The position numbers were made by a program, and so were the translations under genes. The notes under the pieces were generated by a model. It searched no databases and had not been told where the DNA came from. It worked only from the letters and a program-made list of their open reading frames with translations. From Desulfobacterales bacterium (GTDB lineage: Bacteria > Desulfobacterota > Desulfobacteria > Desulfobacterales > Desulfosalsimonadaceae), in the NCBI GenBank assembly GCA_034520365.1, contig JAXHNP010000006.1, positions 923,001 through 987,000 of the forward strand: a stretch of DNA of 64,000 bases, in the 5' to 3' direction. Below are positions 1 through 64,000 of this stretch, in pieces (position 1 is the stretch's first letter; each line of letters begins with the position of its first letter).

Positions 1-2
1 TG

Positions 3-743
3 ATGGACGGGAACGGAGCGGAAGAAATCCTTTCCCACCCGTCCTTCAGGTTAAATATCATGGCCGTTCGGTGCAAGGGCCTGACCAATACGGATAAAAA
101 GCCGCATCTAATGTCCGGACTCTTAGCGGCGGCCCTCGGCAATGCGGTGCGGCGGAAAAATTTGGGGTTGTTCTTTGAACGCACCCTTTTTTATGATCCG
201 CGGGATCTGCCGCCGTATTTTGACATGCCGGGGTTTCCGATAAACCGGGTGCCGCTTACCAGCCAAAATATCGAACCGGCCCTTCGGGCCTCCGGCTCCA
301 TTCCGCTTTTAATGACCGGTGTCACCGATATTCCGGATGCGCCCGCCGGTATGTACCGGGACGGCGGCATCATCGACTATCATATGAATATTCCGTTTAT
401 GAACGAAGAAGACGGCATTGTCCTGTTTCCGCATTATGCCGAGCAGATCGTGCCCGGCTGGCTGGACAAAAAGGTGCCCTGGCGCAAACCGGATCTGGGA
501 TATATGGATCATGTGTTGATGGCCGCGCCCACTGCGGCGGTTTTGGATCAGCTGTCGGATGGCCGGATTCCGGATCGTAAGGATTTCGATAACTATGCCG
601 GGCAGGATGAGACGCGCCTGGCCAAATGGCGCAAAGCCATTGAACTCAGCCGAAAAATGGCGGATGAGTTTATGGATGTGGTGGAAACAGGCAAAATCCG
701 GGACCGCATAAAACCTATGGCCGAACTGGATGCCCGCGGATAG
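3..743 (+). CDS. patatin-like phospholipase, C-terminal part (5' end outside window)
   Basis: The reading frame is open to the left edge, so this is the last 246 residues of a longer protein. The motif YRDGGIIDYHMN near residue 118 matches the patatin DGG/DGA motif, which supplies the aspartate of the Ser-Asp catalytic dyad. The preceding stretch, with ALRASGSIPLL, resembles the conserved region of bacterial patatins in which a serine or alanine precedes SxxxP. The oxyanion loop and the GxSxG nucleophile would lie upstream and cannot be checked. The expected role is hydrolysis of acyl esters or phospholipids at the membrane. The stop codon overlaps the GTG start of the next gene by one base, which suggests co-transcription. 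The ATG at position 3 is probably internal. Confidence 0.75.
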   Translation: MDGNGAEEILSHPSFRLNIMAVRCKGLTNTDKKPHLMSGLLAAALGNAVRRKNLGLFFERTLFYDPRDLPPYFDMPGFPINRVPLTSQNIEPALRASGSIPLLMTGVTDIPDAPAGMYRDGGIIDYHMNIPFMNEEDGIVLFPHYAEQIVPGWLDKKVPWRKPDLGYMDHVLMAAPTAAVLDQLSDGRIPDRKDFDNYAGQDETRLAKWRKAIELSRKMADEFMDVVETGKIRDRIKPMAELDARG

Positions 744-1528
744 TGGCACAGGAAGAAAAAGGATTGATCAGTATACAGATGGCATTAAAAATTGAGGAGC
801 AACTGGATTTAATCAAGGCATGCTTTGATTCTGAGGCGTTCGATCTGTTGGAGGTATCCGGCTCTTTCCGGGTGACATTAGGCTCCGGCCAGCATATCTA
901 TATCTTCCCGGAAACATATGATAATACCATCACCGCGCGTTTTGAAACAAAAGAGTCTGATCCGGATAAACGGGCTTCAGAAATTAATGCGGTCCGGGAG
1001 ACGCTGGCATCCATACTGCCGTTTGTCGCTATTAGTGATTTTTCAAATACTCAGACGCTGGGTTCAAAACAGGTTTATACGGCCAAGCTGAATATTCCGT
1101 CTTCGCAGCCGGCTGCAAAAAACAAAAATTCCCCGGTAGGCGGAAAACAGGCGGCATACCTTCATACTTCAGAGCACTCGGATCCACCGGAGGTGGTTGA
1201 AGGTCCGCCGGAATTAAACTCATCAAGCCGCCTGGTCACCATGGATGAGTTGCAGGAACTCCTCGGGATGCTTGACCCGTATGCGCTGGAGCAAAGCCTT
1301 GACTGGATGTACATTGATGAATCAAGCCGGGTGCGCATGGCTTTGAGGCGGATATTTAAAAGTAAAACGGATAAAAAACGATTGATTCATACCCTCCAGC
1401 AGGAGGCCAGAAAGCTGCGGGCGATCGAGGATCTTGAGGAATTGGAGATTGTTAAGCAGGTGAACAGGGATATTGTGCTCCAGCCGGTTATTAATATTCT
1501 AAGACACATTGCCCTAAAAATTCATTAA
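743..1528 (+). CDS. conserved hypothetical protein, 261 aa
   Basis: I do not recognise this family. The GTG start overlaps the upstream stop (TAGTG); an ATG at 779 is an alternative start giving 249 residues. There is no signal peptide or membrane segment. An acidic N-terminal half (residues 15-110) is separated by a low-complexity, Ser/Pro-rich linker (about 125-160) from a helical C-terminal half rich in Leu, Arg and Lys (about 165-261), which could be a binding or dimerisation module. The overlap with the patatin-like gene suggests a shared transcript. No function is proposed. Confidence 0.6.
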   Translation: MAQEEKGLISIQMALKIEEQLDLIKACFDSEAFDLLEVSGSFRVTLGSGQHIYIFPETYDNTITARFETKESDPDKRASEINAVRETLASILPFVAISDFSNTQTLGSKQVYTAKLNIPSSQPAAKNKNSPVGGKQAAYLHTSEHSDPPEVVEGPPELNSSSRLVTMDELQELLGMLDPYALEQSLDWMYIDESSRVRMALRRIFKSKTDKKRLIHTLQQEARKLRAIEDLEELEIVKQVNRDIVLQPVINILRHIALKIH

Positions 1529-1676
1529 TGGCACAGACAGTGTAGCGGAAGTCTTTAGGCTTCCATAACTTTCGTTCATAGGAATGACAACGGCAAAACA
1601 ATACGGAATAACTTGATATAGTGTTGAATCCCGTCGAAGTTTAGATGTTCCCCAACTTTTTCCGGGCAAAAGCATC

Positions 1677-1705
1677 TTGACATTCGGTTCCATATTGCAT
1701 TTAAT
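1677..1705 (+). promoter_or_regulatory. sigma-70-type promoter for the riboswitch transcript
   Basis: TTGACA at 1677-1682 is a perfect -35 box. A 17-base spacer leads to TTTAAT at 1700-1705, one mismatch from the -10 consensus. The predicted start, about 1711, falls at the first base of the aptamer P1 helix, so promoter and riboswitch support each other. Confidence 0.65.
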
Positions 1706-1709
1706 TACG

Positions 1710-1806
1710 TTGTGACAAAGTCGAACCCATCGAGAGGTGGGGGCGGAAAGTCACGGGTCTTTGATCAGTTAATTTAAATTTTGATGAGACAGCCGGGCTG
1801 CCACAA
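1710..1806 (+). promoter_or_regulatory. cyclic-di-GMP-I (GEMM) riboswitch aptamer
   Basis: The sequence matches the GEMM-I pattern in order. There is a P1 helix TTGTG (1710-1714) with CACAA (1802-1806), then a hairpin with stem CCCATC/GGTGGG closed by a GAGA tetraloop (about 1726-1741), then the core segment GCGGAAAGTCACGGGTC, which corresponds to the usual GACGCAAAGCCACGGGTC. A longer variable hairpin follows (about 1757-1788), then the conserved AGCCGGGCTGCC. In the known family, c-di-GMP is bound at the junction of the two hairpins. The 3' strand overlaps a terminator. The controlled gene is most likely the zinc-ribbon gene starting at 2027. Confidence 0.85.
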
Positions 1807-1829
1807 AAGGGGCACAACTCGGCTTTTTT
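1791..1829 (+). terminator. intrinsic terminator serving as riboswitch expression platform
   Basis: AGCCGGG (1791-1797) pairs with CTCGGCT (1818-1824), with an inner TGCC/GGCA helix, and a T run follows to 1829. The 5' strand of the terminator is the conserved 3' end of the aptamer (GCCGGGCTGCC). Aptamer P1 closure and terminator formation therefore compete. This arrangement predicts that c-di-GMP binding permits read-through; the direction of control is inferred. Confidence 0.7.
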
Positions 1830-2026
1830 ATTACCATGCCGTTTTGCCGCAATATTCGCCCGAATGGCGGAGGATTTTGCGATCTTTTCGGAATGGATTA
1901 TATCAACAAAGTCCCATCTGATACAGCGTGGAATCACCAAATTATCATCCCCGTGAAATAGTATTTCAGGATCGCCTCTTCGCCAAAAAGCGCCGAGCCG
2001 AATTAATGCACATTAAAGGAGGTTCT

Positions 2027-2437
2027 ATGATGGAACATGTTGAAATACAGAAGGATTTTTTTAAGACCTGGCATTTGCTGCCTGCGGACTTCAGAGAGTC
2101 GCTGAGTGAAACCACGGAGCAAAGCGATGAAATGATGGATGCAACTGATCAGTTTATGGTCGCCCCATGCCCGAACTGCGGCAGCACGAATACCCGGGAC
2201 TGCGGCAACGCAGCAATCGGCGATGAAACCATTGGGCTTTGTTTGAACTGCGGCTGCCTTGGATGTTTGACCTGCGGCGCTGTATTTAATGACGGAGAAA
2301 CCAAATGCCCCCATTGGGCCATTTGTGAGAATTGCCCGGAACCCAAAAACGATCGGGACTATTGCGCCACCCCGCTGTGGGAGTGTGCGACCATACAGGA
2401 ATGGAAGGCCAAACGCCAGCATGCGTTTGAGTTCTAA
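2027..2437 (+). CDS. small zinc-ribbon protein under c-di-GMP riboswitch control
   Basis: The start ATG at 2027 is chosen because AAAGGAGG lies just upstream; the frame is open further 5' but that part is leader. The 136-residue protein has an N-terminal acidic helical region (about 1-45), then a cysteine-rich region. It carries CPNCGSTNTRDC, CLNCGCLGCLTCG and then CPHWAICENCPEP, i.e. several CxxC knuckles able to bind two or more zinc ions. No enzymatic domain is seen and I do not recognise a named family. The position about 200 bases below a GEMM-I riboswitch makes it a c-di-GMP responsive gene. A DNA- or protein-binding role would be typical for such a fold but is not shown. Confidence 0.75.
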   Translation: MMEHVEIQKDFFKTWHLLPADFRESLSETTEQSDEMMDATDQFMVAPCPNCGSTNTRDCGNAAIGDETIGLCLNCGCLGCLTCGAVFNDGETKCPHWAICENCPEPKNDRDYCATPLWECATIQEWKAKRQHAFEF

Positions 2438-2452
2438 ACTAACCCTTTTAAA

Positions 2453-2476
2453 GCCCCGGCAGGCAAATGCCGGGGC
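2453..2476. terminator. GC-rich hairpin between convergent genes
   Basis: A 9-bp perfect stem GCCCCGGCA / TGCCGGGGC with a 6-base loop lies between the convergent zinc-ribbon and acyl-CoA synthetase genes. There is no clear T run on the + side, and a short T/A stretch on the - side. It probably ends transcription from one or both sides. Confidence 0.55.
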
Positions 2477-2499
2477 GCAGTCACAGAGCTCAAAAATGT

Positions 2500-4146
2500 T
2501 TAATTCATGTCATGGGTGGCAATTTCCCGGAGCTTGAATTTCTGGATTTTGCCGCTGGCGGTGGTGGGAAATTCGTCGACAAAGTAGATAAACCGCGGAA
2601 TCTTGTAATAGGCGATGTTTTCCTTGCAGAAACTGCGGATATCATCTTCGCTGATGCTGCTGCCGTTTTTCACCTGGATAAAGGCGGCGACCTCCTCCCC
2701 GTATTTCTTGCTTGGCACCCCGACGACCTGGGCATCTTTGACCTGGGGATGGGTGTAAAAAAACTCTTCGATCTCTCTGGGATAAATGTTTTCTCCCCCC
2801 CGGATGATCATGTCTTTTAACCGTCCCTGGATGGTGCAGTTGCCCTCTTCATCCATGCTGGCCAAATCCCCGGTATGGAGCCATCCATCTTCGTCAATGG
2901 CTTCCGCGGTTTTTTCCGGCATCTTGTAGTAGCCTTTCATGATGTGATAGCCGCGGCTGCAAAGTTCGCCGGTCTCCCCCGGGGGAAGGGTTTCGCCGGT
3001 GGCGGTATCCGCGATTTTGACCTCCACATTGGGAAGTGCCCGGCCCACGGTTTCAGTGCGGATATTCATGGAATCATCACGCCGGGTCTGGGTGATTCCG
3101 GGTGAGCTTTCGGTTTGCCCGTAGACAATGGTCAATTCCTCAGCCCCCATTTTACTGATAACCCCGTTCATGACCTCCACCGGGCAGGTGGAGCCGGCCA
3201 TCACCCCGGTTCGCAGCGCCGCGGTATCATAGGACTTTTTCTCCATTTCTTCCAGATCGGCAATGAACATGGTGGGGACCCCGTGAAGTGCGGTGCATTT
3301 AAGGGCATCCACTGCCTCCATCACCACATCCGGCTTGAAAGCGGTGATAGGCGCCATAGCTGCCCCTGAAACCGTGCAGCACATGGTGCCGATGACGCAT
3401 CCGAAACAATGGAACAGGGGCACCGGAATGCAGAGGGTGTCCGCCGGGGTGAGCGCCATGATTTCCGCCATGCTCTGGGCGTTTCCAATCAGATTGCCAT
3501 GGGTCAGCATAACGCCCTTGGGATAGCCGGTGGTTCCGGAGGTGTACTGCATCATAATGACATCCTCCGGCTCCAGGCTTTTGGACCTTTCTGCCAGTTC
3601 GGCATCCGAAACCTTTTGGCCGAGTTCCAGCAAGTCATTCCAGTTATACATGCCCGGGATCTTTTCTTCTCCAAGGTGCACGATATTTTTAAGGTATGGG
3701 GCTTTTTCGGCGTTTAATTCGCCCGGGGCGCAGTCCTTTATCTCCGGGCAGACCTGATGAACGATTTTGATGTACTCATCCTTTTCCCGTACGCCGTCTA
3801 CAAGTATCAGCGTGTTGGCATCAGACTGGTGAAGCAGGTACTCGAGTTCAAATGCCTTGAAATTGGTGTTCACCGTCACCATCACAGCGCCCATTTTGGC
3901 GCTGCCGAACTGCGTGTAGATCCATTCCGGGACATTATTGGCCCACATGGCGATATGGTCGTACCGCTCTACGCCTAAAGCCATCAGGCCCTTGGCGACC
4001 TGGTTACAGGTTTCCTGAAATTCTTTGAATGTCTGCTGAAAGCCGTACTCATAATAGGCCAGCGCAATATGTTCGCCCAGTTCCCGGGCATTGTGGTCGA
4101 CGATATCGCCGATACAGGTTTTGGTTGTGTCAAATTGCCGGGTCAT
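2500..4146 (-). CDS. AMP-forming acyl-CoA synthetase (fatty-acid CoA ligase)
   Basis: A 548-residue member of the adenylate-forming (ANL) family, which makes acyl-AMP from a carboxylate and ATP and then transfers it to CoA. The phosphate-binding motif YTSGTTGYPKGVMLTHGN is at about residue 200. YGQTESSPG (A5-type) follows at about 340, GELCSRGYHIMKGYY at about 395, and the hinge region DGWLHTGDLASMDEEG with GRLKDMIIRGGENIYPREIE at about 420-460. The C-terminal lysine is in PTTASGKIQKFKLRE. Length is normal. The start ATG has AAGGAGAT upstream. It probably activates medium- or long-chain or other carboxylic acids; the substrate cannot be read from sequence. It stands alone on its strand. Confidence 0.93.
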   Translation of the reverse strand: MTRQFDTTKTCIGDIVDHNARELGEHIALAYYEYGFQQTFKEFQETCNQVAKGLMALGVERYDHIAMWANNVPEWIYTQFGSAKMGAVMVTVNTNFKAFELEYLLHQSDANTLILVDGVREKDEYIKIVHQVCPEIKDCAPGELNAEKAPYLKNIVHLGEEKIPGMYNWNDLLELGQKVSDAELAERSKSLEPEDVIMMQYTSGTTGYPKGVMLTHGNLIGNAQSMAEIMALTPADTLCIPVPLFHCFGCVIGTMCCTVSGAAMAPITAFKPDVVMEAVDALKCTALHGVPTMFIADLEEMEKKSYDTAALRTGVMAGSTCPVEVMNGVISKMGAEELTIVYGQTESSPGITQTRRDDSMNIRTETVGRALPNVEVKIADTATGETLPPGETGELCSRGYHIMKGYYKMPEKTAEAIDEDGWLHTGDLASMDEEGNCTIQGRLKDMIIRGGENIYPREIEEFFYTHPQVKDAQVVGVPSKKYGEEVAAFIQVKNGSSISEDDIRSFCKENIAYYKIPRFIYFVDEFPTTASGKIQKFKLREIATHDMN

Positions 4147-4259
4147 TGAAATCTCCTTTTGATACGTTGATTGGTGCTTTAAATTGTTGTTGTCTCCGAT
4201 GCGAAGAGAACATTTTACGCGAATGTAAACAAAGTTTAGCTAAATTTAAAGCAAAATTT

Positions 4260-4414
4260 TTGACGGCTTCGTAAAAAGTCCAATATCTGTGTTGCGCTGC
4301 ATCCCTCGAAATTTCACGTACTCCTATGTACGCTGCATTTCTCGGGATTTGCGCGCCTTGATCTTGAACTTTTTTCTTTGCCGTCCCAGAATCGACTTTT
4401 TACGAGTTCATCAA
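4260..4414. repeat. MITE-like palindromic repeat, copy 1 (155 bp)
   Basis: The ends are inverted repeats of the form TTGA-N6-CGTAAAAAGTC: left TTGACGGCTTCGTAAAAAGTC, whose right end is the complement of TTGATGAACTCGTAAAAAGTC. Inside is a second dyad around GTACtcctatGTAC. A close copy lies at 15813-15966 and a right-end fragment at 47066-47100. It carries no coding capacity, so any movement would depend on a transposase supplied elsewhere. It lies between the acyl-CoA synthetase promoter region and the next + strand gene. Confidence 0.75.
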
Positions 4415-4534
4415 TTTTTAAGCGCGCTAAATTTTTCAAAACATATTGATTATAATAAATATTTTTGGTTGCGAGCTAAAAGGAAGGCCGGCTTGACATA
4501 CCCCTCAAGCCCAGTGACTCGCCCCTGCCTGCTG

Positions 4535-4562
4535 TTGACTGCAGCGGATTGTGTTTTAATAT
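4535..4562 (+). promoter_or_regulatory. possible sigma-70 promoter
   Basis: TTGACT (4535-4540) and an AT-rich TAATAT (4557-4562), 16 bases apart, lie 85 bases upstream of the small gene at 4647. The rest of 4415-4646 shows nothing else recognisable. Confidence 0.35.
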
Positions 4563-4646
4563 AGCTGAAGGATAAATCGAGGCAATCGGCAGGTGTGAAT
4601 TGATTTCTGAAAAAAGGCTGTCCTTTATAAGCCGGAGGCTTTTGGT

Positions 4647-4979
4647 ATGGATAAAAAAATCGATTTGATTATCAATGCGATCGGTGATGCGCACCGGGAG
4701 AATATATCGGGCGATTCCCGGCATTATGTGGAAGTCGATATCGGCAGGACCGCTGAAAAGATGGGGCTTTCCGAGCTGGTGGAAAAATATCGGGGGAGCT
4801 TTGCGATTGTGCCGCTGAAGCGGCCGGTACCCGGGATGAAGGTCCGCATCGACGGGCGGACGTTCGTGAATTATAAACAGTACGAATCCGGGGTGGCGGT
4901 GCCGGGTTATGTGGCCCGGGACGGGGAATTGCCGTATCAGGCGTATACGGCCAATCACAGCATGATACTGAATTCCTGA
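4647..4979 (+). CDS. conserved hypothetical protein, 110 aa
   Basis: The ATG at 4647 is preceded by GCCGGAGG at a suitable distance. The protein is soluble, has no signal peptide, no cysteines and no known motif. The N-terminal half is charged and helical, the C-terminal half rich in Gly, Val and Tyr. I do not recognise the family. It is alone in its transcript, with a possible promoter about 85 bases upstream, and its 3' side is a repeat cluster. Confidence 0.6.
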   Translation: MDKKIDLIINAIGDAHRENISGDSRHYVEVDIGRTAEKMGLSELVEKYRGSFAIVPLKRPVPGMKVRIDGRTFVNYKQYESGVAVPGYVARDGELPYQAYTANHSMILNS

Positions 4980-5017
4980 ATTGATGGCTTCCCAGAAAGC
5001 GGTTTATTCCGATTGGC

Positions 5018-5190
5018 CGCAGCCCCCCTTTGAAAAAGGCCATCACCTCAGCCCCCCTTTGAAAAAGGGGGGATTGGGGGGATTTATATTGGGCTTTAAT
5101 GACAAATCCCCCTAAATCCACATTTTAAAAGGGGGACTTAAAGGAAACGGCCTTTTTTAAGGGCCTTTGCCAAAGCCAAAGGGGGTGAGG
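5018..5190. repeat. CCCCC-TTT-GAAAAAGGGGG composite repeat, copy 1
   Basis: Repeated hairpins of the type CCCCCCTTTGAAAAAGGGG, a longer piece reading ATTGGGGGGATTTATATTGGGC, and the segment AATCCCCCTAAATCC. Related copies are at 26996-27250 (inverted) and 41998-42200, and a minimal hairpin at 25180-25196. It occupies the spacer between the small gene and the UbiB-like gene; the remaining bases to 5227 are AACCCTGAACC-like short repeats. Confidence 0.7.
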
Positions 5191-5227
5191 CTTTTAACCC
5201 CTGAACCCTAACCCCTGAACCGTGAAG

Positions 5228-6553
5228 TTACTCAGAAGAAGTTCCGGAATCCTGCCAGTCCATCGTATCCTCCAGGAAGTCATCCATTAGAAAATCATCC
5301 ACATCAAATAAAAGGTCCGCGTAAGCGTCAAAATAGAGCACCTGCTTTAACAGCAGGGTGAATTCACGCGGAAACCGGATACCGTGGACTTCCGCGATGC
5401 GAACGATTTCAAGCAGGAAAGGATCCGGTGCGGCGGGATTGTCTGCAAAAACAAAGGGATCATCCCCGGCGGGGGCCGAGTCTGCCGCGTACAGGGCTGC
5501 CAGGTCTTCGGCCAGCTGCCCGGTGTTAACGGTCTTACCGGTCATGCCGATGGTGAGCATGGCCTCGGCCATGGATTTAAAATCCGCCACCATCATGGCC
5601 ATTATCAATGAGTTGACCGCTTTCTTGGTCTTATCCGAAATCCGGCCGACAATGCCGAAGTCAATAAATCCGACCCGGTTGTCGGCTAGAATCATGATGT
5701 TTCCGGCGTGCAGGTCGGCATGAAAGATTTCACATTCGGATATGCTCTGCAGCCAGGTATTAAAAGCGGAAGAAAGGATTTTCTGCGGCTGATCGGTCGA
5801 TTGAAGAAATGTCTCGCGATCGGTCATTTGAATGCCGTGGAACCGCTCCATGGTAAGAACCCGCCTGGAAGAGGCCTGGTGATAGACCCGGGGCACGACC
5901 ACCATCTGATGTCCGCCGGTGGTCAGGAAGTCCTTAAATATTTTAATGTTTTCGGCCTCTTTAATAAAATCGCACTCCTCCAGCACGGTTTGACGGATCT
6001 CTGACAGAATGCCGGCAAGGGAGGCATGCCGGAGCCGGGGGACCAGGCGCTCAAGGATGCAGGCCGCATAATAAAGGAAATTGAGATCAGTGACCAAAAT
6101 ATCCTGAACCCCGGGTCTTTGTATTTTGATCACCACATCTTCGCCGGTGGCAAGACGAGCGGTATAGACCTGGGCAATGGAGGCGGAGGCCAGCGGCTCC
6201 GGGTCAATATGGGAAAAAACCGCCGGAATGTAATCAGCCCCCAGTTCTTTGGTCAGGATTTTCTCCATGGCCGGAAAAGGCATTGGATCGGTCTGATCCA
6301 GGCATTTCTGAAACTCCCGGACATAGGGCGCTGGAAATAAGGAAGGGGAGCTGGCGATGAGCTGGCCCAGTTTGATGTAGGTGGCCCCCATCCGTTCAAA
6401 CGCCTGCCGGGCAAGCTCAGGGGTTGTCAGCCGGGGGCCCAGAATCCAGTCAAATCCGGTGCGCCCCAGCACAAAGGCCGTGTGCGTGATCCGTTTGGCG
6501 CCATTTATGCCGAGTGAGGCGGCCGGCGTCAGTTTTCTGTAGATTTGTTTCAT
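5228..6553 (-). CDS. ABC1/UbiB-family atypical kinase
   Basis: A 441-residue protein-kinase-like fold protein. Family motifs are visible: KxGQ in YIKLGQLIASSP (about residue 60) preceding the QTDPMPF segment, the Ala-rich nucleotide loop ASASIAQVY in place of the glycine loop, the lysine in VVIKIQRPG, the catalytic HADLHAGNIM (about 280) and the metal-binding DFG in GFIDFGIVG. In other bacteria UbiB acts in ubiquinone biosynthesis; anaerobic bacteria use it in isoprenoid-lipid homeostasis. It has an acidic C-terminal tail and no obvious C-terminal membrane helix pair. It lies 53 bases below the histidine kinase gene on the same strand and is probably co-transcribed. Confidence 0.9.
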   Translation of the reverse strand: MKQIYRKLTPAASLGINGAKRITHTAFVLGRTGFDWILGPRLTTPELARQAFERMGATYIKLGQLIASSPSLFPAPYVREFQKCLDQTDPMPFPAMEKILTKELGADYIPAVFSHIDPEPLASASIAQVYTARLATGEDVVIKIQRPGVQDILVTDLNFLYYAACILERLVPRLRHASLAGILSEIRQTVLEECDFIKEAENIKIFKDFLTTGGHQMVVVPRVYHQASSRRVLTMERFHGIQMTDRETFLQSTDQPQKILSSAFNTWLQSISECEIFHADLHAGNIMILADNRVGFIDFGIVGRISDKTKKAVNSLIMAMMVADFKSMAEAMLTIGMTGKTVNTGQLAEDLAALYAADSAPAGDDPFVFADNPAAPDPFLLEIVRIAEVHGIRFPREFTLLLKQVLYFDAYADLLFDVDDFLMDDFLEDTMDWQDSGTSSE

Positions 6554-6606
6554 GCCATATAAACTATTTCAGCGGAAAGTCTTGGAGCATATCTTTTAAA
6601 CCGTTT

Positions 6607-7776
6607 TCACTGCAGGTTTGCCATGTCTTTAAAGCGCAGGGGATGCCAGGCGCGGAAACAGGTGCCTTTTTTCGAACTCGTGGTATAGGATATGCGGCCC
6701 CCCAGATAATGCTCGGTTAAGAGCTTCATGCTGTAAGTGCCAAGTCCCCGCCCTTCAGCTTTGGTGGAAAATGCGCGCTGGAAAAGCTGAAACTGGACCT
6801 TTCGGGGAATAACCCCGGGATTATGCACTTTGAACGCGATGCCCGCGTCCTGTTTTTCACAGGCAAGGGTTACCGTTTCACCTGGCTGGCAGGCCTCCAG
6901 GGCGTTTTTCGTCATGTTGCCGAGGACCCGGAAAATGAGCGTGCGATCGGTTTCAAATTCAATATCCGCGGTTTCTTCCGCGATAATGATGTTTCGGTCC
7001 CTGGCGATTTCAAAATGTTCATAGTAGGCGGCAACTTCGGAAAGAAGATGCCGGGATCGGGCGGACCGGATATTTAAGTTCAATTGCGCATTTTCAGCCG
7101 CCAAAAGCCCCTGCTGCTCTTTGATCTGTTCCATTAATTGTGTAATTCCGTTTAAAGCCTGGCTTTTAAGCTCAGCCGGGGGTGACGGCGCGGCCTGCTC
7201 GAAAACCAGTTCTTCCAGGATAATTTTCAGGGCCGAGGCCGTGTTCATCAGATCATGAAAAAAGACGCGCTCCAGCGACCGCCTTCGGGTCCGGTCGCTT
7301 ATATCGGAAATTGAAAGTATGACGAATAATTCATTGTCCTGATACATGGGGCTTGCTTTTAATTCCAGATTGGCATCCTCTTTGCCGCCGGCCCGCCGGA
7401 TATTGGCCTCTTTGATCGTGATTTCCCCCTGCTGGGCTTCCAGAACGGCGTTCACAGCGCCGCAGACTGCGCACGCCTCGGCGGTGCCGCATCCGCCGGC
7501 TGTTTCTGTGGCATGAACACAGTCAAGGATTTCGCCGGGCCGTTTGGCATAGAGCGCATCTATCCTTTCATAGCCGGCAAATGCGGCAAAACTGCGGTTG
7601 CAGTAGACGATCTGCCGGTTTCGGTTAAGAATGGCAACGGCATTTAACATGGATTCGCAGAGCCGGGATAAAATGGAATGATCCTGCAGCTTCTGCAATT
7701 GGCGATGGATCGCCTCGTCATCCAGCCGTTCGGCCGGGGCAAAATGGGTTGTCATCTGTGCCGCATCCATTGACAT
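6607..7776 (-). CDS. PAS-domain sensor histidine kinase with cysteine-rich PAS insert
   Basis: A 389-residue soluble kinase with no membrane segments. A PAS domain (about 38-155) contains an inserted cysteine set at residues 86, 96, 102 and 105 (GGCGTAEACAVCG). The H-box FFHDLMNT with its histidine is near residue 183, the N-box GNMTKNALEACQ near 300, and the ATP-lid GLGTYSMKLL near 355. It would autophosphorylate in response to a ligand or redox change sensed by the PAS domain. No response regulator is adjacent. It precedes the UbiB-like gene on the same strand. Confidence 0.88.
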   Translation of the reverse strand: MSMDAAQMTTHFAPAERLDDEAIHRQLQKLQDHSILSRLCESMLNAVAILNRNRQIVYCNRSFAAFAGYERIDALYAKRPGEILDCVHATETAGGCGTAEACAVCGAVNAVLEAQQGEITIKEANIRRAGGKEDANLELKASPMYQDNELFVILSISDISDRTRRRSLERVFFHDLMNTASALKIILEELVFEQAAPSPPAELKSQALNGITQLMEQIKEQQGLLAAENAQLNLNIRSARSRHLLSEVAAYYEHFEIARDRNIIIAEETADIEFETDRTLIFRVLGNMTKNALEACQPGETVTLACEKQDAGIAFKVHNPGVIPRKVQFQLFQRAFSTKAEGRGLGTYSMKLLTEHYLGGRISYTTSSKKGTCFRAWHPLRFKDMANLQ

Positions 7777-7907
7777 AACGGGCTGAAAATCCTTCTACAA
7801 AAAATTTAACCATACAATTTTTGGCCATTAAAGTAAATACCCAGGAATTCACTCGTCACGGCTAATTTGTTTTAATCGCAAAATCCATACCCCCGGTCCT
7901 GTTAACG

Positions 7908-8372
7908 CTAAAATTGGGATTCGTTTTCTTCGCTATCGGGATCGAAATCGGAATCGAAATCGGAATCGAAATCGCTATCGGGATCGAAATCGATGCTGTA
8001 GACTTCCTGCTCCTCTCGAACTTGGTATCCTCTTCCGCCGAGACGGCTGAGCATCGCGGCCATACGGTCGAGTTCATCCTTGCGGTTCCGGCTTTCCATC
8101 TTGTCCAGCGCCTTGCCGACAACCAGCACATCTTGAATCGCCGCGCACTCAAGCGCGGAGCCACGAGCGATTTCGAAATAACGCCTTCGGTCAACTTCCG
8201 CGGTCTTGCCATTACCTTCGGCGATATTGAGCGGTATCGACTGGCTGGCCCGAAGCCATTGATCCCGGGCGGGCCGATGGACTCCGTTCAGGCTGTCGGC
8301 CTTCTCGTAAACCCATGCAACGTAGCCTATTGAAAGGCGATAGACGTCCAGTTTTTCGTGTCCAAGGGTCAT
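7908..8372 (-). CDS. four-helix-bundle (23S rRNA IVS-type) protein, copy A
   Basis: The start is taken at MTLGHEKLDVYRLS (8372), the usual beginning of this family; the frame is open upstream through the leader to 8429 and beyond into the neighbouring copy. The core has the family pattern: LDVYRLSIGYVAWVYE, an ASQSIPLNIAEGNGK helix, then EIARGSALECAAIQDVL and a last long helix. The C-terminus is an acidic repeat tail (DFDPDSDFDSDFDSDFDPDS) encoded by a hexamer-like DNA repeat. Relatives are encoded in 23S rRNA intervening sequences or occur as Avd accessory proteins of diversity-generating retroelements; no rRNA or reverse transcriptase is present here. About 95% identical to copy B by eye. 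Confidence 0.75.
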   Translation of the reverse strand: MTLGHEKLDVYRLSIGYVAWVYEKADSLNGVHRPARDQWLRASQSIPLNIAEGNGKTAEVDRRRYFEIARGSALECAAIQDVLVVGKALDKMESRNRKDELDRMAAMLSRLGGRGYQVREEQEVYSIDFDPDSDFDSDFDSDFDPDSEENESQF

Positions 8373-8404
8373 ATTTTTTTCGATCCCGATCCCGATAGCG
8401 ATTT
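7969..8404. repeat. 18-bp inverted repeat enclosing copy A
   Basis: AAATCGCTATCGGGATCG at 7969-7986, within the coding tail, and its exact complement at 8387-8404, in the leader just before the start codon. In the transcript the two ends could pair and place the whole gene in a loop. Confidence 0.75.
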
Positions 8405-8448
8405 CGATTTGGATACAGAACAAATCCATAACCACGGTGCTGTTAACG

Positions 8449-8901
8449 CTAAGGTTGGGATTCGTTTTCTTCGCTATCGGGATCGAAATCGGGATCGAAA
8501 TCGCTATCGGGATCGAAATCGACACTGTAGACTTCCTGATCCTCTCGAACTTGGTATCCTCTTCCGCCGAGACGGCTGAGCATCGCGGCCATACGGTCGA
8601 GTTCATCCTTGCGGTTCCGGCTTTCCATCTTGTCCAGCGCCTTGCCGACAACCAGCACATCTTGAATCGCCGCGCACTCAAGCGCGGAGCCACGAGCGAT
8701 TTCGAAGTAACGCCTTCGGTCGGCTTCCGCGGTCTTGCCATTACCTTCGGCGATATTGAGCGGTATCGACTGGCTGGCCAGAAGCCATTGATCCCGGGCG
8801 AACCGATGGACTCCGTTCAGGCTGTCGGCCTTCTCGTAAACCCATGCAACGTAGCCTATTGAAAGGCGATAGACGTCCAGTTTTTCGTGTCCAAGGGTCA
8901 T
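8449..8901 (-). CDS. four-helix-bundle (23S rRNA IVS-type) protein, copy B
   Basis: Same protein as copy A. The start is at MTLGHEKLD (8901); an upstream in-frame ATG at 8952 would add 17 residues read from the leader repeat and is less likely. The helical core is intact (NIAEGNGKTAEADRRRYFEIARG). The acidic tail is one repeat unit shorter (DFDPDSDFDPDFDPDS). It is transcribed ahead of copy A on the same strand, after the ATP-grasp gene. No ribosome-binding site is obvious; GGGATCGGGATCG in the leader is the only G-rich stretch. The cellular role of stand-alone members is unknown. Confidence 0.78.
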   Translation of the reverse strand: MTLGHEKLDVYRLSIGYVAWVYEKADSLNGVHRFARDQWLLASQSIPLNIAEGNGKTAEADRRRYFEIARGSALECAAIQDVLVVGKALDKMESRNRKDELDRMAAMLSRLGGRGYQVREDQEVYSVDFDPDSDFDPDFDPDSEENESQP

Positions 8902-8933
8902 ATTTTTTTCGATCCCGATCCCGATAGCGATTT
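8498..8933. repeat. 18-bp inverted repeat enclosing copy B
   Basis: AAATCGCTATCGGGATCG at 8498-8515 and the exact complement at 8916-8933, in the same relative positions as in copy A, so both genes have the same end-to-end pairing potential. Confidence 0.75.
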
Positions 8934-8964
8934 CGATTTGGATACAGAACAAATTAGCCCTGAT

Positions 8965-10335
8965 TCACTCATCCAAAGGCGGCTGGGCGGCCAGTTCATT
9001 GCCTTCGCCCTGGGTGTGCCGGGGCGGTGTGCCGGGGAAATCCCAGATTGCGGGATCAATCATTGTTGAATCAAGGGCGGCGAATTTATAGCCGAGCATA
9101 GAGACAACATCTTCATATTTCTCCATGATTTCCTCGTGGCTGTTTCCCGGCACATCAACCACCCCGTATCGGAAACTATCCGGGTTATGCTTGAAATCCG
9201 ACAGGTTAAGGCTTTCATGGATCAGATTACGGATATGGACTTCCGGATATTTAAGCCGGATCTCTTCATAGGCGCTCTGGGTCGGGGTCTGAAGGATTCT
9301 GGCATCGGAGAAATGATGCAACTCAAAATTGTAGCAGTATTTAAACCGGTTTTCATTCACCATGCTCATGTCGGGCTTTTCGCCGACTGCTACGTCGCAG
9401 AGCAGATGCAGGGGATCAAAGCCCCGGACAGCCTCGATGGTCTTGGCAAACTGAAAGGCAATCCGGCTGTTGATCTCAATGATTTTAAACGTATTGTTGG
9501 CTTCATCCGCCCGAAGTTCGACATTAAAGAAACTGTTGTCGATACCCACCGCGGGAATCAGCAGCATTAAGGCGTTTTGAATTTTTTCTTCCAGATCCGC
9601 GCTAAACTGGTGAGGAAATGCATGGTAGAAGAAGCTGTTGGTCCCGGGATAATAATAAGCCTTGGTCACGCCGAAAAAGTTGATCTCCCCGTCAAATATA
9701 TAACCGTCAACAGTGACCTGGGTACCCTCGATAAAGTCCTCGCAGAGAAAACTGTTGCAGGTGGCGATATTCATTGCGTGCTGGTAAGAGGGGCGATGGG
9801 ATAAGGCATCCAGATAATACTGGTTATACCGGGCGATATCAATGCTTTCCCGGGTGATATAGTTCTCGAGGGCTTGCGGATGTTCCACCTTGTGGGTGCC
9901 GAAGGAGATGTTGGACCGGGCGGGTTTAATGAAAAACGGAGTTTGCAGCCGGTCCGGATTCCGCAGATAATCCAGGGCAATGGCGTACTGCGGGGCATGC
10001 TCGGGTACCACCTGTTTTTGAATGCGGCGGCACAGATACTTGTTCTGGCAGTTGATGACCGCATCGACGGAGGCGAATCGCTTGCCGGTTTCCTGGGCGA
10101 TGATGGCGGCGATGATGGCGCTTGAATCATGGGTGCCCACAATACCGTCATACATCTCCGGATTGTTGTGGATGCGCTCGATGGTTTCATCCAGATATCC
10201 CTTGACCCCGAACCGGAGAATTTTTTCAAACGTCTCCACGGTCAGATGGTATTTTGGATGATCTGCAAAGCTCTCCATCACGACATCAAAGTCGCTTGCG
10301 TCGCAGAGAAACAGTACTTTTTTTTCGTCAGTCAT
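8965..10335 (-). CDS. ATP-grasp superfamily ligase
   Basis: A 456-residue protein. The ATG at 10335 is preferred because GGAGG lies 8 bases upstream; the frame is open to a TTG at 10350. An N-terminal Rossmann-like region (about 1-105) is followed by ATP-grasp features: the nucleotide lysine in FFIKPARSNISFG, the EDFIEGTQVTVDGY segment, and the metal-binding NVELRADEANNTFKIIEINSR. The family joins a carboxylate to an amine or similar nucleophile via acyl phosphate. The substrate is unknown. The C-terminal 100 residues are not assigned. Its last codons touch the flank of the four-helix-bundle duplication, including a direct repeat. Confidence 0.85.
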   Translation of the reverse strand: MTDEKKVLFLCDASDFDVVMESFADHPKYHLTVETFEKILRFGVKGYLDETIERIHNNPEMYDGIVGTHDSSAIIAAIIAQETGKRFASVDAVINCQNKYLCRRIQKQVVPEHAPQYAIALDYLRNPDRLQTPFFIKPARSNISFGTHKVEHPQALENYITRESIDIARYNQYYLDALSHRPSYQHAMNIATCNSFLCEDFIEGTQVTVDGYIFDGEINFFGVTKAYYYPGTNSFFYHAFPHQFSADLEEKIQNALMLLIPAVGIDNSFFNVELRADEANNTFKIIEINSRIAFQFAKTIEAVRGFDPLHLLCDVAVGEKPDMSMVNENRFKYCYNFELHHFSDARILQTPTQSAYEEIRLKYPEVHIRNLIHESLNLSDFKHNPDSFRYGVVDVPGNSHEEIMEKYEDVVSMLGYKFAALDSTMIDPAIWDFPGTPPRHTQGEGNELAAQPPLDE

Positions 10336-10477
10336 TGCTGAATCCTCCAAGGCTTTCTTGTATTTTAATCGCTTCTCAGGTCAGATAATTTGCACCTAAA
10401 TTTAGGTTGCAACAAAAGCCGCAGGGCCGGGATACCTGATACGGGAAGGCCGAAATCAGTAGGATTAAGGTTGTTCG

Positions 10478-11728
10478 CTATTTCGGTCCTAAAGGCGAGG
10501 CGGGCGACCACTGATTGGTATCGACCTCCCCGCTGATGAGGGCGCCTTCCTTGAAAACCAGGTAGATGTTTTCCAGAGAGGCAATGGATTCGATATTTTC
10601 AAGGGGGTTTTCTCTAAGTACCACACAGTCGGCATATTTGTCTTTCTCCAGTGTGCCGATCTGATCCAAGAGCCCGATGCCGTCAGCTGCGGTCCGGGTA
10701 GAGGCGATAAGGGCGTCCATTTCATCCATCACCCCGTACTTGACATACTGGACCAGCTCCATGCCATTTCTGCCGTGAAAATTATAGGGGGTGCCGGCAT
10801 CTGTTCCCATCATGACTTTGACCCCCATGTCAATCGCCCGATGCAGGTTTTCCCGGCGGATTTTGGCGACCTCTTCGGCTTTTTCGGACATAAATTGGGG
10901 CACTTCTTTTCTCGACCGGGCATTGAGCATCCAGAAGTTTGAACTCAACGTGGAGGTCAAAAACACGCCTTTTTCCAGCATCATCTGAAGCGCCTCCGCG
11001 TCTGCCAGGGTGCCGTGTTCAATCGTCCGCACGCCGGCGGCAACCGCATTTTTAATGCCTTTGGCGCCGTGGGCATGGGCGGCGGTGTGCTTGCCCACCT
11101 TTCTGCCTTCCTGTACCACGGCGCGGATTTCATCCTCATCCAGTTGCGGGGCGCCGGGTACACTGCCCGGGTTCATGATCGCCCCGGTGGCCATCACTTT
11201 TAACAGGTCCGCCCCCTGTTTGAGCTGCTCCCGGGCGGCCTTGCGGTTTTCATCCACCCCGTCCGCCTCATAGTAAAGGCCCTCAAAGTATTCATTGCCG
11301 GCAGAATGCATGCAGATGATTTTTCCGCTGGCAAGAATCCGGGGCCCTACAATCAGATCTTCTTCAACAGCCTTCCGCACGGCGATATCAATATAATTGG
11401 CGGAGCCGGCGTTCCTGACCGTTGTAATGCCGGCACGAATGGTATTGCCCATCTCAATTGTCGCCCGGATGGTCCGTAGTTTGTCCTCCACCAAACTTTC
11501 ATGGTAGGTGTCCGCCATACCGTGCATATCCAGATGGATATGGGTGTCAATCAGGCCGGGAATGACAAATTTGCCCTCCAGATTATACACAATGGCATCC
11601 GCCGGTTGCTCAATCTGGGTTTTTGCGCCAACCGCCACAATATGCTGGTCTTTCCAGACAAGGATCGCATCTTCGATTATCCGGCCCGTCCCATCGATCA
11701 GGGTCATGCCCTTTAGAACCGTATGCAT
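10478..11728 (-). CDS. metal-dependent amidohydrolase (imidazolonepropionase/prolidase-like)
   Basis: A 416-residue member of the amidohydrolase superfamily. The metal-binding residues are visible: HxH in GLIDTHIHLDMHG (about 60), the lysine in LLKVMATGAIMNPG (about 178), histidines in KHTAAHAHG and TIEHGT (about 220-240) and the aspartate in MMGTDAGTPYNFHG (about 315). Such enzymes hydrolyse amide or ester bonds of small cyclic or dipeptide substrates in the cytoplasm; the exact substrate is not evident. AGGA precedes the ATG at a good distance. The gene is separated from the ATP-grasp gene by about 140 bases and may be transcribed independently. Confidence 0.88.
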   Translation of the reverse strand: MHTVLKGMTLIDGTGRIIEDAILVWKDQHIVAVGAKTQIEQPADAIVYNLEGKFVIPGLIDTHIHLDMHGMADTYHESLVEDKLRTIRATIEMGNTIRAGITTVRNAGSANYIDIAVRKAVEEDLIVGPRILASGKIICMHSAGNEYFEGLYYEADGVDENRKAAREQLKQGADLLKVMATGAIMNPGSVPGAPQLDEDEIRAVVQEGRKVGKHTAAHAHGAKGIKNAVAAGVRTIEHGTLADAEALQMMLEKGVFLTSTLSSNFWMLNARSRKEVPQFMSEKAEEVAKIRRENLHRAIDMGVKVMMGTDAGTPYNFHGRNGMELVQYVKYGVMDEMDALIASTRTAADGIGLLDQIGTLEKDKYADCVVLRENPLENIESIASLENIYLVFKEGALISGEVDTNQWSPASPLGPK

Positions 11729-12105
11729 CAGGTGTTCCTGCTAATGACTGAGGTTTTATTTCAGAAATAGGTTGCCTGTTTTAAGGCAAGCTTTCCGCAA
11801 AAAGTAAAGTCATCTGAAATTAACCCATTTTGGGCCAATGTCAAGAAGGATGTTGCGCCTTGATGCCCGACAGGTGTGGTTTTTTTACTTTATTCGCAGC
11901 CATTTTACCCTCATCCCGGCCTTCTCTCAGAGGGAGAAGGCGGTGAGACCTTATTAAAAATCTACCACAATATGCTCTGATGCGCCGAAGATATGATTGA
12001 CAGGGATGATGAATGGCTGTATAGGTAGCAATAATAACTCAAAGCTTGCCGCCCCAAAGGATTTCCATGCCCTGCGGGCAGCATATGCTGCCGGAGCAAG
12101 AGGCA
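11729..12105. other. divergent intergenic region
   Basis: About 375 bases between the divergent amidohydrolase and kinase genes. It holds a small hairpin, CCTTCTC/GAGAAGG at 11920-11940, of a type common as an interspersed repeat, and a T run at 11880-11887. No gene or known regulatory RNA was seen. Confidence 0.5.
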
Positions 12106-13653
12106 ATGACACAAAAACTTCCCAAACCTTCATTCTGGTCGTCCTACGTTTTCGGCGGTGCATTGCTGCTGGGCATCTACCTGACCAGTTTGCACTCCTA
12201 CATCCTGTTTCATAGTGTGGCGGAAACCTTCAGCATCCTGGTATCCTTTTCCATCTTCCTGTTTGCACTAAACACCCTTGATTTTGTCCATGCCCGCTAT
12301 TTTTTTGTTTTGGGGACGGCCTATTTATTTGTCGGTGGATTCGATTTTCTGCACATGATGACCTATCACGGGATGGGGGTTTTTGCCATTGAAGGACCTA
12401 ATATTGCTACCCAGACCTGGATTATCGCCCGCTATTTGGAAAGCCTGTCGCTTCTGAGCCTGCCGTTTGTGATCAACCGGCGGATTAATCCGGTGCTTAT
12501 TATCAGCCTATATTCGGTAATTTCCGTTTTCCTTTTTCTGTTGGTTTTCGTTTATCAAGTATTTCCGGATGCCTATATTGAAGGCCGGGGGTTGACGCCT
12601 TTTAAAATTGCCAGCGAATACCTGATATGCGTGATCCTTGCCGGCGCCGCGGTCATGTTCTACCGCAGGCGGCATGAACTTCACATGGTAATATACCGGC
12701 TGCTGATGGTGGCCATCGGATTTACCATTGCCCAGGAGCTGGCCTTTACCCTTTATACGGATGTATACGGGCCGGCCAACATGCTGGGGCATCTGTTTAA
12801 GATCATATCCTTCTATCTGGTCTATCGGGCGGTGCTGGCGCACGGGCTTCTCCGGCCTTACAGAAGCATTTTCAGGGAGCTCGATGCGAGCAAGGCAGCC
12901 CTGGAACAGCACAACCGGGAGCTGGAATACCGGGTCGCCGAACGGACCCGGGCCCTTGAGGCCAGCAATCGACAGTTAAAATATCTGTCCCAAAAGCTGA
13001 TGAGCGCCGAAGAAGATGAACGGCGGCGTATCGCCCGGGATCTGCATGACAGCATCGGCCAGTCCTTAAGCGCCATTAAGGTGCATGTGGAGAACACCCT
13101 GAGCGACATCGGCGGCCGGCTCCAGGCGGATGATCGGATGCGCCTCAAAAACCTGGTTCCGATGATCAAAACCGCCATTACAGATGTCAAGCGTATCATC
13201 CGCAATCTCCGGCCCTCGGTTTTGGATGAATTGGGGCTTGTGGCGACCATCAACTGGATTTGCCGGGAGTTTAATGCCTTATACCCGGATGTCAAGATAG
13301 AAAAAAAACTGGAAATAGATGACCATCAGGTGCCGGATGGGGTAAAAACGCCCATTTTTCGCCTGCTGCAGGAGGCTTTGAACAATATCGGCAAACACAG
13401 CGGGGCGAGCCGCATTGAGATTGCCCTGCGCCGCCGGGATGGGCAGATATATTTTGAGATTCAGGATGACGGCTCCGGTTTTGATCCTGAGAATGCCTGT
13501 CAAAACGGTGCGCATGGCTCCGGCTTTGGCTTGACTGGCATGCGGGAGCGCACGGAGATTTGCGGGGCGTCGTTCGGGATTGAATCCAGCCCGGGGCAGG
13601 GTACGCGAATCGCCGCAAGATGGCCGCTCGATTTGGTTCAGCAAAGCAATTAG
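12106..13653 (+). CDS. membrane sensor histidine kinase with MASE3 domain
   Basis: The start is placed at MTQKLPKPSFW (12106); the frame is open 20 codons further. The N-terminal 250 residues form about seven membrane helices with the MASE3 signature (NTLDFVHARYF, GGFDFLHMMTYHGMGVF). A coiled coil follows (about 262-305), then a HisKA_3 dimerisation domain with phospho-acceptor His in RRIARDLHDSIGQS (about 330) and a HATPase domain (RLLQEALNNIGKHS, DDGSGFDPE, GFGLTGMRERTE). This is a NarX-type kinase. MASE3 ligands are unknown. No LuxR-type response regulator lies next to it, so the partner is elsewhere. Only 27 bases separate it from the following Fe-S gene, which suggests an operon. Confidence 0.9.
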   Translation: MTQKLPKPSFWSSYVFGGALLLGIYLTSLHSYILFHSVAETFSILVSFSIFLFALNTLDFVHARYFFVLGTAYLFVGGFDFLHMMTYHGMGVFAIEGPNIATQTWIIARYLESLSLLSLPFVINRRINPVLIISLYSVISVFLFLLVFVYQVFPDAYIEGRGLTPFKIASEYLICVILAGAAVMFYRRRHELHMVIYRLLMVAIGFTIAQELAFTLYTDVYGPANMLGHLFKIISFYLVYRAVLAHGLLRPYRSIFRELDASKAALEQHNRELEYRVAERTRALEASNRQLKYLSQKLMSAEEDERRRIARDLHDSIGQSLSAIKVHVENTLSDIGGRLQADDRMRLKNLVPMIKTAITDVKRIIRNLRPSVLDELGLVATINWICREFNALYPDVKIEKKLEIDDHQVPDGVKTPIFRLLQEALNNIGKHSGASRIEIALRRRDGQIYFEIQDDGSGFDPENACQNGAHGSGFGLTGMRERTEICGASFGIESSPGQGTRIAARWPLDLVQQSN

Positions 13654-13680
13654 ATAAATATTATTAAAGGAGATTCGCCA

Positions 13681-14871
13681 ATGACATACCCATCCATTCC
13701 ACCCGCCAGGAAGAAAAAAATTAAGAAGCTGCTTTCCCTGATGAACAAGCAAAACGACCGGTTTTTCCTGATTGCCCAGCCGCTTGTGGAAATGATGGAT
13801 ATGTCCGTAACGGATTCGGAACTCGACTTTTTGCTGAAAATGGGGCTGGGCCATTATGATTATGAAGCCGCAAAATCGGCTGCGGATATGGCTGATGTGG
13901 AATTTGAGTCCTTTTTTGACCCAATCAAGCGAAAAGGGCTGGTGCATATCGAATCCGGCGCTAAGGGCAATGCAACCTATCGATTAAATGCCATTGCCGT
14001 GGGATGGTATGAGGCCCAGACCCATTACCTGATGGGAAAGCCGGAGGAGAAGCTGTTTTCCGAAAAATTTCTGGAGTTTGTGAAGTTTTTCCAGAAATTC
14101 AACTTCACCCCGCTGCGCGATATGCAGAATTTGGTGCTCCGCCCGGTTATAAAGCCCTCCCAGAGCACCGGGATCATTGACCCGGCCATAAAAGGCAAAA
14201 GCAAAAAGAAGGTCATACCGATTCAGACCGAGGTGTCAGCCCCGGATTCCCAGGTTTATCCCACCCATTACATCAACTCGCTGATCGAGGAATTCGGCGG
14301 ACAGGGCGCGATTTGCGTGTTCCCGTGCATCTGCCGGCATGCCAACAAACTGGTGGATAGTCCCTGCACCTATGGCATGCCCGAAGACTCCTGCATTGCG
14401 TTCGGGGATATGGCCAATGCCTGGGCAAACTACGGGTATGGACGTAACATTTCGGCCCCGGAGGCCATGGAGATTTTAAAGACCGTGCGGGAAAAAGGGG
14501 CTGTTCACCATGTGATCCATGAAAAGGATAATCCGGATCTGCCGGTCCTGGCAATCTGCAACTGCTGCTGGGATTGCTGCGGCATTTTAAAGTCCTATAA
14601 TATGGGCGCAATGCCGCTGAAATATAAGAGCTATTATGTCGCCCGCATCAAAGCGGATGCGGATTGCAAGGGGTGCGGCACCTGTGAGAAATACTGCCCG
14701 ACAACCGCGATTCGCGTAAAGGATAAACGCTCGGTTCTGAATCCGGACCGGTGTATCGGCTGCGGGCAGTGCGCCTATCAATGCGTAAAGAATAATATTG
14801 AACTGGTGCCGGCCGAGCGGACGGTTTACCTGCCGATGCTCAAAAGATCCGAGGTCCGTATTTCGGTTTGA
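13681..14871 (+). CDS. 4Fe-4S ferredoxin-domain protein with additional cysteine clusters
   Basis: A 396-residue protein starting at an ATG after AAAGGAGATTCGCCA. The N-terminal 120 residues resemble a winged-helix-like module. The middle part has the cysteine motifs CVFPCICRHAN (about 218) and CNCCWDCCGIL (about 298). The C-terminal end is a two-cluster ferredoxin: CKGCGTCEKYCPTTAI (about 327) and CIGCGQCAYQCV (about 358). Related proteins occur widely in sulfate reducers as putative electron-transfer or sensing proteins. It probably shares a transcript with the MASE3 kinase, so a redox-linked signalling role is possible but inferred. A strong terminator follows. Confidence 0.85.
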   Translation: MTYPSIPPARKKKIKKLLSLMNKQNDRFFLIAQPLVEMMDMSVTDSELDFLLKMGLGHYDYEAAKSAADMADVEFESFFDPIKRKGLVHIESGAKGNATYRLNAIAVGWYEAQTHYLMGKPEEKLFSEKFLEFVKFFQKFNFTPLRDMQNLVLRPVIKPSQSTGIIDPAIKGKSKKKVIPIQTEVSAPDSQVYPTHYINSLIEEFGGQGAICVFPCICRHANKLVDSPCTYGMPEDSCIAFGDMANAWANYGYGRNISAPEAMEILKTVREKGAVHHVIHEKDNPDLPVLAICNCCWDCCGILKSYNMGAMPLKYKSYYVARIKADADCKGCGTCEKYCPTTAIRVKDKRSVLNPDRCIGCGQCAYQCVKNNIELVPAERTVYLPMLKRSEVRISV

Positions 14872-14993
14872 AGGCGGAATCCTCATTTTAAAAAAGATTC
14901 CCCCTTCTATTGACAACCATGGACCAGGAGTTAACTTAAATATGAAGGCTAAGGCATGTAACCTTCGCAACGATCCAACCAACCTCTAAAACT

Positions 14994-15032
14994 CCCGTCG
15001 GCATTGACCCCTTGTGCCGGCGGGTTTTTTTT
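14994..15032 (+). terminator. rho-independent terminator
   Basis: Stem CCCGTCGGCA (14994-15003) with TGCCGGCGGG (15015-15024), one G-T pair, followed by eight T residues (15025-15032). It ends the kinase/ferredoxin transcript. Confidence 0.85.
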
Positions 15033-15132
15033 ATGATCCTGCTGAAAAAGGGCGGATACATTAATTCTTGAAACAAGATGCTTAGGCTTTTATTCTTTCA
15101 TTTGGAAGTCTTTAAAGTTTGCGGAGAAACGC

Positions 15133-15816
15133 GTGAAAATCGTCATAACAAACGATGACGGCCATGATGCGCCGGGGCTGGCCGCGCTTTACGGGGCGGT
15201 AAGCCGTCTTGGCGAGGTTCTCATCGTCGCACCGGAAGCCCCGCAGTCCGGCGTCGGGCATACCATCACCTTAAAAGACGGGGTTTTTGCCAAGAAAGCA
15301 GGGGCCAACAAATATATCGTTCAGGGCTCCCCGGCAGACTGTGCGCGCCTGGCGCTCAAGGTGTTTGCCCCGGATGCGCAATGGCTGATATCCGGCATTA
15401 ATCCGGGCGCCAACCTGGGAACGGATATCTATCCCTCCGGAACGGTGGCTGCGGCCCGGGAGGCCGCCATCCTGGGGCGAAAGGCGATCGCGCTGTCCCA
15501 ATATATCGCCAGGGATCACAGCATTGACTGGTCGATAACCGCATATCATGCCCTGCGATTACTGCCGGTGATAATGGAAAAAGAATTGGATCCCGGACAG
15601 TACTGGAATGTCAATTTCCCTCATCCATTAAGAACCGATTCTTTGCCGCCGCACCAATTCTGCGAGCCGGAAAAGCAGCCGCATGACTATATTTTCTATA
15701 ATAATTCGGATCTTTATTACTATGACGGCAGTATTCATGACCGGCCCCGCGCGGCCGGCAGCGATGTGGATGTCTGTTTCAGCGGCCGGGTTGCCGTCAC
15801 CCGCATGCAGATTTGA
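15133..15816 (+). CDS. surE: 5'/3'-nucleotidase SurE
   Basis: A 227-residue SurE-family phosphatase acting on nucleoside monophosphates. The metal-binding NDDG motif is at residues 7-10 (VITNDDGHDAPG). The other conserved pieces are VAPEAPQSGVGH, VQGSPADCARLAL, SGINPGANLGTDIYPSGTVAAAREA and NVNFPHP. The start is a GTG after GCGGAGAA. The final residues (DVDVCFSGRVAVTRMQI) match the usual end of SurE, but the stop codon TGA is supplied by the first bases of a MITE-like repeat beginning at 15813, so the last few residues may have been altered. It is a single-gene transcript behind a terminator. Confidence 0.92.
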   Translation: MKIVITNDDGHDAPGLAALYGAVSRLGEVLIVAPEAPQSGVGHTITLKDGVFAKKAGANKYIVQGSPADCARLALKVFAPDAQWLISGINPGANLGTDIYPSGTVAAAREAAILGRKAIALSQYIARDHSIDWSITAYHALRLLPVIMEKELDPGQYWNVNFPHPLRTDSLPPHQFCEPEKQPHDYIFYNNSDLYYYDGSIHDRPRAAGSDVDVCFSGRVAVTRMQI

Positions 15817-15966
15817 CGGCTTCGCAAAAAGTCCAATATCTTTGTTGCGCTGCATCCCTCGGAATTTCACGTACGAGCAAGTACGCTGCATTCCTCGGGA
15901 TTTGCGCGCCGCGATCTTGAACTTTTTTCTTTGCCGTCCCAGAATCGACTTTTGATGAGTCTATCA
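15813..15966. repeat. MITE-like palindromic repeat, copy 2 (154 bp)
   Basis: The same element as 4260-4414, about 90% identical by eye, with the same end motifs (TTGACGGCTTCGCAAAAAGTC at the left). The internal dyad reads GTACgagcaaGTAC, so the loop differs while the stem is kept, as expected for a structure under pairing constraint. The right end is degenerate (GACTTTTGATGAGTCTATCA). The left end overlaps the surE stop codon. Confidence 0.75.
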
Positions 15967-15992
15967 GATTTAGGTGTTGCCTGGCATCAGGA

Positions 15993-17302
15993 CAGGGTAA
16001 CCGCATTTGGAAATTAGCCTTCGAGAATCTTCATCAGATAGTCATTATCCCATCCGGCTTTGAGTCTTTTTGATTTTATACTTTTCTTTTTCGCTGTGGT
16101 TTCTTTTTTTATCAAATTCAACGCGATATGCCGGAGTACGGCAAGATTTTCAGGCGCGTTGCCTTTTCTGGCTCTGCTATCATCTTCCCTGAAAGACACA
16201 TCTAATACCCAATGAAGACTGTTTTCAATGCCCCAGTGGTTTCGTATCGCATCTCCAAATTGTTTGGCATCACTCTCGAGGCTGCCGATATAATAACTTG
16301 TTTCCTTTTCGATCTTCTCTGTGAAATGCCTTTCGCGTTCAACCATACAGATAGTATTTAAATTTTGCCAATCCTCTTTGCCCTGAAGCCAGTCGATATC
16401 CGAAGTTGTCCAATAACGCCGGATTTCAATTTTCCCGTGCTCGCCATCGACCGTTTCATAGTAATCGTATGGACACCCCTTAAACTGTTTGGCTGCTTGC
16501 TCTTCAAAATACAAAGCGATATTTTCATGTAAATTGCTTTGATTGCCCTTCAAGGCTAAGACGTAATCGGCGTTTTTGTTAACAATATCTTCGGCAATTT
16601 TTGTCTGACAGCCCATAGCATCAATGGTTACAATGCAGCCTGCTATTTCCAGAGTTTTGAGGAGTTCCGGAATAGCGGTTATTTCATTTGATTTGGCATC
16701 TGTTTTCCTTTGTCCCAAAACGATTCCATTAGCCGAAGCCCAGGCGCTAACCATATGAATGGCGGACTTGCCATTACTTTTGTCATGAGAGTGCCGAAGC
16801 GTTTTGCCATCAACGGCAACAACTTCTCCTTTGGTAATTTGCCTGATTGCCTGTATCCAGTCCAGAAAGGATTGTTTAAACTCCTCGGGGTCGATGCGGG
16901 AGAAAATTCGTTCAAAAGTGTCAGCAGAGGGTATCCCATGGGGAAGTTCCAAAAATTTTTTAAACCAGTCGTATTTTGCATTGCCAAACAGACAGATTTG
17001 TTCATAATTGTCGGCATTGCAGATAACGGCGCAAATAGCAATCGTAATAATATCAATTAGTTTATGTCTTTTGTTGTCTCTTCGGGGGTCGGTTAAATTT
17101 TCAAAATGACTGCTGATGTTTGAGTTCTGCATTTTTTGCCTCCCATTGATAAAAAATTTGTAATATTATCAATGGGTAGCACATTTCTATCCAAATGTCT
17201 AGATTTTTTAAGTAATTTTAGATATTTATACAAAGGCCCGTATTGTTTGGTATAATGCTAAATTGCTTTCTGATACATATAAATCCAAATGCGGTTACCC
17301 TG
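15993..17302 (-). mobile_element. complete ISAs1-family insertion sequence (1310 bp)
   Basis: Perfect 19-base terminal inverted repeats: CAGGGTAACCGCATTTGGA at 15993-16011 and its complement at 17284-17302. It is flanked by an exact 10-base target-site duplication, GGCATCAGGA, at 15983-15992 and 17303-17312. It holds one intact transposase gene. Perfect ends, intact duplication and intact frame point to a recent insertion. It landed just beside MITE-like copy 2. Confidence 0.93.
16014..17132 (-). CDS. ISAs1-family (H-repeat type) transposase
   Basis: A 372-residue DDE transposase. The N-terminal DUF4338-like/H-repeat segment has DPRRDNKRHKLIDII. DDE-domain features include VVAVDGKTLRHSHDK (first D, about 127), GCIVTIDAMGCQTKIAEDI (second D, about 185) and NHWGIENSLHWVLDVSFREDDSR (the E region, about 310). 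Length is typical and there is no frameshift, so it is likely functional. The coding region is lower in GC than its neighbours, consistent with recent acquisition. It occupies nearly the whole insertion sequence. Confidence 0.95.
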   Translation of the reverse strand: MQNSNISSHFENLTDPRRDNKRHKLIDIITIAICAVICNADNYEQICLFGNAKYDWFKKFLELPHGIPSADTFERIFSRIDPEEFKQSFLDWIQAIRQITKGEVVAVDGKTLRHSHDKSNGKSAIHMVSAWASANGIVLGQRKTDAKSNEITAIPELLKTLEIAGCIVTIDAMGCQTKIAEDIVNKNADYVLALKGNQSNLHENIALYFEEQAAKQFKGCPYDYYETVDGEHGKIEIRRYWTTSDIDWLQGKEDWQNLNTICMVERERHFTEKIEKETSYYIGSLESDAKQFGDAIRNHWGIENSLHWVLDVSFREDDSRARKGNAPENLAVLRHIALNLIKKETTAKKKSIKSKRLKAGWDNDYLMKILEG

Positions 17303-17371
17303 GGCATCAGGATAAAAAGATTTAAAACATGCGCATCTTATGGTAGGATTTAAACTTGAAATGGGCGCGGA

Positions 17372-17458
17372 TGTCATTTCGAGTCGAACTGGAGTGAGAA
17401 ATCTTTCAATTGCATGATTTCTTTAGGTTTCTCCTCGCTATCGCTTTTCGAAATGACA
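17372..17458. repeat. palindromic repeat with TGTCATTTCGA ends
   Basis: TGTCATTTCGA (17372-17382) and TCGAAATGACA (17448-17458) are perfect inverted ends of an 87-base element; the interior also partly pairs (GAGAAATC with GATTTCT). This type is widespread in environmental bacteria. The rest of 17313-17537 shows only short AACCGTGAACCGTGAAC repeats before hypC. Confidence 0.65.
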
Positions 17459-17537
17459 GGCGGGAGGAGCTATGTTAATGCCATCGTGCATAACCGTGAA
17501 CCGTGAACTTTGAACCCCCAACTGACTAAAGAGATTT

Positions 17538-17777
17538 ATGTGTCTGGCGATTCCCTCCAAAATTATTGATATCAACACGAGCTCGAATATTGCCACCATA
17601 GATGTTGACGGGGTCAGACGGGAGGCCAGTCTAATGCTTCTCGAGGACGCCCGGGTGGGTGATTACGTGATTGTGCATGCCGGTTTTGCCATTCAGAAGC
17701 TGGATGAAGAGGCGGCCCTGGAATCACTCAATCTGCTCCGTGAAACATTTTTCTCAGATCCGGAAAACAGCCGGTAA
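17538..17777 (+). CDS. hypC: hydrogenase maturation chaperone HypC
   Basis: A 79-residue HypC/HupF protein. It begins MCLAIPSK, with the essential Cys2 exposed after removal of Met1. HypC binds HypD and carries the Fe(CN)2CO unit to the hydrogenase large subunit. The barrel pattern (IDVDGVRREASLMLLEDARVGDYVIVHAGFAIQKLDEEAA) is complete. It is first in a cluster hypC-hypF-hypD-hypE followed by the structural genes. Confidence 0.95.
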   Translation: MCLAIPSKIIDINTSSNIATIDVDGVRREASLMLLEDARVGDYVIVHAGFAIQKLDEEAALESLNLLRETFFSDPENSR

Positions 17778-17830
17778 AATCGGTTCGGAGAAGCAGGCCG
17801 TGCCGAAAAAATGAGATTCCGTCGATTTTA

Positions 17831-20161
17831 ATGAAAACCGACCTTAACGGGGATACGGGAATACAAGCAGGCAGTGCCCCGGCTGCCCGAAAGATTGTTG
17901 TCACGGGTATCGTCCAGGGGGTCGGCTTTCGGCCGTTTATATATCAGCTGGCCATTAAGCACAACCTGAGCGGCCGGGTAGCCAACACCGCCTCGGGCGT
18001 GAGCATTCATGTGGAAGGCGATCCTTCACAGATTGAGGCGTTTCTATCGGATATCTCCTCAAAAACCCCGCCGCTTGCCCGGATCACCGATATTTCCAGC
18101 CGCTCTCTATCCCCTGAAAATTTAACGGATTTTACCATTTCCCCAAGCGAGGCCGGCGCGGTCAAATCCACGCTGATATCCCCGGATATTTCCATCTGTT
18201 CGGATTGCCTGGCGGAGCTGCTTGATCCCAAAGACCGCCGGTATCGGTATCCGTTCATTAACTGCACCAACTGCGGGCCCAGATATACGATTATCGATGA
18301 TATTCCCTATGATCGACCGAATACCTCTATGAAGCATTTTAAAATGTGTGAAGCCTGCCAGGCGGAGTATGAGGATCCTCAAAATCGGCGGTTTCATGCC
18401 CAGCCCAATGCCTGTCCGGTTTGCGGGCCGCAGGTGCAGCTGTTTGACCGGCACATGACTGAAATCCCCTCCGGCGATCCGGTCAGCGAAACCGTCCGCC
18501 TGTTAAAACAAGGCTTTATCGTAGCGGTTAAAGGTCTGGGCGGGTATCATCTGGCTGTTGACGCTGAAAACCCTGAGGCGGTGCATGCGCTCCGGCAGCG
18601 AAAGCACCGGGCAGAAAAGCCGTTTGCCTTAATGTCTCTTGATTTGGAAACCATCCGGCAGTATGCACAGGTTGCAGATGATGAAGAAAAAATGCTTGCA
18701 TCCCCGCAGCGGCCCATTGTCTTTTTAAAAAAGCGCAGCAGCCACTGTATTTCAGATGCGGTTTCCCCGGAAAACCGGTATTTTGGCGTGATGCTGCCCT
18801 ATACGCCGCTGCATTATCTGCTGCTCGCCCATGGTTTTACCGCGCTTGTGATGACCAGCGCCAATTTAAGCGAAGAGCCGATTGTCATTGCCAATGACGA
18901 GGCGTTTGACCGCCTTTCCCATATTGCCGACTATTTTCTGATGCATAACCGGGATATTTATCTCCGAAGCGATGACTCGATCATGCGGCATACCGCCGGC
19001 AGTCCCCGGTTTGTCCGCCGATCCAGGGGATATGTGCCCACCCCCATATTTCTGCACCGATCCCTGCCGCCCATACTTGCCTGCGGTGCGGAGCTTAAAA
19101 ATACCATCTGCCTGACCAAATCCGACCAGGCGTTTTTAAGCCAGCACATCGGTGATCTGGAAAATATTAAAGCATTTGATTTTTTCAAAAAGACCATTTC
19201 GCATATGAAGCGGATCCTGGATATCGCACCGGAGATTATCGCCTATGATATGCATCCCGGGTATTTGAGCACCCGGTACGCGCTGGAACAGAGTGATGCC
19301 ACTTTGGTGCCGATTCAGCACCACCATGCCCACATTGTAAGCTGCATGGCGGAACATGGAATAGAAGGTCCGGTGATCGGGCTTTCCTTTGACGGCACCG
19401 GATACGGGACCGACGGCCGGATATGGGGAGGCGAATTCCTGATTGCGGAGCCGGCAAATTTTGAACGGCCGCTTCATCTGGCCTATATGCCCATGCCGGG
19501 CGGGGAGGCGGCCATCAAAGAGCCGTGGCGGATGGCGGTAAGCTATCTTTTCGAGACCTTTGGCGAGGAGTTTGAAAGCCTGGATCTGCCGGTTCTTAAA
19601 ACCATACCCGCAAGTAAAATCCGCATTATCAAAGATATGATCGTAAAACGCATCAATTGCCCGGAAACCTCGAGCCTTGGCCGGTTGTTTGACGCGGTGG
19701 CGTCCATACTGGGCCTTCGCCACCAGGTGAGTTTTGAAGGACAGGCGGCCATGGCCCTTGAAATGATGGCCCGCCAAAAGACCAATTATTTAAGTGCGCC
19801 CGACCTCTATGGGTATGATCTTTTCACCCGTGATGCCTGCGAAATTTCCGTACGCCCGATCATCAATGGAATCGTTAAAGATTTGAAAAAAGGAGTTCCG
19901 CCGGCTGAGATCAGTTCAAAATTTCATTTAAGCCTCATGAGCATTTACACGGACCTTTGCGGCCGGATGCGCAGTGAAACCGGCATTAATCAGGTGGTTT
20001 TGAGCGGCGGGGTATTCCAGAATGCCCTCTTGCTAAAGGGGCTGATTCAGGGGCTTGAACGGGAAGGCTTCCGGGTGTTTACCCAGCGCCAGGTTCCGAC
20101 CAATGACGGCGGCATTGCGCTGGGTCAGGCGGTGGCGGCGGCAGCCGCGGCAACCGGATAA
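17831..20161 (+). CDS. hypF: carbamoyltransferase HypF
   Basis: A 776-residue HypF, which makes thiocarbamate on HypE from carbamoyl phosphate as the source of the cyanide ligands. Domains in order: acylphosphatase (VTGIVQGVGFRPFIYQLA, about residues 25-105), two zinc-finger pairs (CSDCLAELLDPKDRRYRYPFINCTNCGPRYT and CEACQAEYEDPQNRRFHAQPNACPVCG, about 120-205), a YrdC-like domain (about 215-400, LKQGFIVAVKGLGGYHLAVDA) and a Kae1-like domain with metal-binding HHHAHIVSCMAEH (about 495). Length is normal. The gene lies 53 bases after hypC. Confidence 0.97.
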   Translation: MKTDLNGDTGIQAGSAPAARKIVVTGIVQGVGFRPFIYQLAIKHNLSGRVANTASGVSIHVEGDPSQIEAFLSDISSKTPPLARITDISSRSLSPENLTDFTISPSEAGAVKSTLISPDISICSDCLAELLDPKDRRYRYPFINCTNCGPRYTIIDDIPYDRPNTSMKHFKMCEACQAEYEDPQNRRFHAQPNACPVCGPQVQLFDRHMTEIPSGDPVSETVRLLKQGFIVAVKGLGGYHLAVDAENPEAVHALRQRKHRAEKPFALMSLDLETIRQYAQVADDEEKMLASPQRPIVFLKKRSSHCISDAVSPENRYFGVMLPYTPLHYLLLAHGFTALVMTSANLSEEPIVIANDEAFDRLSHIADYFLMHNRDIYLRSDDSIMRHTAGSPRFVRRSRGYVPTPIFLHRSLPPILACGAELKNTICLTKSDQAFLSQHIGDLENIKAFDFFKKTISHMKRILDIAPEIIAYDMHPGYLSTRYALEQSDATLVPIQHHHAHIVSCMAEHGIEGPVIGLSFDGTGYGTDGRIWGGEFLIAEPANFERPLHLAYMPMPGGEAAIKEPWRMAVSYLFETFGEEFESLDLPVLKTIPASKIRIIKDMIVKRINCPETSSLGRLFDAVASILGLRHQVSFEGQAAMALEMMARQKTNYLSAPDLYGYDLFTRDACEISVRPIINGIVKDLKKGVPPAEISSKFHLSLMSIYTDLCGRMRSETGINQVVLSGGVFQNALLLKGLIQGLEREGFRVFTQRQVPTNDGGIALGQAVAAAAAATG

Positions 20162-20279
20162 ATATTCCTTAATGGATAATTTTATGGTTTTATTAAAAAG
20201 GGTTTTATGTTATAAATTTGAACACTGATTATTATCGTAACCATTGTGCGCTTCTCTTTAACAGGCATTTCACGCCCAT

Positions 20280-21362
20280 ATGAAGCATATACAGGAATAC
20301 AGGGACAGCAGGCTTTCCCGGAGAATCATCGAGCAGATCGCAGCGGTCAGTGACCGTAATATCCGCATCATGGAAGTTTGCGGCACTCATACGGTCTCCA
20401 TTTTCAGAAACGGTATACGCACTGTGCTGCCGGAGAATGTCTCCCTGATTTCCGGTCCGGGCTGTCCGGTCTGCGTAACCGATCAGAGAGAAATTGATAC
20501 CGCCATCGCCCTGGCCGAACAGGAAAATGTCATCATAGCGACTTTCGGTGATTTGATCCGGGTGCCGGGCACCTTTTCCTCCCTTCAAAGTGAGCAGGCC
20601 GCCGGACGGGACATCCGGATCGTCTATTCCACTTTTGATGCCATTACCCTGGCCAAAGAAAATCCGGGAAAGAATGTCGTCTTCCTGGGTATCGGATTTG
20701 AGACCACCGCCCCGACAATTGCGGCCTCGGTTTTGGCCGCGGAAAAAGCCGGCATTACAAACTATTTTGTCTATTCGGCCCATAAGTTGATGCCCCCGGC
20801 GCTTGAAGCCCTCATGGATCTGGGCGTCAGCCGGATTGACGGGTTTCTGCTTCCCGGCCATGTCTCGGTCATCATAGGCACGAAGGCGTATGCCGAATTT
20901 TTCGAAAAATATCGTATCCCCTGTGTGATAACCGGCTTTGAGCCGGTGGATATCCTTCAGGCGCTGTTTAACCTGACTGAGATGATTAATACCGGTTTGC
21001 CCCGGCTGGAAAACGGCTATCCCAGGGCGGTTACGGAAGCCGGCAATACCGGCGCGATAGAAATTATGTATTCCGTATTTGAGCCCTGCGATGCCTCCTG
21101 GCGGGGGATCGGCCGGATCTCCGGCAGCGGGCTTCGATTCCGGCCGGATTATGCATCGTTTGACGCAAAAGCCTATTTCGATCCGTATGTGCCTGAGGCG
21201 ATGCCGCCCAGGGGATGCGCCTGCGGCGATATTTTGACCGGGACGTTAACCCCTCCGGAATGCCCGCTTTACAAGAAAAAATGTACACCCGTAAATCCGG
21301 TGGGGCCCTGCATGGTCTCAAGCGAAGGCACCTGTGCGGCTTACTATAAGTACCACGACTAA
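20280..21362 (+). CDS. hypD: hydrogenase maturation protein HypD
   Basis: A 360-residue Fe-S scaffold on which the Fe(CN)2CO unit is built together with HypC. Family motifs seen: EVCGTHTVSIFRNGIR, SGPGCPVCVT with its two cysteines (about 66-69), GFETTAPT, LLPGHVSVIIG, GFEPVDIL, and the 4Fe-4S cysteines in the C-terminal region (RGCACGDILTG..PPECPLYKKKCTP). It ends 9 bases before hypE. 118 bases separate it from hypF. Confidence 0.97.
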   Translation: MKHIQEYRDSRLSRRIIEQIAAVSDRNIRIMEVCGTHTVSIFRNGIRTVLPENVSLISGPGCPVCVTDQREIDTAIALAEQENVIIATFGDLIRVPGTFSSLQSEQAAGRDIRIVYSTFDAITLAKENPGKNVVFLGIGFETTAPTIAASVLAAEKAGITNYFVYSAHKLMPPALEALMDLGVSRIDGFLLPGHVSVIIGTKAYAEFFEKYRIPCVITGFEPVDILQALFNLTEMINTGLPRLENGYPRAVTEAGNTGAIEIMYSVFEPCDASWRGIGRISGSGLRFRPDYASFDAKAYFDPYVPEAMPPRGCACGDILTGTLTPPECPLYKKKCTPVNPVGPCMVSSEGTCAAYYKYHD

Positions 21363-21371
21363 TACCTGACT

Positions 21372-22382
21372 ATGGATCAAAACAGAATACTTCTGGATCA
21401 CGGCAGCGGCGGCAAGCTTTCAAATGATTTGATTGCGGAGCTCATGCTGCCGGCATTTGACAATCCGGTGCTTGCCGGGATGGAAGATGGCGCGTCAATA
21501 AGCCTGGATGGCTGCCGGCTGGCTTTTTCGACGGATTCCTATGTTGTGGATCCCATTTTTTTCCCCGGCGGCAATATCGGCGATCTGGCGGTAAACGGCA
21601 CCATCAATGATGTGGCCATGTGCGGAGCCGCGCCGCTCTATTTAAGCGCCGGCATTATTATCGAGGCGGGATTTCCAAAGGCTGATTTAAAGGAGATTCT
21701 GGCGGCCATGGGTAGCGCCGCCAAGTCGGCCGGCGTCCAGATCGTGACCGGCGATACAAAGGTGGTGGCCCAGGGGGTGGCGGACAAGATTTTTATCAAC
21801 ACCTCCGGCATCGGCATAATTCCCGAGTCTGTACAAATTTCTGCCGCCAACGCCAGGGCCGGGGATAAAATTATTTTAAGCGGTACGCTGGCCGACCACG
21901 GCATGGCGGTTTTATCCCGCCGGGAGGGGCTTGAATTCGAGTCCCCGATTCAAAGCGACAGCGCGGCCTTAAATCATCTGGTGCGGCGGATGTTTGAGGT
22001 TTGCCCGGATATTCATGTGCTCCGGGATCCCACCCGCGGCGGGGTGGGCACGGCTTTGAATGAGATCGCCGGCCAGTCAGATATCGGCATCCGGATATAC
22101 GAGAATTCAATTCCCATAAACAACAGCGTGGCCGGCCTATGCGAACTTCTGGGGTTTGACCCGCTCTATGTGGCCAATGAGGGTAAACTTTTGGCATTCG
22201 TCGAAAGCAAATATGCGGATTCGGTCGTAAAAGCCATGAATGCCGATCCGCTGGGCCGGGCGGCCTGCGTGATCGGCGAGGTGGTGGGGGATCACTCCGG
22301 TAAAGTCATAATGGAAACCGCTATCGGCGGAGAGCGTATCATTGATATGCTGACCGGCGAGCAGCTGCCGCGGATCTGCTGA
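21372..22382 (+). CDS. hypE: carbamoyl dehydratase HypE
   Basis: A 336-residue PurM-like enzyme that dehydrates the S-carbamoyl group on its C-terminal cysteine to thiocyanate. It has LLDHGSGGKLSNDLI near the start, STDSYVVDPIFFPGG, GDTKVV and RDPTRGGVGTALNEIA, and it ends in PRIC with the modified cysteine last. It directly follows hypD. Confidence 0.97.
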   Translation: MDQNRILLDHGSGGKLSNDLIAELMLPAFDNPVLAGMEDGASISLDGCRLAFSTDSYVVDPIFFPGGNIGDLAVNGTINDVAMCGAAPLYLSAGIIIEAGFPKADLKEILAAMGSAAKSAGVQIVTGDTKVVAQGVADKIFINTSGIGIIPESVQISAANARAGDKIILSGTLADHGMAVLSRREGLEFESPIQSDSAALNHLVRRMFEVCPDIHVLRDPTRGGVGTALNEIAGQSDIGIRIYENSIPINNSVAGLCELLGFDPLYVANEGKLLAFVESKYADSVVKAMNADPLGRAACVIGEVVGDHSGKVIMETAIGGERIIDMLTGEQLPRIC

Positions 22383-22465
22383 TACGGTTTTCTTTTTTGA
22401 TAAAGGGGTGTTTTAGGCATGTATGTTAAATGCAATGTTGCCTGACAGGTGAAAGGAGAGGGTCA

Positions 22466-23428
22466 ATGGATGAAAAAGAAAAGCAGGAACAAGAGTTTTA
22501 TGAAAGACTAGAGAAAAGAGGGGTCACGCGTCGGGACTTTATGAAGTTCTGTACGTTTCTGACCGCAACCATGGGGCTGTCGGCTTCATATGTCGCCAAG
22601 GTGGCGAACGTGTTTGCCGCAACCCCGAAACGCACACCGGTTGTCTGGCTTCATTTCGCCGAATGCACGGGATGTACGGAATCAGTTTTGCGGACCATGT
22701 ATCCCTGGGTTGATGAGCTGGTACTGGAAATCCTGAGTATTGAATACCATGAGACCATCATGGCGGCGGCCGGCCACCAGGCGGAAGAGAACCTCCAGGA
22801 GGCCCTCAAGAAATACAAAGGTGAGTTTATCTGCATCTGCGAGGGCGCGATCAGCACCAAAGACGGCGGTGTGTACGGCAAAATCGGCGGCCGCACGTTT
22901 CTGGAAGTCGCCAAGGATGTCGTCCCCAAAGCCGCGGCAGTGGTTGCCATCGGGCAATGCGCCTGCTACGGCGGGGTACAGGCGGCGGCCCCCAATCCGG
23001 GCGGATTTAAGGGGGTAAAAGAGGCGCTTAATCTAAAGCGAAGAGAAATTATCCATCTCCCCGGCTGTCCGCCGAACCCGATCAATTTGGTGGGCACTGT
23101 TGCCAACTACCTGCTGTTTAATAAACTGCCGCAGCTCGATTCCGTCGGCCGCCCGCTGTTTGCTTATGGCAAGACCATCCATGATCAATGCCCGCGGCGT
23201 TCTCATTTTGAAATGGGCGAGTTTGCCCCATCCATCGGATCTCCGGAAGCAGATATGGGTTGGTGTCTGTATGAGCTTGGCTGCCGCGGCCCCATGACCT
23301 ATAACAATTGCCCGACAGCTAAATATAATGACGGGACCAGCTGGCCGGTGGAAGCGGGACATCCCTGTATCGGCTGCAGCGAGCCGAATTTCTGGGACTA
23401 TCTGTCGCCGTTTTATCAACCCATGTAA
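22466..23428 (+). CDS. periplasmic [NiFe] hydrogenase small subunit
   Basis: A 320-residue Fe-S subunit of a group 1 uptake hydrogenase. The start at 22466 is set by AAAGGAGAGGG just upstream. A Tat signal (TRRDFMKF, arginines at 22-23) with a hydrophobic stretch ending VFAA sends the folded complex to the periplasm. The proximal cluster has AECTGCTES and IGQCACYGG and LPGCPPNP; the distal has IHDQCPRRSHFE and CLYELGC; the medial has NNCPTAKYN and PCIGCSEPNFWD, with proline in place of one cysteine, the pattern of a [3Fe-4S] medial cluster. It is followed after 48 bases by the large subunit. Confidence 0.96.
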   Translation: MDEKEKQEQEFYERLEKRGVTRRDFMKFCTFLTATMGLSASYVAKVANVFAATPKRTPVVWLHFAECTGCTESVLRTMYPWVDELVLEILSIEYHETIMAAAGHQAEENLQEALKKYKGEFICICEGAISTKDGGVYGKIGGRTFLEVAKDVVPKAAAVVAIGQCACYGGVQAAAPNPGGFKGVKEALNLKRREIIHLPGCPPNPINLVGTVANYLLFNKLPQLDSVGRPLFAYGKTIHDQCPRRSHFEMGEFAPSIGSPEADMGWCLYELGCRGPMTYNNCPTAKYNDGTSWPVEAGHPCIGCSEPNFWDYLSPFYQPM

Positions 23429-23476
23429 AAAACGGTTATCAAAAATTACAACCCGTTTTCATAGAGAGGGAATACC

Positions 23477-25117
23477 ATGAGCAAACGAATTACCATCGAT
23501 CCCATGACCCGGCTTGAGGGTCATCTAAAAATCGACGTGGAGGTTGAGGACGGAAAAGTTAAAAACGCCTGGAGTTCGGGTCAGCTTTTCCGGGGAATTG
23601 AAATCATTCTGCAGGGCCGGGACCCGCGGGATGCCCATCATTTTGTCCAGCGCTCATGCGGGGTCTGTACCTATGTCCATGCGCTGACCTCGGTCCGTGC
23701 GGTGGAAGATGCCATCGGCATTGATATCCCGGAAAATGCAAAGCTGGTGCGCCGGCTGCTGCACGGGGCCCAGTTCATGCATGATCACATTGTCCATTTT
23801 TACCATCTGCATGCGCTCGACTGGGTGGATGTGGTCTCCGCATTAAAAGCCGACCCCCAGAAGACCGCCAAGCTGGCAGATAATCTTTCCAATGCGCCCT
23901 GGGGCGGCACCACCTATTACAAGGGTGTCCAGGATCGCTTGAAAACCTTTGTGGAAAGCGGGCAGCTGGGCATTCTAAATAACGCCTACTGGGGTCACAG
24001 CGCGTATAAGCTGCCGCCGGAGGCCAACCTGATGGCAGCGGCCAATTACATCGAAGCTTTGCGGTTGCAGGCCAAAACCGCCCGACTGCATGCAATTTTC
24101 GGCGGCAAGAACCCCCATCCGCAGTCCCTGGTTGTGGGCGGCGTCTCATCGATTAAGGATTTGACAGCGGATCGGATTCTTGAGTTCAAGTACATCTGGC
24201 AGGAATCCCAGGATTTTGTGAAAAACGTCTATATTCCGGATCTTCTGGCGGTTGCCTCCTTCTACAAAGACTGGGGCGGCATCGGCGGTACCACCAATTT
24301 CCTGTCCTGGGGCGATTTTGCCCAGAACGGCAAGGAGCCGGAGAGCTATCTGATGCCGCGCGGGCTCATCAAAGACAGGGATTTAAAAAATCCGCATGCT
24401 GCGGATCAGCAAAAGGTAACCGAGCATGTGACCCACGGCTGGTATGCCGACGGCGAGGCCAAGCATCCCTATGATGGGGAGACCAAGCCGGTGCCCGGCG
24501 ATTACGACATGGAAGGCAAATACACCTGGTTCAAGGCGCCGCGCTATGACGGCCAATCCTGTGAAGTCGGTCCGCTGGCGCGCGTCCTGGTGGCCTATGC
24601 CAATGGGCAGCCGGCAGTTAAAGAAAATGTGGATGCGGTGCTTAAAAAGCTTGATGTTCCGGCCAGCGCCCTTTTCTCGACCCTTGGCCGAACCGCCGCC
24701 CGCGGCATTGAAACCCTGATCATCGGCGAAGCCATGGCCGGCTGGATCGATGAACTGGTGGCGAATGTGGGCCGCGGCGATAAAAAAGTCTACCAGAAAT
24801 ATGAAATGCCGGATGAAGCCATGGGATACGGATTAAACGATGTCCCCCGCGGCGCGCTGGGACACTGGATCAAAATTAAAGATAAAAAGATTGCCAACTA
24901 CCAGTACGTGGTGCCGTCTACCTGGAACTTCGGGCCGCGCTGCGCCAAGGGCACGCTCGGACCGGTTGAGGAATCCCTAATCGGCACCCCGATCGCCGAC
25001 CCGAAAAAACCATTGGAACTGCTTCGAACCGTTCACTCTTTTGACCCATGCATTGCCTGCGGCATTCATGTGATCGATCCGGATTCCAACGAGGTGTATC
25101 AGGTGCGGGCGACTTAA
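23477..25117 (+). CDS. [NiFe] hydrogenase large subunit
   Basis: A 546-residue catalytic subunit. The nickel-binding L1 motif RSCGVCTYVHALTSVRA is near residue 57 and L2, DPCIACGIHV, near the C-terminus. Both L2 thiols are ordinary cysteines (TGC codons), so this is a [NiFe] and not a [NiFeSe] enzyme. Residues after the last His (VIDPDSNEVYQVRAT) form the peptide removed by the maturation protease two genes downstream. No cytochrome b subunit gene follows, so electrons probably pass to soluble cytochrome c, as in Desulfovibrio-type periplasmic enzymes; this is inference. Confidence 0.97.
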   Translation: MSKRITIDPMTRLEGHLKIDVEVEDGKVKNAWSSGQLFRGIEIILQGRDPRDAHHFVQRSCGVCTYVHALTSVRAVEDAIGIDIPENAKLVRRLLHGAQFMHDHIVHFYHLHALDWVDVVSALKADPQKTAKLADNLSNAPWGGTTYYKGVQDRLKTFVESGQLGILNNAYWGHSAYKLPPEANLMAAANYIEALRLQAKTARLHAIFGGKNPHPQSLVVGGVSSIKDLTADRILEFKYIWQESQDFVKNVYIPDLLAVASFYKDWGGIGGTTNFLSWGDFAQNGKEPESYLMPRGLIKDRDLKNPHAADQQKVTEHVTHGWYADGEAKHPYDGETKPVPGDYDMEGKYTWFKAPRYDGQSCEVGPLARVLVAYANGQPAVKENVDAVLKKLDVPASALFSTLGRTAARGIETLIIGEAMAGWIDELVANVGRGDKKVYQKYEMPDEAMGYGLNDVPRGALGHWIKIKDKKIANYQYVVPSTWNFGPRCAKGTLGPVEESLIGTPIADPKKPLELLRTVHSFDPCIACGIHVIDPDSNEVYQVRAT

Positions 25118-25179
25118 ACCTAAATTGATCGTTCCAAATTTTTAAAATATAGATTTTTGCATTCTTTATCCTTTTCGGT

Positions 25180-25196
25180 CCCCCTTTAAAAGGGGG
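25180..25196. terminator. CCCCCTTTAAAAGGGGG hairpin
   Basis: A short palindrome downstream of the large-subunit gene, a minimal version of the G/C-tract repeat seen elsewhere. It may attenuate transcription before the protease gene. AGATTAAGAGTAAG-type repeats follow (about 25214-25240). Confidence 0.4.
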
Positions 25197-25248
25197 ATCG
25201 AGGGGGATTTTAGATTTAGATTAAGAGTAAGGGTAAGACGGGAAGGTT

Positions 25249-25746
25249 ATGGCAGAACCGCATATTGTGATAATGGGCGTGGGCAGTATTCTGATGACGG
25301 ATGAAGGGTTTGGCGTCCGCGTGATCGAGGCCCTGGAAGAGCAGTATGAGTTTCCGGAAAACGTTTCCGTGGTGGACGGCGGGGTCCTGGGATTGAATCT
25401 TCTGGGCGTGATTGCGGAAGCCGATCACCTGATTGTTGTGGATGCGGTTCGCAACGGGGGCGCGCCCGGGGATTTCTATCGATTAACCGGTGAGGCCATC
25501 CCCGAGCGGGTTCGCGCCAAGAATTCCCTCCACCAGATCGATTTTCTGGAAACCCTGACCCTGTGTCAGGCAGTGGATGAAGTGCCGGAGACGGTGGTTC
25601 TGGGCGTCGAGCCCGAAGATATTGATTCACTGAGTGTTGAGCTGACCCCCACCATTAAGGAACGGGTTGAGCCGGCCATTGAAATGGTGCTGGACGAGCT
25701 GAATCGGCTGAATACATCGTATACCCGCAAAGCAGAGCAGAAATAA
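25249..25746 (+). CDS. hydrogenase maturation protease (HyaD/HybD family)
   Basis: A 165-residue endopeptidase that removes the large-subunit C-terminal peptide once nickel is in place. It has the family opening GVGSILMTDEGFGVRVIEAL (nickel-binding Glu/Asp near residues 18-20), VVDGGVLGLNLLG, VVDAVRNGGAPG with the second acidic ligand, and the His-containing SLHQIDFLETL. The gene is downstream of the structural genes and separated from them by about 130 bases of repeats. Confidence 0.95.
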   Translation: MAEPHIVIMGVGSILMTDEGFGVRVIEALEEQYEFPENVSVVDGGVLGLNLLGVIAEADHLIVVDAVRNGGAPGDFYRLTGEAIPERVRAKNSLHQIDFLETLTLCQAVDEVPETVVLGVEPEDIDSLSVELTPTIKERVEPAIEMVLDELNRLNTSYTRKAEQK

Positions 25747-25877
25747 TAGGTTTCAGGTGTCAGGTTTCAGGAAATATTATGCGAGGGAGTCAAAATTTTT
25801 GTAAGCCTGAACACTGAACACTGAAACCTTAACCTTTTAATTTTACACCTAATACCCTATACCTTAACCGTTAAGTC

Positions 25878-26118
25878 ACTTAGAAGTATTCCCCCCGGGC
25901 CGTGCGCCCGGGACCGAGCTAAAAATAACTTTAAAGGCACTGAGGCAAGATAAACTTGTTCTATCTATTTTTCAGGCGGGCACGGTGGCCCGCCCTACGA
26001 ATGGGGAAAAACCCGATTCATCGTAGGGTCGGCCACCGTGCCGACCATAAATCCTTGATTTCATTAACCTAATACCTAATACCCAAAACCTAATACCTGT
26101 GAAGTCATTTCGAAGAGT
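25878..26118. repeat. long composite palindromic repeat, copy 1 (inverted orientation)
   Basis: The core 25975-26046 forms a hairpin of more than 20 base pairs: GGCACGGTGGCC...CCCTACGA with its complement around an ATGGGGAAAAACCCGATTCA loop. It is flanked by a GCACTGAGGCA-like piece, a CCCGGGCCGTGCGCCCGGG palindrome and AATACCTAATACC short repeats. Copies in the other orientation lie at 30204-30455 and 48504-48745. It lies between convergent gene ends; bases 25747-25877 hold GGTTTCAGGTGTCAGG-type short repeats. Confidence 0.8.
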
Positions 26119-26123
26119 CCCCC

Positions 26124-26471
26124 TCAGTCCGCAATATCGATTGACACCACGTTCAGTTCATTTCCGGCGATAATATCGAATTCCATGCTTTGGCAAGCCG
26201 GGCATATGTAAACCGCTTCCGCCACTTCCCATTGATGGCCGCATCCACTGCATTTTGCGGTTACCGGTATCTCATTGATATGGATTTGCGCCCCTTCCAG
26301 CGGCGTGTCCTTGGCCGCCACTTCCATGCAGAGATTCAAATTCTCCGGTACCACCGCCGCCAGTTTGCCGATTTTCAGATTAATCTTCTCCACCCGGGAA
26401 TCCCTCATATCCGCGGGTATGGACGCCCGGGCGACTTCAACGATTTGCAGCGCAATTCCCATTTCATGCAT
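26124..26471 (-). CDS. hypA: hydrogenase nickel-incorporation protein HypA
   Basis: A 115-residue nickel chaperone. The start is at MHEMGIALQIVE, where His2 binds nickel; the frame is open 14 codons upstream, but the true N-terminus must expose MHE. The zinc site is CSGCGHQ...CPACQS (about 74-94). It faces the hydrogenase operon (convergent). Its usual partner gene hypB is not in the window. Confidence 0.95.
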   Translation of the reverse strand: MHEMGIALQIVEVARASIPADMRDSRVEKINLKIGKLAAVVPENLNLCMEVAAKDTPLEGAQIHINEIPVTAKCSGCGHQWEVAEAVYICPACQSMEFDIIAGNELNVVSIDIAD

Positions 26472-26744
26472 CTGGCTACCCCCGAAGGAGTTAACCGGCG
26501 ATTTGGCCCTCAATTTAGGTTGGATAAATTTGGCGCCGGTTGTTTCGTTTCTATGTGATCAATACCGCTTGAACGTTTGGGAACAACTATATTCCTCAAT
26601 GAAGCGGTTGCCAAGAGGAATTCACAATTGAGGCCCTCAAAGGCATCTATGCCATCTGTGTTTGTAAGAAGCTATGTTTTGAGTTATAGTTTAATAAAAT
26701 ATTCGGAAGTTAAAATCTTTGAAAAATGAGAAGGAGGTATGAAA
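26472..26744. other. divergent spacer between hypA and the selenoprotein gene
   Basis: About 270 bases with AT-rich promoter-like sequence towards the selenoprotein gene and the ribosome-binding site GAAGGAGGT at 26730-26738. No gene or RNA element was recognised. Confidence 0.4.
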
Positions 26745-26957
26745 ATGGCGGACAAGGTGATTATTTACGGCAAAAGCGGATGACCCTATACCCAGCGGGC
26801 TCGTGAAGCCTATAAAGGGCATGAATATGTTGATGTAAAAGCCAATAAAGATAAGATGGATGAGATGCTCAAGGTCTCAGGCGGCAAGCGCCAGGTGCCG
26901 GTAATCGTGGACGGGCAGAACGTGACCGTCGGCTACGGCGGAACGTGAGGGGTATAG
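26745..26957 (+). CDS. small glutaredoxin-like selenoprotein with two in-frame UGA codons
   Basis: The ATG at 26745 has AGAAGGAGGT in front. Read through UGA as Sec, it gives 70 residues: MADKVIIYGKSG-U13-PYTQRAREAY, then VDVKANKDKMDEML, GGKRQVPVIVDG and a C-terminus GYGGT-U68-GV before TAG (26955-26957). The fold pattern is that of glutaredoxin: a beta strand into the active site, a cis-proline VPVIV segment and a final Gly-rich turn. Sec replaces the first Cys of CPYC, and the second Cys is absent. It resembles the Uxx-type glutaredoxin-like selenoproteins of anaerobes, from memory. Ordinary gene callers stop at residue 12. The selenocysteine machinery is not in this window. The first Sec is well supported, the second probable. 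Confidence 0.82.
26781..26820 (+). promoter_or_regulatory. bacterial SECIS-like hairpin after first UGA
   Basis: Counting U of UGA as base 1, the apical stem GGCT/AGCC spans bases 18-30 with loop CGTGA. G23 and U24 of the loop fall at the same positions as the SelB-contacting G23-U24 of the E. coli fdhF element. An outer CCCTATA/TATAAAGGG pairing is possible. Confidence 0.65.
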
Positions 26958-26980
26958 CCTTTCAGGCGGGTCTGCCTGAA
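26946..26980 (+). promoter_or_regulatory. possible second SECIS or terminator hairpin
   Basis: After the second UGA (26946-26948) and 12 further bases comes the stem TTCAGGC/GCCTGAA with loop GGGTCT, strikingly like the AGGTCT loop of the fdhF element. It lies beyond the TAG stop. It is followed by AAAGTTTTT, so it could instead, or also, be a terminator. Confidence 0.5.
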
Positions 26981-26995
26981 AAGTTTTTAAGTAAA

Positions 26996-27350
26996 TTCAA
27001 GCGCCTTTGGCTTTGGCAAAGGCTAATAAAAAAGGCAGCTTCCTTTAAGTCCCCCTTTCGTAAAAGGGGATTTAGGGGGATTTTTCATCATGGCCCAATA
27101 TAAATCCCCCCAATCCCCCCTTTTCCAAAGGGGGGCTGAGGTGGTAGCCTTTTCCAAAGGGGGGGGTTAGGTGGTAGTCTTTTTCAAAGGGGGGGGTAGA
27201 TGGTGGCCTTTTCCAAAAGGGATTCAGGTGGTGGCATTTTTCAAAGGAGGTGCGGCACAGCTTACGGTTTCCCCCTTGAAAAATTCACTGCCTTAGTGCC
27301 TTAGTGCCTTAGTGCCTTAGTGCCTCAGTGCCTTAGTGCCTCACTGCCTA
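26996..27350. repeat. composite G/C-tract repeat (inverted) and tandem TGCCTTAG repeats
   Basis: 26996-27250 is an inverted relative of 5018-5190, with an expanded tandem array of a roughly 30-base unit (AAGGGGGGCTGAGGTGGTAGCCTTTTCC type, four degenerate units). At about 27290-27350 comes a tandem array of GTGCCTTA, about seven units. No gene is present between the selenoprotein and the cyclophilin. Confidence 0.75.
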
Positions 27351-27398
27351 TAGAATTATTTTTAAGCGGGCTCCCGAGGGCTCACGGCCCGGCGGGGG

Positions 27399-27899
27399 TT
27401 ACTCCGAAACCACGGTGGCCTTGTTAATCACCACCGGGGTGAGCGGCACATCATCATGCATGCCTTTTTTTCCGGTGGGTACGGCCTTTATTTTGTTGAC
27501 CACCGGAATCCCCTTAACAACCTTGCCGAATACCGTATAGCCCCATCCCTGGGGTGATTTATCTTTGTGATTGAGAAAGGTATTGTTTTTCACATTGATA
27601 AAGAACTGGGCGGTGGCGCTGTGGGGATCGGCGGTCCGGGCCATTGCCAGGGTATAGGCTTCGTTTGTCAGCCCATTGTCGGCTTCATTTTCAATAGGCG
27701 ACTGCGTTGGTTTCTGGGTCATATCTTCCGTCATACCGCCGCCCTGGACCATAAATCCATCAATAACCCGGTGAAACAGGGTGCCGTCATAGTGGCCGGA
27801 GTTTACATATTGAAGAAAATTGTCCACCGTTTTCGGCGCTTTATCTGCAAACAGGGCGATCTCGATTTCTCCCATGCTGGTATCAAGTTTAACAGTCAT
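27399..27899 (-). CDS. ppiB: cyclophilin-type peptidyl-prolyl isomerase
   Basis: A 166-residue single-domain cyclophilin without a signal peptide, so cytoplasmic. The catalytic and substrate-binding segments are present: NFLQYVNSGHYDGTLFHRVIDGFMVQGGG with the catalytic Arg, MARTADPHSATAQFFINVKNN and GYTVFGKVVKGIPVVNKI. It catalyses cis-trans isomerisation of Xaa-Pro bonds during folding. The start has AAAAAGGAGCC upstream. It is a single gene. Confidence 0.95.
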   Translation of the reverse strand: MTVKLDTSMGEIEIALFADKAPKTVDNFLQYVNSGHYDGTLFHRVIDGFMVQGGGMTEDMTQKPTQSPIENEADNGLTNEAYTLAMARTADPHSATAQFFINVKNNTFLNHKDKSPQGWGYTVFGKVVKGIPVVNKIKAVPTGKKGMHDDVPLTPVVINKATVVSE

Positions 27900-28103
27900 T
27901 TCCAGGCTCCTTTTTCTCAGTAGTTTTTTATGAAGCCCTTCCTTACACCAAAATAATTGAAATGGGAAGGTGCTTTTTTTAATGCCCCGGCATTTTGGTA
28001 GATATTATCCAAATCCATTGACATCCGGTGGATGACATGAGATGTTTCAGTTCACAGTTCACAGTTCACAGTTCATGATTCAAAGTTAACGGTTTTTCAA
28101 GCT

Positions 28104-30158
28104 ATGCCTTACACTACCTATCAGCCGCGCCTGTTAATTTTAGATGATGATCCGGTGGCCTTAACCCTGCTAACGGATACATCGGAAAAAATGGCCCTTT
28201 TTTCCCGGATTGCCGCCTGCAGCTCCAGCAGAGAGGCGCTGGATGCTTTGCATAATGAACCGTTCGACCTGCTGCTGCTTGATTATTCGGTGGATGATCG
28301 AAATGGTCTGGACGTATTTGAGCTGGCCAAACAGATGCATAGCCCGCTGGCCGGTATTCTGGTGACCGCCCATGATGAAAAAGAAGTTATTATATCAGCC
28401 ATGCAGGCCGGAATCCGGGATTTTATAGAGAAACCCATCCGGCCGCATATCCTTAGCAATGCATTGAACCGGGCCTGGGAGGAATTAGAGGCCCGGGTCA
28501 TCCTGGACACCGAAAACCGTAACCATCTGGAACTGCTCGAGAGCCTGCCGGATGTAGTCTATAAAATCGATATGGATGGCTACATCCAATACATCAACAA
28601 AACCGTTGAGGAACTCGGGTTCAGCCAGGAGGAGCTAAAGGGCAAGCACATCACCCGCATTATTGCCCCCGAAGACTATCATTCCCATTCGCTTCAGACG
28701 GTGTTGGACAACTTCCGGTGGCAGCCGGATGCTGAAGATGATGCGCCGAAGCTTGTCAATGAGCGCCGCGGCGGGCATCGGCGTACCCAGAACCTTCGCA
28801 TCCGGCTCGTCAGCAGAAATCCCGACCAGGGAACCAGTTTTCGGGAGGGACAGCTCGTTTCTTTCGGTGAAATAAGCGCGACCGGCATTCTGGATGGCAG
28901 CGTGGTTACCGGCTCTGTCGGCATTATACGGGATATTACGGAGCGGGAGCGGGAGCGACGCCAGCTTAAGGAGGCCCTGGACAGGCTTCGGGAATCGGAG
29001 GCGGCGCTTAAAAAAGCCTATAACGCCAAGAGCCAGTTTGTCGCCAATATGAGCTATGAACTCCGTACCCCGCTTAATGCCATCACCGGCATGGTGGATT
29101 TAATCAAGGATGCCGCAAGCTGCAAGGAACAGCAAAGCCGGCTTGAGGTCGTTAAGTCCTCGTGCCGCAGCCTGCAGTTTATTCTGGATGACATCATGGA
29201 CCTATCCCGGATTGAGGCCAACCGGCTGCGGCTGGCCACTGTCAATTTTCATCCCCATGATATCATGCAGGAGGTTTTAACCATTGCAAAAAACCTGCCG
29301 GAGGCCAAAGAACTGGATATCCGGGCGGCCGCCGGACAAGCGCCGCCATGCCCGAGACTTAAAGGGGATGCGGAGCGGATCCGGCAGATTCTTTTAAACC
29401 TTGTCCATAATGCGTTGAAATATACGGATAAGGGCTTTGTTGAAATCGGCATGGATTGCCGGGCGGTGGATAAAAAAGAGTATATGCGCTTGATATGCAC
29501 GGTCAGGGATTCCGGCATCGGCATCTCAAGGGACAAGCAGGAGGCAATTTTTGAGCGATTTGATCAGCCTTTGGATGTGGGTTCCCGACGCTACGGGGGC
29601 CGGGGGCTGGGGCTGGCGATCAGCCTTAAACTCGCCCGATTAATGCGGGGTGATATCCAGGTGGATAGCGAGCCGGGCCTGGGCTCTTCATTTACCTTTG
29701 CCGTGGTTCTGCCCACAGCCGACGAGATTTCACAATCTGCAGCAAATGCGGACACGGTTTCCTGCTCCGGCACAGCACTGGTGGTTGAAGACAATATGAC
29801 CAATCGCGCCGTCATAAAAAACCTGATCGAGAGTCTGGGGGTGCGCGTGGATACCGCGCAGAACGGCCGGGAAGCACTAGAGAAGGCTCAAAATCAGGCG
29901 TATCCCATCATATTTATGGACTTACAGATGCCGGAAATCGATGGCATGGATATTTGCAGAAAAATCCGGGAATCCGGCGGGCCTTGCGCCGGTGCCTTTA
30001 TCGTGGCGCTCACGGCAGATGTTGAGGAACATACCATTGAACAGTGCCGCGAGGCCGGAATGAATGAATATCTCCCCAAACCGGTGGGCAAACATGAGCT
30101 TCGCCGGATTTTTGAGCTGTTTGAAAAAGGACCGGCCGCCGACGACAGCGATTCATAA
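28104..30158 (+). CDS. hybrid sensor kinase (REC-PAS-HisKA-HATPase-REC) with His-to-Tyr change in the H-box
   Basis: A 684-residue soluble protein. An N-terminal receiver (about 10-120; LILDDDP, LLLDYSVDD with the phospho-Asp, VTAHD, EKPI) is followed by a PAS domain (about 148-275). The HisKA-like helix reads ANMSYELRTPLNAI at about 314-327. Here Tyr318 (codon TAT, 29055-29057) stands where the family has the phospho-accepting His of SHELRTP. The HATPase domain looks intact (LLNLVHNALKYTDKG, DSGIGIS, GGRGLGLAIS). The C-terminal receiver has VEDNMTNR, FMDLQMPEIDG and LPKPV. There is no HPt domain. As written it cannot autophosphorylate at the usual site. Confidence 0.9.
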   Translation: MPYTTYQPRLLILDDDPVALTLLTDTSEKMALFSRIAACSSSREALDALHNEPFDLLLLDYSVDDRNGLDVFELAKQMHSPLAGILVTAHDEKEVIISAMQAGIRDFIEKPIRPHILSNALNRAWEELEARVILDTENRNHLELLESLPDVVYKIDMDGYIQYINKTVEELGFSQEELKGKHITRIIAPEDYHSHSLQTVLDNFRWQPDAEDDAPKLVNERRGGHRRTQNLRIRLVSRNPDQGTSFREGQLVSFGEISATGILDGSVVTGSVGIIRDITERERERRQLKEALDRLRESEAALKKAYNAKSQFVANMSYELRTPLNAITGMVDLIKDAASCKEQQSRLEVVKSSCRSLQFILDDIMDLSRIEANRLRLATVNFHPHDIMQEVLTIAKNLPEAKELDIRAAAGQAPPCPRLKGDAERIRQILLNLVHNALKYTDKGFVEIGMDCRAVDKKEYMRLICTVRDSGIGISRDKQEAIFERFDQPLDVGSRRYGGRGLGLAISLKLARLMRGDIQVDSEPGLGSSFTFAVVLPTADEISQSAANADTVSCSGTALVVEDNMTNRAVIKNLIESLGVRVDTAQNGREALEKAQNQAYPIIFMDLQMPEIDGMDICRKIRESGGPCAGAFIVALTADVEEHTIEQCREAGMNEYLPKPVGKHELRRIFELFEKGPAADDSDS

Positions 30159-30203
30159 TAGGTCAGCTGAAATCCCCTCCCTCCTCTTTTTGTGCCTCTG
30201 CGC

Positions 30204-30455
30204 CCCGCAGGAATACTTCTAAGTAACTTCATGGGTTTTAGGTTTTGGGTATTAGGTACTAGGTTAATGAAATCAAGAAGTTATGGTCGGCACGGTGGCC
30301 GACCCTACGATGAATCGGGTTTTTCCCCATTCGTAGGGCGGGCCACCGTGCCCGCCTGAAAAATAGATAGAACAAATTTACCGTGCCTCAGTGCCTTTAA
30401 AGTTATTTATAGGCTCGGTCCCGGACGCACGGCCCGGGGGAATACTTCCAAGCAG
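30204..30455. repeat. long composite palindromic repeat, copy 2
   Basis: Same element as 25878-26118 in opposite orientation and more than 90% alike by eye. The hairpin core is at 30285-30356. Both ends carry a direct repeat of the type GGAATACTTCTAAGTAACTT (left about 30210-30229, right about 30440-30462). It fills most of the spacer before the acyl-CoA dehydrogenase promoter. Confidence 0.8.
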
Positions 30456-30494
30456 CTTCATCGTACGCGCCCTCCACGGAAATTTATTCGGAAA

Positions 30495-30536
30495 TTAACG
30501 TTAACGTTGACTTTTTTTTAAATTCATCGTTAATAT
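30495..30536 (+). promoter_or_regulatory. promoter with overlapping palindromic operator
   Basis: The palindrome AACGTTAACGTT (30497-30508) overlaps the -35-like TTGACT (30507-30512). A TAATAT -10 box lies at 30531-30536, after 18 bases. Palindromes of this kind often bind TetR- or GntR-type regulators of fatty-acid genes; the regulator here is unknown. The acyl-CoA dehydrogenase gene begins 73 bases downstream. Confidence 0.45.
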
Positions 30537-30608
30537 CACTTTTTTTATTGATCCATTTTTATCAACCCGGGTTTATTCAATTGAAAAAATCAGGAGGAGA
30601 CTTCAGCA

Positions 30609-32462
30609 ATGGCACAACAGATTGCAGACAGACGGGACATTGATTTTGTGCTCTATGAGCAGTTTGAAATTGAAAGCCTGACTCAGCATGAGCGCTACAG
30701 CGACATGAACCGCAAGATGTTTGACATGATTTTGACCGAGGCGCGCAATTTCGCCATTAAGGAGGTGCTGCCGCTAAACGAGGAAGGCGATAAGGTGGGC
30801 CTGGTTTTTGAGAACAACCAGGTCAAGGTGCCCGAGAGCTTCCATCGCGCCTATAAGCTGATGTGTGAAGGCGAGTGGATCGCCATGACCGAGGATCCGG
30901 AAATCGGGGGGCAGGGGATGCCCCATTCCATCGCCCAGGCAGCGGCCGAATATATTGCGGGTGCGGATTTTTCCTTCAGCGCGTTTGGCTACGCCACCCA
31001 CGGCGCAGCCAAGATGATCGAGATTTTCGGCACGGATAAGCAGAAAGAAATGTTTCTGGGCAAGATGTATTCCGGTCAGTGGACCGGGACCATGGTGCTG
31101 ACCGAGCCGGAGGCCGGCTCTGATGTCGGCAACTTGACCACCACTGCCGTGAAAAATGATGACGGCACATATTCCATCAGCGGCAATAAAATATTTATCA
31201 CCGCCGGTGAGCATGATCTGGCGGAAAACATCGTTCATCCGGTACTGGCCCGTATCGAGGGGGAGCCCGCCGGTACCAAGGGGATCTCGCTTTTTATTGT
31301 GCCAAAGATCCGGGTCAATGAGGACGGCTCCCTGGGCGAGCCAAACGACGTGGTCTGCACAGGGATCGAGGAAAAGCTGGGCATTCACGCCAGCCCCACC
31401 TGCCAGCTGGCATTCGGGGGCAAGGGCAACTGCCGGGGGCTGCTTTTGGGTGAAGAGAACAAGGGCATGAAGGTAATGTTTCATATGATGAACGAAGCCC
31501 GGCTGGGAGTGGGCGCTCTGGGCCTTTTTAACGCTTCGAACGCCTATCTGTATTCGCTTAACTATGCCCGGGAGCGGGTCCAGGGAAGGGATATGGCCGA
31601 TGCCTTCAATCCGGAGGCGGAATCCGTTGCCATTATCAAGCATCCGGATGTCCGGCGGATGCTCATGTGGATGAAAGCCCACACGGAAGGCATGCGAAGC
31701 TTTATCCATTATATTGCCAGCCTCTTTGATCAGCAGGTGCTGGCGGAGAGCGAAGAAGACAAGCAGAACCTGGAAGACTATATCAGCCTGCTTACCCCGG
31801 TCATTAAATCCTACTGCACGGACCGCGGGTTCGAGGCCACGGTTTTGGCCATGCAGACCTACGGCGGGTACGGCTATACCCGGGATTATCCGGTGGAGCG
31901 TTTGATGCGGGATTCCAAGATTAACTCCATCTATGAAGGCACCAACGGCATTCAGGCCATGGATCTTCTGGCGCGCAAACTCGGCATGAAAAAGGGCGGC
32001 GTGTTTTTGAATTTTCTTGGCGAGATGCAGAAAACTATCGCCACGGCCAAGGAAACCGACGGGCTGGCCGATCTGGCCGCCGGCCTCGAAGAATCAGTCA
32101 ATCGGCTGGGCAGCGTGGCCATACATATCGGCAAAACGGCCATGTCGCCGGATTTTAAGGTGGCGTTTTCCTATGCCACCGATTTCTTAAACGCCATGGG
32201 TGATGTGATTATGGGGTGGATGCTTTTGTGGCGGGCCACGGTGGCTGCGCCGAAGCTGACCAAGCTCGTGGGCGATGCCGAAGGCGAGGCCCGGCTGGAA
32301 AAAATCAATAAAAACAAGAACGCGGCCTTCTACGAGGGGCAGATCAAATCCGCTGAATATTTTATTCAAACCCAGCTGCCGATTGCCCAGGGAAAAATGG
32401 CGTCTATCGAGGCCAACTGCAGTGCGGTGGTCGATATTCCGGAGGCGGCTTTCGGGGGTTAG
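30609..32462 (+). CDS. acyl-CoA dehydrogenase, long (about 600-residue) type
   Basis: A 617-residue flavoenzyme oxidising acyl-CoA to 2-enoyl-CoA. The FAD/substrate segments are visible: MVLTEPEAGSDVGNL (about 158), KIFITAGEHD (about 192), NEARLGVGALG (about 295) and MQTYGGYGYTRDYPVERLMRDSKINSIYEGTNGIQAMDLL (about 415-450), with the catalytic glutamate in YEGTNGIQ. The extra C-terminal domain of about 150 residues is typical of this long subfamily found in fatty-acid-oxidising sulfate reducers and in DmdC-like enzymes. TCAGGAGGAG precedes the ATG. Substrate length cannot be read from sequence. Confidence 0.95.
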   Translation: MAQQIADRRDIDFVLYEQFEIESLTQHERYSDMNRKMFDMILTEARNFAIKEVLPLNEEGDKVGLVFENNQVKVPESFHRAYKLMCEGEWIAMTEDPEIGGQGMPHSIAQAAAEYIAGADFSFSAFGYATHGAAKMIEIFGTDKQKEMFLGKMYSGQWTGTMVLTEPEAGSDVGNLTTTAVKNDDGTYSISGNKIFITAGEHDLAENIVHPVLARIEGEPAGTKGISLFIVPKIRVNEDGSLGEPNDVVCTGIEEKLGIHASPTCQLAFGGKGNCRGLLLGEENKGMKVMFHMMNEARLGVGALGLFNASNAYLYSLNYARERVQGRDMADAFNPEAESVAIIKHPDVRRMLMWMKAHTEGMRSFIHYIASLFDQQVLAESEEDKQNLEDYISLLTPVIKSYCTDRGFEATVLAMQTYGGYGYTRDYPVERLMRDSKINSIYEGTNGIQAMDLLARKLGMKKGGVFLNFLGEMQKTIATAKETDGLADLAAGLEESVNRLGSVAIHIGKTAMSPDFKVAFSYATDFLNAMGDVIMGWMLLWRATVAAPKLTKLVGDAEGEARLEKINKNKNAAFYEGQIKSAEYFIQTQLPIAQGKMASIEANCSAVVDIPEAAFGG

Positions 32463-32470
32463 GGGGTTAA

Positions 32471-32502
32471 TGATCGGGCGGGGGTTGCGCCCCGCTTGAT
32501 CA
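32471..32502 (+). terminator. stem-loop after the acyl-CoA dehydrogenase gene
   Basis: TGATC..GCGGGG with CCCCGC..GATCA around a GTTGCG-type loop, 9 bases after the stop codon. There is no immediate T run, so this is a processing or termination hairpin. Confidence 0.5.
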
Positions 32503-32555
32503 TGCCTATATTTTAGGGTGATTTGAATAATACCTAAATTTTTAGAGGCACCCAA

Positions 32556-33206
32556 ATGGCCCCGACGGATAAGGCGTCAGACAGGTTAAAATTATACCGG
32601 CAGGCGATTCTGCTGGCGCAGATCACCGTTTTCTATAATCTGGTGGAAGGCGTGGTATCGGTGATGCTGGGCCTGGGCGGTGAAACCCTTTCCTTGTTCG
32701 GATTCGGTCTGGATTCGTTTGTCGAGGTGATCTCAGGCATCGGCATCTGGCATATGGTCAAGCGGATGCAGCGGCATCCGGATGAAAATCCGGATCGGTT
32801 CGAGCAGCTTGCGCTTCGGATCACCGGCAGCGCATTTTTTATTCTGGCGGCCGGCTTGGTTGTGACAGCCGGTTTTAACCTGTATACCGGCCATCAACCG
32901 GAAACCACCGTATGGGGCATTGTCATTTCACTGATTTCGATATTAACGATGTGGGCCCTGATTTATTTCAAGGTCCGGGTCGGCCGGCAGCTGGGTTCAG
33001 ATGCCATTCTAACGGATGCAGAGTGTACAAAGACATGTCTGTATCTGTCATTTATCCTGCTGCTGGCAAGCGCGGGCTATGAGCTGACGGGGATCGGCGG
33101 TATCGATGCGATAGGCGCGATCGCCCTGGCTGTTTTTTCCTACCGGGAAGGCCGGGAGGCGTTTGAGAAAGCCTCAGGCAAGATTTGCTGCGGCGGCAAT
33201 GGGTAG
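32556..33206 (+). CDS. cation-efflux (CDF-like) membrane protein, transmembrane domain only
   Basis: A 216-residue membrane protein with five to six helices. The segment LFGFGLDSFVEVISGIGIWHMVKRM resembles the metal-binding second helix of cation diffusion facilitators (DSxxD type), and DAILTDAECTKTCLYLSF resembles the fifth helix, with cysteines where the family has histidine and aspartate. No C-terminal cytoplasmic domain is present. The short Cys-containing tail (GKICCGGNG) is unusual. It may export or sense a divalent metal; specificity is unknown. Confidence 0.75.
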   Translation: MAPTDKASDRLKLYRQAILLAQITVFYNLVEGVVSVMLGLGGETLSLFGFGLDSFVEVISGIGIWHMVKRMQRHPDENPDRFEQLALRITGSAFFILAAGLVVTAGFNLYTGHQPETTVWGIVISLISILTMWALIYFKVRVGRQLGSDAILTDAECTKTCLYLSFILLLASAGYELTGIGGIDAIGAIALAVFSYREGREAFEKASGKICCGGNG

Positions 33207-33253
33207 CGGAAACACGGAATTTGCGATGGCAAACGAATTTTGAGAAATCATTA

Positions 33254-33625
33254 TTAATTGGCTACTTCATCCAGTATTTTTTCGGCTTCTTCGATGCTGG
33301 TGACATTTTGGGCCCGGTAGCCCAAATCCAGGGATACGGTTTCAAACTGAAGATGCCCCAGCATACCCACCTTGCGGTGCACCCGTACGACTTTTGACAT
33401 CCCTTCTGCCAGAAGGGCTTCCTGGGCTTCTTTGATGTATTTTTCAAAAATTTCATCCTGGTATTCGTAATTTTTAAGGTCTGTCAGGCAGGTAAACCCG
33501 TTTTTCAGTTTGGGACACTCGGATTTTACCTCGTCAACGATCGACTGCATTTCCGCCTCATTTTCGATTTTGCCGATTGTTATATAAATTCTGTTTTTGT
33601 TGAAGTCCGCCCGGACATCGTGCAT
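33254..33625 (-). CDS. conserved hypothetical protein, 123 aa
   Basis: The start is taken at MHDVRADFNKNRIYI (33625), after TAGGAG-like sequence (ACAGGAGAAATTCT); the frame is open nine codons further. The pattern of alternating strands and helices with a central TCLTDLKNYEYQDEIFEKYIKEAQEALLAEG segment is reminiscent of STAS/SpoIIAA-like folds, but this is a weak structural impression. No catalytic motif, signal peptide or membrane segment. It stands between unrelated genes. Confidence 0.65.
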   Translation of the reverse strand: MHDVRADFNKNRIYITIGKIENEAEMQSIVDEVKSECPKLKNGFTCLTDLKNYEYQDEIFEKYIKEAQEALLAEGMSKVVRVHRKVGMLGHLQFETVSLDLGYRAQNVTSIEEAEKILDEVAN

Positions 33626-33813
33626 AGAATTTCTCCTGTCGATTTCAAGCAAGCTTGCAATTAGCGGCCATGGTCAGTAAATAAGGGAAACGGCCTGTTT
33701 TTTTATGACACAGATATGCAGGAAATGAACACTGTTGTCAACTGAAAGCGTCATTCACTAATCGAAGATATCAGGAATTTTCCTAATGCGCATGCGCGGA
33801 AAAAGGAGTCTTT

Positions 33814-36048
33814 ATGGAAAGCCGTACCGTCTATCGGGTGTGTCCGCTGTGCGAGGCAGGCTGCGGACTTGAGATAACCCTCTCAGCAGAAGGCATAGAA
33901 AAGATTCGCGGCAGCAAACATCATCCCTTAAGCCAGGGCTACTGCTGCCCCAAGGGGCGGGCGCTGAAAGATCTGCACAACGACCCGGATCGGCTGAGGC
34001 ATCCCGTAATCAAGGAAAACGGTACGTTCCGCAAAGGCACCTGGGAAGAGGCCCTCGATCTGGTGGATTCCAAATTGTCCAAAATTTGGTCGGCACACGG
34101 CAATAATGCTGTGGCGCTTTATTTGGGAAACCCCAATACCCACACCATGGCCGGCGGCCTGTTTATCCGGCCGCTCATTAAAAGTCTTAAAACCCAGAAT
34201 ATATATACCGCCAGCACAGTGGATCAGATGCCCAAGATGGCGGCCTGCGGTTTTCTTTACGGCCATCCCGCGCGGATTCCGGTTCCGGATATCGATCATA
34301 CGGATCTTTTTGTGGTTTTCGGGGCAAACCCGATGGTGTCAAACGGCAGCCTCATGACCGCCCCGGATATGCCGGGCCGGATCAAGGCCCTGCAGCGCCG
34401 GGGCGGCCGAATGATCGTCATCGACCCGGTTAAAACCCGTACCGCACGGGCGGCGGATCAGCATCTGTTTATCCGGCCCGGAACCGATGTATTTCTGCTG
34501 GGGGCCATCGTCAATCAGCTGTTTGTTGACGAACTTGCGGCCCCTGGCAGTTTAGCGGGTTTTGTTGATGATACCGCTTTATTAAAAGCGGCGGTATCCC
34601 CGTTCACGCCGGAAGTCGTCGCCCCGGTCTGCGGTATATCCCCTGAAATGATCCAAGGTTTGGCAAAAGCAATCGGCACAGCCGACAGATGCGCTGTCTA
34701 CGGCAGAATGGGGACCAGCACGGTGGCCTATGGCGCCGCGGCATCCTGGTTGATTGAGGTGATCAATATCCTGACCGGCAATCTCGACCGCCGGGGCGGC
34801 ACCGGATTTCCACGGCCCGCCCATGTGCCGGATGGGAGTTTTCCAAAGAAAGATTTCACCATCGGCCGCTTTCGCTCAAGGGTTTCAAAAGCCCCTGAAA
34901 TCATGGGCGAACTGCCCGTTTCGGTGATGGCCGAAGAAATCGAAACCCCGGGGGATGGCCGCATTCGGGCGTTAATTACCGTTGCGGGGAATCCGGTGCT
35001 GGGGATTCCGGAAAGCGAGCGGCTGGATAAGGCCCTTTCAAGCCTTGATTTCATGGTTTCCGTTGATTACTATATTAATGAAACCACGCGACAGGCGGAT
35101 GTCATCCTGCCGCCGGCCTCCATCCTCTGCCACGGACATTACGACTTTTTCTTCCATGGCTTATCCGTCAGGAATTTTGCCTGCTATTCACCGCCGGTTT
35201 TTGAAAAGAACCCGGATGAAAAGGAAAAATGGGAAATCCTGGCCCACCTCGCCCTGATGGCGGCAGGCGAGGGCAGCCAAAAGGCGCCGGCGGCGCTTGC
35301 GGAAAAAATGGCGGCGGATTTGGCCCAGCGGGTGGTGACGGCCATGGGCGGCGAAGAAAAGTCGGGCGTTTCTGCGGATATGCTGACGGGTATGCTAGGC
35401 GGCGGCAGCGGGCCGGAGCGGATACTGGATTTTTTGCTGCGGACCGGCCCCTATGGGGATGCCTTCGGCATGAACCCGGAGGGGCTTAATTTTGAAAAGC
35501 TGAAAAACAGCGTGCACGGCATTGATCTGGGCCCGCTTGCATCCTGGCTGGATAAGGCAATCGTCAACCCGGACGGAAAAATCCATCTTTTTCCCGAGGT
35601 GTTTCAAAAGGAATTGGCCGCATTGGCCGAAGCAATACCCGTCGGCGGTAAGGGCGATGACCGGCTGTTGCTTGTCGGCCGCCGGCACCTGCGAACCAAT
35701 AATTCATGGATGCACAACATTTCCATCCTGGTGAAAAACAATCCCTGCACCCTTTATATCCATCCGGCGGATGCGGCTTCTTTGGGAATTCAAGACGGTG
35801 CCGTCGTTCGCATATCGTCTGAGGCCGGCACCATCGAGGCACCGGCTGAGATGACGGAATCCATTATGCCCGGCGTGGTGAGTCTGCCGCACGGCTGGGG
35901 CCATGACATGAAAGGGGTAAAGATGCACGTGGCCCAGGCAAACCCGGGGGTTAATACCAACCGTATCACGCCGGCGGTGTTTGACAAGATCTCCGGTACG
36001 GCGGTGCTAAACGGTATTCCGGTAACCGTGTCCCCTGCTCAAACTTAA
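33814..36048 (+). CDS. molybdopterin-dependent oxidoreductase (DMSO-reductase superfamily)
   Basis: A 744-residue catalytic protein without a Tat signal, so cytoplasmic. The N-terminal 4Fe-4S site is CPLCEAGCGL..YCCPKGRAL (residues 10-49). It is followed by cofactor-binding segments YLGNPNTHT, VFGANPMVSNG, VIDPVKTRTARAADQHLFIRPGTD, and the C-terminal domain with NNSWMHNISILVKN, LSLPHGWGHD and NPGVNTNRIT. It resembles the group of stand-alone Mo/W oxidoreductases often annotated as formate-dehydrogenase-like or polysulfide/thiosulfate-reductase-like. No electron-transfer or membrane subunits are adjacent, so the substrate is open. Strong AAAAAGGAG before the ATG. The HD-GYP gene follows closely. 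Confidence 0.88.
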   Translation: MESRTVYRVCPLCEAGCGLEITLSAEGIEKIRGSKHHPLSQGYCCPKGRALKDLHNDPDRLRHPVIKENGTFRKGTWEEALDLVDSKLSKIWSAHGNNAVALYLGNPNTHTMAGGLFIRPLIKSLKTQNIYTASTVDQMPKMAACGFLYGHPARIPVPDIDHTDLFVVFGANPMVSNGSLMTAPDMPGRIKALQRRGGRMIVIDPVKTRTARAADQHLFIRPGTDVFLLGAIVNQLFVDELAAPGSLAGFVDDTALLKAAVSPFTPEVVAPVCGISPEMIQGLAKAIGTADRCAVYGRMGTSTVAYGAAASWLIEVINILTGNLDRRGGTGFPRPAHVPDGSFPKKDFTIGRFRSRVSKAPEIMGELPVSVMAEEIETPGDGRIRALITVAGNPVLGIPESERLDKALSSLDFMVSVDYYINETTRQADVILPPASILCHGHYDFFFHGLSVRNFACYSPPVFEKNPDEKEKWEILAHLALMAAGEGSQKAPAALAEKMAADLAQRVVTAMGGEEKSGVSADMLTGMLGGGSGPERILDFLLRTGPYGDAFGMNPEGLNFEKLKNSVHGIDLGPLASWLDKAIVNPDGKIHLFPEVFQKELAALAEAIPVGGKGDDRLLLVGRRHLRTNNSWMHNISILVKNNPCTLYIHPADAASLGIQDGAVVRISSEAGTIEAPAEMTESIMPGVVSLPHGWGHDMKGVKMHVAQANPGVNTNRITPAVFDKISGTAVLNGIPVTVSPAQT

Positions 36049-36131
36049 AAAATCCCGCAAACTTGACAGACTCTATCCAACCTGAGATATTGCAGCCATT
36101 AACCACCCATTTTCACCCCGGGAGGCAGCAG

Positions 36132-37040
36132 ATGGAGCCAATCAAATCGCCTTTTCCGATAACCACGCTGGATGGCCGCGTGCTTTTTTCCGCCGGCGAA
36201 TTCATCAGCCGGGAGCGCATTGAGGCATTAATTGCTGGCAGCCCGCCCTTTTCGTCCAAAGCATGGCCCATTCTGGATTACGGCTCAATTAAACAGGATC
36301 TCCTGTTTTTTATCAGCAGTCCGCCGTATAACTTGATATTTGAGGGCTCAGAGAGCGTAACCGAACTCCTGGAGATCATGAAAAATATCACGCTGGCGGA
36401 GCCGGTGCTCGAGATGCTCGATTATTTTGAGGCCAATGATTTTTTTACCTATCGGCACATGCTGATGGTATTTGCCCTGACCGTTATCATTGCCCGCGAC
36501 CTGGTGCCTGACTATCGATTCAAGGTGTCTGAATCCGCTTACGGGCCGACCCACGATTTCGGCAAAATCTGTGTGCCGCTTGAGATCCTCCGGAAGAAAG
36601 ACCCCCTCACCCGGCATGAGCTCAAGTACCTTCGGCATCATGCACTGGCGGGCTATGTACTGCTCAGTTATTATTTGAAAGATCCGGACAGCATCGCCGC
36701 CCGGGTGGCTCGGGATCATCATGAAAGGGGCAATGCTTCCGGCTATCCCCGGGCTGTTTCATTGGACGATAGAATCGTTGAGATCGTGGCAGTCTGCGAC
36801 ATCTATGATGCGCTGATTTCCAGGCGTCCGTACCGGTCGGTATCCTTTGACAACCGGACGGCTCTGGAAATGCTGACGGAAAAGGCCGAAAAAGGGGAAA
36901 TCGACCTGAATGTGGTCAAAGCCCTGATTGCCCGCAATCGGCGCTTGAAGCCGGACCCCGGCCATACGGTGGTCTCCACGGAAAAGCGCGGCAAGCCGCC
37001 CCAGGCCAACTGCTACGGCATCATTGCGGAGGATAACTGA
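36132..37040 (+). CDS. HD-GYP domain protein, probable c-di-GMP phosphodiesterase
   Basis: The ATG at 36132 has GGGAGG upstream; the frame is open to a TTG at 36063. The 302-residue protein has an N-terminal region (about 1-105) of unassigned type and an HD-GYP domain: the HD pair in THDFGKICVP (about 160), RHHALAGYVLL (about 192), DHHERGNASGYPR (about 217-229) carrying GYP, and VCDIYDALISRRPYR (about 240). HHERxNxSGYP differs slightly from the usual HHExxDGxGYP. HD-GYP proteins hydrolyse c-di-GMP, which connects it to the GEMM riboswitch at 1710. It lies about 80 bases after the molybdopterin enzyme. Confidence 0.85.
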   Translation: MEPIKSPFPITTLDGRVLFSAGEFISRERIEALIAGSPPFSSKAWPILDYGSIKQDLLFFISSPPYNLIFEGSESVTELLEIMKNITLAEPVLEMLDYFEANDFFTYRHMLMVFALTVIIARDLVPDYRFKVSESAYGPTHDFGKICVPLEILRKKDPLTRHELKYLRHHALAGYVLLSYYLKDPDSIAARVARDHHERGNASGYPRAVSLDDRIVEIVAVCDIYDALISRRPYRSVSFDNRTALEMLTEKAEKGEIDLNVVKALIARNRRLKPDPGHTVVSTEKRGKPPQANCYGIIAEDN

Positions 37041-37056
37041 CCAAAGTCTATTTACC

Positions 37057-38277
37057 TCAGACAGTCAGATCCGTATCAATCCGGATTTCGCTGTGCAGGG
37101 TCCGGTGTACCGGACAGCGGTCCGCAATCTGGAGCAGCCGCTTTCGCTGTTCGCCATCCAGCGGACCTTCGAGCTTAATTTCGCGTTTTATCTCATCCAG
37201 ATAACCGGACTTTGTCTCACATTCCCGGCAGGTATCCGCGTGTATTTTTTGATGGCGAAGGGCTACTTCAATGCCTTCCAGAGGCCATTGTTTCCGGTCC
37301 GCATACATTCGAAGGGTAATGGACGTGCAGGCGCCAAGGCCTGCCAGAAGAAAATCATAGGGCGTGGGGCCCAGGTTGGTGCCGCCGGCGGCCACCGGTT
37401 CATCCGCGGTCAGGCTGTGCTCGCCGGCCGCGATATCGGTCATGTAGCCGGACGGGCCGGTGCGGGCAATGACCTGATTGTCCGCACCGGCTGTTCGAAC
37501 CTTGTCGCCGGTGAGGGCTGTGATATATTTGCGGGCCCAGGCCGCGATGATGGTGCCGGCATATTCTGAATCCGCGGAACGACTCAAAAGATGGTCGGAC
37601 TGATCCAGGGAGATAAAGCTTTTGGGATGTTTGGCCGCCTTAAAGATTGCTGCCGCATTTTCGATCCCCACGGTTTGATCAATCGGCGAGTGGAGGATCA
37701 TGAGCGCCCGTTTTAGCCTGGCGATGACATCCGCCATTTTATGGGATTCAAGATCATCGATAAACTGTTTTTTGATTTTAAACGGCCGGCCGGCCAGCCG
37801 GACTTCGGCTTCCCCGCGGGCTTTAATGGTATCATAGGCATCGGCCATATGATTTAATACATGGTCAGCGTTTGCCGGCGCGCCGATAATTGCCACGGCT
37901 TTGGCGGATTCCATGCGGGCGGCGGCCTGAAGAACGGCGGCCCCGCCCAGGGAGTGGCCGATCAGGATTTCGGGCGCCTGGTACTCGGCTGCCAGAAAAT
38001 CGGCGGCATCAACAAGGTCGCTCACATTGGTGGTGAAGTTGGTGTCTGCAAAATCGCCTTCGCTTTCCCCCAGACCGGTGAAATCAAATCGCATCACGGC
38101 AATACCCGCGCGGTTTAAGGCCCGGCTGATATTGCCCACAGCCTTTAAATTTTTTGTACACGTAAAACAATGGGCAAAAATCGCATAAGCCAAAGGCCTG
38201 CCATCAACCGGCAGATCAAGCCGGGCTGAAAGTTTTTGGTCAAAGCGATTGGTGAATGTAAGTCTTTTAAAATTCAT
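37057..38277 (-). CDS. alpha/beta-hydrolase fused to OsmC-type peroxiredoxin domain
   Basis: A 406-residue protein from MNFKRLTF (38277), with TTGGGGGAG upstream; the frame extends 20 codons further. The N-terminal half is a serine hydrolase (ILIGHSLGGAAVL, nucleophile near residue 107). The C-terminal half is OsmC-like, with the two reactive cysteines in LAGLGACTSITLRMYADR and in ADRCPVHRTL. This fusion is a recognised family. OsmC domains reduce organic hydroperoxides; the hydrolase may release substrates from esters. It is convergent with the HD-GYP gene (16 bases between the ends). Confidence 0.92.
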   Translation of the reverse strand: MNFKRLTFTNRFDQKLSARLDLPVDGRPLAYAIFAHCFTCTKNLKAVGNISRALNRAGIAVMRFDFTGLGESEGDFADTNFTTNVSDLVDAADFLAAEYQAPEILIGHSLGGAAVLQAAARMESAKAVAIIGAPANADHVLNHMADAYDTIKARGEAEVRLAGRPFKIKKQFIDDLESHKMADVIARLKRALMILHSPIDQTVGIENAAAIFKAAKHPKSFISLDQSDHLLSRSADSEYAGTIIAAWARKYITALTGDKVRTAGADNQVIARTGPSGYMTDIAAGEHSLTADEPVAAGGTNLGPTPYDFLLAGLGACTSITLRMYADRKQWPLEGIEVALRHQKIHADTCRECETKSGYLDEIKREIKLEGPLDGEQRKRLLQIADRCPVHRTLHSEIRIDTDLTV

Positions 38278-38443
38278 AACTCCCCCAAGAAGAACATAAA
38301 AATTTGAAACCATCAGTTTAGGTAATAGTATCGTCAATTTTCATGTTTGCAAGTTTTCCTGCCAAGTGATAATGCTCTCCCAGTTGTTTTGGAATAAAGA
38401 CCCGTTGCCAGCCAACCGAGTTATTTTTATTAAGGAGCGATGA

Positions 38444-38800
38444 ATGAGATTTTTGCTGCTGCTTTCCATCTTGTCCGCAAAGTTTGAAAAGGCCGTGAAC
38501 CAGAATCCGAATTTCCAGAAATTTCTCATGGGCCATGAGTGTTCCGTGGTGATTAAAACCCGGGACAATGCCAAGGGCCGGCGGTTTATCTTTAAGGACG
38601 GGCGGTTTTTTTGCGACAAGAATCTTAATGCCTATGACGCGGCGATGATCTGGGCGGATGCCGGGACCGCGTTTAAGGCCATGAAGCAGGGGGATGAAGG
38701 CATTACCGAGGCCCTTCAGAATCACCGGGTGGCCATTGACGGAAAAGTCCATTCTTTTACCTGGTTCGGGGCGGCCATCAAGTTTGTGACGGCGGCATAA
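38444..38800 (+). CDS. SCP2-like (sterol carrier) domain protein
   Basis: A 118-residue protein with an SCP2-like pattern: a helix FEKAVNQNPNFQKFLMG, strands HECSVVIKTRDNAKGRRFIFKDGRFF, and a helical AAMIWADAGTAFKAMKQGDEGITEALQNHRVAIDGKVHSFTWFG, the region that in SCP2 forms the lipid tunnel. SCP2 proteins bind acyl-CoA or other hydrophobic ligands. It lies 55 bases ahead of the alcohol dehydrogenase/aldehyde oxidoreductase pair on the same strand and may serve those enzymes. Confidence 0.8.
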   Translation: MRFLLLLSILSAKFEKAVNQNPNFQKFLMGHECSVVIKTRDNAKGRRFIFKDGRFFCDKNLNAYDAAMIWADAGTAFKAMKQGDEGITEALQNHRVAIDGKVHSFTWFGAAIKFVTAA

Positions 38801-38855
38801 TCTTTTCATTGCCCTGCGTGCTGCATTGATTCACCCCTAACCCCAAGGAGAGCCT

Positions 38856-40151
38856 ATGACCTACTGGACCCATGAATATCTGCTGCGGACCTGGGGCGGT
38901 CCCATGATTCAGGCGGAGTTTTTAAGGGATCTGTCCAAGCCCTTTTTTGTTCCCCGGACATTTTCCGGCTTTAATCTATTTCTTGAGGTTCCCCAGCTTT
39001 TGCCGGATGCGGTTGATCTGGTGGCGCGGGAGAGCAAGACAAAAAAGGCGTTTATTGTCACAGATGACTATGCCGTGCGCTTTGCCCCCAAAATTCAGAG
39101 CCCTTATGAAAAACGGCACGGGTTTCGTTTTGCCGTGTGGGATAAGGCCAAGCCGGACGCTCCCATTGATACGGTGGTGGACTGTGCAGAGAAACTCCGG
39201 GAATTCGGGCCGGATCTGATATTTGCCCTGGGCGGCGGCTCGGCTATGGATACGGCCAAGGCGGCGTGGCTGCTCTATGAGCATCCGGATGTAAACTTTG
39301 AAACGCTAAGCCCCCTGGTGCCGCTGAATCTGCGCAACAAGGCCAGGATGGTGGCGATTCCAACCACCAGCGGCACCGGCTCAGAAGTTTCCGGCATTTC
39401 GGTGATATCCTATCCGGACGGGGTAAAACTGCCCATGGGCGGGGCGCTGCCGGAGTTCGTTCCGGATTTCGCCCTGCTTGATCCCACGCTCACGGCGGGC
39501 ATGCCCACCGAATTGACTGCCGGTACAGGCGGCGATGCCTTAGCCCACGCCGTGGACGGGTTTATGGCCCCGAAATCCGATGAGCTGAATCAGGCCATTG
39601 CCCTTAAAGCGATTGAAATGATTTTTGAGTGGCTGCCCAGGGCTTATGAGGACGGGGATGATATGATGGCCCGGATGAAAATGCAGCAGGCGGCCATGAT
39701 GGCGGGTATTCCCCTGGCAAATGGGGGGTCCGGCATCTCCCATGCCCTGGGCCATACCATCGGCGGCCTGTTCCACATCCACCACGGCATGATGGTTCTT
39801 TTGTTTCTTGCCTATGAGCTTCAGATCTACTCAAAAACCACGGACCGGTATTTAAAGCTCTGCGATATGCTGGGGGTAAGGGACCGGGAATCGGATGCGA
39901 ACAGTCTGGCCGCCCTGCTGGAAAAACTCCGGGAGCTCATGAAAACCGTCAACCTGCCGGTATCCCTTGAAGATGCGGGTGTATCAAAAGCGGATCTGGA
40001 CAAAAACATGGACTATATCCTGGCGCAGACGCCGACAGATCCGGCGTTTTATTTCGGCTGGTTTGATTTGACCCGGGAGCAGCTTCATGATGTGTTTATC
40101 AATGCCCATACCGGCAGCCTGCTGGATATGGATTCCGCCATCTGGAGGTAA
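38856..40151 (+). CDS. iron-containing alcohol dehydrogenase
   Basis: A 431-residue group III (iron-type) NAD(P)-dependent alcohol dehydrogenase. It has the GGGSAMDTAKAA nucleotide motif (about 128), PTTSGTGSEVSG (about 168), and the metal site GGDALAHAVDGF (about 227) with GISHALGHTIGGLFHIHHG (about 290-308). CCCCAAGGAGAG precedes the ATG. The next gene starts 3 bases after the stop, so the two are translated together: alcohol to aldehyde here, aldehyde to acid by the next enzyme. Confidence 0.95.
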   Translation: MTYWTHEYLLRTWGGPMIQAEFLRDLSKPFFVPRTFSGFNLFLEVPQLLPDAVDLVARESKTKKAFIVTDDYAVRFAPKIQSPYEKRHGFRFAVWDKAKPDAPIDTVVDCAEKLREFGPDLIFALGGGSAMDTAKAAWLLYEHPDVNFETLSPLVPLNLRNKARMVAIPTTSGTGSEVSGISVISYPDGVKLPMGGALPEFVPDFALLDPTLTAGMPTELTAGTGGDALAHAVDGFMAPKSDELNQAIALKAIEMIFEWLPRAYEDGDDMMARMKMQQAAMMAGIPLANGGSGISHALGHTIGGLFHIHHGMMVLLFLAYELQIYSKTTDRYLKLCDMLGVRDRESDANSLAALLEKLRELMKTVNLPVSLEDAGVSKADLDKNMDYILAQTPTDPAFYFGWFDLTREQLHDVFINAHTGSLLDMDSAIWR

Positions 40152-40154
40152 GCG

Positions 40155-41993
40155 ATGAAAGGCTATTTCGGTAAATTTCTCAAAGTGGATCTGACAAGCG
40201 GAAAGATTGAAGATCTCCCGGTGAATCGGGCGGACCGGGCCGCCTATATCGGCGGGGCCGCCCTGGGGGCGAAATTTGTCTACGAGTATACAAAGCCGGG
40301 CATGTCCCCGCTTTCCCCGGAGAACCCGATCATATTTGCCACCGGCCCGTTTACCGGCTCTAACGTCCCCATGGTCAGCCGTTCAGTGGTCTGCGGTATC
40401 TCGCCGGGCACCGGTTTATGGGGGGAGGCCTCCACCGGCGGCAAGTTTCCGCAGCGGCTTAAGGGCACCGGCTACGACGGCATCCTGATCAGTGGAAAAG
40501 CGGAAAATCCGGTCTATATAAACGTGACAGAAGACGGCGCCCAAATCCGGGATGCCAGCCATCTCTGGGGCCGGGGTGACATTTATGAGACCCAGGCGGC
40601 CATTCAGGCGGAAACCGGAGAACGCACCTCAATCGCCTGTATCGGCAGGGCCGGAGAGTCGCTGATCAATTATGCCAATATTATGAACGACGAGGGGCGC
40701 GCCGCCGGCCGCTGCGGCATGGGGGCCCTGATGGGGTCCAAAAATCTGAAAGCCCTGTGCGTCTCCGGCCGTAAAAAAGCCAACCTGGCCAATCCGCAGC
40801 GGTTGAAAGGCCATATCAGTGAAGCCCGGGATTGTATCAGAAATCACGCCAATACCCATGCCTACAAGATGTACGGGACCAACCTGTACATGGATCTGGG
40901 CATTCGCTTAGGGGATGTGCCGACCAAGTACTACACCAAAAGTATTTTCCCGGCACAGCAACTAAACGGCCCCGCTTTCCGGAATAGATACCGGATGGGC
41001 AATTATGCCTGCGCCGGATGCCCCATCGGGTGCGGCCGGATCATCAAGGATTTCAGCGATGATATCAAAACCGTGGACGGACCGGAATATGAAACCGTTG
41101 CCGCATTCGGGCCGCTATGCTTAAATGATGATATGGATGCCGTGGTACGGGCCAACCACCTGTGCAACCGGCACGGCATTGACACCATTTCCGCAGGCAC
41201 CAGTATTGCCTTTGCCATGCATCTGTATGAAAAGGGCGTGCTGAGCCCCGAATCCGCAGGCATGGAAATTCCATGGGGCGATGGTGACGTGCTCTTAAAG
41301 CTGCTTCAAATGATCATCGACCAGGAGGGCATCGGCCGGATTCTGTCAATGGGGGTTAAGCAAATGGCCGAGGCGCTGGGGGCAGATCCGGAGGAGGCCG
41401 CCCATGTCAAAGGCCTTGAGATTCCCATGCACGATCCCCGGGCCTATCAGGGCGCGGCGCTTTGTTATGCGGTGGGGCCGCGCGGGGCCTGCCATTTGAA
41501 AGGAAGCTTTTACAGCCTTGATGTGCCGGGCAATGAGATCGGTCTGGATTTGGGCATTACTTTTACGGACAAAAACGATCCCGCCCAGAAGGGGGCGTTT
41601 TCGGCCAAGATCCTTCATTTCTGTGAGATGTATAACAATCTGACGCTGTGCCAGTTCTCGCCCATACCCGCATCCATGATAGCGCAGCTGCTCTCCGATA
41701 TTACCGGCACTGAATTTTCGGCCATGGATCTTTTGGTTCTGGGGGAGCGCTCCTTAAACCTCAAGCGGGCGATCAATAACCGGTTTGGGGTCACCCGGGC
41801 AGATGACCGGGTGCCGGCAATTGCCGGAAAAGCCCTGTCCGAGGGGGCCACCGCCGGCATTGAGCCGGATATGGATCTGATGCTCAAGGATTTCTACAGG
41901 GTCAGCAACTGGGACTGGGATACCGGGAAACCCGCCAGGCAAAAGCTTGTTGAGCTTGGATTGACCGGGGCCGCCAAAGACCTTTGGGAGTAA
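40155..41993 (+). CDS. aor: aldehyde:ferredoxin oxidoreductase (tungsten enzyme)
   Basis: A 612-residue AOR-family enzyme that oxidises aldehydes to acids with ferredoxin as acceptor, using a tungsten-bispterin cofactor. It has FATGPFTGSNVPMVSRSVVCG, WGEASTGGKFPQRLKGTGYDGILI, GRCGMGALMGSKNLKAL (pterin binding), and the 4Fe-4S site CAGCPIGCGR (about 290) with a later cysteine in LTLCQFSP (about 500). Length is typical. Translationally linked to the alcohol dehydrogenase. Reduced ferredoxin could feed other membrane complexes. Confidence 0.95.
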   Translation: MKGYFGKFLKVDLTSGKIEDLPVNRADRAAYIGGAALGAKFVYEYTKPGMSPLSPENPIIFATGPFTGSNVPMVSRSVVCGISPGTGLWGEASTGGKFPQRLKGTGYDGILISGKAENPVYINVTEDGAQIRDASHLWGRGDIYETQAAIQAETGERTSIACIGRAGESLINYANIMNDEGRAAGRCGMGALMGSKNLKALCVSGRKKANLANPQRLKGHISEARDCIRNHANTHAYKMYGTNLYMDLGIRLGDVPTKYYTKSIFPAQQLNGPAFRNRYRMGNYACAGCPIGCGRIIKDFSDDIKTVDGPEYETVAAFGPLCLNDDMDAVVRANHLCNRHGIDTISAGTSIAFAMHLYEKGVLSPESAGMEIPWGDGDVLLKLLQMIIDQEGIGRILSMGVKQMAEALGADPEEAAHVKGLEIPMHDPRAYQGAALCYAVGPRGACHLKGSFYSLDVPGNEIGLDLGITFTDKNDPAQKGAFSAKILHFCEMYNNLTLCQFSPIPASMIAQLLSDITGTEFSAMDLLVLGERSLNLKRAINNRFGVTRADDRVPAIAGKALSEGATAGIEPDMDLMLKDFYRVSNWDWDTGKPARQKLVELGLTGAAKDLWE

Positions 41994-41997
41994 ATCT

Positions 41998-42200
41998 GCC
42001 TGAGCCCCCCTTTGAAAAAGGGCCACCACCTAAGCCCCCATTGAAAAAGGGCCACCACCTGAGCCCCCCTTTGAAAAAGGGGGGATTGGGGGGATTTATA
42101 TTGGGCCATGATGAAAAATCCCCCTAAATCCCCCTTTGCAAAGGGGGACTTAAAGGAAATCGCCTTTTTTATGAGCCTTTGCCAAAGCTAAAGGCACTGA
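41998..42200. repeat. composite G/C-tract repeat, copy 3
   Basis: Begins right after the aor stop. It contains three tandem units of about 30 bases (GAGCCCCCCTTTGAAAAAGG, then GGCCACCACCT), then the same ATTGGGGGGATTTATATTGG and AATCCCCCTAAATCC pieces as the copy at 5018-5190. 42200-42336 carries GGTTTCAGG and CCTAATACCC short repeats. Confidence 0.75.
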
Positions 42201-42336
42201 GGGAAAAAAGGAATAATAGGTTTCAGGTTTCAGGTTTCAGGAAAAACGCTACACCTGTACTGACACCCGAACACTGAAACCTGAATCCTTTAATTTTTCA
42301 CCTAATACCCAAAACCCAATACCTAAAACCTGATAC

Positions 42337-42539
42337 CTACTTAATAAATGCCGTAAAGATTTCTGCCGTGGTTTCCGGTGCTTCAATCATCGGGCATGGC
42401 CGATGCCGCCCAGAATTTTTGTTTCCGAGGCGGGGATCAGGCGATCGAAAACAGATGCGTTTTTCCAGTGGATCACCCGGTCCTCCCGTCCCCACACGAT
42501 CTTTGTGGGCGCGGTGATCTGCTTGAGTTCGGTCTTAAA
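42337..42539 (-). pseudogene. 3' remnant of an alpha/beta-hydrolase gene, frameshifted
   Basis: Read on the minus strand this gives KTELKQITAPTKIVWGRED, then VIHWKNASVFDRLIPASE and KILGGIGH, a typical alpha/beta-hydrolase C-terminus with the acidic residue in GREDRVI and the catalytic His in GIGH. After GIGH a one-base loss shifts the frame; the continuation PMIEAPETTAEIFTAFIK is in another frame and ends with TAG at 42337. No start or nucleophile region exists upstream, where an unrelated + strand gene begins at 42545. So only about 65 codons of a decayed gene survive. Confidence 0.8.
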
Positions 42540-42544
42540 ACAAT

Positions 42545-43477
42545 ATGAAAAGACTTAAGGCTTCAATACCGATTCTTGTGATTTATATCCTGTGGGGCGG
42601 CGTGAGCCTGGCCGTTTATTGGGCAGGCCGGCGGGTGCCTGTGCCCGCGGATATTCAAGGGCTTGTGTTTGTTCTGACGGCACTGTTGTTTGTACTGTTT
42701 GGTTTTTGCCTGACCACTTACTATCTTCTCTACGGATGGCGCCGCCTTAGTGAGTTCCCCGGTATGTACGCCGCATGGGTTCTGGTTTCCGTTGCCCTGA
42801 CATTTTTTCTCTATTTCGTGGGGCAGCACCTGGAAATCGGACGCAGCATGATCTTTATCATAAACACGGCCAACCTATTCGTATTCGCCAATCTGATCGG
42901 GGCGTTGATCGTAAAGCCCCTTAAGCGGCCGGCGGAATTGATTATTTTGTGTGTGGTGCTGGCGTTTTCCGATTTGTTCAGCGTATTAAGCGGCCCCACG
43001 CGGGTGATCGTTAAATCTGTTAAAGCATATTATGAGTCGGGGATGCAGGGACCTGCGCCGGCCGGAGATTTTTTGCTGATCAAGAGCCCTGCTTTCGGTA
43101 CGGAAGTTCTCCAGCCGGTATTCGGCGTATCGGACTGGATTATTATCGTTTTTCTGTCTGCCGCGGCATTTAAATTCGGGATCAATGACAACCTGGCCGG
43201 CAAAGGGCTTTCCGTCATGGCCCGTGAAAGGCGGATGGTGTTTTATCTGCCGGTGGCCGGCATCGGCCTTTTACTGGCCGCGGCGGCCGCCCATCTCCTG
43301 AATGTTTTTATACCCGTGCTGCCCATAATGGCAGTGGTCTATATCAGCTACCTTTTGATATTTCATCCTTCTGCCAGACAGCTTAAAAAAACCGACTGGT
43401 GGCTTATGGGCGGGTTTGCCGGCGGGATGCTCTGCCTGCTGGCGCTGGGGCTTGTCATGACCGGTCAGGCCGGGTGA
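42545..43477 (+). CDS. multi-pass membrane protein with presenilin-like aspartate motifs
   Basis: A 310-residue protein with about eight to ten hydrophobic helices. I cannot name a family with certainty. Three motifs in the right order recall intramembrane aspartyl proteases of the presenilin type: SDLFSVLSGPTRVIVKS with Asp143 at the end of a helix (compare YD-xxxVL-xxGP-xRxLV in presenilin), GVSDWIIIV with Asp197 (compare GLGD), and FIPVLPI at 256-261 (compare the PAL motif). The spacing of the two aspartates (54 residues) with a non-membrane loop between them also fits. The start follows a decayed hydrolase, and the ribosome site is weak. An alternative is a transporter-like protein of unknown function. 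Confidence 0.7.
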   Translation: MKRLKASIPILVIYILWGGVSLAVYWAGRRVPVPADIQGLVFVLTALLFVLFGFCLTTYYLLYGWRRLSEFPGMYAAWVLVSVALTFFLYFVGQHLEIGRSMIFIINTANLFVFANLIGALIVKPLKRPAELIILCVVLAFSDLFSVLSGPTRVIVKSVKAYYESGMQGPAPAGDFLLIKSPAFGTEVLQPVFGVSDWIIIVFLSAAAFKFGINDNLAGKGLSVMARERRMVFYLPVAGIGLLLAAAAAHLLNVFIPVLPIMAVVYISYLLIFHPSARQLKKTDWWLMGGFAGGMLCLLALGLVMTGQAG

Positions 43478-43548
43478 CCCGCCGGACCGTATTTGTGTCC
43501 GGCGGCCCGGCGGCAGATTTTTTTTCGGCAGGTGGTCAGGAGGCCGGT

Positions 43549-43845
43549 TTAAGATTCCAGGGTTTTGATGGCTTCATCCACCTCAACCCATTCCTCGATC
43601 TGGATATTGATATCCGGAACCCCGAGAAAGGCGTCATAGCGCCCTTTGATGTAGTCTGAGGCCTCTTTTTCCTTGGATTTGTCAAATTCAAATATCGAAA
43701 CCGTCTTTATCCTTTCTTCAGCCATTCCCGAAACCCAGGGGCCCCGATGCGTAATAAAATCAGGTGCCGGAGGCTGGTTTAAAAAGGTGTCCATTGTCTC
43801 CTTGACGCTGGCAGCCGGAAAAGTCATTGTCACAAATCTAACCAT
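43549..43845 (-). CDS. conserved hypothetical protein, 98 aa
   Basis: The start ATG has AAAAGGAGATGAGCC upstream. It is a soluble protein with an acidic C-terminus and no cysteines. The order FVTMTFPAASVKETMDTFLN, then RGPWVSGMAEERIKTVSIFEFDK, suggests a ferredoxin-like alpha/beta dimer of the kind seen in small heme- or ligand-binding proteins, but this is only an impression. It is convergent with the membrane-protein gene. Confidence 0.65.
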   Translation of the reverse strand: MVRFVTMTFPAASVKETMDTFLNQPPAPDFITHRGPWVSGMAEERIKTVSIFEFDKSKEKEASDYIKGRYDAFLGVPDINIQIEEWVEVDEAIKTLES

Positions 43846-44103
43846 GGCTCATCTCCTTTTTGTCATCATAATGTTTAATGCTAACGACTATCTTGCAGAA
43901 TAAATTTTTATCCGGTGTCACCGGAATAGTCAATACGGATGTTGGCTGAGTCAAAGTTCAGTATAAATTAACTGCCTGGTCATTTTTACTTTCCTAATCA
44001 TAAAATTCCGCATATATAAATGAACAGGACGCTAACCCGGAGGTCGTCATCCAGGCGGTTTATTAAATACCGGCATTTTAATTTTTCACTAAGGAGAGAA
44101 AAG
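43846..44103. other. divergent spacer
   Basis: About 260 AT-rich bases between two divergent genes. They probably hold both promoters; no specific box stands out and no RNA element was recognised. Confidence 0.35.
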
Positions 44104-44700
44104 ATGAGAGTTGAGCGGGTAAAAGTTATGGCGTTGATTTTGGGATTCATGTTTTTTGCCGCAACCTGCTGGGCGGATGATATTACCGATTCAATTAAGG
44201 AGGCGCTTGATTATTATAAAGAGGGTGCATATACCGATGCGGTGGGCAGCCTCAATTACGCCTCCCAGTTGATTCAGCAGAAAAAGGGGGAAGAACTGGA
44301 GTCTATGCTCCCCGAACCCCTGGATGGATGGACCGCCCGGGACGCCAGTTCCCAGGCGGTGGGGGCGGCCATGATGGGCGGCGGTTTATCTGCGGAGCGA
44401 AGCTACAGCAAAGAAGACAGCACTGTGGATATCAAGATTATTACTGATTCCCCGATTATGCAGGGGATGATGATGATGTTTTCAAATCCCATGCTTGCCG
44501 CGTCCGACGGCGGGAAAATGCAGAAAATCGGCCGACAGAAGGCGATTGTCAAGTACGACACCCAGAATAAAAGCGGGGATATCAATGTGGTTGTGGCCAA
44601 CCGGTTTCTGGTGACCATAGAGGGGCGCGATGTGTCAGAGGCGGACCTCAAAGCCTATGCCAAGGCCATTGATTATAATAAACTGTCTGCCATGCCGTAA
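44104..44700 (+). CDS. secreted protein of unknown function, 198 aa
   Basis: The start at 44104 is chosen because ACTAAGGAGAG lies upstream and the frame then opens with a signal peptide (RVKVMALILGFMFFAATCWA). A helical segment ITDSIKEALDYYKEGAYTDAVGSLNYASQLIQQ looks like a single TPR-type repeat. The remainder has a GGGLSAERSY segment and a mixed beta region (VDIKIITDSPIMQGMMMMF). Likely periplasmic or outer-membrane associated. I do not recognise a named function. Confidence 0.75.
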   Translation: MRVERVKVMALILGFMFFAATCWADDITDSIKEALDYYKEGAYTDAVGSLNYASQLIQQKKGEELESMLPEPLDGWTARDASSQAVGAAMMGGGLSAERSYSKEDSTVDIKIITDSPIMQGMMMMFSNPMLAASDGGKMQKIGRQKAIVKYDTQNKSGDINVVVANRFLVTIEGRDVSEADLKAYAKAIDYNKLSAMP

Positions 44701-44739
44701 TTCTTGCGCGTACTCGTACTCGTACTCGTGCTCGGCCAT

Positions 44740-46146
44740 TCAATGGCGGCTTAAGAATTCCCGGATTTCTTTTTGACCGGCCGAAGGGTGGTCAGAAAGG
44801 TAGCCGGCGATTCGGTTGGCGGTGTAGGCCGTGGATATGGACGTGCCGGCGTAAATGCCCGGCTCACTGTTATAGCCTACCGGCATGTTGGCAAAGCCCG
44901 GGGCCTGGTAGCTGACAAAATCGCCGAAATTGGAATTCTCCCATTTTTGGCCGCTGGGATGAAGGGCGCCGACGCCGATCACATTTTCATAGGCAGCCGG
45001 GTAAACCGCCTTTCCGGTGGGTTCGTTGCCGGCCGCCGCCACAATGGTCAGCCCTTTGGCCGTCGCCTCGGCAAGGATTCCCTTTAAAAATTCGCTCCGG
45101 GTTTCCGAGTGCCAGCTCAAACTCAGCACCCGGGCCCCTTTTTCCATGGCATGGGATAGCCCCTCCATCAGGGTATAGTTCGAGGTTATGCCGTTGGCAT
45201 CAAACCCCCGGATGGCAATCACCGGAACGGTGCCGGAATCATCCGTTCCGCCGATGGGGTCGATCGCGCCGGCTGCCAGCATGGACATCTGCGTGCCGTG
45301 GCCGAGGTGGTCGTCTATCGGCGCTTCCGGATCCATAGCATTAAAGGCATCCACAATATAGGCCTGATTCTGGAATTCCGGGGAAAGGCCGCTGTCAAAC
45401 ACCGCGACCGGCACTTGGTTGCCCGCCGGGCGCTTATTGCTGATCTCCGGCAGGTCAATTTTGGGGTGCGCGGCGCGAATCGGGGCGGGCGCCTGGTAGG
45501 CATAATTGGGTTCAGCGCCGGAAATCCCGGTTTTTTCTTTGAGCTTGACTAAAAGTGCCAGTTCATCAACATCTTTGGGCAGCTTGATCCGGTATATGCG
45601 GCTTTCCGTTTTCCCGACTATCCGCCCGCCGGCTTCGCAAAGAATGCCCTTAAGCTCGGGCAGCTGCTGCTCATTTTGCAGTTTGACCAGCAATTCATGC
45701 CGGACAAAAAGTGCGCCGGTTTCGGGGTCCCGGGCGACATTGAAATTCGGATCCTTAAGGGGCGCCATCCGATCCCTATGCCCGGACTCGTATATCTGAA
45801 TTTCGATAAGCCGGTATCCGCCATCCGGGCTGTCATCCGGACAATCGGGGCAATCGCTCCAGATCAGGGCATGGTTGGTGTCCCCCAGAATGGCGTCCAT
45901 GACTTCGCGGATGGGTTTTCTGTCGTAGGCGGCCGTGACGCGGAAATTGATTTTCGGGTCGATACGGACCCGAACCCCTTGTTCGGCGATATCCTGAAGG
46001 ATTTTTTGTAAGTATGTATCCTGTGCGCGGATTGTCAGGCGGCTGTCCGGTGTCAGGGACACTTCATAGGCGTGGCCGGGCCAGGCCGCAGCCATAAGGA
46101 GCCAGGTTGATAAAAACAGTATGAATTTTAAAAATTTTTTGGTCAT
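44740..46146 (-). CDS. secreted subtilisin-like serine protease with N-terminal STN-like domain
   Basis: The start is at MTKKFLKFILFLS (46146), opening a signal peptide ending GHAYE; a TTG 15 codons upstream is unlikely. Residues about 30-100 (LTIRAQDTYLQKILQDIAEQGVRV, then INFRVTAAYDRKPIREVMDAIL) look like the STN domain of secretins and TonB receptors. A propeptide-like domain follows (about 135-215). The S8 catalytic triad is then clear: Asp in PVAVFDSGLS, His in DHLGHGTQMSMLAAG and Ser in GTSISTAYTANRIAGYL. A secreted protease with an STN module is unusual; the STN domain may hold it to an envelope partner. Confidence 0.88.
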   Translation of the reverse strand: MTKKFLKFILFLSTWLLMAAAWPGHAYEVSLTPDSRLTIRAQDTYLQKILQDIAEQGVRVRIDPKINFRVTAAYDRKPIREVMDAILGDTNHALIWSDCPDCPDDSPDGGYRLIEIQIYESGHRDRMAPLKDPNFNVARDPETGALFVRHELLVKLQNEQQLPELKGILCEAGGRIVGKTESRIYRIKLPKDVDELALLVKLKEKTGISGAEPNYAYQAPAPIRAAHPKIDLPEISNKRPAGNQVPVAVFDSGLSPEFQNQAYIVDAFNAMDPEAPIDDHLGHGTQMSMLAAGAIDPIGGTDDSGTVPVIAIRGFDANGITSNYTLMEGLSHAMEKGARVLSLSWHSETRSEFLKGILAEATAKGLTIVAAAGNEPTGKAVYPAAYENVIGVGALHPSGQKWENSNFGDFVSYQAPGFANMPVGYNSEPGIYAGTSISTAYTANRIAGYLSDHPSAGQKEIREFLSRH

Positions 46147-46249
46147 GGCGAATCCATGGGATAATCTATACCTGAATTGAACTTTTTTCAAAATCTATTA
46201 TACTTCAACTATAGGCATATATCAGTTTTTCGGCAAAAAGGGGGCGGCC

Positions 46250-47110
46250 ATGTCATTTAAAGAGAATCTTAAACAGAAAATCGCCGTTGACCGCCTGGCG
46301 GAGCGGGTTCACCGGACGCTGGGCGCATCCGGCAGCGGAAAAAAAATTGACAAAGAAGCCATGCGGACGCTGTTGAAAACAGCCGGATACCAGTCAACGC
46401 CCGCGCGCGATATGGAAATTTACCGGGCCGACCCCCAGGCGGAAAAGGGCGACATCCTGGTTCTGGATAACGAACTGCCCCTGTATCACACCACGCTAAA
46501 AGATGTGCTCCTGCGCAAAAATCCGATGATCAAGGAAATGGTCAATATTTTCAATATGAAAAAGATATTGAGCGATGCGGACGTAAAGGTCGCCAAGGGC
46601 GGGGACACCCTTGACCGAATTCATGCGGAATGTTTGCAAGATATTGATTTGACCTATACGGAGGCGGATATCCAGGAGATCGCGGCGGATGGCCGAACCG
46701 CCTGTAAGAATGAAGCTTCGGCGCAGGTTGAGGAGACACTTGACCTGTTTGCGGAGATTCTTTCCTTTACCCCGCCGCCGGTTCCGATTCGCCTTCCGGG
46801 CATGAAGATTCTGGGCCGGGTGCACAAAGACAACGGGCGGGTTACCATGTACGGCCCGGTCATCACCTACTACCCGCAGGAAAATTCCCTGAAATTCTTT
46901 GACGCCTATCTGGCCCCGGCGGAGATGAAAAAGACCCAGGTATACCTGGATATGGTCGGCGGCAAAGAGACAGCCACGGTTGAGGGCGGCGAGGTTTTTG
47001 ATGCGCTTAAAAACCGGGTTTTGAAAGAGGCGCCGCAGTTTTCTGTCCCGCCCCCTCAATCCAAACCGTCTAAAAATCGACTTTTTACGAGTCCATCAAT
47101 TTTACTCTAA
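46250..47110 (+). CDS. conserved hypothetical protein, 286 aa, with repeat-derived C-terminus
   Basis: The ATG at 46250 begins a soluble protein of no recognised family, divergent from the protease. Features seen: a charged N-terminal helix (FKENLKQKIAVDRLAERVHRTLG), a central helical part, and a beta-rich GMKILGRVHKDNGRVTMYGPVITYYPQ segment. The last residues (KNRLFTSPSILL) are read from the right end of the MITE-like repeat at 47066-47100, so the original C-terminus was replaced or extended when that element arrived. Confidence 0.7.
   Translation: MSFKENLKQKIAVDRLAERVHRTLGASGSGKKIDKEAMRTLLKTAGYQSTPARDMEIYRADPQAEKGDILVLDNELPLYHTTLKDVLLRKNPMIKEMVNIFNMKKILSDADVKVAKGGDTLDRIHAECLQDIDLTYTEADIQEIAADGRTACKNEASAQVEETLDLFAEILSFTPPPVPIRLPGMKILGRVHKDNGRVTMYGPVITYYPQENSLKFFDAYLAPAEMKKTQVYLDMVGGKETATVEGGEVFDALKNRVLKEAPQFSVPPPQSKPSKNRLFTSPSILL
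47066..47100. repeat. right-end fragment of the MITE-like repeat
   Basis: Matches CCGTC...AATCGACTTTTTACGAGTTCATCAA of the copy at 4260-4414 with few differences; the remainder of the element is missing. Confidence 0.7.
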
Positions 47111-47141
47111 ATAAAGTACCGCCCGGCGATGATCTAATTTA

Positions 47142-47326
47142 TAAGCCATTGCCGGTATTTCCCCGAGGCCCGGGGCGACTTGGGATATCTCTATGGCTTG
47201 CGCCGCCAGCTCCCTGAAAACTCGCCCTGACGGGCTCAAACAACAGCTCGCTTCGGCGGCGCTTCGCCAAGAGCTATCTCCAAGACGCCCCAAATGGCCT
47301 CTTGGGCAAACACCGGCAATGGCTTA
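47142..47326. repeat. 185-bp element with perfect 15-bp inverted ends
   Basis: TAAGCCATTGCCGGT at 47142-47156 and its exact complement at 47312-47326. The interior contains further dyads (AGCTCGCTTCGGCGGCGCTTCGCC-like). It carries no long open frame of convincing quality. It looks like a non-autonomous mobile or structural repeat distinct from the MITE family above. Confidence 0.65.
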
Positions 47327-47380
47327 ACCAAAGGACATCGCTACCGTTCCTTAGAAAGCGGTTTATCCCTGTCTTTATAA

Positions 47381-47407
47381 AAAAAAACGAGCGATCGCTC
47401 GTTTTTT
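47381..47407. terminator. bidirectional intrinsic terminator
   Basis: A perfect palindrome: an A run, ACGAGCGATCGCTCGT and a T run, giving a GC-rich hairpin flanked by A and T tracts. It would work on both strands, and it separates the repeat region from the nitroreductase gene. Confidence 0.85.
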
Positions 47408-47502
47408 TGTTGACTCACCTCCATGTCGCCTATAAGAATATCAAAACAAGTGGGCAGATATACAAATAAATTTTTAAAAACCATCAATTCTGGAGCTATA
47501 TT

Positions 47503-48327
47503 ATGCCATTATTTGAAGTTGATCCGGACAAATGCAATCAAGACGGTATATGCGTCGATGAGTGCCCGATTAAAATTATTTCTTTAAAAGATAAGGATTC
47601 TGTGCCCAAGCCGGTAAAAGGTGCGGATCAGCTCTGCATCCACTGCGGCCACTGCGTGGCCGTCTGCCCGACGGGCGCCCTGTCGCACGAGAGCATGAGG
47701 CCTGAGGACTGCCCGCCGGTTAAAAAGGAATGGCTGCTGGATTCTGAGCAGGCAGAGCATTTCCTGCGATCCAGGCGATCCATTCGCACGTATAAGGATA
47801 AGCCGGTGGACAGGCAGACGCTTTCCAAATTAATCGAAATTGCCGCATATGCGCCTTCCGGCCATAATACCCAGCCAGTGCACTGGCATGTGGTCCATGA
47901 TACGGAAACCCTGCAAAAGCAGATCGGGGTGGTAATCGACTGGATGCGGTATATGATTAAGGAGCATCCGGAAATGGCCGATATGATGCATCTGGACATG
48001 GTGGTCGGCGCCTGGGAAATGGGGATCGATACGGTCTGCCGGGGGGCGCCCCATGTGATTGTCGCCCACGGCCATAAAGACAATCCCATGGCGCCGAACG
48101 CCTGTGTGATCGCTCTCTCCTATCTGGAGCTGGCCGCGCCGTCACTTGGCCTTGGCACCTGCTGGGCCGGATTCTACAATAGCGCGGCCATGTACTGGCC
48201 GGAGATGAAAAAAGCCCTTGGCTTGCCTGAAGGGCATGTGTGCTATGGCGCGGTGATGGTCGGGTATCCCAAATACAAGTATCACCGTTTGCCGCTGCGG
48301 AATGAGCCAGTAATCTCATGGCAATAA
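47503..48327 (+). CDS. ferredoxin-nitroreductase fusion
   Basis: A 274-residue protein. The N-terminal part is a two-cluster ferredoxin (CNQDGICVDECPIKII and CIHCGHCVAVCPTGAL, residues 11-58). The C-terminal part is an FMN-dependent nitroreductase-like domain (about 90-270; RRSIRTYKDKPVDRQTLSKLIEIAAYAPSGHNTQP, then LGLGTCWAGFY and GYPKYKYHRLP). Such fusions are common in anaerobes; the ferredoxin clusters likely supply electrons to the flavin. The physiological acceptor is not known. Confidence 0.92.
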   Translation: MPLFEVDPDKCNQDGICVDECPIKIISLKDKDSVPKPVKGADQLCIHCGHCVAVCPTGALSHESMRPEDCPPVKKEWLLDSEQAEHFLRSRRSIRTYKDKPVDRQTLSKLIEIAAYAPSGHNTQPVHWHVVHDTETLQKQIGVVIDWMRYMIKEHPEMADMMHLDMVVGAWEMGIDTVCRGAPHVIVAHGHKDNPMAPNACVIALSYLELAAPSLGLGTCWAGFYNSAAMYWPEMKKALGLPEGHVCYGAVMVGYPKYKYHRLPLRNEPVISWQ

Positions 48328-48349
48328 GTTTAATTTTAGGAGAAAAAAA

Positions 48350-48499
48350 TTGGAAACTATTTATGAACAGCTCAGGCAGCGCCTGGATGACATGGCCACC
48401 GGGTCTTCGGCCACAAAATCCGAGGATGCCCTCTATCTGCCGCCCGAGACTGGCATGGAAACCTATATCCGCATTGCCCAAGAGCGCGGCAAGCTGTAA
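48350..48499 (+). CDS. small protein, 49 aa
   Basis: The start is a TTG (48350) with TAGGAGAAA upstream, 22 bases after the nitroreductase stop. The sequence (ETIYEQLRQRLDDMATGSSA, then ALYLPPETGMETYIRIAQERGKL) is mostly helical. Its first 20 residues resemble the N-termini of some 4Fe-4S proteins of sulfate reducers, so it may be a truncated relative. It may be translated with the nitroreductase. Confidence 0.5.
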   Translation: METIYEQLRQRLDDMATGSSATKSEDALYLPPETGMETYIRIAQERGKL

Positions 48500-48503
48500 T
48501 CGC

Positions 48504-48745
48504 CTTCTAAGTAACTTCACGGGTATTAGGATTTGGGTATTAGGTATTAGGTTAATGAAATCAAGAATTTATGGTCGGCACGGTGGCCGACCCTACGATG
48601 AATCGGGTTTTTCCCCATTCGTAGGGCGGGCCACCGTGCCCGCCTGAAAAATAAATAGAACAAATTTACCGTGCCTCAGTGCCTTTAAAGTTATTTATAC
48701 GTTCGGTCCCGGGCGGCAGCCCGGGGGGAATACCTCTAAGGAATC
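48504..48745. repeat. long composite palindromic repeat, copy 3
   Basis: Almost identical to 30204-30455 and in the same orientation; hairpin core 48573-48644. It begins about 5 bases after the small gene. 48746-48870 shows nothing further recognisable before the nuo promoter. Confidence 0.8.
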
Positions 48746-48870
48746 GATCGTACGAACAGAGAGTTACTTTCTGCAAAAATACCGCCGCGGCGGCATAAAC
48801 CGCTTTTTACCAGTGGATTGCGCTTACGGCCAACCCACCCCGCCTGATCTCTTCCCCCCCCGGAGATTTT

Positions 48871-48899
48871 TTGCAATATCTGCCTCCTGTGCTTATACT
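48871..48899 (+). promoter_or_regulatory. sigma-70-type promoter of the nuo operon
   Basis: TTGCAA (48871-48876), 17-base spacer, TATACT (48894-48899). A leader of about 110 bases follows with a perfect 7-bp hairpin, AGCGGAT/ATCCGCT at 48929-48952. Confidence 0.6.
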
Positions 48900-49015
48900 G
48901 ATTAAAACAAATAATAACAGGAACTAGAAGCGGATTTCATCGGCTATCCGCTGGTGGTTATAGGTTTTAAACTTCCACAGGCTTTGAATTCATCAGGATG
49001 AGCCAAATATAGATT

Positions 49016-49426
49016 ATGGATCCTGTCATTACCGAGCATATTGTCTCGCCATGGGTGCCGGGCGTGTTCAGTCTGGTAAGCTTTACCCTGGCCATTCTTG
49101 TGTTGATGGCGCTGATGCTTCTATTGACCCGCTGGCTGGGGGAGAAAAAGCGCAACCCCGACAAGCAGCGCCCCTATGAGAGCGGCATCATCCCCACGGG
49201 CACCGCCCGGCTGCGCTACCCGGTCCCGTTTTTCCTGGTGGCCATTTTTTTTCTGCTCTTTGATGTGGAGGGCGCGTTTATTTTCTCATGGGCGGTGGCC
49301 TGCAAGTCAATGGGGTGGAAGGGATGGCTGCAGATGGCCTTTTTTATCTTTGTGCTCATCCTCGGATTGATCTACGTCTGGCGTAAAGGAGGCCTTGATT
49401 GGCACGGAAAAACGCGGATCAGATAG
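49016..49426 (+). CDS. nuoA: NADH-quinone oxidoreductase subunit A
   Basis: A 136-residue subunit with three membrane helices and the NuoA signature in [36 protein letters not shown], including the conserved acidic FDVE. It is first in a 12-gene complex I operon. Its 3' end overlaps the start of the next gene by 28 bases. Confidence 0.95.
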
Positions 49427-51783
49427 GGTTTTTCCCGAAGCTGCTGGATCCGGTGATTAACTGGGCCCATGCCAACAGCCTCTGGCCCATGTATTTCGGC
49501 CTGTCCTGCTGCTTTGTGGAGGAGGCCACGGTCCTCACCCCGCGCTATGATATCGCCCGTTTCGGTGCGGAAGTCCTGCGGCTTTCCCCCCGGCAGGCGG
49601 ATCTGATGATCGTCTCCGGCACGGTGTTTAAAAAGATTGCGCCGGTGGTCCTGCGACTCTATGAGCAGATGGCCGAGCCCAAATGGGTTATTTCCATGGG
49701 CTCCTGCTCAAACACGGGCGGCATGTACGACGTTTACAGTGTGGTGCAGGGCGTTAACCAGATCCTGCCCGTAGATGTCTATATCCCGGGCTGCCCGCCG
49801 CGGCCCGAAGCGGTATTGGCCGGCCTGATGGAGCTGCAAAAAAAGATTAAGGGCGAGCAGCCCACCCGCCCGAATTTTCATGTAGCCGGCGGTGACCAGG
49901 GAAGCACCTCTCCGGTGCTGGTGGATGGACAGACCAAGTCCCGGGATACCCGGGGGCCGGGCATGAACGGCATCCCCATTCGCGGCACTTCGGTGACCCC
50001 GCCGGATTTCTTTGACAGCCGCTCAGACCTCATGTGGTCGCCACCGGCCAATTCCATAGAACTTGGACCGGCAGCAAAAGATTTGGCGGCAGGGCTTAAA
50101 AATCGGTTCGGCGATGCGGTAAGGCCTGCGGACACCACATCCGATATGCTGACCATTCACACGATGCCGGAGCGCGTCAATGACGTCCTCTCCTTCCTCA
50201 AACACGAGGCCCCGACCCGATTCGAGCGGCTGGAGGATTATACCGCCATAGACGAGTCCGCCCGGCGCAATCGGGATCAGTACCCGGATTTTACCCTGGT
50301 CTATCACCTGACCGCCTTTGAGCCGGCCACCCGTATGCGGGTCAAGGTGCCGCTTTCCGGCGAATCCCCGGATGCCCCGAGCATCAGCGGCCTTTGGCCT
50401 TCCGCCAACTGGTATGAGCGCGAAATCTACGACATGTTCGGAATCAATTTCCCCGATCATCCCCATCTCCGGCGGCTTATCATGCCGCCGGACTGGGAGG
50501 GTCATCCGTTGCGCAAATCCCACCCGGGCCGCGCCAATGAAATGCCGCCGTACACGGAAAAGCAGGCCCGGGAATTACAGCCATGGGGCGGAGAGGAATA
50601 TTTTGATCCGGCGGCGGACGAGGAGGCGCTGATTCTCAATATGGGGCCCCATCACACGGCCACGCACGGCCTCCTGCGCCTGATTGTCAAACTTGAGAGC
50701 GAGACCATCACCGGCCTGGACCTGGATGTGGGCTATCACCACCGTTCTGTTGAAAAGCTGGGGGAGCGTCAGACCTGGCTGCAGTTTATTCCCTATACGG
50801 ACCGGGTGGATTACATGGCGGGCGCGGCCAACAACCTCCCGTATGTGATGGCAGTTGAGCAGCTGGCGGGCATCAAGGTCCCGGAGCGGGCCGAATACAT
50901 CCGGGTCTTGATGAGCGAGCTCTTTCGCATCAGCAACCATCTGGCATTTCTGGGCATCTGCGGCCACGACCTGGGCGCGATGACCCCCAATTTTTATACC
51001 TTTCGGGATCGGGAGAAGGTCCTGGATATCGTGGAGATGATCTCCGGCGCCCGGCTGCATCCGTCCTGGTTCCGGCCCGGCGGCGTGGCCGCGGACATGC
51101 CGGCCGGTTGGAAGGAGCCGATCGAGGCGTTTTTAAGGGACTTCCCCAAACGGATCAAAGATTACGAGGCATTGACCATCAAAAACCCGATTTTTAAGGC
51201 CAGGCTAAAGGGCATCGGGCGGCTTTCCCGGAAAGATGCCATTGACTGGGGGGTAACCGGCCCGAACCTGCGGGCCACAGGGGTGGACTGGGATTTGCGG
51301 AAAAAGATGCCGTATTCGGCGTACGGCCAGTTTGACTTTGAGGTGCCCACGGATACGGAAGGCGACGGCCACGCGCGCTACCGGCTTCGGATCGAGGAGA
51401 TGCGCCAGAGCGTGCGCATCATCCGGCAGGTGATCGATCATATGCCGGATGGCCGGTATGTGACCGATGATTATCGCTACAGCGTGCCCAAAAGAAAAGA
51501 CATGTTACAAGACATTGAAAGCCTGATCCATCATTTCATCAATGTCACGCGCGGGCCCAAGATCCCGCGGGGCGAGTCCTATATGGCCTGTGAAATCCCC
51601 CGTGGGGAGCAGGGCTACTACGTGGTGAGCGACGGCCTGGGCGCGGCCTACCGCATGCGGATCCGGGGCCCAAGCTTTACCAACGTGCAGGTGTTTCCGA
51701 TCATGTCCAGGGGGGAGACCATCGCGGACTTGATTTCGGTTCTGGGAACAACGGACTATACACTGCCGGATCTGGACAGGTGA
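49399..51783 (+). CDS. nuoBCD: NADH-quinone oxidoreductase fused subunits B, C and D
   Basis: A single 794-residue frame holding three complex I subunits. B part (about 1-165): [22 protein letters not shown] and PGCPPRPEA, the four N2-cluster cysteines. C part (about 245-385): [24 protein letters not shown] and [27 protein letters not shown] part (about 410-794): [27 protein letters not shown] and [19 protein letters not shown]. It begins at a TTG with AAAGGAGG 6 bases upstream, inside nuoA. C-D fusions are common; B joined to C-D as well is rarer. The B-C linker (about 165-245) is Gly/Pro-rich. Confidence 0.95.
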
Positions 51784-52265
51784 GGGTGAAGATGCTGCCG
51801 AGCGCTGTTAAAACCGAACTCGAACGCCGGATTGCCGAGGCCGATCACCCGAAGGAGCTGGTGGTTGACGTGATGATGGCCTGCCAGGCGGCTTACGGCT
51901 ATTTAAGCGACGAGGCGGTGGCGATTGCGGCCGGAATGCTTGACATGACGCCGCTTGAAATCGAAGAGCTGGCCACCTTTTATAACTATATTTACCGGGA
52001 GCCGGTGGGCAGATATGTCATCCACATCTGTGACAGCGTGGTCTGCTGGATGGAAGGCTACATTCCCCTGCGCGACTATCTTTGCCAAACGCTTGGCATT
52101 GAAATGGGGGAAACCACGCCGGACGGCCGGTTTACCCTGCTGCCGGCCTGCTGCCTGGGTTACTGCGACCGGGCCCCGGCCATGATGGTAAATAAACGAG
52201 TCTACGGATTTTTGACCCCGGAAAAGATTGACGCAATTATCGATGAATTGAGCTCGGAAGAATAA
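51780..52265 (+). CDS. nuoE: NADH-quinone oxidoreductase subunit E
   Basis: A 161-residue thioredoxin-fold subunit with the N1a [2Fe-2S] site [21 protein letters not shown] at 51780 overlaps the previous stop. An ATG at 51792 has GAGGGTGAAG directly before it and is the better initiation site, giving 157 residues ([14 protein letters not shown]). It abuts nuoF. Confidence 0.93.
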
Positions 52266-53537
52266 ATGCATCCGCAGGTGCTATTAAAAAATCGAAAGCC
52301 CGACCGGATAACGACCCTGGAAGAGTATCGCGAGGGCGGGGGATACGAGGCGATGGTCCGGGCATTAAAGGATGAGACCCATCAGTCGATACAGGATATA
52401 TTGATGGATGCCGGCCTTTTGGGCCGCGGCGGGGCCGCCTTTCCCATGGGCCAGAAGCTCTCCACCGTGCTTGAGAACGCCCCGTACCCGCGGTACGTGG
52501 TCTGCAATGCCGACGAGATGGAACCGGGCACATTCAAGGACCGGGTCATGATCCATGCCGACCCCCATCAGCTGATCGAGGGGATGGTGATTGCGGGATG
52601 CGCCATGGGGGCGGCGCACGGCCTGATTTTTATCCGGCCGGAATATGAAAACGCCGCCCGGATTCTTTCCCGGGAGGTGGAAAATGCCCGGCAGGCCGGG
52701 TTTCTGGGAAAAGCTATCATGCACACCGGGTTTGATTTCGACATCGTGGTTCACCGAAGCGGCGGCCGATACATCTGCGGCGAGGGGACCGCCATATTAA
52801 ACGCCCTGGAAGGTAAGCGCCCGAACCCGAGGAAGCCGCCCCCGTTTCCCACGTTCAAAGGTCTCTGGCAGCTGCCCACGCTGGTGCAGAACGTGGAGAC
52901 CCTGTGCTGCGTGCCCCACGTCATCCAAAACGGGGCGGACTGGTTCCGGTCTCTCGCATTAACACCGGAAGGGGCGGGTACAAAAATTTTTTCCATATCC
53001 GGCCGGGTGCGCCGGCCGGGCTGCTACGAGCTGCCCATGGGGATCAAGCTCTCAGAAATTATTGAGGACTATGCGGGCGGCATGTGCGAGGGATCCGAGT
53101 TCAAGGCCTGTCTGCCGGGCGGAACCTCCACCCAGTTCATGCCGGCGTCCATGTATCATGCGGTCATGGATTTTAAGTCCCTGGAAGATGCGGGATACCG
53201 GCTGGGCACCGGTGCGATCATCGTGTTTGATCAGAATACCTGTCTGGTGGGGGCCACGCTTAATATGATCGCGTTTTTTGTCCGGGAATCCTGCGGTTGG
53301 TGCACCCCGTGCCGGGAGGGGCTGCCATATATCCGGGATCTTCTGCAGCGCATTGAAAACGGGCAGGGCGAGCCCGCGTTTGTGGATAGGTTAAAGGAGA
53401 TGTGCGATCACCTGCCCAGGGCTTACTGCGCATTTGCGCCGGGTGCGGCCGCGCCCGTGGAAAGCCTGCTTGAGCATTTTGCCGATGAAGTGAACGAACA
53501 TATTGAAAAAAAGGCGTGTCCATTTAAATCGTCTTAA
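52266..53537 (+). CDS. nuoF: NADH-quinone oxidoreductase subunit F (NADH/FMN)
   Basis: A 423-residue FMN- and NADH-binding subunit. Glycine-rich FMN site GRGGAAFPMGQK (about 53), NADEMEPGTFKDR (about 81), VVHRSGGRYICGEGTAILNALEG, and the N3 4Fe-4S motif ESCGWCTPCREG (about 342) with a further cysteine in RAYCAFAPGAAAPV. Its presence with E and G shows that this complex I can accept NADH. Confidence 0.95.
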   Translation: MHPQVLLKNRKPDRITTLEEYREGGGYEAMVRALKDETHQSIQDILMDAGLLGRGGAAFPMGQKLSTVLENAPYPRYVVCNADEMEPGTFKDRVMIHADPHQLIEGMVIAGCAMGAAHGLIFIRPEYENAARILSREVENARQAGFLGKAIMHTGFDFDIVVHRSGGRYICGEGTAILNALEGKRPNPRKPPPFPTFKGLWQLPTLVQNVETLCCVPHVIQNGADWFRSLALTPEGAGTKIFSISGRVRRPGCYELPMGIKLSEIIEDYAGGMCEGSEFKACLPGGTSTQFMPASMYHAVMDFKSLEDAGYRLGTGAIIVFDQNTCLVGATLNMIAFFVRESCGWCTPCREGLPYIRDLLQRIENGQGEPAFVDRLKEMCDHLPRAYCAFAPGAAAPVESLLEHFADEVNEHIEKKACPFKSS

Positions 53538-53557
53538 TCTTAATCTTACTCTAATTT

Positions 53558-55999
53558 ATGCCCAAACTCACTATAGACAACCGGGAAATCGAGGTGCCTG
53601 AAGGCACCAAGATTATTGATGCCGCCGAACAGCTGGGCATTATGATCCCCCGTTTCTGCTATCACCCGGCGTTGGGATCGGTGGGCGCCTGCCGGGTGTG
53701 CGCGGTAAAAATCGAAAACGCGGGCCGGCTCTCCGGCATCCAGATGAGCTGTATGATCGATTGTTTGGATGGGATGAAGGTCTCAACCGATGATCCCGAA
53801 GCGGTGGATTTTCGCAGGTATGTGATTGAGTGGCTGATGTTAAACCACCCGCACGACTGCCCGGTATGCGACGAGGGCGGGCACTGCCTGCTTCAGGATT
53901 TAACAGTGGCCGGCGGCCATAGTATCCGGCGTTTCAATGGCGAAAAGCGGACCTATCCGGATCAGTATCTGGGCCCCCTGATTCGGCATGAGATGAACCG
54001 CTGCATCCAGTGTTACCGCTGCTCCCGGTTTTATCAGGAATATGCCGGGTATCGGGATCTGGGTGCCATGGGCGTCGCCTCCCGCGTCTATTTCGGCCGA
54101 TTCACGGACGGCATCCTTGAAAGCCCGTTTGCCGGAAACTTGATCGACATCTGTCCGACCGGCGTGTATACGGATAAACCGTCGCGATACACCGGCCGGC
54201 GCTGGGATTTTGAGCGGACCCCGGGGATTTGCATCCATTGCAGCCTGGGGTGCCATATCACGGTTTCCGCCCGGTATCGGGCCATCGTCCGCCATGAAGC
54301 CCGGTTTAATGAATCTGTGAACGGCCATTTTATCTGTGACCGGGGGAGATACGGATTCTATTATGCCAATCTTTCTGACCGGCCCAGGAAAGGGGTGATC
54401 GACAATCAATCGACGGCGCCTGACCAGGCGGTAAACGGAGCATTGGCAGCGCTTGACCGCATCAGTGAGCAGCACGGGGCTCAGGCTGTGGCTGCGGTGG
54501 GTTCCGGACGCAGCAGCCTGGAAACATTGTTTGCCTTAAAATCGCTTTGCATGGAAAAAGGCTGGCAGGGGCCGGTTTACTGGCCGGACAGGCGGCACGG
54601 CCGAGTGGTCAAAACCGCGGTGTTCGGATTAAAGCCGCACCTGGCCGTATCCATGCAGGAGATTGAAGCGTCTGATTGTATTGTGGCGGTTGGCACGGAT
54701 GTGTTGACCGAAGCCCCCATGCTTGCCCTTTCCATGCGGCAGGCAGCCCGAAAGGGGGCTTTTGTGGCGGCCCTGGACCCCCGGCCCCTGGACTGGCCGC
54801 TTCAATTTACACATATCCCGACCCGGCCGCAGGAAATGGCATTATTTGTAGCCCGTTTAAAGGAGCTGCTGACAGGCGGCCCGGGCGACAATGATTCATT
54901 GGTTTTGTCCGAATCGGCAGAGCGGGCCTTGGAAAAGGCGGCGGATGCGCTTTCAAAAAGCGAGAAACCGGTTATCATCTGCGGGACGGAGCTTACTATC
55001 CCGCGGGTGATTCAAGCATGCACTGAAATGGCCGAAGATCTTTATCAGTCGGGCAGACCGGCCGGGGTTTTCAATGTGATGCCCCGCTCAAACAGCTATG
55101 GGGCCGCGCTTCTGGATGAAGGCGGCAAAAGCCTGGAGGAATTGATTGAAAGCATTGAGGCCGGCCAGATAAAAGCACTGGTGGCGGTGGAAAGCGATAT
55201 ATGGGACCGCTTCTATGACAGGCTGCGCCTGTCCGCCGCCCTGGACCGCCTTGAATTGTTTGTGGCGCTTGATCATCTCAATTCGGATTTGTTTCAGCGG
55301 GCCCATATCCGTATTCCCACCCAATCCATTTACGAAGCCGGCGGCATCTACATCAACCCGGAGGGCCGGGTGCAGAAGACGAATCCCGCCCATGCCGGCG
55401 GCATCCCTGTTGCCATGACAGGCGGCGGCGATCATCCGCCGCGCACCTTTGAACCGGATATTCCGGGCGGTGATGTGCCGGCGGCCTGGCGGGTGCTGAG
55501 AATATGGCAGGGGCTTTTGGCGCCGGGTTCCCGGGAGGATCTGATCCGGGAGATGGGCAATGCGGAACCCGCTTTGGCGGATATTCAGGAAACCGGCAGC
55601 CGGCTTTTTTCCGGCCGGCAGATGCCTGTGACCGAAACGGCGTCTGGAGATATGGAAACAGGGGGCCAAACCGATTCGGCATATACCCTACATATGGTGG
55701 CTTCCCTTTTCGGAGATGAGCCGCTGTCAAACCTGTCCGCCTGTTTGCAGCCGCTTGAGAAATCATCGGAAATATGGATGTCTGAAAAAGATGCGCATGA
55801 TCTGGGCTTTGCAGAAGGGGTCTCTGTGCTGGTTGAACTTAAATATGAATCCGTGGCAGCAAGCGTTCGTGTAGCCGCCGGGATACCGTCCGGGGTGATG
55901 ACCATGCCGCGGGTTAAGCCTCTTTTCTGGCAGCAGCTGGATAATGCCGCAAGCGTTCGGTTAACAAAAGACAACATTAAGGTAACGGGGAAATCCTGA
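53558..55999 (+). CDS. nuoG: NADH-quinone oxidoreductase subunit G
   Basis: An 813-residue Fe-S subunit. N-terminal [2Fe-2S] domain (CYHPALGSVGACRVCAVKIE, MSCMIDC), the His/Cys 4Fe-4S motif HPHDCPVCDEGGHCLLQD, then RCIQCYRCSRF, and CIHCSLGC with FICDRGRY (N7-type). The remaining C-terminal 500 residues are a molybdopterin-oxidoreductase-like fold without an obvious cofactor site, as in other NuoG. Starts 20 bases after nuoF. Confidence 0.94.
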   Translation: MPKLTIDNREIEVPEGTKIIDAAEQLGIMIPRFCYHPALGSVGACRVCAVKIENAGRLSGIQMSCMIDCLDGMKVSTDDPEAVDFRRYVIEWLMLNHPHDCPVCDEGGHCLLQDLTVAGGHSIRRFNGEKRTYPDQYLGPLIRHEMNRCIQCYRCSRFYQEYAGYRDLGAMGVASRVYFGRFTDGILESPFAGNLIDICPTGVYTDKPSRYTGRRWDFERTPGICIHCSLGCHITVSARYRAIVRHEARFNESVNGHFICDRGRYGFYYANLSDRPRKGVIDNQSTAPDQAVNGALAALDRISEQHGAQAVAAVGSGRSSLETLFALKSLCMEKGWQGPVYWPDRRHGRVVKTAVFGLKPHLAVSMQEIEASDCIVAVGTDVLTEAPMLALSMRQAARKGAFVAALDPRPLDWPLQFTHIPTRPQEMALFVARLKELLTGGPGDNDSLVLSESAERALEKAADALSKSEKPVIICGTELTIPRVIQACTEMAEDLYQSGRPAGVFNVMPRSNSYGAALLDEGGKSLEELIESIEAGQIKALVAVESDIWDRFYDRLRLSAALDRLELFVALDHLNSDLFQRAHIRIPTQSIYEAGGIYINPEGRVQKTNPAHAGGIPVAMTGGGDHPPRTFEPDIPGGDVPAAWRVLRIWQGLLAPGSREDLIREMGNAEPALADIQETGSRLFSGRQMPVTETASGDMETGGQTDSAYTLHMVASLFGDEPLSNLSACLQPLEKSSEIWMSEKDAHDLGFAEGVSVLVELKYESVAASVRVAAGIPSGVMTMPRVKPLFWQQLDNAASVRLTKDNIKVTGKS

Positions 56000-56002
56000 G
56001 CC

Positions 56003-56998
56003 ATGTGGGTCTGGTTGGTCGGATACGGGATTTTGATCGCCAAAATCAGCCTGGTGCTGACAGTGGTTCTGCTGCTGGCGGCCTACCTGGTGCTGGTGGA
56101 GCGGAAACTTCTGGGCCGATTCCAGGTACGGCCCGGCCCGAACCGGGTGGGAATCTTCGGTATCCTCCAGCCCATTGCCGACTCGATCAAGCTGATCTTA
56201 AAAGAAGATGTCATGCATGACGGCGCCGAGCGTGTCATTTTTCACCTGGCGCCGGTGATTGTGGCGGTTACCGCCCTGATGATGTTTGCCGTGGTGCCGT
56301 TCGGACCGGAAATCACCCTGTTCGGCAGAAAGGTCCCCATGGTGATAAGCGATATCAATGTGGGGGTCCTTTACGTGTTTGCCCTGTCTTCGCTTAGCGT
56401 CTACGGCGTGGCGCTGGGGGGGTGGGCCTCGAACTCCAAGTTTGCGCTGCTGGGCGGCATTCGCGGGGCCGCACAGATGATCAGCTATGAACTGGCCCTG
56501 GGCTTGTCCATCATCCCGGTGGTCATGCTGGCCGGCTCTTTCAGCCTGGTGGATATTGTGAGCGCCCAGGATGAACTGCCCTTTATCCTGGTTCAGCCCC
56601 TGGCGTTTGTCATTTTTCTTTTAAGCGCCATGGCGGAGAGCAAGCGGATTCCCTTTGATCTGCCCGAGGCGGAAACCGAGCTGGGCGCGGGCTATCACAC
56701 GGAATACAGCGGCATGCGGTTCGGCCTGTTTTTTCTGGGCGAGTATGTGCACATGCAGGTGATGGGGGCCCTGATGGCGGTATTTTTCTTAGGCGGCTGG
56801 CACGGCCCGATCCTGCCGGGACCCATATGGCTGCTGATTAAGATTATCATCGTCTCGGTTGTCATGATCTGGGTGCGGGCGACGCTGCCCCGGCTGCGCT
56901 ATGACCAGCTGATGGAGCTGGGCTGGAAGGTTCTGATTCCGGCGGCCCTGATAAATATTTTGATCACCGGGGCGTTTATCGTGGGCTTTTCGTCTTAA
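56003..56998 (+). CDS. nuoH: NADH-quinone oxidoreductase subunit H
   Basis: A 331-residue membrane subunit (about eight helices) at the quinone site. The ERKLLGRFQVRPGPNRVG, AESKRIPFDLPEAETELGAGYHTEYSGMRF and ATLPRLRYDQLMELGWK motifs are all present. It starts 3 bases after nuoG. Confidence 0.96.
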   Translation: MWVWLVGYGILIAKISLVLTVVLLLAAYLVLVERKLLGRFQVRPGPNRVGIFGILQPIADSIKLILKEDVMHDGAERVIFHLAPVIVAVTALMMFAVVPFGPEITLFGRKVPMVISDINVGVLYVFALSSLSVYGVALGGWASNSKFALLGGIRGAAQMISYELALGLSIIPVVMLAGSFSLVDIVSAQDELPFILVQPLAFVIFLLSAMAESKRIPFDLPEAETELGAGYHTEYSGMRFGLFFLGEYVHMQVMGALMAVFFLGGWHGPILPGPIWLLIKIIIVSVVMIWVRATLPRLRYDQLMELGWKVLIPAALINILITGAFIVGFSS

Positions 56999-57062
56999 TC
57001 TTACTCTTAATCTTACTCTTAATCTAAAAACAAAAGAACCAGATTAAGAGTAAGACGGGAAA
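56999..57062. repeat. TTAATCTTACTC short tandem repeats
   Basis: Several units of TCTTACTCTTAATCTTACTC and the reverse TTAAGAGTAAGA between nuoH and nuoI. Similar arrays occur at about 53530-53550, 63272-63305 and 25214-25240. Confidence 0.65.
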
Positions 57063-57070
57063 AGGAATAA

Positions 57071-57607
57071 ATGAATGTACTGATTGACATTGTCGTCTCC
57101 CTGGCACAGGGATTTTACACAACAGCTAAGCACCTGTTCCGGAAGCCTTTTACCGAGGAATACCCGGAATACAAGCGCCCGCTGCCGGAGCGCTCGCGGG
57201 CCAGGATAGTCCTGACCCGCGATCCGGACGGCCGGGAGCGGTGCGTGGCCTGCTATCTCTGCTCCGGGGTGTGCCCGGTGAACTGCATATCCATGCAGGC
57301 GGCCGAAGATGACCATGGCCGGCGTTATGCCGCCTGGTTCCGGATCAATTTCGGCCGGTGCATCTACTGCGGGCTCTGCGAAGAGGCCTGCCCCACATCG
57401 GCTATCCAGCTGACCCCGGAGTTTGAGCACATTACCCGGGATATTTTAAAAATCGTTTATGAAAAAGAAGATCTTCTGGTGGATCACGGCGGAAAAGACC
57501 CGGATTATGACTTCTATCAGCATGCCGGGGTGGTGACAAAACTTTACGGAAAAGGCGAGCATGCGGCGGAGCAGCCGCCGGTCAACACAAGGACCAATAT
57601 GCCATAG
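57071..57607 (+). CDS. nuoI: NADH-quinone oxidoreductase subunit I
   Basis: A 178-residue ferredoxin-like subunit with both 4Fe-4S motifs: CVACYLCSGVCPVNCI (about 58) and CIYCGLCEEACPTSAIQLTP (about 97), clusters N6a and N6b. AAAGGAATAA precedes the ATG. The C-terminus continues about 50 residues past the second motif. Confidence 0.96.
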   Translation: MNVLIDIVVSLAQGFYTTAKHLFRKPFTEEYPEYKRPLPERSRARIVLTRDPDGRERCVACYLCSGVCPVNCISMQAAEDDHGRRYAAWFRINFGRCIYCGLCEEACPTSAIQLTPEFEHITRDILKIVYEKEDLLVDHGGKDPDYDFYQHAGVVTKLYGKGEHAAEQPPVNTRTNMP

Positions 57608-57608
57608 G

Positions 57609-58154
57609 ATGAACGAAGCCATGACGATTTATGCCATACTATTTTATCTGATCGCGGCGGTCATGATCCTATCCACCGCTATGGCGGTGACGCGGAGCAA
57701 CATGGTGCATGCGGTGCTGTATCTGGTGATCTCGTTTTTCGGCAGCGCCGTGCTGTTTTTTCTGCTGGGCGCGCCGCTTCTGGGGGCGCTTGAGGTCATT
57801 ATCTATGCCGGCGCCATCATGGTCCTGTTTTTGTTTATCGTCATGATGCTTAAGGTCGAGGTGACCGATGACGGCGGCGTGCCAATCGGCCAGCTGGCGG
57901 CCGCCGGTGTTATCTGCGGCATCTATTTTCTGGCCTGCGTGCTTTTGATGAAATTTTCCGGGCCGTCCGCCAAAGAGCCGATGCAGGCGCTTCTGGTTCA
58001 GCCGAAGCATTTCGGCAACCACCTTTTCAGGCAGCATTGGCTGGCCATTGAAATGATATCGCTGCTGCTTCTGGTGGCCCTGGTCGGTGTTCTGCACTTG
58101 GGCTTAAGCCGGGGCCGCCGCAGGGAAGAAACCAAAGGAGGCGACGGCGGATGA
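57609..58154 (+). CDS. nuoJ: NADH-quinone oxidoreductase subunit J
   Basis: A 181-residue membrane subunit (five helices). The start is taken at MNEAMTIYAILFYLIAAVM, one base after the nuoI stop; the frame is open upstream within nuoI. The VIIYAGAIMVLFLFIVMML helix is characteristic. Ends overlapping nuoK by 4 bases. Confidence 0.94.
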   Translation: MNEAMTIYAILFYLIAAVMILSTAMAVTRSNMVHAVLYLVISFFGSAVLFFLLGAPLLGALEVIIYAGAIMVLFLFIVMMLKVEVTDDGGVPIGQLAAAGVICGIYFLACVLLMKFSGPSAKEPMQALLVQPKHFGNHLFRQHWLAIEMISLLLLVALVGVLHLGLSRGRRREETKGGDGG

Positions 58155-58465
58155 TCGTTCCCTACACCCACGTGATGCTGCTTGCGGCCATACTTTTTTT
58201 AATCGGGATGCTTTGCACGATCACCCGAAAGAATCTGATCATGATTCTTCTGGGGCTTGAGATCATGCTAAATGCCGCGGCGGTGGCTTTTGTAGGGGCA
58301 AGCCTCCATGCACAGCATGCGGAAGGGCAGGTGATGGCCCTGTTTGTCCTGGCCGTGGCCGCTGCCGAGGTGAGCGTCGGCCTGGCCCTCATTGTCTGCA
58401 TCTACCGGCAGACCGGCACCGTTGATCCGGAATGTATTGAGTCGAACACGTGCCGGCTTGAATGA
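58151..58465 (+). CDS. nuoK: NADH-quinone oxidoreductase subunit K
   Basis: A 104-residue, three-helix subunit with the conserved membrane glutamates in MILLGLEIMLNAAAVAFV and AVAAAEVSVGLAL. ATGA overlap with nuoJ. Confidence 0.96.
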   Translation: MIVPYTHVMLLAAILFLIGMLCTITRKNLIMILLGLEIMLNAAAVAFVGASLHAQHAEGQVMALFVLAVAAAEVSVGLALIVCIYRQTGTVDPECIESNTCRLE

Positions 58466-58478
58466 AAAAGGAAACCTG

Positions 58479-60365
58479 ATGCCCTATAACCCCATACCGC
58501 AGATAAGCCTCTGGGCGGCGGCCATCACAAGTGCCGGCCCGATGATCGCATTTGCCGCCATCATGATCCTGCTGCGAAAGAAGCCGCGGGCGAGTGCCGC
58601 TCTCTCCTTAACCGCGGTGACGGCATCCCTTGTCTGCGCGGTATTTCTTCTGATCCGGCATTGGGGAATGACAACCCCCATGCAGGCAACGGTAAACTGG
58701 ATGGTTTCGGGCGACATGGTGATTCCCCTGGGCATCCTCCTGGACCCCTTAAGCCTGTTGATGCTCGTGGTGGTGGCGGTGATCTGTTTTCTGGTCCAGT
58801 TCTATTCCCTGGGGTATATGGCGAACGATCCGGGGTTTTCGAGGTATTACGGCTTTATGTCGCTTTTCGCCTGGGCCATGACCGCCCTGGTGCTCTCGCC
58901 CATGCTGCTGCAGCTCTACATTTTCTGGGAGCTGGTGGGGCTTGCGTCCTATTTTTTGATCGGATTCTGGTACGAGAAGTTTTCCGCCACCCAGGCGGGC
59001 AAGAAAGCCTTTATCATGACCCGGACCGGGGACCTGGCCTTTTTCCTGGGCATTTTGCTGCTTCTGGCGGCGGGCGGTACGGCAAATATCCTGGAGTTAA
59101 ACAGCATTGTCCTGCCCGGCGGCTTAAACAGCCTTTTAGGGGCATTGGCCGCACTTTTGATTTTCGGGGGAATCATCGGCAAAAGCGCCCAGTTTCCCCT
59201 TCTGACCTGGCTTCCGGATGCCATGGAGGGCCCGACACCGGTGAGCGCCCTTTTGCATTCAGCGACCATGGTGGCGGCAGGCGTCTTTCTGTACGGCCGG
59301 CTGTTCCCGTTTTTCAGCCACTCCGCCATTGTCATGGGCTTTACCCTGGCCATCGGCACCATCAGTATGCTGCTTGCCGCCACCATGGCGATCGTGAGCC
59401 GGGACATCAAGCAGGTCTGGGCCTATTCCACCATCAGCCAGCTGGGGTTTATGATTATGGGGCTTGGCGCGGGCGGCTATTTCGGCGGGATGTTTCACCT
59501 GATCACCCATGCGGGATTCAAGGCGCTTTTGTTTTTATGCGCGGGCGCCCTGATCCACCATTACCATTCCAATGACATGTTCGTGATCGGCCGGGGCGGG
59601 GGGCGCCGGATGAAAATACCCGTTATCTGCACGGTGATCGGGGCGGCCGCGCTGTCCGGGATCTGGCCGTTTTCCGGGTTTTTCAGCAAAGAGGCGATCA
59701 TGGCGGGTCTTGCCGGGCTTGAGAATCCGGTGTGGCTGCTGGCCGGCTTGTTGGGGGTGTTTTTAACCGCCTATTACACGTTTCGGCTGATATTTATTAT
59801 TTTGTTTCCTAAATCTATTGAATCCGCAGATACGTATACATCCGCCCATGACAAATCTTCGGCGGATCGGTTCATGGCCGCCCCCCTGGTGGTTTTGGCT
59901 GCAATTACGGTTGTCCTTGGGTTTTTCCAGGTTCCCCTGCATGATTTTTTAATCGATATCCCCGGCCACGGTCCGGCGCACGGGCCGGTGTGGCTTCTGC
60001 CTATGGCCCTTGGTCTGGCGATTGCCGCCGTTATCCTGGCCTGGTTTGAATTCGGCCGCAAACAGGCGAGCCAGATGGGGTTTGTTGAAAAGATAGCCCC
60101 GCTTTACCGGCTGTTTTCCGAGCGCTGGTACCTGGATCACATGTACCGGTGGGCCGTGGACAATCTCCTGGATAAAGGCATTGCCGCCCTCTGCCAGAAA
60201 AATGACGATCACGTGGTGGACGGCAGCGTCCATGCCCTGGGCAACGGGATCGTGACCGGCGCCAAAAGCATCGCCGGCTGGCACCAGATGCTGATTCAAC
60301 GAAAGCTCATGGTGGTGTTCGCCGTGATATTCGGTTTAACCCTGATTATGCTGATGGTTGGATGA
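58479..60365 (+). CDS. nuoL: NADH-quinone oxidoreductase subunit L
   Basis: A 628-residue antiporter-like proton channel subunit from MPYNPIPQIS (58479), after AAAAGGAAACC. It has FWELVGLASYFLIGFWY, FPLLTWLPDAMEGPTPVSALLHSATMVAAGVFLY and FHLITHAGFKALLFLCAGALIHH. The long C-terminal lateral helix with RWYLDHMYRW follows. Ends 4 bases before nuoM. Confidence 0.96.
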   Translation: MPYNPIPQISLWAAAITSAGPMIAFAAIMILLRKKPRASAALSLTAVTASLVCAVFLLIRHWGMTTPMQATVNWMVSGDMVIPLGILLDPLSLLMLVVVAVICFLVQFYSLGYMANDPGFSRYYGFMSLFAWAMTALVLSPMLLQLYIFWELVGLASYFLIGFWYEKFSATQAGKKAFIMTRTGDLAFFLGILLLLAAGGTANILELNSIVLPGGLNSLLGALAALLIFGGIIGKSAQFPLLTWLPDAMEGPTPVSALLHSATMVAAGVFLYGRLFPFFSHSAIVMGFTLAIGTISMLLAATMAIVSRDIKQVWAYSTISQLGFMIMGLGAGGYFGGMFHLITHAGFKALLFLCAGALIHHYHSNDMFVIGRGGGRRMKIPVICTVIGAAALSGIWPFSGFFSKEAIMAGLAGLENPVWLLAGLLGVFLTAYYTFRLIFIILFPKSIESADTYTSAHDKSSADRFMAAPLVVLAAITVVLGFFQVPLHDFLIDIPGHGPAHGPVWLLPMALGLAIAAVILAWFEFGRKQASQMGFVEKIAPLYRLFSERWYLDHMYRWAVDNLLDKGIAALCQKNDDHVVDGSVHALGNGIVTGAKSIAGWHQMLIQRKLMVVFAVIFGLTLIMLMVG

Positions 60366-60369
60366 TCCG

Positions 60370-61851
60370 ATGCTGGAACTGCATGCCGCCCAATTTCCGT
60401 TTTTAAGCCTGATTCTGATCGCCTGTGTGATCGGCCTGATCCTGGTGCTGCTTTTGCCGGAGGACCAGAAATCGGTCATCAAGTGGGTCAGCGCAGCCAG
60501 CGGCTTTGTCACCCTGCTGCTTTCAATTTACGTATTTGCAGCTTACGACAAAACCCTTAGCGGGTTCCAGTTTGTCGAACAGATCGATTGGATCCCGGCC
60601 CTGGGCATTACCTATTTAAACGGGGTGGACGGGTTCAGCGTGCCGCTTCTCCTTTTAACCGGGCTCGTCTATTTTACCGGTGTGCTCACCATGTGGGAGC
60701 TGGAAACCCGGGTAAAGGAGTTCTTTGCGCTCTTTATCATGCTTGTGACCGGGGTTTTCGGCATGTTCATGGCCTTAGACCTCTTCTTCATCTTTATCTG
60801 GTATGACGTGTCGCTGTTTCCCATGTATCTGCTGATCATCGTCTGGGGCAGCACCCGGCGCGAATACGCGGCCATGAAACTCATGCTCTACCTTTTATTC
60901 GGCAGCGCCCTGATCCTGCCCGGTCTGATCTATCTGGTGGCGGAATCCGGGCTGGGGACCTTTTCGCTGCCCATGCTGGCCAATATGGCCGAGTTTACCC
61001 CGTTTCAGCAGAAGCTGGCGTTTCTGCTGTTCTTCATCGGGTTCGGCATCCTCGCCGGTGTCTGGCCGTTTCACACCTGGTCGCCGGTGGGCCACGTGGC
61101 GGCGCCCACGGCGGTCAGCATGCTGCATGCCGGGGTTTTAATGAAAATCGGGGCCTTTGGCATCCTCCGGGTCGGCATTTTTCTCTGCCCGGAAGGGTGG
61201 CAGTTCTGGGCGCCCTTAATGGGCTTTCTGGCGACCATCGGGATCATCTACGGCGCTTTGGCCGGCCTGCGGCAGACGGATTTAAAATATGTGATCGGCT
61301 ATTCCAGCGTCTCGCATATGGGGATTGTGGTCCTGGGGCTGGCCACGGTCAGTGTGGACGGGATGAACGGCGCGGTTTTTCAGATGTTTGCCCACGGCGT
61401 TATGACGGCCCTTTTCTTTTCTTCGGTGGGCTATATTTATGACAGGACGCATACCAAGGCGATTGCGGATTTGGGGGGATTGGCCAGACAGATGCCGGTG
61501 GCCTCGGGCTACTTCGTGGTGGCCGCGTTAACCGGCATCGGCGTGCCCTGTCTCGCAAGCTTCTGGGCGGAGCTTATGGTCTTTATCGCAGCATTTAAGG
61601 TCTATCCGGTCTACGGGGTTGTTGCGGTAAGCGCCCTGGTCGTAAGTGCCCTGTTTATCCTGCGGGTGGTGCAGCACGCGATTTTCGGCCCGGCCAACGA
61701 AAAGTTCGCGGATCTGCCGGATGTCTCCTTCGGGCTGGGAATCCCCCGGATGATCCTGGTGGCGGCGATTGTGATTTTCGGCCTGATGCCTTTTTTAATG
61801 TATGATACCATTCAAACCAGCGCCATGTTCCTGATAAGCGGATTGCCATGA
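60370..61851 (+). CDS. nuoM: NADH-quinone oxidoreductase subunit M
   Basis: A 493-residue antiporter-like subunit (about 14 helices). The start ATG at 60370 comes just after the nuoL stop. Motifs: FIWYDVSLFPMYLLIIVWG (Glu-to-Asp variant of the usual WE), GVWPFHTWSPVGHVAAPTAVSMLHAGVLMKIG, and GYSSVSHMGIVVLGL. The usual Glu in the first motif (FFWELM) being Asp here is unusual; the rest is typical. Confidence 0.95.
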   Translation: MLELHAAQFPFLSLILIACVIGLILVLLLPEDQKSVIKWVSAASGFVTLLLSIYVFAAYDKTLSGFQFVEQIDWIPALGITYLNGVDGFSVPLLLLTGLVYFTGVLTMWELETRVKEFFALFIMLVTGVFGMFMALDLFFIFIWYDVSLFPMYLLIIVWGSTRREYAAMKLMLYLLFGSALILPGLIYLVAESGLGTFSLPMLANMAEFTPFQQKLAFLLFFIGFGILAGVWPFHTWSPVGHVAAPTAVSMLHAGVLMKIGAFGILRVGIFLCPEGWQFWAPLMGFLATIGIIYGALAGLRQTDLKYVIGYSSVSHMGIVVLGLATVSVDGMNGAVFQMFAHGVMTALFFSSVGYIYDRTHTKAIADLGGLARQMPVASGYFVVAALTGIGVPCLASFWAELMVFIAAFKVYPVYGVVAVSALVVSALFILRVVQHAIFGPANEKFADLPDVSFGLGIPRMILVAAIVIFGLMPFLMYDTIQTSAMFLISGLP

Positions 61852-63257
61852 TTGTATTTGTGCCTGAACTCTATACCCTGATTGCAGCCGGTGTTTTTTT
61901 CGCCCTGTCCCTGGCATCGGATAATGCCCGCCGGGATTTCCGCCTGGCGTTTATTCTCTCCGCGGTGGGGCTTGTACTTTGCGTGGTCTGGGTCGGCAGC
62001 CGGGGCATATTATTTGCCGGCACCTATCAGGTGGACGCGTTTTCGCAGGTGTTCAAGTGCCTGCTGTACATGGGCTTTTTTCTGGTGGTCTGCCTGTGCG
62101 AAAGGCTTGACGGGGTCGAAGCCCGCCGGCACAGCGAATTCTACCTGCTGATTACCCTCTGCACCCTGGCCCTGATGCTCCTGGTCAGCTGTGTGCATCT
62201 GCTGCCCCTCTACATCGCCCTGGAGCTATCCAGCTACAGCCTCTATATCCTGGTCTATCTCAGAAAAGGCTATGAAAAGGGGATCGAGTCGGCGATCAAG
62301 TATTTTATCATCGGCGCCACGGCCTCTGCGGTCATGCTCTTCGGATTTGCCCTGCTTTACGGGACCGGCCAGTCCGGCTATCTGATTGATTTGATGCAGG
62401 AGCTGCCTACCCGAATGAACGAGCCGGTGGTGCTGATCGGGTTTATCCTGTCTTTAAGCGGCTTCTTTTTTAAGCTCGCCCTGTTTCCCTTTCACTTTTG
62501 GGCGCCGGATGCCTATGAAGGGGCGCCGCACCAGGTCGCAGCCTATATGGCCACGGTCTCAAAAGCTGCGGCCATCGCGGTTTTGCTTCGGTTGATCTCC
62601 TTAAGCGGCGGAAGTGAGCAGCTGGCCTGGTTTCTGATCGTTTTATCGATCGCGTCGATGACCATCGGCAACCTGGCCGCCGTGGTGCAGAAAGACCTGA
62701 AACGGCTGCTGGCCTTCTCCAGTGTCGCCCATGCGGGCTACGTGATGATCGGCATCCTGAGCATGAACGCGCTGGGAATATCCAGCGCCGTATTCTACGC
62801 GTTGTCGCTTATGATCATGAAATTTGTTTGTTTCATGGTGGTGGTAAAGGCATCAAACAACGGGGGAAATATTTCGATAAGCGATCTGGCGGGTCTTCAT
62901 CAGCGGGCGCCCATGCTGGCCCTGGCCCTTATGCTGGCGCTTTTCGGTCTGGCCGGCATTCCGCCGACCATAGGGTTTACGGCAAAACTCCTGGTCTTTA
63001 CCGCGGCCATGAAAACCGGGCTCCTGTGGCTGGTTCTTGTGGCCATGGTCAATGTGGTGATTTCGCTTTACTACTACCTTCTGGTGATCAAAGCCGCGTA
63101 TTTTACCAAAGCTTCGGGCGATGCCGCGCCGATTAATGTTTCAGCGTCTCTTCAAGTCCTGGCTGTGGGACTGATTCTTGTCATGATCCTGGGCGGCATT
63201 TACCCCCATCACCTGATTGAACTGGCCCAGACCGCAGCCAGCAGCATCGGGTATTAA
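61848..63257 (+). CDS. nuoN: NADH-quinone oxidoreductase subunit N
   Basis: A 469-residue antiporter-like subunit, last in the operon, with ATGA overlap. Motifs: LELSSYSLYILVYLRKGYEKGIESAIKYFIIGA, FKLALFPFHFWAPDAYEGAP, LLAFSSVAHAGYVMIGIL. TCTTACTC repeats follow the stop, and no clear terminator was seen. Confidence 0.96.
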   Translation: MIVFVPELYTLIAAGVFFALSLASDNARRDFRLAFILSAVGLVLCVVWVGSRGILFAGTYQVDAFSQVFKCLLYMGFFLVVCLCERLDGVEARRHSEFYLLITLCTLALMLLVSCVHLLPLYIALELSSYSLYILVYLRKGYEKGIESAIKYFIIGATASAVMLFGFALLYGTGQSGYLIDLMQELPTRMNEPVVLIGFILSLSGFFFKLALFPFHFWAPDAYEGAPHQVAAYMATVSKAAAIAVLLRLISLSGGSEQLAWFLIVLSIASMTIGNLAAVVQKDLKRLLAFSSVAHAGYVMIGILSMNALGISSAVFYALSLMIMKFVCFMVVVKASNNGGNISISDLAGLHQRAPMLALALMLALFGLAGIPPTIGFTAKLLVFTAAMKTGLLWLVLVAMVNVVISLYYYLLVIKAAYFTKASGDAAPINVSASLQVLAVGLILVMILGGIYPHHLIELAQTAASSIGY

Positions 63258-63302
63258 ACCGTTTCACCCGTCTTACTCTTACTCTTACTCTTACACTTAA
63301 TC

Positions 63303-64000
63303 TTACCCCGCCTGCCCCTCAAACAGGCGGCGGATCTTTTCCACCCGCCGGCGGTTCACCCCGAAATCCGAATACCCGGTCCGGGCGGCGGACCGTAAGT
63401 GGATCTGCCGGGCCTGCTCGTCGATTAAAAATTCCAAATCGTCTTTAAACCGCATCATCCGCGTTTCGCTGACTGCGTGGATGTAGTCGGGTTTGGCGGA
63501 AATAACGGTCGCCCGGGAAAGACTGTATAGAATATCCAGGAGCCGGGTGCGGGCCTCTTCTGGCGAACTGCTGTACTGGATCGGCGGGATATAATGGCGG
63601 CTGTTTTCCGCCATGGATGAGACGCAGTTGGGCCGGTCCGGGCAGGGCTGGAGCGAATCGTTTACAGCTCCGACAGACTCGGGCAGATTCTTTACCAGCC
63701 GGTCCGGGTAGGGGCGGATCGTCATGGGATGCGCGGGCCTGGGTTTTTCCTGAAAGGGCAGTTTTTTGCCCAGCCGGAGCTTGGCGGCCTGCCATAAAAT
63801 CCGGGCCATGGTCAAATGCGGGGTAAGCGGGTGCCGAAGCATCGCGGCCAAATGGCTTCCGGCCGTGAGCGGCTTGGGCGTGCCATAGAGTCGCGCTTTG
63901 AACGCAATTTCCCCGTCACGGATCAAGTTAATCCGAATGTTTAATTCCGGCGAAAGCCGTGAAAATAAAAATTCATAGCTGCCGTCCAGAGTATTGAACG
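63303..64000 (-). CDS. DUF1365-DUF1499 fusion protein, N-terminus outside window
   Basis: The frame is open to the right edge; in-frame residues read from the edge begin FNTLDGSYEFLFSRLSP. The first 100 residues visible (KARLYGTPKPLT, then HPLTPHLTMARILWQAAKLRLG) match the end of DUF1365. From PCPDRPNCVSSMA (about residue 120) to the end (VISAKPDYIHAVSETRMMRFKDDLEF, SAARTGYSDFGVNRRRVEKIR) it matches DUF1499. Function of both is unknown; DUF1365 genes are found beside fatty-acid cyclopropanation and lipid genes. Opposite in direction to nuo. Confidence 0.8.
   Translation of the reverse strand, partial: FNTLDGSYEFLFSRLSPELNIRINLIRDGEIAFKARLYGTPKPLTAGSHLAAMLRHPLTPHLTMARILWQAAKLRLGKKLPFQEKPRPAHPMTIRPYPDRLVKNLPESVGAVNDSLQPCPDRPNCVSSMAENSRHYIPPIQYSSSPEEARTRLLDILYSLSRATVISAKPDYIHAVSETRMMRFKDDLEFLIDEQARQIHLRSAARTGYSDFGVNRRRVEKIRRLFEGQAG

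Follow-up and report, generated by a model that had tools for sequence, protein, structure and literature searches.

A UXX-star family 1 gene predicted to encode two selenocysteines, with a putative second SECIS beyond its stop codon, in a Desulfobacterales genome

The closest described relatives of the gene analyzed here are the small glutaredoxin-like selenoproteins of the UXX-star group. In the available part of a 2026 review (PMC13188914), Table 1 lists "Distant Grx-like protein 1 (UXX-star selenoprotein family 1)" under NF041114 with the motif UxxT and a number of selenocysteines (Sec) of 2; the review attributes family 1 to PMC2398784 and cites Haft and Tolstoy 2025 for related UXX-star families, of which family 2 is given a single Sec. 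The available part of PMC9312934 likewise lists "Distant Grx-like protein 1, UxxT", while no mention of a two-Sec glutaredoxin-like protein was found in the available part of PMC2398784. The same table of the review contains a selenoprotein glutaredoxin (PF00462, UxxC), and the available text assigns SECIS elements in the 3' untranslated region (3'UTR) to archaea and eukaryotes, not to bacteria. Because NF041114 is listed there with two Sec, the double-Sec reading has already been published. What we describe is therefore a gene find in a catalogued family with a known complement of two Sec, and not a new kind of system. The name UXX-star most likely refers to the C-terminal U-x-x-stop with which these genes end.

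The window, the whole 64,000-nucleotide stretch of DNA that was analyzed, holds a gene of this type, and its reality is confirmed (Table 1). Reading through both UGA codons gives MADKVIIYGKSG-U-PYTQ...VPVIVDG...GYGGT-U-GV, closed by TAG. UPYT occupies residues 13 to 16 and fits the UxxT motif, and the gene ends in UGA-GGG-GTA-TAG (26946-26957), i.e., the C-terminal Sec codon, two residues, and the stop. The gene would hold two recoding events in 213 bases, the first with its hairpin within the coding sequence and the second with its hairpin beyond it. When UGA counts as a stop, as in the standard code, no open reading frame of at least 30 amino acids in the list for the window spans the gene, and the sole in-frame one listed within it is a 30-residue frame at 26856-26948. 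The earlier note, made from the letters of the window, had described a tiny glutaredoxin-like gene with two in-frame UGA codons, each followed by a SECIS-like hairpin, with loop bases G23-U24 in the first and the second lying past the stop codon. All of these features were found again on inspection. The note had also pointed to a resemblance to Uxx-type glutaredoxin-like selenoproteins, which profile searches bore out: NF041114 matched residues 5 to 70 over its full length (positions 1 to 70 of 70) and scored 114 bits, the cut-off being 72.

Table 1. Selenoprotein gene of the window and its associated signals
Feature	Position in window	Strand	Remarks
Shine-Dalgarno sequence AAGGAGG	26731..26737	+	7 nt 5' of the ATG at 26745; read directly
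UXX-star family 1 selenoprotein gene, 70 residues	26745..26957	+	TAG stop at 26955-26957; NF041114 match
UGA codon 13, predicted Sec in the UPYT active-site motif	26781..26783	+	U or C among homologues
SECIS-like hairpin 1, GGGCT-CGTGA-AGCCT	26797..26811	+	Loop G23-U24; third-base covariation in homologues
UGA codon 68, predicted C-terminal Sec of the U-x-x-stop motif	26946..26948	+	Read-through and homologue codons
SECIS-like hairpin 2, TTTCAGGCG-GGTC-TGCCTGAAA	26960..26981	+	Wholly in the 3'UTR, past the TAG; also fits a terminator pattern

The same profile matched all 32 members of alignment A1 with E values of 1e-10 or better, and the Pfam glutaredoxin profile PF00462 scored 36.7 bits (gathering score, 22.9). 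Nothing separates the window gene from family 1, with which it shares a score over the curated cut-off, the UxxT motif, the C-terminal U-x-x-stop, and two Sec codons. UXX-star families 2 and 3 and the HUGP/GUXX-star fusion (NF041211, NF047338, and NF045501) are related (E values of about 1e-14), but the window protein scored 52 to 54 bits against their cut-offs of 97 to 325, and family 2 differs further in the single Sec listed for it. The UxxC selenoprotein glutaredoxin has in common with the window protein the glutaredoxin fold and Sec at the first active-site position; it carries one Sec and a resolving Cys, whereas the window protein has T in place of that Cys and a predicted second Sec near the C terminus.

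A search of the genome for selA, selB, selC, and selD, proposed in the earlier note, was positive throughout. Matches over cut-off were found for selA (623 bits; cut-off, 268), selB (361 bits; cut-off, 242), selD (382 bits; cut-off, 125; one in-frame TGA), and tRNA-Sec with the anticodon TCA (78 bits; gathering score, 47).

The two UGA codons were then compared with the corresponding codons of homologues, which came from 47 loci in genome contigs and from other genomes of this class, where 171 of 389 genomes had a match over cut-off, a further search gave more, and the best-scoring 60 regions were taken for reading. Among 138 non-identical genes, sites 1 and 2 were U/U in 123, C/U in 14, and U/W in 1; 10 further family genes outside the search pattern, read by hand, were U/U (7 genes) or C/U (3 genes). 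The U/C alternation that had been suggested as a check was therefore present at site 1 and absent at site 2, where the codon was TGA in 137 of the 138 genes and TGG in the remaining one, and where Cys occurred in 0 of the 148 genes read. In the exception (L005:5-214), TGG (Trp) stands at site 2 and is followed by GV and UGA; this may reflect either a sequencing error or a genuine substitution. In another locus (L039:3001-3250), an in-frame TAA lies shortly 5' of the second UGA and no stop directly follows Uxx; this is perhaps a decaying copy.

A stop codon was found two codons past site 2 in 129 of 138 genes (TAA in 57, UGA in 44, and TAG in 28; the remaining 9 have other codons there), and neither TAA nor TAG was found at site 2 in any of the 148 genes. 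This indicates that ribosomes read through UGA 68 and usually terminate two codons on, and an ordinary stop at UGA 68 was rejected on the latter count. In 43 of 137 genes (e.g., L004, L006, L009, L011, L015, and L020), the stop 9 nt 3' of the Sec UGA is itself UGA, L005 being the 44th case of a UGA stop. For comparison, other open frames of at least 100 codons in the same loci stop with TGA in 218 of 404 cases, a rough figure that includes spurious frames. A third Sec at this UGA (U-x-x-U) was considered and rejected; by eye, the downstream sequence varies between genes, and whatever the stop, the hairpin keeps its distance of about 25 nt to the second UGA. Together, these comparisons support at both sites the double-Sec reading that the earlier note had wanted tested, and the window protein, which lacks Cys, very probably has Sec at both positions.

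Hairpin 1 lies within the coding sequence, and its loop, CGTGA, carries G and U at positions 23 and 24 counted from the U of UGA, which we take to be the position found in E. coli fdhF. Among 124 genes with Sec at site 1, base 23 was G in 98% and base 24 was U or G in 99%. The Arg codon CGT was used in 86 of these 124 genes versus 4 of the 14 Cys genes. Bases 21 and 27, which are usually third codon positions, were T-A in 71 and C-G in 46 of the Sec genes, and one or other of these pairs was present in only 3 of the 14 Cys genes. After clustering at 85% identity, bases 21 and 27 formed Watson-Crick pairs in 97 of 103 Sec representatives, compared with 51.5 on average and at most 70 in 2,000 permutations, in which the effect of relatedness remains.

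At site 2, only sequence past the stop codon was considered. A stem of at least 5 bp with its loop centered 20 to 29 nt from the UGA was present in 104 of 114 representatives, compared with 24.3 in dinucleotide shuffles and 41 of 218 other UGA stops in the same loci; no such hairpin was in place after site 2 in the remaining 10. All 104 post-stop hairpins had G-U or G-G in the loop versus 28 of 74 control hairpins. Gap-free, unselected pairing over the 114 representatives peaked at a center of 25.0 nt with 55.3% (permutation mean, 43.9%; maximum in 200, 49.6%), with a slight excess over the permutation maximum also at 27.0 and 28.5 nt and a value about equal to it at 22.5 nt. The median spacing was nearly independent of the stop codon used, at 25 nt for UGA (n = 37), 25 nt for TAA (n = 49), and 24.5 nt for TAG (n = 21 representatives).

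Covariation was scored in two subsets that were picked after the folds had been seen and given hand-drawn structures, which favors the scores. In a structure-blind alignment of 58 such sequences, 82.4% of the cells were paired versus 59.7% in shuffles, and the covariation score was 0.575 versus 0.210 for shuffled and at most 0.143 for slid controls; 34 chosen post-stop segments without that of the window scored 0.533 (shuffled, 0.211; slid, at most 0.170). RNAalifold found no consensus structure on the MAFFT alignment of all 114 post-stop stretches because this alignment is too gappy. Given the selection of the subsets and the lack of a structure in the full alignment, we regard the alignment-free counts as the main evidence at site 2.

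Proof of a SECIS from the window alone was sought and abandoned. The stretch after site 1 was matched or exceeded in folding by 99 of 200 shuffles (z = 0.22) and that after site 2 by 25 of 200 (z = -1.29). A hairpin-only model built from 34 homologues, with the window left out, ranked hairpin 2 first of 13 hits within 26501-27300 and 44th of 47 over the whole 64 kb, and when the window was searched against Rfam with gathering scores as thresholds, only a riboswitch and no SECIS family was matched. Since the hairpins of the window are unremarkable by themselves, their significance rests on the homologues.

Structure prediction agreed with the profile matches. The AlphaFold model, with Sec entered as Cys, had a pLDDT of 88. 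Glutaredoxins headed the Foldseek matches, one of which had an E value of 0.001 or better, and structure comparison returned thioredoxin-like, NrdH, and glutaredoxin chains at Z scores of 8 to 9, with glutathione S-transferase (GST) and MglA/SspA folds of the same superfamily scoring nearly as high as glutaredoxins (Z of about 8). Residues 3 to 66 of the model align with residues 1 to 67 of E. coli Grx3 (VIA-align 2). By this model, the product is a minimal glutaredoxin fold, thioredoxin-like. The fold over residues 3 to 66 is shared with classical glutaredoxin 3 and NrdH-redoxin, but the window protein lacks CxxC and any Cys, and its chain ends at residue 70. A classical dithiol glutaredoxin was therefore rejected, UPYT standing where CxxC would be expected. 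Lack of Cys is common in the family: from residue 4 on, none is encoded in 114 of the 123 U/U genes. Eight genes (L017, L021, L032, L033, L036, L038, L041, and L042) are longer, with an insert ahead of PLFGGTU or PIFGGTU and with CPFC, UPFC, or UPYV motifs; they retain the C-terminal UGA and resemble a sister subfamily.

How far UGA 68 could be something other than a Sec codon turns largely on hairpin 2. It fits a rho-independent terminator pattern, with AGTTTTTAAG following it, and Cys never replaces site 2 in homologues; both points would suit an arrangement in which UGA 13 alone encodes Sec, UGA 68 is an ordinary stop, and hairpin 2 ends transcription. A plain stop, however, would alternate with TAA or TAG, which it did in none of the 148 genes, and it would not explain a stop exactly two codons on in 129 of 138 genes, nor the tight distance of the hairpin from UGA 68 and the G-U or G-G of every post-stop loop. 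Moreover, a T-tract follows only 8 of 108 homologous hairpins, that of the window included, so that termination would be an extra of the window locus, where one hairpin could act in both ways; for the same reason, we rejected the view that hairpin 2 is nothing but a terminator. We consider a stop-only UGA 68 very improbable. It is highly likely, from the sequence comparisons, that the gene is a family 1 member in which UGA 13 and UGA 68 both encode Sec, each directed by a hairpin, the second of them beyond the stop. SelB and tRNA-Sec would read both codons, each under the direction of a short hairpin with G-U or G-G in its loop about 22 to 26 nt downstream, and the hairpin for UGA 68 would act from past the stop codon.

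What the two Sec would do is a separate question. As the window protein lacks Cys, Sec13 and Sec68 are the only residues that could form a bridge within the chain. In the scheme that we put forward tentatively, as plausible though somewhat short of probable, Sec13 would attack an oxidized substrate, Sec68 on the C-terminal tail would resolve the intermediate by forming a diselenide between residues 13 and 68 (in C/U homologues, a selenenylsulfide between Cys13 and Sec68), and a cellular reductant would then reduce the bridge. The earlier proposal that Sec68 replaces a missing resolving Cys may hold within this scheme but is weakened: in 7 of the 138 members a Cys occupies the resolving position (CPFC in 4, UPFC in 3), and all 7 retain the C-terminal UGA. 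The persistence of U at site 2 in these members, and in those with C at site 1, would also suit a pair that binds a metal, a metalloid, or a selenium species with no disulfide-type redox turnover, and the available text of PMC13188914 allows that Sec of UXX-star proteins may serve as metal ligands or interact with unknown substrates. Such a role is rather unlikely given the glutaredoxin fold with the active-site residue at its usual place, the absence of an evident metal-handling neighbor around a gene that stands alone between hypA-like and cyclophilin-like genes, and the resemblance of the most recurrent neighbors of homologues, by sequence reading, to PTS and LOG-family genes. Alternatively, Sec13 alone could act as in monothiol-type, glutathione-dependent glutaredoxins, with another role for Sec68, such as substrate docking. 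Monothiol glutaredoxins lack the resolving residue, as does UxxT, and the model can be aligned only as far as residue 66 (67 in Grx3), which would place Sec68 just past the presumed GGxD glutathione-binding loop. Ordinary glutaredoxins, however, carry a helix after the glutathione-binding loop, for which a chain ending at residue 70 has no room, and the near invariance of Sec68 (137 of 138) suggests a chemical role. We judge this option improbable as well, to much the same degree.

The less familiar features of the locus are a putative second SECIS in the 3'UTR and, in homologues, a UGA that would be read as Sec and then as stop 9 nt later. It is likely that in those 43 of 137 genes one mRNA uses the same codon in opposite senses and that the SECIS which decides between them is confined to the 3'UTR. 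The spacing of hairpin 2 suits the first UGA of the pair, its loop center lying about 25 nt from the Sec UGA and about 16 nt from the stop. If this is true, these genes are a natural test bed for the precision with which SelB and a hairpin pick one UGA, and such recoding would yield a protein that has two Sec and, in most members, lacks Cys. No mention of a post-stop second SECIS or of UGA reused as stop was found in the available parts of PMC13188914, PMC2398784, PMC9312934, and PMC1914089, and we make no claim of a first report. Genes of this type are missed where UGA is read only as a stop, and annotation would gain from their recognition. They also offer a compact model for SECIS spacing and diselenide chemistry.

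The neighbors of the window gene, hypA-like on its upstream and cyclophilin-like on its downstream side (names by sequence reading), both lie on the minus strand, so the selenoprotein gene stands alone. hypA is a nickel maturation gene. Over the 72 homologue loci with neighbors, the most recurrent were, upstream and divergent, PTS enzyme I-like (24 loci) and HPr-like (20 loci) genes and, downstream, a LOG-family-like gene (20 loci), all named by sequence reading; these gave no help with function. By the same kind of reading, a hydrogenase cluster occupies 17831-26513 of the window, with hypF, hypD, hypE, small and large subunits, a maturation protease, and hypA; the large subunit ends in DPCIACG and is of the Cys type, not the Sec type. 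The riboswitch of the Rfam scan is a c-di-GMP-I-GGC element at 1711-1806 (65.5 bits). Downstream of the selenoprotein gene, 27050-27350 is of low complexity and contains inverted repeats of C runs and G runs as well as a short tandem repeat of the CCTTAGTG type.
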